Shown here piece by piece: positions 1-39,186 of a DNA stretch of 39,186 bases (within the stretch, counting starts at the first letter, position 1; the number at the start of each line of letters is the position of its first letter). Where the stretch lies: the NCBI GenBank assembly GCA_021808105.1, contig JAKBCC010000024.1, forward strand, positions 1 to 39,186. Reading direction: 5' to 3'. The stretch comes from Planctomycetota bacterium (GTDB lineage Bacteria; Planctomycetota; Phycisphaerae; WQYP01). The position numbers were made by a program, and so were the translations under genes. The notes beneath the pieces were generated by a model. It was not told the DNA's origin. It saw only the letters and a list, made by a program, of their open reading frames with translations, and ran no database searches.

Positions 1-898
1 GGGCATTGGATGAAACAGGAATGGACCCCAGCGCCAATGCCCCTAATGCCCGTAGATGGGAATTGGGACTTTTGGATGCCTGCACCGCTATTTTTTCGCC
101 CAGCGTGCTGCCGCGCTGCCCCAACCCGCGCGCGGCGATTAATTGCGCCGGCGGTGCCGGGTCTTTCAGGCCCGCCAACAGCACATTGACGGCAATGGGA
201 TTTTGTAACGTGCGGCACGTGGAGAGGGCCGCAAGATGATCCCCGGCGTACGGGCTTAAGCTCAAGGCCACGATGGAATTCACCGCCCGGCGGTATCCCA
301 GCCGCGCCAGGGCGGAAGTCACCGCCAGCTTAACGGCGTGGCTATGATCAGAAGCGTCCGTACGCAGCAAGGCAATCGCGGATTTGTCTCCCAGGCGGCC
401 CAGCACAAAGGCGGCATTGGCGCGGACAATGGGATTTTCGGAAGTCAGCATGGTCGGCAAGGTATTCATATACGTGTCATCACCGAGCCGGGCTAACGCG
501 TAAATGGCCGCGGGCCGCACGCTGACGGCCGGGCCGTGCGCTAAACCAATAAGTGGTTTTTTCAACTCGGCTATCTTCTGATCACCCGCGACCATCGCGG
601 CGGTAAATTCCACCATGGGAGATGAATCAGACAAGCCGCGCTTGACCAACTGCAGGGCCAGCGGACTGTGTAAATGCTTGAGGCTTTCCAGGGTAATGGC
701 ACGGGTGGAGGGATTCGGATTGGAAAAGCCCGCACGCAACACTGCTTCCGGTCCCTGTAAATGGATTTGCGGCGGAGCTGTGGAGGTTGCGGTGGCGGAG
801 CATCCCCCCATCATTAAAGCCACAGGCGCTGCAAGGGCGGCAATTAGCGCTCTGGAAAAGTTTTGAAGCGTTCCGTTAATATGATGCGTGAACCGCAT
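1..898 (-). CDS. HEAT-repeat lipoprotein, C-terminus outside window
   Basis: This frame is open from an ATG at 898 to the window edge, giving about 299 residues. The N-terminus is basic and then hydrophobic, ending in MMGGCS, which resembles a lipobox (with a weak -3 position), so it is probably a lipid-anchored envelope protein. The rest is alpha-helical and built from HEAT-like units: repeated patterns such as VRPAAIYALARLGDD, VRANAAFVLGRLGDKSA and VKLAVTSALARLGY. Such repeats normally act as protein-binding scaffolds. A good ribosome site (GGAGAG) lies about 7 nt before the ATG. The gene starts 21 nt after the stop of lnt, the enzyme that N-acylates lipoproteins, so the two are probably co-transcribed. 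No enzymatic motif is visible and the true partner is unknown. Confidence 0.8.
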   Translation of the reverse strand, partial: MRFTHHINGTLQNFSRALIAALAAPVALMMGGCSATATSTAPPQIHLQGPEAVLRAGFSNPNPSTRAITLESLKHLHSPLALQLVKRGLSDSSPMVEFTAAMVAGDQKIAELKKPLIGLAHGPAVSVRPAAIYALARLGDDTYMNTLPTMLTSENPIVRANAAFVLGRLGDKSAIALLRTDASDHSHAVKLAVTSALARLGYRRAVNSIVALSLSPYAGDHLAALSTCRTLQNPIAVNVLLAGLKDPAPPAQLIAARGLGQRGSTLGEKIAVQASKSPNSHLRALGALALGSIPVSSNA

Positions 899-919
899 AA
901 GCCACTCTCCGTAAAACAA

Positions 920-2632
920 TCAGGAGTCATTCCCAATACCAGCAGCGGCGGGCGGAGAATTTTTATTCCGCGAGGTGGCAAAGCTGCGGAGGTAAAGCCG
1001 CCGGCCCGTCCCCATCACCACTGCCAGAACCGCCAGTATAACCAGCCATTGCATAAAGATATTGCCAACGCGCGAAAATAATGTGATTCGGGTATCCAAC
1101 GGCAGTCGGGCTACGGCTATTCCGCTGGTAAAAGCGCTGTGACCATCGACTTTCACCAGTTTGGTTATCTCGCCGTCGGAATTGACAAACCCGCAGTATC
1201 CGCCATTGACGCATCGCGCAATGGGCACGCGATTCTCCACCGCCCGCACCTGATCCGACTGCAGGTGTTGCTGCAATTCCGGGCGGCTGTCATACCAGCC
1301 ATCGTTGCTGATGCTCATCAAAAACGCTGCACCCTTTTTGCCGTTGTGCAGACGCGCAAACATACGGGCCGGATGAGACATCACATCCTCATAACAAATC
1401 GGCACACCAAAACGCCACACGTGTTTTCCCGCATCAAGCGTAAAGTGGCTCCATCGCGTTCCCGGCGTAAGCGAATAATCATCATTGGGACCGAAGGGCG
1501 TAAGCCCCAGCAAAAAGCGATGCAACGCGGGGCAGCTTGTTTTAAAGGGGACATATTCACCGAAAGGCACCAGATGCCGCTTGGCGTAATACCGGGGTAA
1601 CTCACCGGCAGTTGGCGTAAAAAGCACGGCTATGTTCTGCATTTTCCGCGTTTTTCCGGACGCGGTGAAGTGAATACCGCTGGAACCCACCAGTAAATTA
1701 ACCTTATAATGCATGGCAAAACGTGCCAATTGCAATACAAAAAGCTGATCCGCTTCCAGCAGGTGCCGCCCAGACCGGGAAAATTCATCCGGACTTTGGC
1801 CCAGCCACGCAGCATTCAAAAAGCCCGGTACGGAAGTCTCCGGCCAGGCAATGAGATCCGGATTCTGCCGAGCGGCTTGCCGGGACATGGCGAGATAGGT
1901 ATTGACCATCGCTTTTTCCTGGGCCGTGTCCGGCGAATTTTTAAGATTCTGCGGGATGTAGCGCTGCAGGACCGCGATTTTCGGGCCGTGCGGGTTCAGC
2001 GGTTGGGAAAGCCGATAAAAGCCATAGGTGCCGGCCGCGAGGAAAACGATCACCGCCGCCGCCGGGGAAATCCAGCGGCGCGTGCGGCCGGTGGCAAAGC
2101 CATCGGCAATAGCGCCGGCGGAAATTCCTGCCAGAAACGTCAGACCATACATTCCGAAAAGATCAGCCGATTGCAGCAGCAGCGTTGCCGGTGCCAGCGC
2201 CACACCCAGGCTGAACCATGGAAAGCCGGTAAACAGTGTGCCGCGTAAAAATTCCAGCACCGTCCAGGCCACCGGCACTGCGATGATGGCGGGAATTTTT
2301 AATTCGCCGACGAAGATCCGAAGCATAAAAATAAACAGCGGAAAAATCAGCGCCAGATAAAAGCACAGGACAATATATCCCGGCAGCGTGACGATGATCA
2401 GCCAATATAAATTCACCGCGAAATAGATGTACCCAAGCAGATAATACCATGCCCACCAGTGCCAGCCGATCTTGCCCCGCAAAGCGCAGATGGACAAGGG
2501 TGCCAGCGCTACCAATGCCAGCGGCCAGAGGTAGAAAGGTGGAAAAGCCAGCGTAAGGAATATCGGCGTCAGCAATGAAAGCCAGAGCATGGTTCGAGCG
2601 CTAAGGAGAGAATCTTTGCTGGTCAATTCCAT
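920..2632 (-). CDS. lnt: Apolipoprotein N-acyltransferase
   Basis: Lnt transfers a third acyl chain to the N-terminal cysteine of lipoproteins in the inner membrane. The N-terminal third is a run of hydrophobic helices; the C-terminal half is a nitrilase-fold domain. The catalytic glutamate is in WPETSVPG, the lysine in YAKRHLVPFGEYVPF and the nucleophilic cysteine in GVPICYEDV; a last hydrophobic helix precedes the C-terminus. The frame is open upstream to 2857, but those 75 residues translate a dispersed repeat and are unlike a membrane protein start, so the ATG at 2632 (MELTSKDS) is chosen; it has a weak AGAGG upstream. The product is about 570 residues, slightly longer than the usual 500-540. 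Confidence 0.9.
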   Translation of the reverse strand: MELTSKDSLLSARTMLWLSLLTPIFLTLAFPPFYLWPLALVALAPLSICALRGKIGWHWWAWYYLLGYIYFAVNLYWLIIVTLPGYIVLCFYLALIFPLFIFMLRIFVGELKIPAIIAVPVAWTVLEFLRGTLFTGFPWFSLGVALAPATLLLQSADLFGMYGLTFLAGISAGAIADGFATGRTRRWISPAAAVIVFLAAGTYGFYRLSQPLNPHGPKIAVLQRYIPQNLKNSPDTAQEKAMVNTYLAMSRQAARQNPDLIAWPETSVPGFLNAAWLGQSPDEFSRSGRHLLEADQLFVLQLARFAMHYKVNLLVGSSGIHFTASGKTRKMQNIAVLFTPTAGELPRYYAKRHLVPFGEYVPFKTSCPALHRFLLGLTPFGPNDDYSLTPGTRWSHFTLDAGKHVWRFGVPICYEDVMSHPARMFARLHNGKKGAAFLMSISNDGWYDSRPELQQHLQSDQVRAVENRVPIARCVNGGYCGFVNSDGEITKLVKVDGHSAFTSGIAVARLPLDTRITLFSRVGNIFMQWLVILAVLAVVMGTGRRLYLRSFATSRNKNSPPAAAGIGNDS

Positions 2633-2727
2633 GGCCTCTGATCTTACGCGAACCAACGCGCATCGTCGCGGTATTGCTTTGTGCACCGTTGGGTCCAGCG
2701 GTAGCGGGGTGCAACAAGGGTGCATTC

Positions 2728-2800
2728 CACCACCGGCAGAGCCGGCGGCTATGTGACGTTTCGCCGCACAGCGCGTTGCCCGAAAATATTGCCACGCCCC
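2728..2800 (+). repeat. Dispersed repeat R3, copy 1
   Basis: This copy carries the family hairpin CCGGC-AGA-GCCGG (2733-2745), then GGCTATGTGA and, further on, a GAAAATATTGCC block. Other copies are at 6975-7108 (inverted), 8053-8130, 21870-21970 and, partly, 32390-32520. It fills the gap between the sugar kinase stop and the lnt start. Confidence 0.7.
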
Positions 2801-2828
2801 GGGCTGCCGGGCCATGCGCCGGATCCGG

Positions 2829-3911
2829 TTAACGGATAATGCGGGCGCTGCCCCCATTAAATACGTGCATCAGCTCGGAAAGGTTGATCTGACTGGTGTC
2901 GCCGCGCGTGCTTTGCAGCAACGCACCGTGCGCCGCGCCAAGGTCAACGGCATCCTGCGGCGACATTCCTGTAAGCAAGCCATACGCCAGGCCGGAGCAG
3001 AAACCATCGCCGCCGCCTACACGATCTTCAATTTCCAGCCCGTCATAGCGGCGGCTGTGATAAAACTTGCCTTCCAGCCACAGAATCGCCGACCAGTTAT
3101 TAACAAGGCCGGACTTAACTTCACGCAATGTGGTACCGACAGCCTTGATGTTGGGATATTTTTTTACAACCTGCTCGACCATTTTTTCGTAGGCTGCGGT
3201 GTTCAAATCAGAAAGATTTTCATCCACGCCCGGCACTTCAAATCCCAGCACCTTCTGGAAATCCTCTTCATTACCTATTAAGACATCCACATTGTTGATC
3301 AGACCGGTGGTGACACTCTGGGCTTTTTTGCTGCTCCAGAGTTTGGATCGGAAATTCAGATCATAGGAAACAATGGTGCCGGATTCTTTTGCAGCCTGAA
3401 GCGCTTCGGCGACCACGCCGGCGGTGCCATCGGATAACGCGGTAAAAATACCGCCCGTGTGCAGCCAGCGAACACCCTTTTTGAAAATCCGTTTGAAATC
3501 AATCATGCCGGGCTGCATATTCATCGATGCAGAGTGGCCGCGATCATACATGGTTACCGATGCCCGCACGCTGGTGCCCACTTCGGTGAAGTTCAGCCCG
3601 ATGCGGTCCCGCCGGCCAACGCCGTCATATTCGGCCATGGCTACGTGGCTCATATCCACGCCCGCCGACCGGCCATGATTCATAATCAGCCGCCCCACCG
3701 GATTATCGACCAACCGGCCGGCAAACGCGGTGCGCAAGCCCAGTCGCGCCAGACCGTAGGCCACATTGTATTCTCCACCACCCACCCAGACTTCCAGCGA
3801 ATTGGCAAATTCGATGCGGCCATGTCCCGGAGGCGAAAGCCGTACCATGCACTCGCCGAGGCTCATCTGATCGATTGCGGATTTAGCAACTGATTTGATT
3901 TTCATTTTCAT
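2829..3911 (-). CDS. kdgK: PfkB-family sugar kinase, probable 2-keto-3-deoxygluconate kinase
   Basis: This ribokinase/PfkB-fold enzyme should phosphorylate a sugar or sugar acid with ATP in the cytoplasm. The N-terminal substrate region has VGGGEYNVAYGLARLG and the C-terminal PfkB signature is DRVGGGDGFCSGL, with the catalytic Asp in GGGD. The order and spacing resemble 2-keto-3-deoxygluconate kinases, which would fit the pectin genes at 14-17.6 kb, but fructokinase cannot be excluded. Three in-frame ATGs (3917, 3911, 3905) encode MKMKMK. The AGGAG at 3919-3923 is only 1 nt from the first and 7 nt from the second, so 3911 is the likely start. A perfect 14-bp palindrome, a candidate operator, lies about 130 nt upstream. 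Family call is firm, substrate is inferred. Confidence 0.82.
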   Translation of the reverse strand: MKMKIKSVAKSAIDQMSLGECMVRLSPPGHGRIEFANSLEVWVGGGEYNVAYGLARLGLRTAFAGRLVDNPVGRLIMNHGRSAGVDMSHVAMAEYDGVGRRDRIGLNFTEVGTSVRASVTMYDRGHSASMNMQPGMIDFKRIFKKGVRWLHTGGIFTALSDGTAGVVAEALQAAKESGTIVSYDLNFRSKLWSSKKAQSVTTGLINNVDVLIGNEEDFQKVLGFEVPGVDENLSDLNTAAYEKMVEQVVKKYPNIKAVGTTLREVKSGLVNNWSAILWLEGKFYHSRRYDGLEIEDRVGGGDGFCSGLAYGLLTGMSPQDAVDLGAAHGALLQSTRGDTSQINLSELMHVFNGGSARIIR

Positions 3912-4043
3912 TTTCATACTCCTTTTAGAGCGTTATCATCTTCCGACGGGATAATTCCGGCGATGCTCCGCCCGTCCGCAGGCCATCACCAAGTGGAAAA
4001 GATTAACGGAGATTATTGCAAATGCAAGCTGCACAATTTTTAT

Positions 4044-4057
4044 ATTGTGCGCACAAT
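4044..4057. promoter_or_regulatory. Palindromic operator candidate (TGTGCGCACA), site 1
   Basis: ATTGTGCGCACAAT is a perfect 14-bp palindrome in AT-rich DNA, 133 nt upstream of the PfkB kinase start (minus strand) and 244 nt upstream of the methyltransferase (plus). The 10-bp core recurs at 17720-17729 and, with one mismatched pair, at 16626-16637. A centre of CG is usual for LacI-family operators. Confidence 0.5.
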
Positions 4058-4078
4058 TATTGGGTCTGGTGCCGGTCT

Positions 4079-4222
4079 GAGTAATGGCCGCGTTGCGATC
4101 CCGGCGCGCCGGGACGATTTTTAGCGCTCGGCGGGGCATCGCATTAAAGAACACCGCGGTGATAACCCGGTGGTTGGTTCGCGGCATTGGATCAACCACC
4201 GGATTGTCATCCGTGCTCTCGT
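4079..4222 (+). repeat. Composite palindromic repeat R2+R1, copy a
   Basis: The left part is the R2 motif (GAGTAATGGCCG, 4079-4090). The right part is R1, a hairpin with the perfect 10-bp stem CCGGTGGTTG (4167-4176) / CAACCACCGG (4193-4202) and a 16-nt loop, inside a longer imperfect inverted repeat ending near GTGCTC. The same R2+R1 arrangement recurs at 8130-8260. No coding potential is evident. Confidence 0.75.
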
Positions 4223-4301
4223 TAGAATCGCGTCGAAGAGCACCGTGGCGGCAAAATGCGGTTCGACTAACTTTTAGATAACCGCTAAAATTTCCGAAAG
4301 T

Positions 4302-5186
4302 ATGAGAAAAAATACAAAACGCTTTGCAGGTAATACAACCCATCAGCCGTCGCCCAAAAACGCGGACGCCCACAAATCATTAAGAACATCGGGCAAAAGC
4401 ACCCAGCGACCAGATGAGCCAAGTTCGCATTGGGGGCATGTTGGCTCCTGGTACGATGATCTGATCGGGCAGGATGGCAGCGATCATCATCAAAAGCTTA
4501 TTATTCCCGGGGTTTTGCGAATGCTGAATCTTAAGCCGGGCGATCATTTACTTGATGTCGCCTGCGGGCAGGGCGTTTTGGGCCGGGCCGCGGCAAAGGT
4601 CGGCGTGCAAACTACTGGTTTGGATATGGCGGCCACCTTGATTCAGGCGGCTTTGGCACGCCGGGAAGATACCGCTCTGGAGCACTATTATCAGGGCGAT
4701 GCGCGAAATCTGGCGGCGTGTGCCGCGATAACCCCCGCAGTCTTTGACGCTGCAGCCTGCGTGCTGGCTATTGCCAATATCACGCCGCTTTCTCCCGTAT
4801 GGCAGGGTATTTACAGCGCTTTAAAGCCCGGCGGGAAACTGGTTGTCGTATTGCTGCACCCCTGCTTTCGGATTCCCAAAAAATCAGACTGGCAATGGGA
4901 TCAGCAAAACGCGGCTCAACATCGCCGGGTGGAGGGATATTTAACATCAGAAAAAATCCCAATCGCCATGCACCCCGGCCGCGACGACGGCCTGACAACC
5001 ATCACATTTCACCGCCCCCTGCAGGCTTACATCAATACGCTGGGATCAGCCGGGCTTTGGATCGACCATACGGAAGAGTGGATCAGCGGAAAAATGCCGC
5101 CGCACGGAATCCGTTTTGCCGCCCTGGACAAAAGTCGCCGTGAAATTCCCCTGTTTCTAGCGCTCCGCGCCATCAAATCGCAATAA
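4302..5186 (+). CDS. Class I SAM-dependent methyltransferase
   Basis: This 294-residue protein has a Rossmann-type methyltransferase core. Motif I is LLDVACGQGVLGRAA at about residues 83-97; an acidic residue in TTGLDMA (108) should bind the SAM ribose; motif III is in ALKPGGKLVVVLLHPCF, about residues 168-184. The first 40 residues are basic and polar and look disordered. The downstream segment resembles ubiE/COQ5-like small-molecule methyltransferases, but no substrate can be assigned. It stands alone on the plus strand between repeat-rich gaps and is convergent with the histidine kinase gene; a terminator follows at 5224-5255. The ATG at 4302 has only a weak GAAAG upstream, and a start a little further in remains possible. 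Confidence 0.8.
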   Translation: MRKNTKRFAGNTTHQPSPKNADAHKSLRTSGKSTQRPDEPSSHWGHVGSWYDDLIGQDGSDHHQKLIIPGVLRMLNLKPGDHLLDVACGQGVLGRAAAKVGVQTTGLDMAATLIQAALARREDTALEHYYQGDARNLAACAAITPAVFDAAACVLAIANITPLSPVWQGIYSALKPGGKLVVVLLHPCFRIPKKSDWQWDQQNAAQHRRVEGYLTSEKIPIAMHPGRDDGLTTITFHRPLQAYINTLGSAGLWIDHTEEWISGKMPPHGIRFAALDKSRREIPLFLALRAIKSQ

Positions 5187-5223
5187 ATCACCGCGGCGGG
5201 CTGGGCCATGGGCGAATTGGATA

Positions 5224-5255
5224 CCAATCCTGCCGGGTTGGAGTGCGGCTTTTTT
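5224..5255 (+). terminator. Rho-independent terminator after the methyltransferase
   Basis: A 7-bp stem CCAATCC/GGGTTGG (5224-5230 with 5235-5241, one T-G pair, loop TGCC) is followed after a short GC spacer by a run of six T (5250-5255). Confidence 0.6.
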
Positions 5256-5280
5256 CGTGACCGCGTTTCGCATCGAACCG

Positions 5281-5370
5281 TGACGCTGCCGCGTCAGGCT
5301 AACTTTATTTCGTGGCATTTTTTGGGGCGAACCATGGTGTGGTTCGTTAGCTCAATGCGGCAGCGTTGAG
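5281..5370. repeat. Cluster of three hairpins, including repeat R4 copy 1
   Basis: Three separate stem-loops follow one another between convergent genes: TGACGC-TGCC-GCGTCA (5281-5296), CGAACCA-TGGTG-TGGTTCG (5328-5346) and CTCAATGC-GGCA-GCGTTGAG (5351-5370). The last, with preceding TAG, recurs almost unchanged at 32597-32619. There is no T-run after any of them. The remaining bases to 5474 are GC-rich with nothing else recognisable. Confidence 0.65.
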
Positions 5371-5474
5371 TTGGATGCGGGATTTAGTCCAATGAGAGGG
5401 CACCCCCCGGCCCACGCAGCCGACACCCCGTCGCGCCTGGCCGCGCACACCCCGCATAACGAGGGACACCCTCC

Positions 5475-6926
5475 TCAATCGGCGGGCGAGGCGGAGGACA
5501 GCTCCACCGGGGGCCGGCGCGGTGGCAGCGGTTGGCGGGATTGCGGCCAGATGCACCGCATGATGGTGCCTTTGCCGGTTTGGCTGTGCAATTCAACGAC
5601 ACCGCCCATCGCGGCCACGGCGTGTTTCACAATGGCCAGCCCCAGCCCGGTGCCGCGATCAGCTCCGCCGCGACTGCGATTAACGGTATAAAACCGTTCA
5701 AAGACGCGGTTAATATCTTCCGGCGGAATACCGCAGCCGGTATCTTCCACTTCCAGAATCATGATATCTTCCGTACCGCTGGTATCCGAGGAATCGGATT
5801 TATTGGCGTTGCGCGCGGGCCGGGTTTGCTTGCGCCAGCGGACCTGTATAAATCCGGCGTTGGTAAATTTTAAGCTGTTATCAATCAGATTTTTCAGAAT
5901 CAGCAGGACCAGGCGTTCATCACCCTGCATGACCCCGGCATCGGGGGCGATTTCAAAACGCAGGTCCAGATGTTTTTCGGTCGCCATATTTTTAAACATG
6001 CTGGAAATCAGTTCGCGGACTTCCTCCAAATTGATCGGTTCGTAGCGTACGATGGCCCGCGGGTCTTCCGTGCGCGACAAATCCAGCAGGTCCTGCACGA
6101 GAAGTTGCAATCGCAGCACATGGCCGCCGATAATATCCAGACAGCGTTTGAGTGTGACATGATCTTCATATCCGGCCTCACCGATGGTTTCAACCGCGGC
6201 GCGAATGCTGGCCAGAGGGGTGCGGAGTTCATGGCTGGCGTTGGCGGCGAAGTCCGCTTTAATCTGGACATTTTGCAGTAACTCCGTTTGATCCTGCAAC
6301 AGCAGCAGGATGCCGCGCGGCTGAATCCCCGGTGAAATGGGAGCCGCGGTAATCTGCAAAACGCGCGGCCGCGCGCCAATCGCCAGACGAACCTGCCGCG
6401 AAATCGGCGACTGGCTGCGTAACGCGATACGGGTAATATCCTGCACCGGCCCCTGGGCCGCAAATTCCCGTAACGTGTTCTGGGAATCCGGATCAGCCGG
6501 AGCAATCAGCAATTCAACCGCCCGGCGATTAGAAAGCACCGGCACACCGGCGGGGTCCAGAATAATCACCGGATCATTCAGGCAGGCCAGAAGTGTTTGC
6601 AGATAGCTGCTTTGCACCAGCAGTTCACGGCGTTCAATTTCCGAAGCATTCGCAAGGCCTTGAATTTCGCGTACCAATCGTTCCAATTGCACGTGGGCCA
6701 GAACAATCGGCGGGCGTTGCGGCTCACCCATGCGCCGTATGCGCAGCCAGCGGATAATGTCTTTTACCATGCGATAACGTTGGACCAGCACCAGTAATAA
6801 TGCCGCGGAAATGGCGGCCAATATGGCCACCAGGACAGCCAATACCGCGGCCTGCGTGGAGTCTGTACCCGGCATGCGGAAAACCGCCAGGACTACAGGT
6901 GCAAGCATGGGGAGTCCGTTTATCAT
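5475..6926 (-). CDS. PhoR-like sensor histidine kinase
   Basis: This is a membrane sensor kinase that should autophosphorylate and pass phosphate to the regulator encoded at 7163-7873. From the N-terminus: a hydrophobic stretch and a clear transmembrane helix (about residues 26-48), a short linker, a PAS-like domain (about 110-215), then the HisKA dimerisation domain with the H-box ASHELRTPLASI. The ATPase domain has the N-box LKNLIDNSLKFTN, G1 DTGCGIP and G2 GTGLGLAIV. There is no large periplasmic sensor domain, so input may be from the PAS domain or a partner, as for PhoR. The frame opens at a TTG (6935); ATG 6926 is preferred, and ATG 6908 is also possible, none with a strong ribosome site. 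A 236-nt gap containing a repeat separates it from the regulator gene, unusual for a cognate pair. Confidence 0.9.
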   Translation of the reverse strand: MINGLPMLAPVVLAVFRMPGTDSTQAAVLAVLVAILAAISAALLLVLVQRYRMVKDIIRWLRIRRMGEPQRPPIVLAHVQLERLVREIQGLANASEIERRELLVQSSYLQTLLACLNDPVIILDPAGVPVLSNRRAVELLIAPADPDSQNTLREFAAQGPVQDITRIALRSQSPISRQVRLAIGARPRVLQITAAPISPGIQPRGILLLLQDQTELLQNVQIKADFAANASHELRTPLASIRAAVETIGEAGYEDHVTLKRCLDIIGGHVLRLQLLVQDLLDLSRTEDPRAIVRYEPINLEEVRELISSMFKNMATEKHLDLRFEIAPDAGVMQGDERLVLLILKNLIDNSLKFTNAGFIQVRWRKQTRPARNANKSDSSDTSGTEDIMILEVEDTGCGIPPEDINRVFERFYTVNRSRGGADRGTGLGLAIVKHAVAAMGGVVELHSQTGKGTIMRCIWPQSRQPLPPRRPPVELSSASPAD

Positions 6927-6974
6927 CACGTTCAATCATCGCATGAAAAACACGGGACGCAAGAAGCAACGGCC

Positions 6975-7108
6975 CGGGCAACCGCCCGGGCACCGCAATA
7001 TTTCCGGGCAACGCGGCCGTGCGGGGAAACTTCACATAGCCGCCAGCTCTGCCGGTGGTGCGGCGCACCATAAAAGAGTCGCTTTGCGCCGGGACCAAAC
7101 CGTTTGAT
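6975..7108 (-). repeat. Dispersed repeat R3, copy 2 (inverted)
   Basis: Read on the minus strand it contains TTTGGTCCCGGCG, TATGGTGCGCC, the hairpin CACCGGC-AGA-GCTGGCGG and CTATGTGAAGTTTCC, then GGAAATATTGC. The same blocks in the same order are at 8053-8130 on the plus strand, so the response regulator gene is flanked by inverted copies. Confidence 0.75.
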
Positions 7109-7162
7109 TTGCCGATGACTTGGAATTATTTCTGCCGCGACTGCGGCACAAAGCCATACACG

Positions 7163-7873
7163 TCAGATGCCGCCTTCTTCCCTGGTTTCCAGAAGTTTAT
7201 AGCCCACTCCGCGAACGGTGTGAATCATCCATTGGTAGTCGCCCAGTTTTTTACGAACCGCCGTGACATGCACATCAATGGCCCGATCCGTTACATACAC
7301 TTCCGATCCCATCACGCGATCCGTCAATTGATCCCGTGACAGGACCCGCCCACGGGCCAACGCCAGGGCGGTCAGCAGCTTAAATTCAGTAGGGGTTACG
7401 GTAACGGGCCGGCCTTCCAGTGTGACTTCATGCCGGGCTTCATCAATGACCATCGGGCCGTTGCTTAAAATCTGCTGTCCCGCCTCTGCGGCGGCGGCTT
7501 TCCTGCGTAACACGGCGGCAATGCGGGCCATGAGAACTTTCATGGAAAAGGGTTTGGTGACGTAATCATCCGCCCCTAAAGAAAGCCCGACGATAATGTC
7601 GGTTTCTTCGCCGCGCGCTGTGAGCATCAGCACGGGAATGTTGGCGGTTTGCGGGTCGCCCTTGAGGCGCGTTGCGACTTCCTGCCCGGTCAGCCCCGGC
7701 ATCATCAGGTCCAGCAGAATTAAATCCGGCGCCAGTTTACGCGCCATCTCCAATCCGACTTTTCCGTCATGGGCGGTCACGGCTTCATAACCCTGTCGCA
7801 GCAAATTCATGCCGATCAGATCCACAAGATCGCGCTCATCATCCACAACCAGTATTTTTTTCTTCCGCGCCAT
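7163..7873 (-). CDS. PhoB/OmpR-family response regulator
   Basis: This 236-residue transcription factor has an N-terminal receiver domain and a C-terminal winged helix. The acidic pair is DDE (11-13), the phospho-acceptor Asp55 is in LILLDLMMPG, the switch Thr85 in LTARGEE and Lys107 in DYVTKPF. The DNA-binding half contains TPTEFKLLTALA and the recognition region RAIDVHVTAVRKKLG. It most resembles PhoB, and its kinase partner at 5475-6926 is PhoR-like, so phosphate sensing is the first guess but is not shown here. GGAG lies 5 nt before the ATG at 7873. The gene is upstream of the kinase on the same strand. Confidence 0.93.
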   Translation of the reverse strand: MARKKKILVVDDERDLVDLIGMNLLRQGYEAVTAHDGKVGLEMARKLAPDLILLDLMMPGLTGQEVATRLKGDPQTANIPVLMLTARGEETDIIVGLSLGADDYVTKPFSMKVLMARIAAVLRRKAAAAEAGQQILSNGPMVIDEARHEVTLEGRPVTVTPTEFKLLTALALARGRVLSRDQLTDRVMGSEVYVTDRAIDVHVTAVRKKLGDYQWMIHTVRGVGYKLLETREEGGI

Positions 7874-8052
7874 AAAACTCCATGTGCCTGTAAGACCCGA
7901 TCATTTTACCCCACATTGCGCGCCGCAACACCACCCGACAAGCCTCAACAACAGGATTAACACAAACTTATCAGATATTTAATCATTCGCTATCCGCGGC
8001 CATTAACTGTGGCCGCTCCCCGGCTTCGGCAGACATGATGCTAAAGTCACAG

Positions 8053-8130
8053 CGTTTGGTCCCGGCGTGACGGAACGCGTCTATGGTGCGCCCCACCACC
8101 GGGATAGCCGGCGGCTATGTGAAGTTTCCG
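8053..8130 (+). repeat. Dispersed repeat R3, copy 3
   Basis: Blocks CGTTTGGTCCCGGCG, TATGGTGCGCC, CCACCACCGG, GCCGGCGGC and TATGTGAAGTTTCC appear in the order seen at 6975-7108 but on the opposite strand. It runs directly into the R2+R1 repeat at 8130. Confidence 0.75.
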
Positions 8131-8310
8131 AGTGATGGCCGGACTGCGACGGCGTGATTTTGGCTTCTTCGCGGAGCATCGCGGCATAGAGCACCGTGGT
8201 GTTAACCCGGTGGTTGGTTGGCGGCACTGGATCAACCACCGGATTACCATCCGGTGCTCGACGAGCGCATTGTGGTTAAAGAACATCTCGGTGACAACCC
8301 GGTGGTCGGC
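8130..8310 (+). repeat. Composite palindromic repeat R2+R1, copy b
   Basis: The R2 motif (GAGTGATGGCCGG, 8130-8142) is followed by R1 with its 10-bp stem at 8207-8216 and 8233-8242, then CATCCGGTGCTC. A second partial R1 half follows (AACCCGGTGGTCGG, 8296-8309). Together with R3 it fills the gap between the regulator gene and NAD kinase; the stretch 7874-8050 shows nothing recognisable beyond the regulator's promoter region. Confidence 0.75.
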
Positions 8311-8358
8311 TCGCCGTAGACTGGCCGCAGGTGTGGATCGCCGGTATTCTGATGCGTT

Positions 8359-9240
8359 ATGCGAATTGCCCTGGCCCCCAATTTGGATAAATCGGATGCG
8401 GTAGCGGCGGCACAGCAACTGCTGGAAAGCCTGCGCGGCAACGCCGGGCACGACGTGCGCATGATGCCGACGATTTCCCGCGACGCCTTTGACGCTTTCG
8501 ATCCGGATATGCTCATCCTCCTGGGCGGCGACGGAACCATTTTGCAGGCCGCCAGATTTATCACCGGCATGAGAGCGGCCCTGGTAGGCATTAACTTTGG
8601 CAAACTGGGCTATCTGGCATCGTTTACCGTGGATGAATTCCAAGCCCACTTACCGCGTCTGCTGCGCGGAGAATTAAATATTTCGCAGCGCCTGATGCTG
8701 GAAGGGACCATATTGAATGCTCCCGAAAACGCGACCGATGGCACAACGGGCGCGCGGGAACAGGCCCATGCGCCGGCTTTTCACTGTGCAGCCCTGAATG
8801 ATATTGTAATAAATTCCGGCATACCCTTTCGCATGGTGCAATTAACCATTGCCATTAACGGGTACGACACCACCACGTTTCGTGGAGATGGCTTAATCGT
8901 ATCAACATCCTCGGGATCGACCGGGTATAATCTTTCCGCAGGCGGCCCGCTGATTTCTCCGGATCTTAATGCGCTGGTCATTACCCCCATTTGCCCGCAC
9001 TCGTTGTCATTCCGTCCCGTGGTCGTACCGGCGGATACCCAAATACGCATTACACCCATGCGGGTAAACTCCGGTACGCATGTTAGTTTTGACGGGCAGG
9101 TTAGTCAGCCGCTGGTGGCGGGGCAATATGTACTGGTGCATCGGGCACCCAAGCCGCTGCGCCTGGTGGAGAATCCGACTTTAACCCATTGGCAAATGCT
9201 GGGCAGCAAATTGCACTGGGCGCAAAGTCCGCGTGCCTAG
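8359..9240 (+). CDS. nadK: NAD kinase
   Basis: This enzyme phosphorylates NAD to NADP with ATP or polyphosphate in the cytoplasm and is the cell's only route to NADP. The 293-residue product has the diagnostic GGDGT motif (56-60), the conserved ND pair at 147-148 (LNDIVINSG) and the glycine-rich TSSGSTGYNLSAGGP (183-197) that contacts NAD. Length is typical. The start at 8359 (MRIALAPN) gives the expected first beta strand; there is no obvious ribosome site, and an earlier ATG at 8350 is out of frame. It is followed, 66 nt later, by the membrane protein gene on the same strand. Confidence 0.95.
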   Translation: MRIALAPNLDKSDAVAAAQQLLESLRGNAGHDVRMMPTISRDAFDAFDPDMLILLGGDGTILQAARFITGMRAALVGINFGKLGYLASFTVDEFQAHLPRLLRGELNISQRLMLEGTILNAPENATDGTTGAREQAHAPAFHCAALNDIVINSGIPFRMVQLTIAINGYDTTTFRGDGLIVSTSSGSTGYNLSAGGPLISPDLNALVITPICPHSLSFRPVVVPADTQIRITPMRVNSGTHVSFDGQVSQPLVAGQYVLVHRAPKPLRLVENPTLTHWQMLGSKLHWAQSPRA

Positions 9241-9306
9241 ATGCGCAAAGAATCAATAAGGGTAGCTTAATGAAATCAGGAAACGTATAGCGAGGCGTCA
9301 AATAAG

Positions 9307-11025
9307 ATGGGTGATCCGATACGGAGCAATCAGGAAACGGCTTATCAGAATTTCACGCTGGAAAACGTGAAATTCAGTTCCATTTTTGAATTCAGTGCTT
9401 TATTCCGGGCCTTTCGCATGGCCATTCAGCCGGCGTGCATGATCACCGCGCTGCTGGCGATACTGGTAGTCTATGTCGCGGGCCGGGCGTTCGACGTGCT
9501 GTGGAGCTACCAGGTCATGCCGGGAGAAATTACAGCGTTTCATTCCCCCATTCCCGGCTACTATGATGATTTACTCAAACAGAACCGCGGCAGTCGCACG
9601 CAGGCCATCATGGATTTACTGCAACATGTCGAGCCAACCTTAACATTGGCCCAAACTGCGGCGTTGGCGGAAAATCCCGGAGCTGCTTATCAACGGATCA
9701 AAGTACTCTATGAACGGAGTTTTACGCAGGCGGTTAATGCCGCCTCACAGGCGGGGGCAAGCGCGACCATAGTCAATCAAGCCCGGCGTCACGCGACGCT
9801 GAAGTTGCTTAACCGCATGAGAAATTTAAAGTCGATGGTAGGACGCGGTATTTTTTCGGCATTCATGCGCTATGAAATCAGAGAATACGGCCGGCTGGTA
9901 AATAATACCGCAGCCTTACTGCGCCTGGCCCCGATGCGGGGATCAAATGAGAACTCAGATCAGGCGATCGTACAGGTGGGAACCGGGATTCTGCCCGTTG
10001 ATCGCCACAGGCTGTGGGAAAACAATTCGATCATCGGGTGTCTGGCCAATATGTTTATCACCGGGCCGAGTTGGCTGATAGCCGGGGCCGCTCCGGTTCG
10101 GGCCGTTGGAACAGTTCATGGCATGGGGCTGTTCCTGCGGCGTCTCTATTATCTTTTAACTGTATTGCTTCTGGTGGGCGTAAGCCTGATGGCGACGGCC
10201 ATGGCCGGGGCGATGATATGCCGCCAGACCGCGCTGGAATTTTCCGGCAACCGTCCCACTTTTTCCGCCAACATCGCGTTTACTCTTTCCCATCTGGGTT
10301 CATTTATTAAAGCGCCGCTGCTGCCGTTTATTACCGTTCTGGGAACCGGACTGGTCTTAACGATTCTATCGCTGATCGGGGCAATTCCCTTTCTCGGGGA
10401 AATTTTTATCGGCGTGATATTTGTTGTATTTCTGGTTCTGGGTTTCATGATCATGTTGATGGTGCTGGGAATCATTGGCGGATTGAATTTGATTTATCCT
10501 ACCCTGGCGGTGGAAGGATCCGATTCTTTTGACGCCATCAGCCGCAGTTTCAGCTACGTCTACGCCCGGCCCTGGCGGATGTTATTTTACACCCTGCTGC
10601 TGTTGGTTTACGGCGCGGCGACCTATCTATTTTTGACCTTTGCCATGTATGTACTCCTGGCGGGAGTGCACATATTTGTAGGCTGGGGCATGACGTTATT
10701 TGGCATGCTGCATGGCTGGAACACCGGCGGCGGAAAACTTGACACGATGTGGCAGGCACCCCGTTTTGGCGAATTAATTGCACCAATTAACTGGTGGGCC
10801 ATGAACTGGTCGGAAACCCTTGGGGCGATATTTCTCTACTTCTGGCTGTTTCTGGCCGTCACGCTGCTGGGGGCTTATGTGATAAGTTATTATTTTGCAG
10901 GCAATACAATTCTCTATCTCCTGCTGCGGCGAAGCGTCGATGGGCAAGGCCTGAATGAAATATACCCCGACGCCGCAGAAGGCATCGCGGACGATTCCAC
11001 CAAGCCGCTGATCAAGCGGCAATAA
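9307..11025 (+). CDS. Polytopic membrane protein of unknown function
   Basis: This 572-residue protein has one hydrophobic segment near residues 40-58, a large soluble loop rich in helices (about 60-270) and then at least five further transmembrane segments to about residue 540. The segment YPTLAVEGSDSFDAISRSF followed by a membrane helix resembles the repeat seen in several polytopic domains related to glycerophosphodiester phosphodiesterase membrane regions, but this is a weak likeness. No catalytic motif was recognised. The M42-type peptidase gene starts 11 nt after its stop, so the two are very probably an operon, with nadK possibly upstream of both. Confidence 0.75.
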   Translation: MGDPIRSNQETAYQNFTLENVKFSSIFEFSALFRAFRMAIQPACMITALLAILVVYVAGRAFDVLWSYQVMPGEITAFHSPIPGYYDDLLKQNRGSRTQAIMDLLQHVEPTLTLAQTAALAENPGAAYQRIKVLYERSFTQAVNAASQAGASATIVNQARRHATLKLLNRMRNLKSMVGRGIFSAFMRYEIREYGRLVNNTAALLRLAPMRGSNENSDQAIVQVGTGILPVDRHRLWENNSIIGCLANMFITGPSWLIAGAAPVRAVGTVHGMGLFLRRLYYLLTVLLLVGVSLMATAMAGAMICRQTALEFSGNRPTFSANIAFTLSHLGSFIKAPLLPFITVLGTGLVLTILSLIGAIPFLGEIFIGVIFVVFLVLGFMIMLMVLGIIGGLNLIYPTLAVEGSDSFDAISRSFSYVYARPWRMLFYTLLLLVYGAATYLFLTFAMYVLLAGVHIFVGWGMTLFGMLHGWNTGGGKLDTMWQAPRFGELIAPINWWAMNWSETLGAIFLYFWLFLAVTLLGAYVISYYFAGNTILYLLLRRSVDGQGLNEIYPDAAEGIADDSTKPLIKRQ

Positions 11026-11036
11026 GGGGAAGCCAC

Positions 11037-12215
11037 ATGAAACTTCGCAATGAGTTTTATCAGATTTTAGCGCTGCTATGCGATACCCCCACCGCCCCCT
11101 ACCTGGAAAATCTGGTAGTGGCCGCCATTCGGCAATGGCACAATACGGCGACGCGGTCCAAAGCGATCCGCTGGCGTGAAGATGCGGCAGGCAATATTCA
11201 TTTGGATTATCGCACAGGCCATAAGGGGACCCGCACCCTGGTGCTGGAGGCGCATCTGGACCATCCCGGTTTTATGGTCACGGGAATGAAACGCGACGGA
11301 ACCCTACGGGCGATTTTCCGGGGTGGCGTGAAGCCATCCTGCTTTACCGATGCGACCGTGGCATTATGGCCCGAAACCGGCAGCGCTGGTGCAGCGCCCA
11401 AGCCGGTGGTTACCAAAGTGTTGCAAGTGACACCCGCAAAAAAAACAACGCCGATGCGCGTAATCTTAGCCCCATGCGGTGTAAAAATTCCGAATGGAAC
11501 TGTTGGCACGTGGCACTTACCCGATGCCGCAGAAGCCAGGGGCCTGTTCATGGCCCGTGCCTGCGATGATCTGGCGGGTGTGGCGGCGTGTTTGTGCGTG
11601 CTGGACCGATTGCTGGAACTTAAGGCCGCGTGCAATGTAACCATATTGCTGACCCGTGCCGAGGAAGTGGGATTTGCCGGAGCCATCGTGGCGGCACAGC
11701 AGCGGTTGATTCCGCGATCCTGTGCCATCATTGGGCTGGAAACCAGCCGCGCCACCGCCCAAGCCGTTCAAGGAGCTGGCCCGGTGATTCGTGTTGGTGA
11801 CCGCACCAGCACCTTCAGCCCGGCCTTGACGCGATTCATGGCCATGACCGCCGGCGGCTTGGCCGATGAGGATTCAGAATTCCGGTATCAACGCGCCTTG
11901 ATGGATGGCGGCACCTGTGATTCCACAGTGTTTCATGCGTTCGGTTATGAAACCGGTGCCGTGTGTCTGGCGTTGGGGAATTATCACAATATGCTGGAGA
12001 CTCCGGCCCCAGTCGCAGTAGCGGAAATTCCCACCGCCGGCCCCATGATTGCCAGCGAGACCATTCACCTCGCGGACTTTGCGGCCGAGATTGAATTGCT
12101 GGCGCAAATATGTGTGGCATTTCCAAAGTATAAACCCGGGATGGAAGACCTGAAAAAAAGATTCAATGCTTTGCACGAGCGCGAGCACAAGGCGCTACTA
12201 TACAAAACACGTTGA
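11037..12215 (+). CDS. M42-family metallo-aminopeptidase-like protein
   Basis: Its sequence has the two-metal co-catalytic pattern of M42 peptidases, which remove N-terminal residues from peptides in the cytoplasm and form tetrahedral assemblies. Visible ligands and catalytic residues: EAHLDHPGF (H73, D75), ACDDLAG (D177/178), TRAEEVGFAGA (E209, E210), GLET (E235) and GNYHNM (H317); GGTCDST (291-297) matches the usual GGTDA region. The expected insertion (dimerisation) domain lies between residues 76 and 165. In the first motif a His replaces the usual Glu after Asp (AHLDH instead of AHxDE), so activity could differ. It is 11 nt downstream of the membrane protein and probably co-translated. 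Confidence 0.85.
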   Translation: MKLRNEFYQILALLCDTPTAPYLENLVVAAIRQWHNTATRSKAIRWREDAAGNIHLDYRTGHKGTRTLVLEAHLDHPGFMVTGMKRDGTLRAIFRGGVKPSCFTDATVALWPETGSAGAAPKPVVTKVLQVTPAKKTTPMRVILAPCGVKIPNGTVGTWHLPDAAEARGLFMARACDDLAGVAACLCVLDRLLELKAACNVTILLTRAEEVGFAGAIVAAQQRLIPRSCAIIGLETSRATAQAVQGAGPVIRVGDRTSTFSPALTRFMAMTAGGLADEDSEFRYQRALMDGGTCDSTVFHAFGYETGAVCLALGNYHNMLETPAPVAVAEIPTAGPMIASETIHLADFAAEIELLAQICVAFPKYKPGMEDLKKRFNALHEREHKALLYKTR

Positions 12216-12234
12216 TCGGAAAATGTTATAAAAA

Positions 12235-12678
12235 TTATTCCGCCGGGACGCGGCGGGCACGTTTTACATCGGAGCGCACGCGTTTGGTTTCCAGCCGGCG
12301 GGTTTTACTGGCTTTGGTGGGGCGGGTCTTGCGACGCTTTTTAGGCTCCACCATCGCTTCCGAAACCAGCGTTTTCAGTTTTTCCACGCAAGCCCGGCGA
12401 TTGGCTTCCTGCGTGCGTTGATTGGAACTTATCAGCACAATGGCACCGGCGGCATCGACGCGACGACCCACCGCTTGAATGAGCCGCAATCGGGCTTTGA
12501 CATTCAGGCCGTGCAGATCATCCGGGTGAACGCGCAGGTCGGTTTTGGTATTGACTTTATTGACATTCTGGCCCCCGGGGCCGCCCGAGCGGGAGAATCC
12601 AAACTGCAGCCGTTGCCGGTCCACCCATACGCCGCCACCCAGCGCCAAACCTGGAACATTGGAAATACTTTCAACCAT
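12235..12678 (-). CDS. arfB: ArfB-like ribosome-rescue peptidyl-tRNA hydrolase
   Basis: ArfB (YaeJ) hydrolyses peptidyl-tRNA on ribosomes stalled at mRNA ends. The 147-residue protein has the release-factor GGQ motif at 35-37 within SRSGGPGGQNVNKVNT and a C-terminal basic tail, KKRRKTRPTKASKTRRLE, that matches the ArfB tail that enters the empty mRNA channel. Length is close to the usual 140. It lacks the stop-codon recognition domain of RF1/RF2, as expected. It converges with the peptidase gene with only 19 nt between the stops. A related mitochondrial-type release factor is the only alternative and would do the same reaction. Confidence 0.9.
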   Translation of the reverse strand: MVESISNVPGLALGGGVWVDRQRLQFGFSRSGGPGGQNVNKVNTKTDLRVHPDDLHGLNVKARLRLIQAVGRRVDAAGAIVLISSNQRTQEANRRACVEKLKTLVSEAMVEPKKRRKTRPTKASKTRRLETKRVRSDVKRARRVPAE

Positions 12679-12753
12679 GCGGGTATTGTACCACCAATTT
12701 AATTAAATGTGGGAAACAGCGGGGAGCATTTTAATTCGAGAGGTTTTGAAAAA

Positions 12754-13803
12754 TCAGTGGTTCAACGGCCCGGTGGAATTGCCGGGGGCAAATTCAACGT
12801 CAAACAGGATATTCTGCCGCGGCTCCTCCGGGTTGTCCAGGCGGTGGTGGAGCCTCTGGATCGCGGCTGTACCGATGACTGAAAGTGATACGCCCACGGA
12901 CGTTAACTGTACCACCGGTCGAGGAACCGTATCGGTATTGTCAAAGCCGGTGATAGAGACATCTTCCGGCACACGCAGGCCGGCGTCTCGGACAATTTGC
13001 GCCAGCATCTGCCCGGCCCACTCATTGGTGGCCATCCAGGCGCGCACGCCGGACTTAATTAACTGTAGCGCCTGCTCCGGTGCTGTCGCGGGCACCAGCC
13101 GATGCTCAAACACTTCCGTGCCAAATTCAATGGCCCAGGCCGGGTTTAATTCCAGCCGCAGTTTCGTCATGGCTTCCACGTAGCCAGCATAGCGGGCGCG
13201 TGACCAGGACATGTCACTGCAATAACCAAAATAGCCGATTTTTCTGTGCCCCAGACGGTAAAGGTGCTCCGCGAGAATGTTCATGCCGCCGCGATGATCC
13301 ATATCCACCAGGTCCACTTTAGCACCGGGGTAGAAATGTACCACGGATACGCAGGCAAATTTTTCCGATAATTGCCGCGCTATGTCTTCCGGCCAGCGAT
13401 GCACCAGACACAGGCCCTTGACGCGACCGTCCCGCATGGCCGGTGGCTGGCGGTCCGCATGGACAATATTCAGGCAGTCCTGGAAGGATACATGATGGAC
13501 AATCAGCGTAACGTTCATGGCGGTGGCGGCCTGACTTAAGCCCACGAGATACCGCGTGTGAGTCCAACTGCTTTCCGGCGATTGCACCAAAACGCCCAGA
13601 TAACAGGCTTCCGCCTCGGCCGCCGCCTTTCCGCGAAGCCGCACGGTGTAACCCAGTTTTTGCGCAAGTTTCAATACCCGGTCCCGAGTTTCGGATTTGA
13701 TCCCTGGCTGCTGACGTAAAGCGCGCGACACCGTACCGGGCGCTAAATTAAGCTGCCGGGCAATAAGAGTCTGGTTGGGGGTCTTGGACATGGGAGAAAA
13801 CAT
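12754..13803 (-). CDS. LacI-family transcriptional regulator
   Basis: An N-terminal LacI helix-turn-helix (TLIARQLNLAPGTVSRALRQ) is followed by the hinge region and a periplasmic-binding-protein-like sensor domain; the ending region DVSITGFDNTDTVPRP is typical of the family's C-subdomain. It should bind a short palindrome as a dimer and respond to a sugar or sugar derivative. The frame is open to an ATG at 13980, but those 59 extra residues are low-complexity and precede the conserved start, so ATG 13803 (MFSPMSKTPNQ) or 13791 is preferred; none has a clear ribosome site. It lies just downstream of the pectinesterase gene on the same strand and is the obvious candidate to bind the TGTGCGCACA palindromes in this window, which is inference. 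Confidence 0.88.
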   Translation of the reverse strand: MFSPMSKTPNQTLIARQLNLAPGTVSRALRQQPGIKSETRDRVLKLAQKLGYTVRLRGKAAAEAEACYLGVLVQSPESSWTHTRYLVGLSQAATAMNVTLIVHHVSFQDCLNIVHADRQPPAMRDGRVKGLCLVHRWPEDIARQLSEKFACVSVVHFYPGAKVDLVDMDHRGGMNILAEHLYRLGHRKIGYFGYCSDMSWSRARYAGYVEAMTKLRLELNPAWAIEFGTEVFEHRLVPATAPEQALQLIKSGVRAWMATNEWAGQMLAQIVRDAGLRVPEDVSITGFDNTDTVPRPVVQLTSVGVSLSVIGTAAIQRLHHRLDNPEEPRQNILFDVEFAPGNSTGPLNH

Positions 13804-14023
13804 ACGAGAAGTTCGGGGTTTTTGCAATAGCGGCGGCTCCGCGCGGAAATTAATTGTGACATTTCCATCCGCAGAAGGAAGTTTCAAGCTATCAGGCAAG
13901 CGCGACGAAGAGCCTGTGAAGCTTCCGCCGGACAAACTGTCCGTCGTGTCATGCCCGGGAGGAGAAGATACGTTGTCCATGATTCGTTTCGCTCACGTAA
14001 GGAAGAATATCAGGATCCAGCGT

Positions 14024-15298
14024 TTATAAACGGCGTGCCCGCCGGCCAAATAAAAGCACCAGCGACGCGCCCGCCAACAGCGTGGCCAAGGTCGCCGGAG
14101 CCGGCACGGCGGTGGTGGAAATCTGGGCCAACGGGTTCCAGGTTCCGTTAACAGCAAATGTTCCGGTGTACTGCGAACCCCAGAAAGTCTCCAGGCCAAA
14201 AATATTACTAAGAGTATAATTTGCGGCATCGGAAAGGGGATTTGCGTTTCCCGCCCAGGAGAGTTGGTTGGACCACGGCACCCGCGAAGAAACGTTCAGC
14301 GGCGCGCCCGTGGTGTCCATGCTGTTGTATTCAGAGAATCGCGGACTTTGATTGCCTGGCGTTTCATTGGAGTCAAAAGGAATCCAGCCCTGAGAATTTA
14401 CCACCGGCCCCATTTTCGTATTGATATACGTCACGCTGGCATTGGATGTCTGATATTGCCAGGCCCGTCCAAGAAACGCATTGCCATTTGGCACACCAGA
14501 CTGATAGCCTGGATTGCCGCCCTCGCTGGTCGGAGTCGGGTTGCCCGTAAGCGAAGAATTGAGGAATACAAAGCCAACTGCCGTAGTCGGTGCGGTGTTC
14601 GCAGCGGTCACCACAGACGCCCCGCCCCCACCGTTGCCCGCGCTGTTGAGCGTAGAATTTTGAAACACCGCAGTACCGTTTCCAAACACATAATCCACTG
14701 TGCCGTTGATAAAGCAATTTTGGAAATAGCTGCGACCGTTGGCCAGATACATCGTATCTTGGAATCCGATAAAGTTGCAATTGGTAAACGCCTCCTGATC
14801 GCCCTCGCTTAGAACCGCCGGGGCCTGAACCGTGGCAGCACCGGGTGCCGGTTGGGCAGTCGTATTGGCAAAGGTCACATTCGAGGCCGTAAAATCATTG
14901 GCAAATAAATTTACGGTGCTTGACCCGCCCGTGCCGACCGTTGCGCCATTCACAACGGAATTGGCGTCCAGTCCATATTCAATGACCGTGTCGGCAGCGT
15001 TCGCCCCGCCACCGATGATATCCAAATAAGGTTTATCTCCGGATATCGTGATCTGCTGAGAATCATACACACCGGGCGACAGGAGCAGTCGCGTAGGATC
15101 CGCCGCCGTTCCTGCCGGAGCGACATTAATTGCGGCTTGCAGACTATTAAACGTGTTGCCTTGCGTTACAGCATTCGGGTTGACGTAGTAATCCGTTGCG
15201 GTCGCCAGGGACGGATACATGTTAAAACTTACTGCGGCAATCAGCAGCGCTGCGGCAGTTTGATGTCGTAGAGAGCAGAGATTATTCAATGAGACCAT
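14024..15298 (-). CDS. PEP-CTERM pectinesterase (CE8)
   Basis: Pectin methylesterases remove methyl groups from homogalacturonan outside the cell. The 424-residue protein has a signal peptide (about 1-34), a right-handed beta-helix and the CE8 signatures GFQDTMY (178-184, catalytic Asp181), GTVDYVFG (199-206, Asp202) and LGRAW (276-280, substrate Arg). The C-terminus, VPAPATLATLLAGASLVLLF followed by GRRARRL, is a PEP-CTERM-type sorting signal, so the enzyme is probably processed by an exosortase and kept at the surface or in the matrix; no exosortase is in this window. GGAGGAG stands 9 nt before the ATG. It lies between a LacI-family regulator and a PEP-CTERM protein gene on the same strand, and a strong hairpin precedes it at 15413-15446. 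Confidence 0.9.
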   Translation of the reverse strand: MVSLNNLCSLRHQTAAALLIAAVSFNMYPSLATATDYYVNPNAVTQGNTFNSLQAAINVAPAGTAADPTRLLLSPGVYDSQQITISGDKPYLDIIGGGANAADTVIEYGLDANSVVNGATVGTGGSSTVNLFANDFTASNVTFANTTAQPAPGAATVQAPAVLSEGDQEAFTNCNFIGFQDTMYLANGRSYFQNCFINGTVDYVFGNGTAVFQNSTLNSAGNGGGGASVVTAANTAPTTAVGFVFLNSSLTGNPTPTSEGGNPGYQSGVPNGNAFLGRAWQYQTSNASVTYINTKMGPVVNSQGWIPFDSNETPGNQSPRFSEYNSMDTTGAPLNVSSRVPWSNQLSWAGNANPLSDAANYTLSNIFGLETFWGSQYTGTFAVNGTWNPLAQISTTAVPAPATLATLLAGASLVLLFGRRARRL

Positions 15299-15412
15299 GG
15301 GTGTACACTCCTCCCGCAGTAAGCCAGAATGTGGCCCCGCCGACTTGGGTTAAGCCGCACTGCCAGCAGGCGAACATCTTCGACAGTTTGATCGAAAAAG
15401 ATAATGTCCCAA

Positions 15413-15446
15413 CATGCCGGCGCAGCGTCCTGGCCGCGCCGGCATG
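15413..15446 (-). terminator. Strong hairpin between PEP-CTERM gene and pectinesterase
   Basis: A perfect 11-bp stem CATGCCGGCGC/GCGCCGGCATG encloses a 12-nt loop. On the minus strand it is 23 nt past the stop of the PEP-CTERM gene; a TCTTTTTC run comes about 15 nt after the stem, so it may be a weak terminator or an mRNA-stabilising element. Confidence 0.5.
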
Positions 15447-15468
15447 GAGGAATATCATCACAGCAGGT

Positions 15469-16326
15469 TCAAAGGTTTCCGGACCCGCTTCGCCGGCGCT
15501 TGGCAACCACCAACGCCAATCCACCCGCCAGAAATAGCCCCAACGTGGCGGGTTCCGGCGTAGAGGCTGGTGCAGGCTCTATAAGTTGCACAGCGTCTAA
15601 CGATGCAGCGGTGCCGCTGATGTCTTTAAAATTAAGGGTGATATTTCCGTTACTATCGGGTGTGACATTCTGAAAAACCAGATAGTTGACCGTGGTGCTG
15701 CTTGTGGGAGAGGAACTGGTAGAAAAAACATCTCCACCGAGCGTAAAATCTTTGCCGTCCTGTTCACCGGCCTGCACAGCACTGCCGCCGTTTACAGAAA
15801 ACCCGGCGACTTCACCGCTGGTACCGTTAGGCCCATTCCCAAACTGGCTGGCCAAATACGCGACCAACGTATAACTGCCCGTTGGTAGATTTCCAAACTC
15901 GGCGGTTCCGCCGCTACCAAAGGAAATAAGGGACCCCGAGAGCAGCTTTTCCTGAGCGGTCACGGGTGGAGTTTGGGGGTATTCATAGTAGGTCGTAGTG
16001 GCCTGCGTCCCAGCGGAAGAGTACGAAAATGTAATGGGGCTGGTGCTGCCAGAGGAGTCCTTGACAGCCAGTCCCGTTGCCGCCCAAGGATACGTCGTCT
16101 GGGCGGTTGTGCTGGCGTTATGATCCGCAACTTTGATTCCGTTCCAGACGCTCTGCGTATAACCGGCGGCACCGACCACAGAACCATTAATTGGATTATC
16201 CCCCTCACCGTTTGGCGAATCCAGGAACTGCACGCCAATGCTCGTGGCATGCGCTGCGCCTGCCGCTGCTATTACCCCGCCGAATAATGCCGTTACCAAC
16301 AAGGGACTCTTTGATTTGAGAATCAT
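15469..16326 (-). CDS. PEP-CTERM surface protein of unknown function
   Basis: The 285-residue product has a signal peptide (KSPLLVTALFGGVIAAAGAA, cleavage near AHA-TS), a mainly beta, Ser/Thr/Gly-rich central part, and a C-terminal PEP-CTERM signal: TPEPATLGLFLAGGLALVVA followed by KRRRSG. The middle portion (GVQFLDSPNGEGDNPING, then a region on 'sequence without unit length') resembles secreted planctomycete proteins of unknown role. A GTG at 16335 also opens the frame, but AAGGAG is 8 nt from the ATG at 16326, which decides the start. It lies upstream of the pectinesterase on the same strand and may share its transcript, although a strong hairpin stands between them. Confidence 0.8.
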   Translation of the reverse strand: MILKSKSPLLVTALFGGVIAAAGAAHATSIGVQFLDSPNGEGDNPINGSVVGAAGYTQSVWNGIKVADHNASTTAQTTYPWAATGLAVKDSSGSTSPITFSYSSAGTQATTTYYEYPQTPPVTAQEKLLSGSLISFGSGGTAEFGNLPTGSYTLVAYLASQFGNGPNGTSGEVAGFSVNGGSAVQAGEQDGKDFTLGGDVFSTSSSPTSSTTVNYLVFQNVTPDSNGNITLNFKDISGTAASLDAVQLIEPAPASTPEPATLGLFLAGGLALVVAKRRRSGSGNL

Positions 16327-16335
16327 AGTTCTCAC

Positions 16336-16850
16336 TCCTTAAAAAGGCTTGCTCCATTATTCGCCTCCGGCAACACACCGAACTGCAAATGAAGCGGACA
16401 CTGGAAACTTTTTAAAAACTCTATGAACTCTGCCGCAGCAAATTGCCAAGAAGAGGCACCTTGTTGCGGACTAATCTATCTCGGCTTTGAAAAAATGAAG
16501 GGCGAATCAACTATCGCCTGACAAGCCGAAGTTCTAATTCTGAAGAGTAGTGTACAACACAGTGGCGCACATGTCAAGCGCAAAATTTGTGTTTTTATTT
16601 TTTTTTCAAGCTACATACAACAATTTTGTGCGCATAACCGATACATATTCACGACCTCACGTATACATTTACGGGTTTGGCAGCCAGTTGGTTCGTATTA
16701 AAGAAATTAAAAATTAACTGTTTTATGTGTCACCGAACGCATTATCAGACGATGCAAATACACTGCACCCCAACACATTCCGATAGTTCAAAATTTACAA
16801 ATCTGTACTTGCTGTGCGCAATATCACAATAGCGAACAATGGATCGATGT
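16336..16850. other. AT-rich intergenic region with operator-like site
   Basis: This 515-nt gap lies between the polygalacturonase-like gene stop and the PEP-CTERM gene start, both on the minus strand. It is more AT-rich than its surroundings, contains a long T run near 16600-16607 and the palindrome-like site at 16626-16637, plus a half-match TGTGCGCAAT at 16813-16822. No ORF in it looks coding; it probably holds the promoter of the PEP-CTERM gene. Confidence 0.5.
16626..16637. promoter_or_regulatory. Operator candidate, site 2 (imperfect)
   Basis: TTGTGCGCATAA matches the 12-bp palindrome TTGTGCGCACAA except for one pair. It lies 300 nt upstream of the PEP-CTERM gene start, on the promoter side. 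Confidence 0.35.
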
Positions 16851-17621
16851 TTACGCTCTAACGCGGCGGGGCACGCTTTTCTTGCCGCATTGCAACAAGA
16901 ATGATCCAAAACATAATAAGGACCATACAGCGGGTTCCGGCACGGCAAGCGTGTCGCCATACACGCTCAATCCCGGCCCGCTTTGTGCCAGAAAGGTGTT
17001 GCCGGTGCCCAGTTGCAAATTCTGAACATAGTAAACGCCCAGGCCCTGGTACCCGGATATATTTATATGACTCAATGACAGGCCGTTGAAATTCGTGGCC
17101 GGTGCGCCGCTGCCCGTCAGCGGCTCGCCATAAATTAATCCGTCCTGCGCGGCACCGGTCGCGGTAATGCCGTTGAAGCTGATATTTTTCCACAGCGGTG
17201 TGGTTCTGTCGATGGTTGCGGCGGTGACGACCGTGGGGTCGGTGGGAAAATTATCGCTGCCGTGTTCATAAAAACTGGTGATGGCCAGCGGCATGGCGAC
17301 ATTGGTCATGGTGATATTGCTGTAGCTGACATTTTGCACCAAGCCGCCATAATTAGCGCCAGCCTTTAACCGCAATCCATTGCTCGTATCGTTAAAGGTC
17401 ACATTGCTGACGGTCATGCCATTGAGGCCGTCACCAACCGCACCATAATTGGTGACGTTAAATACGGCAGAAGGGATCACTGGCAGCGGTGGATCGGCAC
17501 AAGCGAAATTTGCGGCTGGCAGGGCGGCCGCCGTAAATACTGCGGAAAAAGCGATGATCCGAGGATTGGCCATCCTGCGGTGCAAGCAGACCATCAGCGC
17601 TATTTTATCGGCATTTAGCAT
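16851..17621 (-). CDS. Polygalacturonase-like (GH28) PEP-CTERM protein lacking the catalytic core
   Basis: The mature part opens with FNVTNYGAVGDG, the usual first strand of GH28/pectate-lyase-like beta-helices, then jumps directly to NGMTVSNVTFNDTSNGLRLK and NVSYSNITMTNV, which belong to the C-terminal half of GH28 enzymes. The central block that should hold NTDG, the catalytic Asp pair and GHG is absent. The basic residue of the RIK motif is kept as RLK. The N-terminal hydrophobic signal and the C-terminal PEP-CTERM segment (AVPEPAVWSLLCFGSFLLQ) are intact and the frame is unbroken, so this is an in-frame internal loss, not a random wreck. A GTG at 17663 opens the frame; GGAGG is 8 nt from ATG 17621, chosen here (17627 is possible). 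An operator-like palindrome lies about 100 nt upstream. Hydrolase activity is unlikely. Confidence 0.8.
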   Translation of the reverse strand: MLNADKIALMVCLHRRMANPRIIAFSAVFTAAALPAANFACADPPLPVIPSAVFNVTNYGAVGDGLNGMTVSNVTFNDTSNGLRLKAGANYGGLVQNVSYSNITMTNVAMPLAITSFYEHGSDNFPTDPTVVTAATIDRTTPLWKNISFNGITATGAAQDGLIYGEPLTGSGAPATNFNGLSLSHINISGYQGLGVYYVQNLQLGTGNTFLAQSGPGLSVYGDTLAVPEPAVWSLLCFGSFLLQCGKKSVPRRVRA

Positions 17622-17719
17622 CACCATTTCCTCCAGATAAGATCCTTTAAGGAAAATGTACACGATGACAGCGCAAGGTGCAAGAATAAATTATGCAAAT
17701 TTTATTGAAATACCGTATT

Positions 17720-17729
17720 TGTGCGCACA
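17720..17729. promoter_or_regulatory. Palindromic operator candidate (TGTGCGCACA), site 3
   Basis: TGTGCGCACA is a perfect 10-bp palindrome, identical in its core to site 1 at 4044-4057. It is about 100 nt upstream of the polygalacturonase-like gene (minus strand) and 167 nt upstream of the SGNH hydrolase gene (plus). Confidence 0.5.
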
Positions 17730-17834
17730 GTTTTATAGCCTCGGATCGCAGGCTCGCCAAATGAACGCAGGAGTTTCGCCAGCGGCATTTCGCCGTTAAC
17801 ATAGCTGCATCGCCGAAAATTTCGGCCCAATAGC

Positions 17835-17880
17835 CTGTACGAGTAATGGCCGGGATTGCGATCACTCAGACAGGCTCCTA
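17835..17880 (+). repeat. Palindromic repeat R2, copy 3
   Basis: CGAGTAATGGCCGGGATTGCG is enclosed by an outer stem CCTGT/ACAGG, giving an imperfect hairpin, and ends in GACAGGCTCC. The same block with GACAGGCTCC is at 35411-35453; the motif also heads the composite repeats at 4079 and 8130. It ends just before the SGNH hydrolase start. Confidence 0.65.
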
Positions 17881-17895
17881 CTGGATACGCTGCCC

Positions 17896-18561
17896 ATGCG
17901 AATACTTCTCTATGGCGATTCAATGACTGAATACCTGCATCGGCCCCCGCGCATGCTCACCGATGCGTTACAGGCCCTGCAGCCGGAAAAGTCTTATGAG
18001 ATTTCCAACTGGGCTGTCGGCGGCACCCGGGCGGAATTGGTTTTGTATCGCCTGTTGTATGAATTCTGGCATGGAAGAGCGCGTATGTTGCCTTTAACAC
18101 AAAGCCGGCCCGATGTCCTGGTTATCGAAGCCTGTGCGTTTAACAATGCCAATGATCAGCAGGATGGGATCAACAATTTTAAGCATATCTGGGACCAGAT
18201 TATTAAGGCGTGCCGGGAACACGCCCCTCAAGCGCGGCTGATCACTTATTTGACCATCGGCAGTTCACCGACGGTTCCTGACGAACGGGCTAATCGCCTG
18301 TTCTTCCATGCGTTACCGGAAGTTTTTGCCCTGCGCCATAAGTGGCGGGAAATATATCAGGACGCCTTTGAGCAATGGGCAACAGAAGCGGCAGTAGAAT
18401 GCGTTAATGTGCGAAATGAAGTCCAGCGGCAGGAAGCTCTCGGCGTGCCGCGCCAACACTGGATATCCGCGGACGGCGTGCATCCAAACGCGGCGGGTGT
18501 AGAATTAATATCGCAGAAACTTGCCGCAGCGATTGTGGGTTCTGGAGAAATCATGCCATGA
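17896..18561 (+). CDS. SGNH/GDSL-type hydrolase
   Basis: This 221-residue protein has block I YGDSMT (nucleophile Ser9), a GG pair at 42-43 forming part of the oxyanion hole, a block III-like EACAFNNAN near residue 79 and the block V DGVHPN (193-198) with catalytic Asp193 and His196. SGNH enzymes are esterases, acyltransferases or deacetylases; in polysaccharide-using bacteria many remove acetyl groups from glycans. There is no signal peptide, so it should act in the cytoplasm, and the substrate is unknown. It overlaps the next gene by 4 nt (ATGA), so they are translationally coupled. It is divergent from the polygalacturonase-like gene, and the region between holds an operator-like palindrome and an R2 repeat. 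Confidence 0.85.
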   Translation: MRILLYGDSMTEYLHRPPRMLTDALQALQPEKSYEISNWAVGGTRAELVLYRLLYEFWHGRARMLPLTQSRPDVLVIEACAFNNANDQQDGINNFKHIWDQIIKACREHAPQARLITYLTIGSSPTVPDERANRLFFHALPEVFALRHKWREIYQDAFEQWATEAAVECVNVRNEVQRQEALGVPRQHWISADGVHPNAAGVELISQKLAAAIVGSGEIMP

Positions 18562-19085
18562 GTCAAAACGTATCTGACCAGTCACCCGCTGCTGCGAAAG
18601 AAAAGCCGCACCACCGCAATCGGATTTTATTGACCATTGCGTTGTTCAAATTTTTCAAAGCAGCGGCGATGATCACGGCGGGCATTCTGGCCCTTACATT
18701 TCGCCATGCCAATTTGACCCTTATCGCGGTTCGCTGGGTGAGCAAATTCCGCCTGGACCCTCACAACAAATATGTGGACTGGGTGATAGATCATACCAGA
18801 TTGGTTCACGCCAAACAGTTGGAAATGCTGGCCGCTGGAACATTTATTTATGCCCTGTTGTTTTTAGTGGAAGGCATCGGCCTGTATCGGGAAAAAGTCT
18901 GGGGCGAATATCTGGTGATTGTGGAAGTATGTCTGCTGATGCCGCTGGAAATTATCGAAATTTGCGCCAAACCCGACCTGCTTCGCTTCAGCCTGCTGAT
19001 CGCCAATATCTTCATTCTGGTATATCTGATTTACCTGCGGATCAAAAACGCCAGGGAAAAACGGCACCAAAAACAGGCCGCCTGA
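18558..19085 (+). CDS. DUF2127-family membrane protein
   Basis: The 175-residue product has an N-terminal polar, basic segment, then four hydrophobic helices (about 31-48, 92-110, 118-136, 144-160). The pattern KFFKAAAMITAGILAL, HAKQLEMLAAGTFIYALLF, WGEYLVIVEVCLLMPLEIIE is characteristic of DUF2127 proteins, whose function is unknown. Its start overlaps the stop of the SGNH hydrolase gene by ATGA, so the two are coupled; whether they act together is not known. A tandem R1 repeat follows directly, with no T-run terminator. Confidence 0.82.
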   Translation: MSQNVSDQSPAAAKEKPHHRNRILLTIALFKFFKAAAMITAGILALTFRHANLTLIAVRWVSKFRLDPHNKYVDWVIDHTRLVHAKQLEMLAAGTFIYALLFLVEGIGLYREKVWGEYLVIVEVCLLMPLEIIEICAKPDLLRFSLLIANIFILVYLIYLRIKNAREKRHQKQAA

Positions 19086-19089
19086 CGCC

Positions 19090-19246
19090 CAGCTGCCGCC
19101 AGCCAAACACCGAGTTATCACCAGAGTGTTCCATGACGGGATGCTCACCCAGAGCACCGGATGGTAATCCGGTGGTTGATCCAGTGCCGCGAACCAACCA
19201 CCGGGTTATCACCACGGTGCTCCATGACGCGACGACGCTCCGATAG
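19090..19246 (-). repeat. Palindromic repeat R1, copy c (tandem, minus orientation)
   Basis: The 10-bp stem CCGGTGGTTG (19169-19178) / CAACCACCGG (19195-19204) is present, with GGTTATCACCACGGTGCTCC to its right and a diverged tandem half to its left (AACACCGAGTTATCACCAGAGTGTTCC, 19105-19131). It fills the whole gap after the DUF2127 gene. Confidence 0.7.
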
Positions 19247-19254
19247 GCCAAAAC

Positions 19255-19384
19255 TCACGCCCTCGCGACCCGACGCTTACGCAAAAATCTCCCTAAACGA
19301 CCCCCGGCGGACCCAATTAAAAATATAAGTGCGGCGAATCCCCACCAAAAGAGAACCCCTCTGATATTTAACGGAAGGGTCCCG
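19255..19384 (-). pseudogene. Out-of-frame C-terminal membrane anchor of the beta-propeller gene
   Basis: Shifting one base at the propeller gene's stop continues the protein through LPLNIRGVLFWWGFAALIFL and ends in GRFLRKRRVARA: one hydrophobic helix plus a basic tail, the layout of a C-terminal anchor. There is no start codon of its own. It is either a sequencing or assembly indel, a real frameshift mutation, or a programmed frameshift; chance translation is possible. Confidence 0.4.
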
Positions 19385-20614
19385 TCACCGGTCGGAAGGG
19401 AGCCGCCACAGACGCGTACCAAGCTCTCCGCCGGTGATCGCGGCCTTGCCGTCGGGCGAAACAGCGATAGACGTACAGCCGCCCGATATTCGGTGTGAGC
19501 GCCACGACATCTTACCCGTTGAGATATCCACTGCGGCGAAATAGCCGGGCAAATCTGGCTCAAATACATCGATCGCGACAATGACCTGCCGGGGATTGGC
19601 ACCAGGCGTAAGCCCAATGACCGTAGAGGGCGGTTGTTGTGGGCGTAGCAGCACTCGACGCAGGAGCATACCCGTCCTTGCGTTGCATACGTAGATCGAG
19701 GGCCGCCCCAGCCCGCACATCGTGAACACAATCTGGTTTTCGGATGGGATGTAGCACATGGCGTCGGGGGGGCCGATGGACCAGTTGGCCTGCAGGCGCA
19801 CGGAGGATTTTGGTGCGGGCTGCAGCGCCGGCTTGCGCCCGGTGAGACGGGCAATCCACAAACGGCGGTCGGTGCCAAGAACGGCGAGCCGGTGCGACCC
19901 GAGGTATACGATGGCCATGGGCTGCCAGCCCGGTCGCCCCGGAGGTGCCTTCAGCTTTTGCTCCAATGCCCCGCTCCGGACGTCCCGGATATAAATGTAG
20001 CCAAGGCTCCGGGCGGCCGAATAGCCAATGGCAAGATGGCGTGCGTGAGGGGAAAATGCGGGCAGTACTCCGGATGTGCCAATCGGATTCGGCAAGATGC
20101 TTACGACGTTATGCTTGACGAGGCTCCACAGGCAAACCGATCCAGCACCATCCCCGGACCGCACCTCGACTGCGAGAACACGCCCGTTGGCCGCAATGGC
20201 GCTGCGGGCATGGATCCCCCCGGCAATCGTCCAACCCCGTGGGACTACCAGACGCCCAGGATGCTCCACGGGACTAAGTTCGGAGCCTTCGTCAGCGGTG
20301 AGATGCGGAATACGGCTTACACGGCCGCCGATCATGCCCATTTCTGATTTCACTATCCGGTCGAATCGATCCAGCGGTGGCCCACTTATAACCCCCGCGA
20401 CCTCCGGCCCCGTATGCAGCAGGATTATCGCAGATGAGTTCGAGGCGAAGCCTACCGCCTCCGCCGGCCGCTGATTCTTGCGCCACCACGAATAGACCAA
20501 TTTCGGCTGGCCAGCCACCGCTCGCCCAGAGGCCCCGGCGGCGGCTCGGATATATGGCAACATAATCGCCAGAGCAAATATGAAGCCCAACTTGTGATTT
20601 ATAACGCGATTCAT
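19385..20614 (-). CDS. Secreted beta-propeller (WD40-like) protein
   Basis: The 409-residue protein has a signal peptide (KLGFIFALAIMLPYIRAAAG) and a series of WD40/PQQ-like blades, visible as FSPHARHLAIGYS, YIYIRDVRSGALEQKL, IYVCNARTGMLLRRV and IAVSPDGKAAITGGELGTRLWRLP. Such propellers are binding platforms; no enzyme motif was seen. It ends at LWRLPSDR, exactly the end of a blade. In the next frame immediately after (19255-19384) lies a plausible membrane anchor followed by basic residues, so the native gene may carry a 1-base frameshift just before its end. The gene is flanked by the R1 repeat and the toxin-antitoxin remnants. The start ATG 20614 has no strong ribosome site. Confidence 0.75.
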   Translation of the reverse strand: MNRVINHKLGFIFALAIMLPYIRAAAGASGRAVAGQPKLVYSWWRKNQRPAEAVGFASNSSAIILLHTGPEVAGVISGPPLDRFDRIVKSEMGMIGGRVSRIPHLTADEGSELSPVEHPGRLVVPRGWTIAGGIHARSAIAANGRVLAVEVRSGDGAGSVCLWSLVKHNVVSILPNPIGTSGVLPAFSPHARHLAIGYSAARSLGYIYIRDVRSGALEQKLKAPPGRPGWQPMAIVYLGSHRLAVLGTDRRLWIARLTGRKPALQPAPKSSVRLQANWSIGPPDAMCYIPSENQIVFTMCGLGRPSIYVCNARTGMLLRRVLLRPQQPPSTVIGLTPGANPRQVIVAIDVFEPDLPGYFAAVDISTGKMSWRSHRISGGCTSIAVSPDGKAAITGGELGTRLWRLPSDR

Positions 20615-20807
20615 TTTTCGTCACTCCAAGCCCGATATCAGCAGCACAAATCAGCGCCTTCCCAATGCATTTCCACCACCACCCATCATTTCCGCACCGG
20701 CTTGGCGAATTGACGGATGTCACCTTTTCAGCGCCCGGAAAGTAAGTCTGCGACATCCGACAACAGCGCAAATCAGGTTGGAATCGAAATGTTATTCCTT
20801 GATGCCT

Positions 20808-20952
20808 CCAAAGCCAGTGGATTTGGACACTCGTGGACAGTCGATGCCGTCCAGCGGCCGCCTGTTGCAGCACATGCTCCCACGGCATCGGCGGCGGATT
20901 CACCTTCAAAAAAGGCGATCAGCGCCCAACCATCCAGCACTTTGGCGGCCAT
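20808..20952 (-). pseudogene. Decayed PIN-domain toxin (vapC-like) remnant
   Basis: The ATG at 20952 starts MAAKVLDGWALIAFFEGES, a typical VapC N-terminus with the first catalytic Asp in VLDGWAL. After about 25 codons a one-base insertion shifts the frame: continuing in the other frame gives EHVLQQAAAGRHRL, the expected next helix, and then jumps to VQIHWL, which resembles the last residues of these toxins. The central part with the other acidic residues is missing. It starts 1 nt after the stop of the AbrB-like antitoxin fragment. Clearly non-functional. The region 20615-20807 upstream of it shows nothing else. Confidence 0.6.
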
Positions 20953-20953
20953 G

Positions 20954-21148
20954 TCAGAGTCGCCTTTCCCGCCGGCGCTCTTCCCTCATCGCTTTTAACA
21001 CACCCTTACCCTTTAATGAGCCGCGCAGACTCTTAATGTAGGCGCGGGTGACGGGTTTAAGCAGGATACCCTCCGGCGTGACCACGACGGCCGCTTTCGT
21101 GCCTTTTTCAATCGCCAACTCCCGGCGGATGCGGCCGTAGATTTTCAC
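20954..21148 (-). pseudogene. Truncated AbrB/MazE-type antitoxin
   Basis: The 64 residues contain IRRELAIEKGTKAAVVVTPEG and LLKPVTRAYIKSLRGSLKGKG, which match AbrB-type (VapB) antitoxins. The first strand with the usual KGRIxIP segment is missing: the sequence begins VKIYGRIRREL. The GTG at 21148 overlaps the stop of the upstream PIN toxin as GTGA. It therefore looks as if the 5' end of a second toxin-antitoxin locus was lost when it was joined to the end of the first. The frame remains open upstream to 21220, but that part translates the toxin gene in a shifted frame. Whether this stub is expressed is unknown. Confidence 0.6.
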
Positions 21149-21543
21149 ACCAACTGGACCCTGATTTCGTTGCACCGTGCCATTTCTCGATCCCCGGTCA
21201 AAATCAAATCCATACCGCATTCCATGGCCGTGGCCACGTGAATCGCATCGGGCGTTTTGAGTCCATACCGCACCCTTAAATCCGTAGCCAATTCGATCAC
21301 CGAGGCCCCAACGTCAGCGACCTGCAAGGACCGCCGCATAAAAAACTCCTCATACTGCGCCATCAGGGCGGATTGGCCCTCGCGCAGCGGACGAACTCGA
21401 CATTCCAGACGGGACAGACGGGAGGTTGTGACAGCCCCACCGCTGCTCTCGGCCTGCGTCACCCATGCAAGTACCGCCTTTCGCAAATCGCCAGGGCCTT
21501 CCATGCCGTAGATAATCGCACTGGCGTCGAGATATAGATTCAT
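21145..21543 (-). CDS. PIN-domain toxin (VapC-like ribonuclease)
   Basis: VapC toxins cleave tRNA or rRNA when freed from their antitoxin. The 132-residue protein starts MNLYLDASAIIYGMEG (first catalytic Asp), has an internal Glu in RLSRLECRV, TPDAIHVATA (third acidic residue) and LILTGDREM (fourth). All expected acidic residues of the PIN active site are visible, so it looks intact. The ATG at 21543 overlaps the antitoxin stop as ATGA. The frame is open five codons further upstream, but the coupled start is clearly preferred. Its 3' end overlaps the truncated AbrB-like gene. Confidence 0.85.
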   Translation of the reverse strand: MNLYLDASAIIYGMEGPGDLRKAVLAWVTQAESSGGAVTTSRLSRLECRVRPLREGQSALMAQYEEFFMRRSLQVADVGASVIELATDLRVRYGLKTPDAIHVATAMECGMDLILTGDREMARCNEIRVQLV

Positions 21544-21779
21544 GTACCTTTCTCCCACCCCTCGCGTTCCGACGCAAGCTGCCGATCAATGTCTTCGCGG
21601 GAGCGTGAGCCCAGGGGAAGGCCGCCAAGAAATGCCGCCAGACTGCCGTTCTTAGTCTGTGCCGCAGATTGCGAGTCAATAATTACCTCGACTTGGGCCC
21701 CCAAGCCAGATACCGGTTCATCCAGCTCCACCTGACGAGGGCCAACCAAACGGCCTGCAATGACAATAGCGTTGCGCAT
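21540..21779 (-). CDS. Antitoxin of the PIN-domain toxin
   Basis: This 79-residue protein begins MRNAIVIAGRLVGPRQVELD and has a C-terminal GSLAAFLGGLPLGSRSRE segment followed by DIDRQLASEREGW, a pattern seen in small antitoxins that neutralise PIN toxins by inserting the C-terminus in the active site. The N-terminal part is mostly beta and should bind DNA or dimerise. ATG 21779 has GAGG about 10 nt upstream; an in-frame TTG at 21797 is rejected. The toxin start overlaps the stop as ATGA. It is not the AbrB-type antitoxin seen downstream. Confidence 0.78.
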   Translation of the reverse strand: MRNAIVIAGRLVGPRQVELDEPVSGLGAQVEVIIDSQSAAQTKNGSLAAFLGGLPLGSRSREDIDRQLASEREGWEKGT

Positions 21780-21869
21780 GGGCGTGATCCTCAACAAACG
21801 ACACAGTCATTATACCACATACCGCAGTGTGAGAACGGAAGGGATGGCCGCCATATTGGAACTTCCCGG

Positions 21870-21970
21870 GAAGGTGGCAATATTCCGGGCGGGGGCAAAG
21901 ATGCGTTGTTGGGCCCCGGGACAATTGGGTACGCTCCACCGCCGGCAGAGCCGGCGGCTTTGTGATTTTT
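21870..21970 (+). repeat. Dispersed repeat R3, copy 4
   Basis: It contains GGTGGCAATATTCCGGGC, then the perfect 8-bp hairpin CCGCCGGC-AGA-GCCGGCGG (21939-21957) and GGCTTTGTGA. The order of the two blocks is reversed relative to copies at 8053 and 2728. Confidence 0.65.
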
Positions 21971-22019
21971 CATTAGAACCGGAACTCAGCATCCCGCATC
22001 CAGCAAAATAGCAGCGCAG

Positions 22020-22130
22020 CGCTTCAAAACCTTCTAACTCCTAACTCCTAGCTCCTGCGTTCTGTGGCTGTCCCCTGTCCCCTGTAACCCGTAACCTAAA
22101 CTGGCTCCTAACTAACTTCTAACTTCTTTG
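22020..22130. repeat. Low-complexity word-like intergenic sequence
   Basis: The words CTAACTCC, CTAACTTC and CCCCTGT recur: CTTCTAACTCCTAACTCC, CCCCTGTCCCCTGT, GTAACCCGTAACC, then ACTAACTTCTAACTTC. It lies between the phoH-family gene stop and the R3 repeat. No known regulatory structure. Confidence 0.6.
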
Positions 22131-22135
22131 CCTAC

Positions 22136-23488
22136 TCACAATTCCTTCACGATTAAACTCGCCAGGTTGCTGCGTTCGGGGCGGTCCAGCGTCACGTGGC
22201 CGACAAGTTCGGAATGTTTGAGTTTCTCAATGGTAAATGAAAGCCCGTTGGAACTGGCGTCCAGATAAGGGTTATCAATTTGTTCGGCATCGCCGGTGAG
22301 AACAATTTTAGTGCCTTCGCCGACGCGGCTGATAATGGTTTTAATTTCGTGGGGCGTCAGATTTTGCGCCTCATCCACGATCATAAACTGATGCGGAATG
22401 CTGCGGCCGCGAATGTAAGTCAGGGCTTCGAGCACCACTTTGCCGCTTTCGATCAACGCCTTGAGCTTGGCTTCCACATTGGCGGATTCCGCGCTGTGCA
22501 CGCGGCGATCCTGCAGGAGAAATTCCAGGTTATCAAAAATGGGCTGCATCCAGGCGGCGAGTTTTTCATCTTTGGTGCCGGGGAGAAAGCCAATATCCCG
22601 CCCCATCGGCATAATGGGCCGGGCGACCAATAACCGTTCATACCGCTGCTCATTAAAGCACTTGGTCATGCCAGCGGCCAATGCCAGAAGGGTTTTTCCG
22701 GTTCCCGCGGTGCCCATGAGCGTGACCATCTGTACGTCATCATCCAGCAGCAGGTCCAGGGCCATGGTCTGCTGAACATTGCGCTGGAGAATACCGAAAC
22801 AGGCTTTTTTTGCCCGCATCAGCGGCAAAACCGCCTGAAATGAACTGACATAACGCGCCAGGCCGGTCTGATGTTCATCCGCGGTATTACGAAAGAGCAC
22901 AAATTCATTGGCAAACAGCGGCGGATCAAGCTTGGCCAGCACGGGGTCCTGTAGAGAGATTTTCTTTTCCGCGTAGAGCCGGTCAATGACTGCCCCGGGA
23001 ACTTTTAATTCGCGATAGCCGGCGTAAAGCGTTTCGGAATCGACCTTTTGTGATTCAAAATCCGCAGTGTTAATTCCCAGCGCGTCGGACTTGATACGGG
23101 CATTGATATCTTTGCTGATAAACGTAACGGGTTTGCCCTGTTCCTTAAGATGGTACGCTACCGCGATAATCCGATTATCCGGCACGGCCGAGTTCAGGCC
23201 GGGGACGGGGTGCTGCTCCATGGCTACGCGGATGCAGCCGTTGTGGCCATTCCATTTAACGCCCTGCGCCAAGTGACCGCGCTCGCGAAGTTGATCCAAG
23301 TGGCGGATGACCATACGCGAGTTGCGGCCCACATCATTGGTGTCTTTCTTGAACTTATCCAGCTCTTCCAGCACATCAAAGGGAATGACGACTTCATTAT
23401 CGGCAAAGGAAAATAACGCGTTGGGATTATGCAACAACGCACTGGTATCTAAAACAAAATATTTTACCGCTGCTTTGGCATTGACCAT
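22136..23488 (-). CDS. PIN domain plus PhoH ATPase (YlaK/PhoH2-type)
   Basis: These proteins couple an N-terminal PIN ribonuclease to a C-terminal PhoH P-loop ATPase and are thought to unwind and cleave RNA. In the 450-residue product the PIN domain (about 8-135) has FVLDTSAL (Asp14), EELDKF, PDNRIIA (Asp104) and KDIN (Asp127). The ATPase has Walker A GTAGTGKT (259-266), Walker B FMIVDEAQN (368-376) and TGDAEQID. Length and order match YlaK/PhoH2. In other bacteria PhoH2 is preceded by its own antitoxin-like gene; none is visible here. The upstream gap (23489-24032) holds its promoter. Confidence 0.93.
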   Translation of the reverse strand: MVNAKAAVKYFVLDTSALLHNPNALFSFADNEVVIPFDVLEELDKFKKDTNDVGRNSRMVIRHLDQLRERGHLAQGVKWNGHNGCIRVAMEQHPVPGLNSAVPDNRIIAVAYHLKEQGKPVTFISKDINARIKSDALGINTADFESQKVDSETLYAGYRELKVPGAVIDRLYAEKKISLQDPVLAKLDPPLFANEFVLFRNTADEHQTGLARYVSSFQAVLPLMRAKKACFGILQRNVQQTMALDLLLDDDVQMVTLMGTAGTGKTLLALAAGMTKCFNEQRYERLLVARPIMPMGRDIGFLPGTKDEKLAAWMQPIFDNLEFLLQDRRVHSAESANVEAKLKALIESGKVVLEALTYIRGRSIPHQFMIVDEAQNLTPHEIKTIISRVGEGTKIVLTGDAEQIDNPYLDASSNGLSFTIEKLKHSELVGHVTLDRPERSNLASLIVKEL

Positions 23489-24032
23489 AGATTCTATTGC
23501 TCCGCTACCTGAAACTCACCCGATACACCGGCGGCCAAGCGCTCGCCCTGTAACAGTTTATGTCTGACAATTCTAGCAGTGCGCGGTTCGCTTGGCGCTA
23601 CATTGCCAAAGATTCTTACGAGATTTTATTCTTTTACCCGTTCACGGGGGGGCTACCGGGCTCCGGCCCGATAGAACAGGTGAATTTAGAGAGTTGATCA
23701 GGAGATCGAATTAGGCCGGTGCATGCGGGCGGCGGTCGCCGAAGCACAAAGCCCCTGCTGCAGCCTGTTATCTGCTTTCTGATCTCAAGCCCCGATCGCG
23801 CGAATTTGAGATTTCAAATTTGAGATTTTTGTAAAGCCCGGCATCTATCCGCGTAATCCGCGAAATCCGCGGTTTTTTTACAGCCTGTTTTGGACCGCGT
23901 ACTTCGTGCCGGAATTTTAGAGCAGGCCCATCCCAAACAATACCTCTCCCTGCCGCCCGATGCGGTAAAGGTCGAGCTGGTGCGAGCTTTATGGATTGTC
24001 TAATTATGTCGGGTGGGATAATCTTGGCGGCC
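23489..24032. other. Divergent intergenic region with low-complexity tract and protein-like fragment
   Basis: This gap lies between the divergent PhoH-family and tsaB genes. It contains a word-like tract (23806-23875): TTTGAGATTTCAAATTTGAG, then three close copies of AATCCGCG. After this, on the plus strand, 23892-24002 translates to a 36-residue stretch (LDRVLRAGILEQAHP ... VELVRALWIV, stop) that reads like the C-terminus of a protein but has no start or upstream gene. The rest shows nothing recognisable. Confidence 0.45.
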
Positions 24033-24773
24033 ATGGAAGTACAGCCATTAAGTAACGAATCTGCGCCGCGTATTGTAGCAATCGAAACCAGCAGCCGCAT
24101 CGGGTCAGTCGCGGTCGCCTGCGGCGGGCATGTTTCCGGGCAGCGGCAATTCAGCAAGGCCATGCGCCACGCAGTGGAACTTATGCCGGCCATACGCGAT
24201 CTCACACGCCAGCAGGGCTGGAAGCCCCGCGATATTCAACACGTGTATGTTTCGGCAGGGCCGGGTTCTTTTACGGGCATAAGAATTGCCGTGGCTATCG
24301 CGCGGACCTTGCAACAGGCGCTGGGCTGCAAATTAATTTCGGTGCCAACTGTTGACGTTCTCGCCGCTAATGCACCCGCCAATGCACTACATCTGGCGGT
24401 ACTGCTGGATGCCAAGCGCGGGCAGGTTTACGCGGCGCGTTATCAGCGGCACGCCGGGTCAGGGGCGTTGCACCGCACGCACGGGCCGGTGCTGGCGGAC
24501 CCCCGCGAGTTTCTGTCTCAAGCCCCCCGCCCGCTGCATATATTGGGCGAGGGAATTGATTACCACCGCGACGCTATAGCAGGATCAGAGGGCGAAATCA
24601 TTGAAGTTGATCGCCCGCTTTGGCAGGCGCAAGCGGCAATGGTACATAAGCTGGGATGGGCCTTAGCGCAAAGCGGCGCATTTATTGATCGTGATCTGCT
24701 GCTGCCGATCTATCTGCGTAAGGCTGAAGCAGAGGAAGTATGGGAAAAGAAACAGCAGGCCGGTTTACTGTAA
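24033..24773 (+). CDS. tsaB: tRNA threonylcarbamoyladenosine biosynthesis protein TsaB
   Basis: TsaB is a non-catalytic partner of TsaD and TsaE in making t6A37 on tRNAs that read ANN codons. The N-terminal ASKHA fold has IVAIETSSRIGSVAVA, and the motif VSAGPGSFTGIRIAVAIART is diagnostic of TsaB. The second lobe is less conserved, as is normal. ATG 24033 gives about 246 residues, near the usual 230; the frame is open to 23991 and ATG 24006 is also possible, without a clear ribosome site for any. It converges with folE2. TsaD and TsaE are not in the window. Confidence 0.92.
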   Translation: MEVQPLSNESAPRIVAIETSSRIGSVAVACGGHVSGQRQFSKAMRHAVELMPAIRDLTRQQGWKPRDIQHVYVSAGPGSFTGIRIAVAIARTLQQALGCKLISVPTVDVLAANAPANALHLAVLLDAKRGQVYAARYQRHAGSGALHRTHGPVLADPREFLSQAPRPLHILGEGIDYHRDAIAGSEGEIIEVDRPLWQAQAAMVHKLGWALAQSGAFIDRDLLLPIYLRKAEAEEVWEKKQQAGLL

Positions 24774-24813
24774 GCTTGGATAAAGGATGCGGCGGTGAAG
24801 GTGATCCGATTGA

Positions 24814-25620
24814 CTACCGTTTATCGCGTTCGATCTGGGCAAAGGCGTTGTGGTTGTGGATGGATTCATAGTTTTCGCTTTGAATGCTGTACCAGGTTAT
24901 CTGGGGATTTTCTTCCATCGCCAAGGCCAGATCGCGGATGATGTCTTCCACAAATTTCGGATTATCAAAGGCCTGCTCGGTAACAAATTTTTCATCCGGT
25001 CGCTTGAGCACCGCATACACCGGAGCGCTGGCGGCGGATTCCATAATTTTTACGAGGTCCTCAATCCATAGATCACCGGTAAACCGCACGCGGGCGCTGA
25101 TTTCGCAGCGCTGATTGTGGGCACCATAGGCGGAAATTTCCTTGCTGCACGGGCATAAGGATGTGGCCGGGGCTTTTACCCCCAGGATAAAATCATCGGA
25201 TCCGTTACTGACCCCTTCAAATGAGCAGACATAATCCATCAGGCCGCGGGCACCGGAAACGGGAGCCTGCTTTTCAATGAAGTAAGGGAAGGTCATTTCA
25301 ATCAGGGCGTCATCCGCGAGAAGCTTGCTTTTCATTTCATGCAAAATCGGAATGATCTGAGTGGATGTTATGCTGCGATGATGCCGATTGAGAATTTCCA
25401 GAAATCGGCTCATGTGGGTGCCTTTTTTATGCTTGGGCAGCGACACATATAAATTGATCAGGGCGACGGTATGTTGCTCTCCGCCGTCGGGTGTGCGCAA
25501 CGTGATCGGATAGCGCACCGCCTTGACACCCACTTTATCAATGGCGATGTTGCGTTTATCCTGCGCGGACTGCACGTCGGCAAGTTTTGCCGGTGCTTTT
25601 TCAGTTGGATTTCCCATCAT
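24814..25620 (-). CDS. folE2: GTP cyclohydrolase FolE2 (type IB)
   Basis: FolE2 converts GTP to 7,8-dihydroneopterin triphosphate, the first step of folate (and queuosine) synthesis, in place of the zinc-dependent FolE. The central TSLCPCSKEISAYGAHNQR holds the metal-binding Cys and His region, and the GLMDYVCSFEG, AFDNPKFVEDIIRDLA and SIHNHNAFA segments are all typical. The ATG at 25620 (MMGNPTEK) gives 268 residues, the normal size; the frame is open to 25788, but the extra part is not conserved-looking. It follows hisI on the same strand. FolE2 can use other divalent metals, so it lets cells make folate when zinc is scarce. Confidence 0.93.
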   Translation of the reverse strand: MMGNPTEKAPAKLADVQSAQDKRNIAIDKVGVKAVRYPITLRTPDGGEQHTVALINLYVSLPKHKKGTHMSRFLEILNRHHRSITSTQIIPILHEMKSKLLADDALIEMTFPYFIEKQAPVSGARGLMDYVCSFEGVSNGSDDFILGVKAPATSLCPCSKEISAYGAHNQRCEISARVRFTGDLWIEDLVKIMESAASAPVYAVLKRPDEKFVTEQAFDNPKFVEDIIRDLALAMEENPQITWYSIQSENYESIHNHNAFAQIERDKR

Positions 25621-25790
25621 ATCGACTACCCGAGTCAAAGGTTCATCTCCGGCACCCATGCTTCCACCGCATGGCAGCTTTCCCGTCTGAGTGATGACAC
25701 CTTTGTGTCCAAACAGACTCTGTGCGAGAGCCACAATGCTAGGCTGCTTTTTCCACGAAAGCAACCCCTTCGCCCGCCTTAAACCCATGG

Positions 25791-26213
25791 TTACTTTTTG
25801 TAGACATGGGCGGGATCAACCTGGCGCTGGAGCACAAATTCCAGCTTTGTGGAAGTGATGCTGTCACCGGGCACAATTTTACGATAAAAGCAGGAACGAA
25901 AGCCATTGTGGCAGGCCGACCCTTTTTGCCGCACCTTCATGACCACGGCATCCTGATCACAATCCACAAGCAATTCCTGTACTTCCTGAATGTGCCCGCT
26001 TTCTTCGCCCTTTACCCAGAATTTTCCCCGCGATCGGCTCCAGTAAGTGGCTTTGCCCGTGGCGATGGTTTTTTCCAACGCCGCCTGGTTCATAAACGCC
26101 ACCATCAAAACCTCCTGGGTATCGGCATCCACCGCCACCGCTGTCAGCAGGCCTGCGGAATCCAGTTTGATATCCAATGTGGTGCCGAGTTCCCGTTCTT
26201 TGTTATCTGACAT
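25791..26213 (-). CDS. hisI: Phosphoribosyl-AMP cyclohydrolase
   Basis: HisI opens the purine ring of phosphoribosyl-AMP in the third step of histidine synthesis. The 140-residue product is the single-domain form, without the HisE pyrophosphohydrolase. Motifs: TYWSRSRGKFWVKGEESGH, the metal-binding DCDQDAVVMKV and the zinc cysteines in GSACHNGFRSCFYR. GGAAGG is about 6 nt before the ATG at 26213 (MSDNKERE), which sets the start although the frame is open to 26258. It lies between the ferredoxin gene and folE2 on the same strand; no other his gene is in the window. Confidence 0.95.
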   Translation of the reverse strand: MSDNKERELGTTLDIKLDSAGLLTAVAVDADTQEVLMVAFMNQAALEKTIATGKATYWSRSRGKFWVKGEESGHIQEVQELLVDCDQDAVVMKVRQKGSACHNGFRSCFYRKIVPGDSITSTKLEFVLQRQVDPAHVYKK

Positions 26214-26289
26214 AAAACCTTCCAAACTAAAATATTCAGCCCGGCGACAAATCCGCACGGGGTTTCCTGTGATCTATGTTATAGGGAAT

Positions 26290-27102
26290 TTAATCTTCCG
26301 GCAGCTCTTCCATCCGTCTTGGCGGCTGCACGGTAATGGCGGTGGGATGCGTGGGACAGGCTTGTTCGCACATGCCGCAGCCGGTGCACCCGCCGGGTTT
26401 TACCAGAACCCGGCCGGAATTTGTGCTGACAATAATGGCGTTTTCACCAATCGGGCAGGCTTCCAGGCACAGGCGGCAATCTTCGCCGTGATGGCGCAGG
26501 CACGTTTCATGTTTTACTTCCGCCAAGCCGATGCGGATGGAAAGTTTATCTACCAGAGTCAAGGCTCCGGTCGGGCAGGCTTTCATACACGCCAACTCAT
26601 CACAGACCACGCACGGTGCGATGGCCGGGGCAATATACGGATACCCGTCGCCGACGCACGCGGAGGCATCGATCTGAATGCACTTAACCGGGCACGCTTC
26701 CACGCAGGCTCCGCAGCGTGAGCACACGGATTCAAATTCACCTGGAGGTTTGGCCCCCGGCGGACGCAAAATTGTTTGCGGCTCCATGGACCGGTGCAGG
26801 CCGGGCATCATGGGTGAAGAATCATCGTCATAACTCGGCGGGGCAAACTGCCCTTCAAATATATCCGTGACCGGATCCATGCGGCTTTCAATTAAGCCGG
26901 CCACCGGGGCAAGAATATCACTTAAACATTTGGCAAAAAATCCGCGCCGACGGGGATCAAGTTCCGGCGGCGGAACGCGGGGTGATTCCTTTGGGGGCGG
27001 TTGGCCCGGGGTGGGTGCAGACGCGTTGGACACAGCGGAAGAGTCACTTTCACCGGTTGTACGAGCGATATTATCCGATGGATTGTCCGAGTCCTGCATC
27101 AT
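26290..27102 (-). CDS. Multi-cluster 4Fe-4S ferredoxin (NapG/MauM-like)
   Basis: The C-terminal 150 residues carry four cysteine clusters: CSRCGACVEACPVKC, CVVCDELACMKACP, CLRHHGEDCRLCLEACP and CTGCGMCEQACP, giving up to four [4Fe-4S] clusters for electron transfer. Order and spacing resemble NapG/MauM periplasmic ferredoxins, but there is no twin-arginine signal; the first 80 residues are Pro- and Ser-rich and look disordered, so the protein is probably cytoplasmic. Its partner is unknown. A TATAAT hexamer stands 6 nt before the ATG with no ribosome site, which suggests transcription starts at or near the ATG (leaderless). It lies downstream of rodA and upstream of hisI. Confidence 0.85.
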   Translation of the reverse strand: MMQDSDNPSDNIARTTGESDSSAVSNASAPTPGQPPPKESPRVPPPELDPRRRGFFAKCLSDILAPVAGLIESRMDPVTDIFEGQFAPPSYDDDSSPMMPGLHRSMEPQTILRPPGAKPPGEFESVCSRCGACVEACPVKCIQIDASACVGDGYPYIAPAIAPCVVCDELACMKACPTGALTLVDKLSIRIGLAEVKHETCLRHHGEDCRLCLEACPIGENAIIVSTNSGRVLVKPGGCTGCGMCEQACPTHPTAITVQPPRRMEELPED

Positions 27103-27108
27103 GGAAAG

Positions 27109-27114
27109 ATTATA
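27109..27114 (-). promoter_or_regulatory. Candidate -10 box for a leaderless ferredoxin transcript
   Basis: A perfect TATAAT on the minus strand ends 6 nt before the ATG at 27102. No convincing -35 box is visible 16-18 nt upstream. Confidence 0.3.
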
Positions 27115-27163
27115 GCGAATGGCGGCGGGTGTGTCGCGGTAGAAATAATCGTATCGTGTCCCA

Positions 27164-28390
27164 TTACCCGCGGGCAGCGGGACGTTCCCGGCTGCCGGGA
27201 ATCAGGCGGCCCCCGCGCATGGCGACGTTAAGAATCAGCGACATGGCCAGCATATCCGCCAGCATGGCGCTGCCGCCGTAAGACATAAACGGCAACGTGA
27301 TACCCACCACGGGAATAATCCCGGTGGTCATGGCGATGTTAATAACCGCTTGCAGAATCAGCATACAGGATAACCCCACCACCAGCAGCCGCCCGAAGCT
27401 GTCTGCCGCTTCACCCGCCGTCTCCATGCAGGAAGCGAAAAATATGAGATATAGAACCACAATGCCAAGAGCACCGGCAAAACCCCACTGACTGCCTACA
27501 ACCGCGAAGATAAAATCGTTGGAGGCTTCGGGTAAAAGTCCATGGCGAATTTCAACGGTGCCTTCCAGCCCCTGCCCGGTCAAACCGCCGCTGCCTTCGG
27601 CAATTTCACTCTGGCGTTTCTGATACAGTTCGCCGGAGAGCTGATGATGCGTGGGTTTGCCATGCACAAACAAGGCCACAATGCGCTGTTTCTGATAGGG
27701 CTTTAGCAACGGATAACAGCCGGGAGCCACGGCCATGGCAATCAGCGCGATGGCCAGAAGATGCCGGAATTTGGCACCGGCGGCAATAAGCATGGCGTAG
27801 AGCACCAGAGGAAAAAGCAGCGCTGTGCCAAGATCCGGCTCAATAAGAATCAAACTCATGGGAATAATGGCAAAGATAAATGGAAGAATCAACTTGTGAA
27901 ATTGCCGCATGTCTTTATGCATGCGAAGACACCATGCGACAGACATGACAAAAGATATTTTCGCCAGTTCACTGGGTTGAAGGTCCACGCCGGCGGGGAG
28001 AATAAACCAGCGGTGACTGCCTTTAATCGGACGCGCGAACCGAACGGCGATAAGCAGCAGCGTGGTAAAAATAAAAAAGCCGTAGGCCGCATATCCAAGT
28101 TTGCGGTAGTTCACCGTCAGAAGCACCAGCAACACCGCGGCACCTGCGAGAATATGGATTTCCTGCCGGACCATCAGCCCGCGCCCGCAAATTCGCACGG
28201 CCATCAGACTCGCGGCGCACAACAACGCCACGGCCAGGAGCATCAGCCATGCTAACCGTGTCGCCACGAGTTCCGGCATGACCCGATGCCAGAGCGTTTC
28301 CGGCAGCGAGGATCCGCGGGATGAACGGGAATTCCCACGGGCCAAGCCGGCCATCAGAAAAGGCGGATACTCTTCACGCTTGTCGCTCAC
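27164..28390 (-). CDS. rodA: Peptidoglycan glycosyltransferase RodA (SEDS family)
   Basis: RodA polymerises glycan strands during cell elongation together with PBP2. The 408-residue protein has about ten membrane helices and SEDS signatures, including GSHRWFILPAGVDLQPSELAKISFVMSVAW, with the QPSE(L)AK core, and ILIEPDLGTALLFP, which contains the catalytic Asp of the PDxGT motif; the final PVVGITLPFMSYGGSA is also typical. The start is a GTG (28390) overlapping the mrdA stop as GTGA, so the two are translationally coupled. FtsW is the main alternative, but pairing with a PBP2 favours RodA. Confidence 0.93.
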   Translation of the reverse strand: MSDKREEYPPFLMAGLARGNSRSSRGSSLPETLWHRVMPELVATRLAWLMLLAVALLCAASLMAVRICGRGLMVRQEIHILAGAAVLLVLLTVNYRKLGYAAYGFFIFTTLLLIAVRFARPIKGSHRWFILPAGVDLQPSELAKISFVMSVAWCLRMHKDMRQFHKLILPFIFAIIPMSLILIEPDLGTALLFPLVLYAMLIAAGAKFRHLLAIALIAMAVAPGCYPLLKPYQKQRIVALFVHGKPTHHQLSGELYQKRQSEIAEGSGGLTGQGLEGTVEIRHGLLPEASNDFIFAVVGSQWGFAGALGIVVLYLIFFASCMETAGEAADSFGRLLVVGLSCMLILQAVINIAMTTGIIPVVGITLPFMSYGGSAMLADMLAMSLILNVAMRGGRLIPGSRERPAARG

Positions 28391-30438
28391 GGATTGGCGG
28401 CCTCCGGCAAGTAGCCCCGCTTTTGCATAAGCTCAATACACTGTTGAACGATCGGGCCGGCGACCTGTCCGCCATAGCCTCCCATTTCCACCACGGCCGC
28501 GATAATATATTTGGGATGATCAGCGGGCACGCAACCGATAAACCAGCCATCATCGCCTTTGACCACGGTGGTTTTGCCGTTTTGTTGCACCAGTTCAGCG
28601 GTTTGCGCGGTGCCGGTTTTCCCTTCCACCGGAAGTGTAAAATGATCCATATTAGCGGTTCCCAGCGGGCCGTGCACCACCAGATACATACCTTTATATA
28701 TGTATTTAAGATAAGATGTGTTGATGTTAATCTTGCGTGCCGGCGGGCGGTGAAACTGCTGAATGAGCTGCGGCTGCATCCACATTCCGCCGCGTAACAT
28801 GGCCGCGTAGGCATTGGCCATCTGCAAGGGCGTGACAGCCATCGGCCCCTGCCCGATCCCCATCATAATCGCGTCATCCAGACGCTTTATTTTACTAAGT
28901 GCCTGATCCGCGGGCGGCAGATAACCGCTGGTCTCTTCCGCCAGACCAATACCCGTGGGCGAGCCTAGCCCGTAACTGCGATAACCGGCCACCAATCGGG
29001 TAAGCCCCAGTCGCATACCGACATTATAAAAAAATACGTCGCAGGATTCCTCCAGACCGGAGACCACATCCGTGGGGCCACGGCCGTAAGGATATGAATC
29101 ATCACGAAACACGTTGGGGTGATCAGGAAACAGTTCCGGGCCGCAGTTGATGACAGTTTGGGGCGTAATAACTCCCAGCGTCATGGCAAAGGAGGATTCC
29201 AGCGGTTTGACGATGCTGCCGGGGGGAAAGGCGCTGGACATGGCGCGATCCATCAGCGGCAGTCTTGGATCTTTCAGCAGCAAAGCATAATTTTTGTGAA
29301 CCGTGTTAATGTTATAACCCGGTTCCGAAAGCATCAGCAGCACGCGATTATGCACTACGGACAATACCACCACCGCAGCATTGTGCATCTGCCCGTTAAA
29401 ATATAACAGGTGTGTTGTGGGGTCCTCTAACTTTTCCCGTAGCGCCCGCTGCAAATTAATATCCAGCGTTAAACGGACGTTCTGCCCCGGAAGCGGCTTG
29501 CGATAATCCGCTTTTACCTGATGACCTTCCAGATTCACCAGGCGCACACCGCGGACGCCGCGTAATAAGTTTTCAGCCGCATGTTCCACACCCGTGGCTC
29601 CCATGGTATCGCCGGGCAAATACCCCTTCAGATGCCCGGGCGTATCCCGCAGGCTGCCGGCAACCAGACGCGGAAGCACAAACGGATGCTGTTGCACCGT
29701 CGTTGCGGTGACTTGCCGCATATAGCCGATCAGATGTGCCCCGACATCGTTATAGGGATATATCCGGTGGATTCCGGCCTGCACCACCAGGCCCGGATAC
29801 CGGCGTGCGTGCTTTTTGAAATAGGCGGCGGCGGTAAAGCCAATATCGGGAATCACCGTATGGGCCTCATGGGCTTCCGCCAGATCGATGCTGTTGGCCA
29901 GACCCATCTGCTCATCAAGATCATCGGGGGACGTTCCCGAATGCCCGAGATGTGAATACCGCACGGTCCAGATATCTTCCCGCAGCAACTGCATGCGACT
30001 GCGGATAACATCGAAGCTGTGCAGCACCTGCCCCAGCGGCACGCCGCAATGATCCGCGATGGATTCCGGCATACGATCCAAGTCCGCGTTAATTTTGCGT
30101 TTTTCCACCGGCAAGCGGATAAGCATTTGGGCACGGGATAATTTAAGAGGCTCCAGATGGCGAATGGCCAGCGCCGTGATCCACAGGGCGTCATGGTTCA
30201 TCGCCTGATATTCAATCGCGAGGTTATAACAAGGCGTTTCCACCGCCAGAAGCCGACCGTCACGATCCGTAATTTCACCCCGTCGCGTGGGAATCATGTA
30301 GTGGCGATAGGTAAAACTGCGGGCTTCATCCCGCCAATGCTGATGCTGAAAAATTTCCAGTGCCGCTAAGCGCGTACCAATGACGGCCATTGCCAGGGCG
30401 GCCAGAACAACCAGCATGATTAATCGCCGCCTTAACAT
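28387..30438 (-). CDS. mrdA: Penicillin-binding protein 2 (class B transpeptidase)
   Basis: PBP2 cross-links new peptidoglycan during elongation. The 683-residue product has one N-terminal membrane helix (7-27), a dimerisation domain beginning IPTRRGEITDRDGRLLA (49-65) and a transpeptidase domain with SIVK (408-411, nucleophile Ser408), SCD (465-467) and KTGT (607-610). GQGPMAVTPLQMANAYA (529-545) is typical of the family. It is followed by rodA with a GTGA overlap and preceded, 187 nt away, by the mreD-like gene. A candidate promoter lies in that gap. The ATG at 30438 has AGAGG about 14 nt upstream. Confidence 0.95.
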   Translation of the reverse strand: MLRRRLIMLVVLAALAMAVIGTRLAALEIFQHQHWRDEARSFTYRHYMIPTRRGEITDRDGRLLAVETPCYNLAIEYQAMNHDALWITALAIRHLEPLKLSRAQMLIRLPVEKRKINADLDRMPESIADHCGVPLGQVLHSFDVIRSRMQLLREDIWTVRYSHLGHSGTSPDDLDEQMGLANSIDLAEAHEAHTVIPDIGFTAAAYFKKHARRYPGLVVQAGIHRIYPYNDVGAHLIGYMRQVTATTVQQHPFVLPRLVAGSLRDTPGHLKGYLPGDTMGATGVEHAAENLLRGVRGVRLVNLEGHQVKADYRKPLPGQNVRLTLDINLQRALREKLEDPTTHLLYFNGQMHNAAVVVLSVVHNRVLLMLSEPGYNINTVHKNYALLLKDPRLPLMDRAMSSAFPPGSIVKPLESSFAMTLGVITPQTVINCGPELFPDHPNVFRDDSYPYGRGPTDVVSGLEESCDVFFYNVGMRLGLTRLVAGYRSYGLGSPTGIGLAEETSGYLPPADQALSKIKRLDDAIMMGIGQGPMAVTPLQMANAYAAMLRGGMWMQPQLIQQFHRPPARKININTSYLKYIYKGMYLVVHGPLGTANMDHFTLPVEGKTGTAQTAELVQQNGKTTVVKGDDGWFIGCVPADHPKYIIAAVVEMGGYGGQVAGPIVQQCIELMQKRGYLPEAANP

Positions 30439-30505
30439 CGGGATGGGGATACCTCTATTGTTGTCGCCGCATAACCGGATACTCTCTGCGCTATTGATCT
30501 GTATG

Positions 30506-30535
30506 ATCTTAGCGTCATGCCGCCGAGAATTTCAA
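30506..30535 (-). promoter_or_regulatory. Candidate internal promoter for mrdA-rodA
   Basis: On the minus strand a -35-like TTGAAA (30530-30535) and a -10-like TAAGAT (30506-30511) are separated by 18 nt and lie 68 nt before mrdA. A run of nine C (30557-30565) lies just upstream. The match is by eye only. Confidence 0.35.
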
Positions 30536-30624
30536 CGCGCCGCTGCATGGAACATACCCCCCCCCACTGTGGATCTGCCGTCGATAGTGCATCTCCGCAT
30601 TCAGTGGAAAGTGGACGGCCTTAA

Positions 30625-31161
30625 TCAGCGGGCCATGCCCCGGCGATGCTGCATATCGAAGCCCAGCATATCCCCCAGCAAAAATAAGGCGCGGAAAATC
30701 CAGGGTGCCACGGCCGCGGTATACAGGCTGCTGGATAATATCACGCCGATATAGGCCAGAATGTTGATAATCGGTACGGGCCGCCCGGCGAAATACAGGG
30801 CCAGATGGCCCAATACCACGCGCCCGGCCAGGAACAGCAGCACCGCCAGAAACGTGATGACCATCTGCCCCAGCACGCTGGCTCGGAAAATGTGCATGCG
30901 GATGCTGATAATACCCAGGGCAATCATGCCCACGAGAATCGCATCTAATCCGACAATCGTCTGGCCGGTAAGGTCATACATAAGCCCGCACCAGAAACAG
31001 GCCAGCAAGGCACCATCCTTCTCGGCAAATAGCGCATAGAACACAGCGAGCATGAAAATATATTCGATATGAAAATAACCGAATTCACTCCATTGCCCCA
31101 AGTTCGCGGCCTGCAGGGCCGTGGCAAAATAGAGCAACAGGAAAAATGTCAGCCACCTCAT
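30625..31161 (-). CDS. mreD: MreD-like rod-shape membrane protein
   Basis: MreD is a small membrane component of the elongation machinery. The 178-residue product has five to six hydrophobic helices; the early DLTGQTIVGLDAILVGMIALG (starting from GLMY) resembles the conserved 'D..sg...G...l' region of MreD. The ORF is open to 31242, but ATG 31161 (MRWLTFFLLLYF) starts right at the first membrane helix and avoids overlap with the next gene. The call rests on this pattern and on the PBP2-RodA neighbours. MreB and MreC, which normally precede MreD, are not here; the gene upstream is a lipoprotein of another type. Confidence 0.7.
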   Translation of the reverse strand: MRWLTFFLLLYFATALQAANLGQWSEFGYFHIEYIFMLAVFYALFAEKDGALLACFWCGLMYDLTGQTIVGLDAILVGMIALGIISIRMHIFRASVLGQMVITFLAVLLFLAGRVVLGHLALYFAGRPVPIINILAYIGVILSSSLYTAAVAPWIFRALFLLGDMLGFDMQHRRGMAR

Positions 31162-31208
31162 GATAGAGAGTATGCCGTCAAACGCGCCGTAAGGAAAGCG
31201 ACGGACAT

Positions 31209-31667
31209 TCAAGGATTGGGGCCGTAGGTGATTTTCTTCCATTGATCCGGCTGTACCGTCACCATCGCGTCGTCGCGAATCTGGTCATACTGCTGCCGGG
31301 TGATCACCGCAGATACCGCACCCACCTGATTGGGATCATGATGGAAGCGGATCACTAACTGGTCGGACATCACGTTTACATCATACATGGGGCCGTTAAT
31401 GATGACTTCATTAAGCGTACCGGTTTCATCAGGCTTCAGGGACCATGGACCGACAGAACCGATCAGGGCCTGCGTATCAGGCAGAATATTGGATGATGCA
31501 GGGATTGGCACAGCAATGGCTGACCTGCGGTGGGTGCCGTCAATGACGCTAAGGGTAAAATGTGACGGTGCGGTCAAATCCACCGGCGGCTGCTGATAGG
31601 TGCAGCCGGCAAGCAGCAGGCCGGCAATCCCGAGCAGAATCATACGTTTTGAAAATTTTGTAATCAC
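31209..31667 (-). CDS. Small lipoprotein of unknown function
   Basis: The 152-residue product has a basic start, a hydrophobic stretch and a clear lipobox (LLLAGC), then a mainly beta domain with DDAMVTVQPDQWKKITYG at its end. It starts with GTG at 31667: AAGGGG is 8 nt upstream, a better site than that for the internal ATG; the frame is open further to 31718. It lies 47 nt upstream of mreD and could take the position of mreC, but no coiled coil or MreC-like fold is visible. No function is assigned. Confidence 0.75.
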   Translation of the reverse strand: MITKFSKRMILLGIAGLLLAGCTYQQPPVDLTAPSHFTLSVIDGTHRRSAIAVPIPASSNILPDTQALIGSVGPWSLKPDETGTLNEVIINGPMYDVNVMSDQLVIRFHHDPNQVGAVSAVITRQQYDQIRDDAMVTVQPDQWKKITYGPNP

Positions 31668-31710
31668 GCCTGTTTCCCCTTGTTGATAAAAAAAGACATC
31701 CCTGTATTTT

Positions 31711-31731
31711 CCAGGCACCTGGGTGCCTGCC
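31711..31731. terminator. Short palindromic hairpin before the lipoprotein gene
   Basis: CAGGCACC and GGTGCCTG form an 8-bp stem with a 2-nt centre. On the minus strand it lies between the Minf_1886-family gene stop and the lipoprotein gene, with a run of seven T about 16 nt after the stem. It could end the upstream transcript; the perfect symmetry also fits a protein-binding site. Confidence 0.35.
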
Positions 31732-31756
31732 TATGGTGCATTGTAATCGGCCGCCC

Positions 31757-32185
31757 TTATCTCAACCTGAGATCGAAGACCGGTGTTCCGACTGTTAGCG
31801 GACGCCGGGGAGCGGTGAAGGCCTCATCAAAATTAAACGCATCCCGAAAGTCTTCCACGTTGTCTTCCGGTGTTTTGTGCATAATACCGCTTTCCACCAT
31901 CGTGAAAACGATTTTGCCAAAATCCATGGTAGTGCGAATATTCCAATGCGCCAATACTGCGCCGGCTAAAATACCGTACTTGCAGATGGCCAAATCACGT
32001 AGCCCCCCCGCCAGATCCCGACCCGACACGTGCCGCTGCCCCTCGGCCAATTCTTCGCTGGTCTCAACAGGATGCACACGCTGCACAGTTATGGCCAGAC
32101 CTTCCCGCACAAATTCAAAGGCCTCCGGCGGATAAAGTGTCCGCTGCGCCACATCAACGATCGATTTCTTTGTGAGTTTATTCAT
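31757..32185 (-). CDS. Minf_1886-family protein
   Basis: The pattern LYPPEAFEFVREGL near the N-terminus, followed by GRDLAGGLRDLAICKYGILA and HWNIRTTMDFGKIVF, matches the Minf_1886 family, a group of 120-150-residue proteins common in planctomycetes and verrucomicrobia and of unknown function. ATG 32185 (MNKLTKKS) gives 142 residues; the frame is open to 32206. No signal peptide or membrane helix is present, so it is cytoplasmic. It is 90 nt upstream of the lipoprotein gene on the same strand. Confidence 0.85.
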   Translation of the reverse strand: MNKLTKKSIVDVAQRTLYPPEAFEFVREGLAITVQRVHPVETSEELAEGQRHVSGRDLAGGLRDLAICKYGILAGAVLAHWNIRTTMDFGKIVFTMVESGIMHKTPEDNVEDFRDAFNFDEAFTAPRRPLTVGTPVFDLRLR

Positions 32186-32389
32186 TGTCTGTAAAGTTCC
32201 AATCAAACCTGCTCACGCCGGCAGCGGTTCGTTTACTTCCGCACACGGCCCGGGTCATCGCCGTTTGCATCGGCGTGATTGCGGGCATGGGCCATGCGCC
32301 GGGGACGATGGCATACCTCACCGGAATGATACACCCAAGAGCCGCGCCGCAGAAGAGCGCCAACCGTTCCGCCAACCGTTCCGGCTCGG

Positions 32390-32520
32390 TACGGGTGTGG
32401 CAATATTTCCGGGCACCCCGCATCAACTCGACCGGCGAGCCACCGGGTTTATCCCGGTGGGCTTCAGCATTCCTTTGAAAAGGCGGCTTTTTTACCCCGC
32501 CCGGAAAAATTGCCACGCCC
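32390..32520 (-). repeat. Dispersed repeat R3, partial copy 5, with strong hairpin
   Basis: GTGGCAATATTTCCGGGCACC is shared with the R3 copies. Next to it is an 8-bp hairpin CCACCGGG-TTTAT-CCCGGTGG (32440-32460), followed by CCTTTGAAAAGGCGGCTTTTTT. A 12-bp tandem duplication (CCAACCGTTCCG) is just upstream near 32360-32383. The rest of the 32186-32685 gap has a hydrophobic but unconvincing frame and nothing more. Confidence 0.55.
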
Positions 32521-32595
32521 ATCGGTACTAATAATATACGAATTCACGCCTTGCCGCCCGCGGCACCGCCGCGGCCACACCTGCAATGGGTACCC

Positions 32596-32619
32596 GTAGC
32601 TCAATGCGGCAGCGTTGAG
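32596..32619 (+). repeat. Hairpin repeat R4, copy 2
   Basis: GTAGCTCAATGCGGCAGCGTTGAG differs by one base before the stem from the copy at 5346-5370. The stem is CTCAATGC/GCGTTGAG with loop GGCA. It lies downstream of the XylR-type gene stop. Confidence 0.65.
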
Positions 32620-32685
32620 ATCGGCGCGGAACAAGGTTCCATGACACGAAGCGCTTCGCTCCGTCGCCAATAACCCAGCACACAC

Positions 32686-33900
32686 TCACGGCTGTCGCAT
32701 CGGCAATTTCGCTTGCCGACGGAACTCGGTGGGCGTCTTGCCTATGGCCCGGCGAAACATGACATTAAAAGTTGCGGATGTTCTGAACCCCGCATTTTCG
32801 GCAACATCATAGATCGATTGATCTGTTTCCAGCAGAAGCCGTTTGGCACGGTCCAGATGCGCTCTCCAGATTTCCGCCTGCAGCGTCTGGCCGGTCAAGT
32901 TTTTAAACCGCATTTCCAACGATCGGCGGGAGACGGGGATAGCCTGCAGCATATCCACTACGGTAATCGGGCGGTTGCAATGATCGCGAATGTAATGCAG
33001 AGCTTCGACCACATCGGCGTCATGGAAGGCGTAAGCATCGGTAGATTCGCGCTGTTCAATGGGCAATGGCGCGATGAGTATCGGATCCGGCGGAGCCGAG
33101 CGGCCGGCCATTAATTTGGCAAGCAATTGGGCGCTGCGTGACCCGGCCTGCACGCCGTCGAGGGGGATACTGGTAATGGTGGGGTTGGCCAACATGCAAA
33201 TCCACAAGCGATTATCCACGCCACAGACCGCGACATCTTCAGGAACGGCAAGGCCGGACTCACGTGACAGGCGCAGAATTTCATAGGCGAAGGCGTCAAT
33301 GCAAGCCAGCAACGCGCAGGGCTTGGGCAGCTTGATCAACCAGCGGCTCAAAGCGGCCAGGTGGACATTATCATGCAGTTCATTCCAGCCGCGGGCGGAC
33401 CCGCTGAAGCAATCCGTTGAAAAGCCGCGGCCGGCAAGCGTGTCGCGGAAACCATCCCGCCGGGCTTTTTCCCAGCGATGATTAAATTCCTCGGGCAGGC
33501 CGTAATACGCGAAGTGCTCAAAACCGCGTGCGAGAAAATGTTCGGCCGCCATCATTCCCACGCCGCGATCATCGGGCATCACCCGGGCCGGAGGTGATTG
33601 AACATCATCCGCCCCGGAAATATCCACCGCGGGCACGCCGCTATGGGTGATGGCCTTCAGGAGCGCAGGCAAGGCTCCCCATCGCCCGAAGATAAGCCCA
33701 TCAACATTTCCAGCGGCAACGTCCTCAGTGTCGACTTCGCCAAAGTTGGCCATGTCGACGCGCCAGGTTCCCCGGCCTCGGGCAAACTGCGCGATGGCCT
33801 GCATGGCGCGCTCGCCATAGGGTCCCATATCTTCGAGAAATAGGGCCACGCGTTTAGGCCCCTTGCGGCGAATTCGCGTAAATTTAGCCGGCCGTCTCAT
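32686..33900 (-). CDS. XylR-type regulator: LacI-like sensor with AraC DNA-binding domain
   Basis: The 404-residue protein has an N-terminal periplasmic-binding-protein-like sensor (about residues 15-280; RVALFLEDMGPYGERAMQAI, VPEDVAVCGVDN) and a C-terminal AraC/XylS double helix-turn-helix (about 295-400; DRAKRLLLETDQSIYDVAENAGF, then FRRAIGKTPTEFRRQA). This is the layout of XylR, which binds a sugar and activates transcription from direct repeats 21 bp apart. GGAG is about 10 nt before the ATG. It is divergent from the first pseudopilin gene, and paired boxes spaced 21 bp lie between them (33945-33973). Ligand unknown; a plant-derived sugar is likely from context. Confidence 0.92.
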   Translation of the reverse strand: MRRPAKFTRIRRKGPKRVALFLEDMGPYGERAMQAIAQFARGRGTWRVDMANFGEVDTEDVAAGNVDGLIFGRWGALPALLKAITHSGVPAVDISGADDVQSPPARVMPDDRGVGMMAAEHFLARGFEHFAYYGLPEEFNHRWEKARRDGFRDTLAGRGFSTDCFSGSARGWNELHDNVHLAALSRWLIKLPKPCALLACIDAFAYEILRLSRESGLAVPEDVAVCGVDNRLWICMLANPTITSIPLDGVQAGSRSAQLLAKLMAGRSAPPDPILIAPLPIEQRESTDAYAFHDADVVEALHYIRDHCNRPITVVDMLQAIPVSRRSLEMRFKNLTGQTLQAEIWRAHLDRAKRLLLETDQSIYDVAENAGFRTSATFNVMFRRAIGKTPTEFRRQAKLPMRQP

Positions 33901-33940
33901 AATATGTCACTCCATTTGAGCGCCCGATTACCGAAAATGA

Positions 33941-33976
33941 TTTTGCGCTGTAGAAATAAATTTATGAGCTTTACGC
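33941..33976 (+). promoter_or_regulatory. XylR-type operator candidate, copy A
   Basis: GCGCTGTA (33945-33952) and a degenerate GAGCTTTA (33966-33973) are 21 bp apart, with AAATAAATTTAT between. It is in the divergent region between the XylR-type gene and pseudopilin 1. Near-identical copies are at 35552 and 37831. Confidence 0.6.
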
Positions 33977-34100
33977 ATCGGCGTCAAGCTTTTGAGTATG
34001 GATTATTTATTAGGGGTCTTGGTATGGGAAATGGCCGATTATACGACTGGTGCTCTGTCACGCCTGAATATGAGGATTGACGGAGCACGAGCGGACAATC

Positions 34101-34117
34101 GCGGGTGTGTTGCCTGC
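34101..34117 (+). promoter_or_regulatory. Conserved leader hairpin ahead of pseudopilin 1
   Basis: GCGGG-TGTGTTG-CCTGC forms a 5-bp stem with one G-T pair. The leader of pseudopilin 2 has GCGGG-TGTGTCG-CCCGC at 35667-35683: the stem change is a G-C to G-U shift that keeps pairing, so an RNA structure is plausible. Confidence 0.4.
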
Positions 34118-34168
34118 GGCTGGAAACAGCAAGGGTCAGTTCGTTTTTTTATTCGGAGGACGTAACGT

Positions 34169-35203
34169 ATGAAAAGTACACATTATCATCGGAAGGCGAA
34201 AGGCTTCACGCTCATTGAGTTGTTGGTGGTTATATCCATCATCGCATTGCTGATCGCCCTGTTACTGCCCGCACTCGCGCGGGCAAAGGCCGCAGGATTA
34301 ACGGTATCCTGCGCATCGAACCTTCGGCAGTTGGGGCTGGTCGCCCAAATGTACGCCAATGAAAACATGGGTGTGCTACCACTGGGAGTTGGCTTGCCCG
34401 ACAGCCCCGGCCCAACGCCGACGATCACAAATGGCGTTCCCGGCCCCATTATCGGCGGGTCCCAAACCTGGATGACCTCCACTTGGATTACACAATTGCA
34501 AGTGTATTTGCAGCCCCAGCCCGATGCCCCTCTGGCTCAGTATGATCGTTGGCAATGGCCATTGGGCAATCCGCCCTCCGGCGTTCTCATCTCCCCAATC
34601 TTCCGTTGTCCGGCAGCCGCAAGTTGGCTCTCGGGGGGCTGGCCAATCCAACGGTGGGACTACCAGGCAAATGAGGAATTGTTCCCCGCTGGTTATCGCA
34701 TGACACCCGGTCAAGGGTGGCCTGGCGAGCCGGACGGGTACAAGCTCTCCAATATTGGTGGCCGCGGATCACAAGTTGTCATGTTCATGGACGGGGAACA
34801 CTCTGTCAATAATAGTAATCTGACCCACCCCACGAACTGGGGCGGCACATTGCAGAACAACGGCATCAGTTATTTTTGGAATGGCTCGAACAACGCCTTG
34901 CCGTACTTCGGTGATCCGATCCAACCAACTACCACCAATCCCACTGGAAGTGTCCTCGTCGGTATCAATCCCGGCCCGGATATGGGCCCAATGCGGACCG
35001 TGGGTAATTGGGAGAACGCTTATTGGCTGCGATGGCGCCACGGTTATGGCACCACGCACCAAGTGAACTGCGTGTTTGCCGACGACCATGCGGAAACATT
35101 CTCTTACACTGCGAGCGTTCCCGGCGGAAGCAACACGGCGAAGCCACCGGTAAGCAACCTTCCAACCGGAGATTTCTTGGCCACCTCACCGGGCGGTCAG
35201 TAA
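34169..35203 (+). CDS. Pseudopilin-like surface protein 1 (prepilin-type cleavage signal)
   Basis: The N-terminus is a class III signal: [20 protein letters not shown] followed by a long hydrophobic helix and LPALARAK, to be cut after Gly and methylated at Phe by a prepilin peptidase. The rest of the 344 residues is a Gly/Asn/Pro-rich domain typical of the many planctomycete and lentisphaeral 'prepilin-type' paralogues; its C-terminal [14 protein letters not shown] resembles, imperfectly, the H-X9-DG motif of the family. A strong GGAGGA is 7-9 nt before the ATG. The first 90 bases of the gene and its leader are nearly identical to those of the gene at 35732. It is divergent from the XylR-type regulator and followed by a strong terminator. 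Confidence 0.88.
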
Positions 35204-35217
35204 TAAAATTACTTGAC

Positions 35218-35250
35218 TTCCCCACGGGCCGCGCCTTGGCCCGTGGGGAA
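35218..35250 (+). terminator. Strong hairpin terminator after pseudopilin 1
   Basis: A perfect 13-bp stem TTCCCCACGGGCC/GGCCCGTGGGGAA with a 7-nt loop starts 15 nt after the stop codon; CTTTT follows. A smaller hairpin ATTGCC-CGCA-GGCAAT is at 35280-35295, and at 35347-35387 is a diverged relative of the pseudopilin 2 terminator with two mismatches in its stem. Confidence 0.75.
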
Positions 35251-35410
35251 TCAGGCTTTTAGCAGGTTAAAAATGAGGGATTGCCCGCAGGCAATTCCGC
35301 CCCTCTTGGAATCGCAATTATCTCTCATCAACCTACCTTCCTGAAGCCGTCCGCCTGATCGAATGGAAAGGGCGTCCGGTTCTATTTTTTTCTACGGCCC
35401 AAGCGCCGGT

Positions 35411-35453
35411 CCGAGTAATGGCCGGGTTGCGGCCATTCTCGGACAGGCTCCCA
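35411..35453 (+). repeat. Palindromic repeat R2, copy 4
   Basis: The strongest hairpin of the family: CCGAG-T-AATGGCCG (35411-35424) pairs with CGGCCATT-CTCGG (35430-35442) to give 13 bp with one bulge and loop GGTTG. It is followed by GACAGGCTCC, shared with 17841-17880. Confidence 0.7.
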
Positions 35454-35551
35454 GGTTGTTTTTCGCGGAATTCCTCGAATTAAAGGCACGAGACGCGTTT
35501 GTTTTGGCGACCCTGCAACACTCCATTAAGTCGCCAGCATGACGAAATTAA

Positions 35552-35587
35552 TTTTGCGCTGTACACATAAATTTATGCGCTGTACGC
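35552..35587 (+). promoter_or_regulatory. XylR-type operator candidate, copy B
   Basis: GCGCTGTA occurs at 35556-35563 and 35577-35584, exactly 21 bp apart, with the palindrome ATAAATTTAT between. It is about 145 nt upstream of pseudopilin 2. A block conserved with copy A follows (GGTCTTGATA near 35624 and CGATTTTACAACT near 35646), which may be -35 and -10 regions. Confidence 0.65.
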
Positions 35588-35666
35588 AGTGGCGTCGGGT
35601 TTTTGAATCGTTATTATTGGTGGGGTCTTGATAACTCGAGGTGGACGATTTTACAACTACGCAACT

Positions 35667-35683
35667 GCGGGTGTGTCGCCCGC
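35667..35683 (+). promoter_or_regulatory. Conserved leader hairpin ahead of pseudopilin 2
   Basis: GCGGG-TGTGTCG-CCCGC, the counterpart of 34101-34117, with the same loop length of 7. It lies 48 nt before the start codon. Confidence 0.4.
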
Positions 35684-35731
35684 GGTTGAAAACAGAAGGA
35701 ACAGGTACTTTTTCTTCGGAGGACCTCATTT

Positions 35732-36655
35732 ATGAAAGCCACAAATCACAATCGGAAGGCGAAAGGCTTCACGCTCATTGAGCTGCTGGTGGTTATATCC
35801 ATCATCGCACTGCTGATCGCGCTATTGCTGCCGGCGTTGGCAAGGGCTCAAAAGCTGGCAAAGGTTACGCTCTGCCAGTCTAATCTGCGTCAACTGGGAC
35901 TCGGATATAATGAGTACGTCTCGGAATACTCAACCATGATCTGTAACTGGGACAACACGAACAATGGACAGGTGGGGTCTTGGAATGCCGGGAATTGGTT
36001 CGAATACCTTGCACCATTTGAAGCAACGCCCAAAGTGTTCCTGTGCCCGATGACTACAATTAACAGTACCGCCGGGTGGCTTCAGCCGTCTCCTGATTCG
36101 GTGACCCCGTGGACGACGGTGATGTGCGAAAATCTCACCGGAGGCCCAATGAATACGGGGCGCGTGCCTGATGCATTTCTGAACCCGCCCGGAGAGTTTG
36201 GTGCCGGTACGTTCTTTTGCAGCTACACCTTCAACGACTGGATGTACAACTATTCCGCGTCACCGATAATGACGGGAAAGAGCGCGCCAAACTTTGCCCC
36301 GGCCGGCTGGACCGGCGGGGCACCCAGCGATTTTTTTGGAATCGGCGGCCAACCTAACAGTAACACTCCGTTGATCGGCGACGGCGTAATGCCCGACGGC
36401 GGACCGGATAACTGGGACAGCCCGGGAACCAGCCTTTCCGGCGGCTACGGCGGTTTCGTGTGGTGGGACTACATGACACGGTATATAACGAACCGGCACG
36501 GCAATATCACTAATTTTGTCTTCGCCGACGGTCACGCCGAGAGCGTGCAACTCGCGGATGTATGGAACCTGCACTGGCAGCCTAATTGGCAGGTCTCGGC
36601 CAGTCAGTTTGCCTCGGTCCGGGCCACCCTGGCAGCTGAAGAGCAACCGCAGTAA
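35732..36655 (+). CDS. Pseudopilin-like surface protein 2 with H-X9-DG motif
   Basis: The 307-residue protein begins with the same prepilin signal as its neighbour ([20 protein letters not shown], then LPALARAQK). The C-terminal [16 protein letters not shown] is an exact H-X9-DG motif, the mark of a family of prepilin-type processing-associated proteins. The middle (aromatic- and Gly-rich) differs greatly from protein 1, so only the 5' control region, leader and signal are shared. GGAGGA is 8-9 nt before the ATG. A terminator follows at 36795-36838. It is the natural partner of the first gene, but no other pilus gene is in the window. Confidence 0.9.
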
Positions 36656-36794
36656 GGCGATGCCCGCGCGGTTACAGGAACACGCCCATTTCGTAAAGGG
36701 TGTGTCAGGCGATGGCCATGGGGAGGCATTCTCCAACACCGACCGTGGACACCCCTAAGGACGTGACTGTAATAGCCAATCTACCTTCCTGAAG

Positions 36795-36838
36795 CCGGCC
36801 GCCTGATCGAATAGAAAGGGCGGCCGGTTTTGTTTTTT
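36795..36838 (+). terminator. Rho-independent terminator after pseudopilin 2
   Basis: A perfect 9-bp stem CCGGCCGCC (36795-36803) / GGCGGCCGG (36819-36827), 15-nt loop, is followed by TTTTGTTTTTT. The stem flanks are shared with the diverged copy at 35347-35387. Confidence 0.8.
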
Positions 36839-36962
36839 CCGATAGAAGCTTGTTTAAGCAAGGGCCAGTTCAGGGCGCGGAGCTTCTCCATCACGCCATC
36901 CCGGATCGAATCGCGGAACTTTCGCGTCAGTTGCTGCGGTTGTTCAGGATGGATTTCTTCAA

Positions 36963-36987
36963 TTTAAAGGTACCTGACACCTTTTTT
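36963..36987 (+). repeat. GGTACCTGACACC motif with T-run
   Basis: AAAGGTACCTGACACC followed by seven T. From memory, this word (and its reverse GGTGTCAGGTACC) occurs widely in intergenic DNA of unrelated bacteria, often near IS200-like transposases; no transposase is here. It sits just past the stop of the CxxC gene. Nothing else is seen between 36840 and 36960. Confidence 0.35.
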
Positions 36988-37533
36988 TCAGGGCAGGCAG
37001 GCTTTGGCCAGCCCGCTTCCGGAGCAGCGGGGAGGGCTGGTTATCTGGGAGCCTGCCGGGCCGGCGATGGGATACCAGCGCGCGCCTTTCGCGGGCAAAC
37101 GCACCAGGGTGCCCATGGCAACTGCAACCTGGTATTTGGAAAGCGAGGAATTGAATTGCATCGATTGCTGCGCGGTCATCGCGCCGCCGGGCGGCTGGGC
37201 AAGGAGGGCTTTTGCCGCCCGGGCACGGCGGGTGTACTTCAACAGGTAGCCGATCTTTTTTTCTCCACAACTGCTGCAGGTGAAGAAAAATGCCTGTACC
37301 AGCGTATCTTTACCGTCGGCACCCTTCAGCGGCGAAATGGCGGTGGCCGGCTCGGTGGTAATACTGCCATTGGACATATCATAAAAATAATAACTGCTGG
37401 GGGCGGACGGCGCGCTGACGGGCTTTAATTCCCAGATTAACAGTCCAAGGGCCAGACATACCATAACAATGCCCCCAATAATAAACGGCTTCTGATTTTC
37501 ATTCATTTTTTCCCGAATGCCCGACATCGCCAT
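36988..37533 (-). CDS. Membrane-anchored CxxC protein of unknown function
   Basis: The 181-residue product has a short N-terminal tail, one membrane helix (FIIGGIVMVCLALGLLIWEL, about 17-36), then a soluble domain with FFFTCSSCGEKKIGYLLKY around residue 84, containing a CSSC pair that could bind zinc or act in disulfide chemistry. The domain lacks a thioredoxin fold pattern. Start candidates are ATG 37533, 37527 and 37506; the last is closest to the membrane helix, and no site stands out. It converges with pseudopilin 2 and is single on the minus strand. Not recognised as a known family. Confidence 0.7.
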   Translation of the reverse strand: MAMSGIREKMNENQKPFIIGGIVMVCLALGLLIWELKPVSAPSAPSSYYFYDMSNGSITTEPATAISPLKGADGKDTLVQAFFFTCSSCGEKKIGYLLKYTRRARAAKALLAQPPGGAMTAQQSMQFNSSLSKYQVAVAMGTLVRLPAKGARWYPIAGPAGSQITSPPRCSGSGLAKACLP

Positions 37534-37830
37534 AGAATTTTCCCTTATTAAAGTTAGCTTAGGTACTACAACAAAGCCTCATGAACTTTTCTCATTGCAA
37601 ACGTCGCCAAACTATTTGTCAAATCCGGGGCAGCGCCCAGGAATATTCGGATTAAATAGCCATATCATCGCTTGCCTTTAGGCCGCAGGGGCCATCCACG
37701 CACGAGCCATCGGCCCACCAAAGCCGCTATCATCAACATGTTTAAGCGTATATCCCGGCCGCCAAGAGCTTCGATTTTCGCACAGCACAGACGGCGCAAC
37801 CGTGCGATTGCCACCCGATTGTCTGCGGCG

Positions 37831-37866
37831 TTTTGCGCTGTAGAAATAAATTTATGCGCTGTACGT
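37831..37866 (+). promoter_or_regulatory. XylR-type operator candidate, copy C, without a gene
   Basis: GCGCTGTA at 37835-37842 and 37856-37863, again exactly 21 bp apart, with GAAATAAATTTAT between. No credible ORF follows on the plus strand before a hairpin terminator at 37940-37964; on the minus strand the next gene is the CxxC protein, 300 nt away. Confidence 0.55.
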
Positions 37867-37939
37867 AGTGCTCGCAATTCGCGCTGACACGCCGCCACAC
37901 GGCTGGGCAATGAATCGACACCTCATCGACGGCCGGGAG

Positions 37940-37964
37940 TCCGGCACTGACGGTGCCGGATTTT
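37940..37964 (+). terminator. Hairpin terminator downstream of orphan operator
   Basis: TCCGGCAC (37940-37947) pairs with GTGCCGGA (37953-37960), loop of 5, followed by TTTT. On the plus strand it ends a stretch of about 75 nt after operator copy C; on the minus strand there is no T-run. Confidence 0.5.
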
Positions 37965-37994
37965 GCTTGTGATGGAGCGGACTATTGGCGGGAT

Positions 37995-39186
37995 TTACCG
38001 TCCCGCCCGCAAGCTGATTATTTCACCGGCATGGGTGGGCATCATAAGCACGGCTCCGCTTAGCGTCCCCTGTTTTCCGCCGACAATCTGATAGTGGACG
38101 CTTTGTTTCGGCCACGGATTGCTTAGCCGCAGGGGCCGGCCCGCGTTACTGATGATTTGTACATACGCGACACGCCCGGCCCGCATTTCGCTGGAAATCA
38201 GAAAATTGCCGCAGGCCGGCAGGTTGCCGAATCGGGCATCACGATTCGGCGGCCAATCCGGAAAAAGATGAATGTTTTGCTGATAGCTTTGAATCAGCAT
38301 GGCGCACAGTGTCACGGGCACGGTGGCCTCATTTTCAATACCGCCGTTGTGAATGTTATAGGCAAAGTTGGGAAACGCATTGTGCCGCACGAATATATGC
38401 AGATGACGCAGGATTTTTTCCGGGTTATAGCCGACGGCGGCGGCCGCGGGATAAAAGCTGGAGGAATCATTGGCATCGTACCAGATTCGCATAAGTTCGG
38501 TGGTGTCACGCCCGGCCTTCAGCATTTTTGGCGAGCTTTCCAAGCCGATCTGCCAACCGGGAAATACGGCCTGAAGTGAATCCATTCCCGCACTGGAACT
38601 GGTGATGACCGCCCGCTTTCGGGGGCCAAACCGCAATGCATAGTTGCGATTGGCCCAGCCTGTACCTTTTTGTGCGAAGCGTAGCACCAGCTTGGCGCCG
38701 GTGCGCCGGGCACCCAATAAATCCATAAGCGTGCGGGAGGGCGGGGCAACGTAAATTTTATCGACATCTGAGGGTGGTACTACCGGCAGGGGGCTTAAAT
38801 GATTAAGAATATCCGCCCAGCGCCGCCGTTGGGCTGCGCCTTTATGCAACTGCCGACTCATGGGAATCAGGTTCTGGTACAACAGATGGATAAAGGCCAA
38901 ATCCGCGGCAGGATTCACATCATTGCGGTGAAAGCCCTCATCGGCGGCATCGTTGATATCCACATACAAGCCATTCTGTAGTTTCAGATAATGATCCCAG
39001 AAATCCGCGACACCCGTGAGAAAGGGCCAGATTTTTTTGGCATACGCAGCACTACGCGTGTACCGCCAGCGTTGAATGCAGTCCACAGTTGCGAACACGG
39101 CAGCGCATTTTTGCCCCATAAAACGGGATGGATCATCGCTCCAGCCGGGCACGGGCGTCATTTGCGTGAAGTAGTACAATCCGTGC
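37995..39186 (-). CDS. GH95-like glycoside hydrolase, C-terminal part, N-terminus outside window
   Basis: The frame is open to the window edge. The visible 397 residues have the (alpha/alpha)6-barrel patterns of six-hairpin glycosidases: YAKKIWPFLTGVADFWDHYL, NPAADLAFIHLLYQNLIPMS, then a later PNFAYNIHNGGIENEATVPV, which is close to the GH95 'NGN..G......E' region, and a C-terminal beta-sandwich with a Gly-rich end. GH95 enzymes remove terminal L-fucose or L-galactose from xyloglucan and pectic side chains, which fits a plant-wall diet, but the exact activity is not shown and GH78-like relatives are possible. The stop codon sits in the loop of a hairpin (37987-38007). Confidence 0.72.
   Translation of the reverse strand, partial: HGLYYFTQMTPVPGWSDDPSRFMGQKCAAVFATVDCIQRWRYTRSAAYAKKIWPFLTGVADFWDHYLKLQNGLYVDINDAADEGFHRNDVNPAADLAFIHLLYQNLIPMSRQLHKGAAQRRRWADILNHLSPLPVVPPSDVDKIYVAPPSRTLMDLLGARRTGAKLVLRFAQKGTGWANRNYALRFGPRKRAVITSSSAGMDSLQAVFPGWQIGLESSPKMLKAGRDTTELMRIWYDANDSSSFYPAAAAVGYNPEKILRHLHIFVRHNAFPNFAYNIHNGGIENEATVPVTLCAMLIQSYQQNIHLFPDWPPNRDARFGNLPACGNFLISSEMRAGRVAYVQIISNAGRPLRLSNPWPKQSVHYQIVGGKQGTLSGAVLMMPTHAGEIISLRAGR

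Follow-up and report, generated by a model that had tools for sequence, protein, structure and literature searches.

An internally deleted polygalacturonase gene

A polygalacturonase-like gene at positions 16851–17621 (minus strand) of the window, the complete 39,186-nucleotide stretch of DNA from an uncultured planctomycete analysed here, has probably undergone a recent loss-of-function deletion in frame, and we regard this as ordinary gene erosion at an erosion-prone locus. The first-pass annotation had offered three explanations for the shortened gene: a recent in-frame deletion, a selected pectin-binding or scaffold protein, or an assembly collapse. Recent deletion is the best supported of the three, because full-length orthologues occupy the same syntenic place in related genomes, the join falls on a short near-repeat, and the locus is eroded in relatives.

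The gene starts at an ATG at 17621, with GGAGG 8 bases upstream, and its 256 codons contain no internal stop. The Pfam GH28 profile (PF00295) matches the product at positions 196–284 of 324 only (E 1.7e-11); the score of 44.2 bits, against a cut-off of 22.9, identifies it as a GH28 homologue. Using phmmer, solved polygalacturonases were matched to its C-terminal half. The Erwinia carotovora enzyme (PDB 1bhe, E 7.7e-9) resembles it there, including the region of the RxK motif, but is a complete enzyme with all catalytic aspartates. At the other end, alignment identified the stretch PPLPVIPSAVFNVTNYGAVG as the conserved start of its GH28 relatives and AVFNVTNYGAVG as the first GH28 strand found in them. 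The open reading frame, the Pfam match and the orthologue alignment thus bear out the original description of an N-terminal GH28 strand joined directly, and in frame, to the C-terminal half.

The frame, signal peptide and PEP-CTERM tail had also been called intact. The frame is; the other two were recognized by eye. Residues 1–43 (17493–17621, minus strand) resemble a signal peptide and align with the orthologue N-terminus at 64–67% identity. The C-terminal tail (16854–16946, minus strand; AVPEPAVW...RRVRA) consists of AVPEPAVW, a hydrophobic stretch and a KK..RR segment, and was not matched by Pfam or NCBIfam PEP-CTERM models at E<0.1. The source genome has two matches above cut-off to the exosortase model PF09721, and an intact PEP-CTERM sorting signal is plausible.

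Comparison with full-length orthologues

Full-length orthologues of ~467 aa were found at the same syntenic place in two congeneric genomes, G007 (L010, DAHVEJ010000004.1) and G002 (L011, JAJZJL010000135.1). In both, the gene order is PhoH-like protein, DUF2127, GDSL hydrolase, GH28, PEP-CTERM protein, LacI regulator. Their counterparts in the window, identified by profile searches and by orthologues in relatives, include the divergently transcribed GDSL hydrolase gene (17896–18561, plus strand), used as synteny anchor, and the conserved LacI-type regulator gene (12754–13980, minus strand). The window gene shares its N-terminal region and C-terminal half with L010 and L011, at 78% and 64% identity over aligned columns, respectively, while 210 residues held by both orthologues are absent from it. 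Relative to L010, the closer of the two and our reference for the missing codons, these are codons 63–272 of 467, or 630 bp.

Four motifs make up the GH28 active site: NTD, DD, GHG and RIK (PMC6102391). L010 and L011 hold all four, as SPNTDG, GDDD, GHG and RLK. The window gene lacks NTD and DD, which carry the catalytic aspartate and aspartate pair, as well as GHG, which is also present in L012. The earlier statement that the catalytic region with its aspartates and GHG is absent therefore stands for these three motifs but not for the fourth, which survives as RLK at residues 84–86 (17364–17372, minus strand). Because the catalytic residues are lost, the product would be unable to hydrolyse pectin through the GH28 mechanism, and an annotation that relied on a GH28 domain hit would wrongly label the gene an active polygalacturonase. 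Measured against its intact syntenic orthologue, the gene has lost essential parts, as a pseudogene would. Counting against inactivation, the retained codons are unrelaxed, and the reading frame, ribosome-binding site and tail are intact.

The deletion junction

The join lies at the word GACGGC (17427–17432, minus strand), whose left-side partner in the orthologue is AACGGC. L010 reads GGT-AAC-GGC at the left boundary and AAC-GAC-GGC at the right, and the window gene reads GGT-GAC-GGC; the two blastn blocks share six bases at 17427–17432. The join thus sits on an imperfect 6-bp repeat, [A/G]ACGGC. It had been placed between GDG- and GHG-like words, and similar words do flank it, but the right-hand end is not GHG, which sits 9 residues upstream of the break. 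Illegitimate recombination would be expected to leave a mark of this kind at the join. A deletion that preserves the frame has a one-in-three chance of arising, and selection is not needed to explain it.

These features are best explained by the following sequence of events. The ancestor would have carried an intact exported GH28 polygalacturonase of the kind that congeneric bacteria keep at the same locus. One deletion event of 630 bp, running from one of two short similar words to the other, would then have left the frame intact; replication slippage or another form of illegitimate recombination was probably responsible. The alignment places the N-terminal cap helix in the lost segment, along with the first half of the beta-helix and the motifs NTD, DD and GHG. 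Most likely the gene was thereby recently inactivated at a locus prone to loss.

Could the organism instead carry a full-length gene of which the contig, through misassembly or a mixture of strains, skips 630 bp? The source assembly is in 216 contigs, with 94.6% completeness and 4.2% contamination, and the related G003 and G005 assemblies contain several abrupt deletions in the same region that could reflect poor assembly. On the other hand, the ~6 imperfect bases that the two ends have in common are much shorter than an assembler k-mer, and a repeat of that size is far too short for collapse by a de Bruijn assembler. Within the blocks collinear with a 56-kb contig of G007, no comparable internal gap occurs in any other gene of the window; no orthologue-like middle was found elsewhere in the assembly, where the best match, in paralogues, was 50%; and the join is exactly in frame. 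An assembly collapse is therefore disfavoured, and we consider it unlikely.

Recombination of the gene with a paralogue was also considered, as several GH28 paralogues are present in the source genome. On either side of the join, the best-aligning sequence is the one syntenic orthologue (77–78% DNA identity), whereas the genome's own paralogues are only 34–40% identical in protein. A chimera was rejected on the grounds that one orthologue is matched on both sides, and is highly improbable.

Selective constraint on the retained codons

The 183 retained codons of four sequences were analysed with a codon model. Omega was 0.10 on the window branch and likewise 0.10 on the branch of the intact sister G007, so that relaxed selection was not seen; omega = 1 on the window branch was rejected (p 0.008). 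Neutral drift can fill at most ~20–30% of the window branch, as its final part, and ~8% with the window and sister branches equal. Given the low omega and this limit on drift, either the deletion happened recently or constraint still acts on the remnant, and the data do not separate the two. If the gene has been inactivated, the limit on drift implies that this happened recently. Five window-specific changes fall at positions conserved in the other three sequences, and all five lie in the 76 residues that follow the join, a clustering that weakly suggests a loss of constraint close to the cut.

If still useful, the remnant might be under selection as a non-catalytic protein, exported and anchored at the surface, that binds pectin or acts as a scaffold and presents substrate to the neighbouring pectinesterase. 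Consistent with this are the low omega on the window branch, the preserved frame, start, ribosome-binding site and PEP-CTERM-like tail, the retained RLK motif, and the intact exported pectinesterase encoded two genes downstream (14024–15298, minus strand; Pfam Pectinesterase E 6.2e-41), which has a PEP-CTERM-like tail of its own. There is also a precedent for GH28 proteins that matter despite being catalytically dead: in leaf beetles, such pseudoenzymes belong to a gene family with demonstrated phenotypes (PMC6549527). The likeness extends to GH28-family membership without catalysis; the beetle proteins form a gene family with phenotypes, whereas here there is a single bacterial gene with a large deletion, known from its sequence. 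Against a selected scaffold, half of the protein is gone, including the NTD, DD and GHG motifs, the five changes after the join hint at lost constraint, and the low omega would be just as expected after a recent deletion. In addition, the form is absent from every relative searched and the short model lacks a GH28 fold match (see below).

Taken together, these data make a selected binder or scaffold improbable. The more specific proposal, in which a surface-anchored polygalacturonase lost its catalytic core and became, under selection, a half beta-helix that binds pectin without catalysis and works beside an exported pectinesterase, appears very doubtful. Were it correct, half a beta-helix could act as a carbohydrate binder. 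Literature searches returned nothing pertinent on inactive or truncated pectin-binding GH28 proteins, and no paper combining polygalacturonase, PEP-CTERM and Planctomycetes.

Predicted structure of the shortened protein

AlphaFold models of the short form and of the full-length orthologue were built from shallow alignments of four and three sequences. The short-form model had a mean pLDDT of 56 overall, with values below 50 over the N-terminal 64 residues and a strand-rich C-terminal half. The first-pass annotation had proposed modelling the fold; with this shallow alignment, a Foldseek search of the PDB gave no match at E<=0.001. The model of the full-length orthologue, from an equally shallow alignment, matched polygalacturonases at E 7.6e-14. 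Foldseek ranked SV2 luminal domain chains highest for the short model, and these hits were dismissed as noise on account of low TM-scores and high rmsd. As far as alignments this thin can indicate, the shortened product probably fails to form the right-handed parallel beta-helix of GH28 enzymes. The predicted fold and the survey of relatives count against the scaffold option, with which the low dN/dS is compatible.

Erosion of the locus in relatives

A search of the genus, family, order and class for the same shortened form, also suggested at the outset, covered 397 genomes of the class and found no comparable short GH28 gene. Other matches in these genomes lie in frames of at least 379 aa, bar one of 186 aa on contig C162 of G000, which was rejected as a second short form because it runs to the end of the contig.

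More severe losses were observed at the locus itself in G001 and G003, two further congeneric genomes. In G001, GH28 survives as a 37-codon tail and the pectinesterase as ~40 N-terminal codons, with the PEP-CTERM gene beside them intact. In G003, a 29-codon GH28 tail remains, although this genome is a fragmentary assembly and hence provides weaker evidence of erosion. The GH28 breakpoints differ between G001 and G003, which points to separate deletion events, with the same caution about the G003 assembly. If the window gene was recently inactivated, one locus shows the intact, internally deleted and stub stages of pectinase loss, and offers a clear snapshot of that process in a poorly studied planctomycete lineage. 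The source genome has nine GH28 matches including the shortened gene, and six of the nine lie in open frames of 457–768 aa. With other GH28 genes present, the organism may be able to do without this one.

Other features of the locus and window

The pectinesterase gene lies intact between the PEP-CTERM gene and the LacI gene of the window; G007 and G002 have none at the locus. The PEP-CTERM protein of unknown function encoded beside GH28 (15469–16335, minus strand), recognized by Pfam/NCBIfam PEP-CTERM models and by its position in relatives, comes in two diverged versions, both at this position. The window and G001 share one version (89% identical), and G007 and G002 carry the other, ~39% identical to that of the window. 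This suggests an allele-like replacement.

In G005, a single open reading frame (L061, contig C36, 283–972) combines pieces of the PEP-CTERM protein and the LacI regulator, the latter in two separate parts. Several in-frame deletions in series would account for it, with short repeats at some joins, and it is either real or an assembly fault. A 3474-bp stretch carrying an adjacent GH28–pectinesterase pair is 100% identical in G002 and G020 (L053, 5469–8942; L033, 1–3474). As these genomes are assigned to different genera, this suggests misbinning or very recent transfer.

An Rfam search of the window gave no match. A dispersed repeat of ~140 bp occurs in the window at 4131–4218, 8127–8265, 19089–19146 and 19152–19266, in copies that are 81–87% alike, and also on contig C161 of G001. 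It has an imperfect palindromic core (GAGCACCGTGGT...CATCCGGTGCTC) and resembles a REP or MITE-like element.
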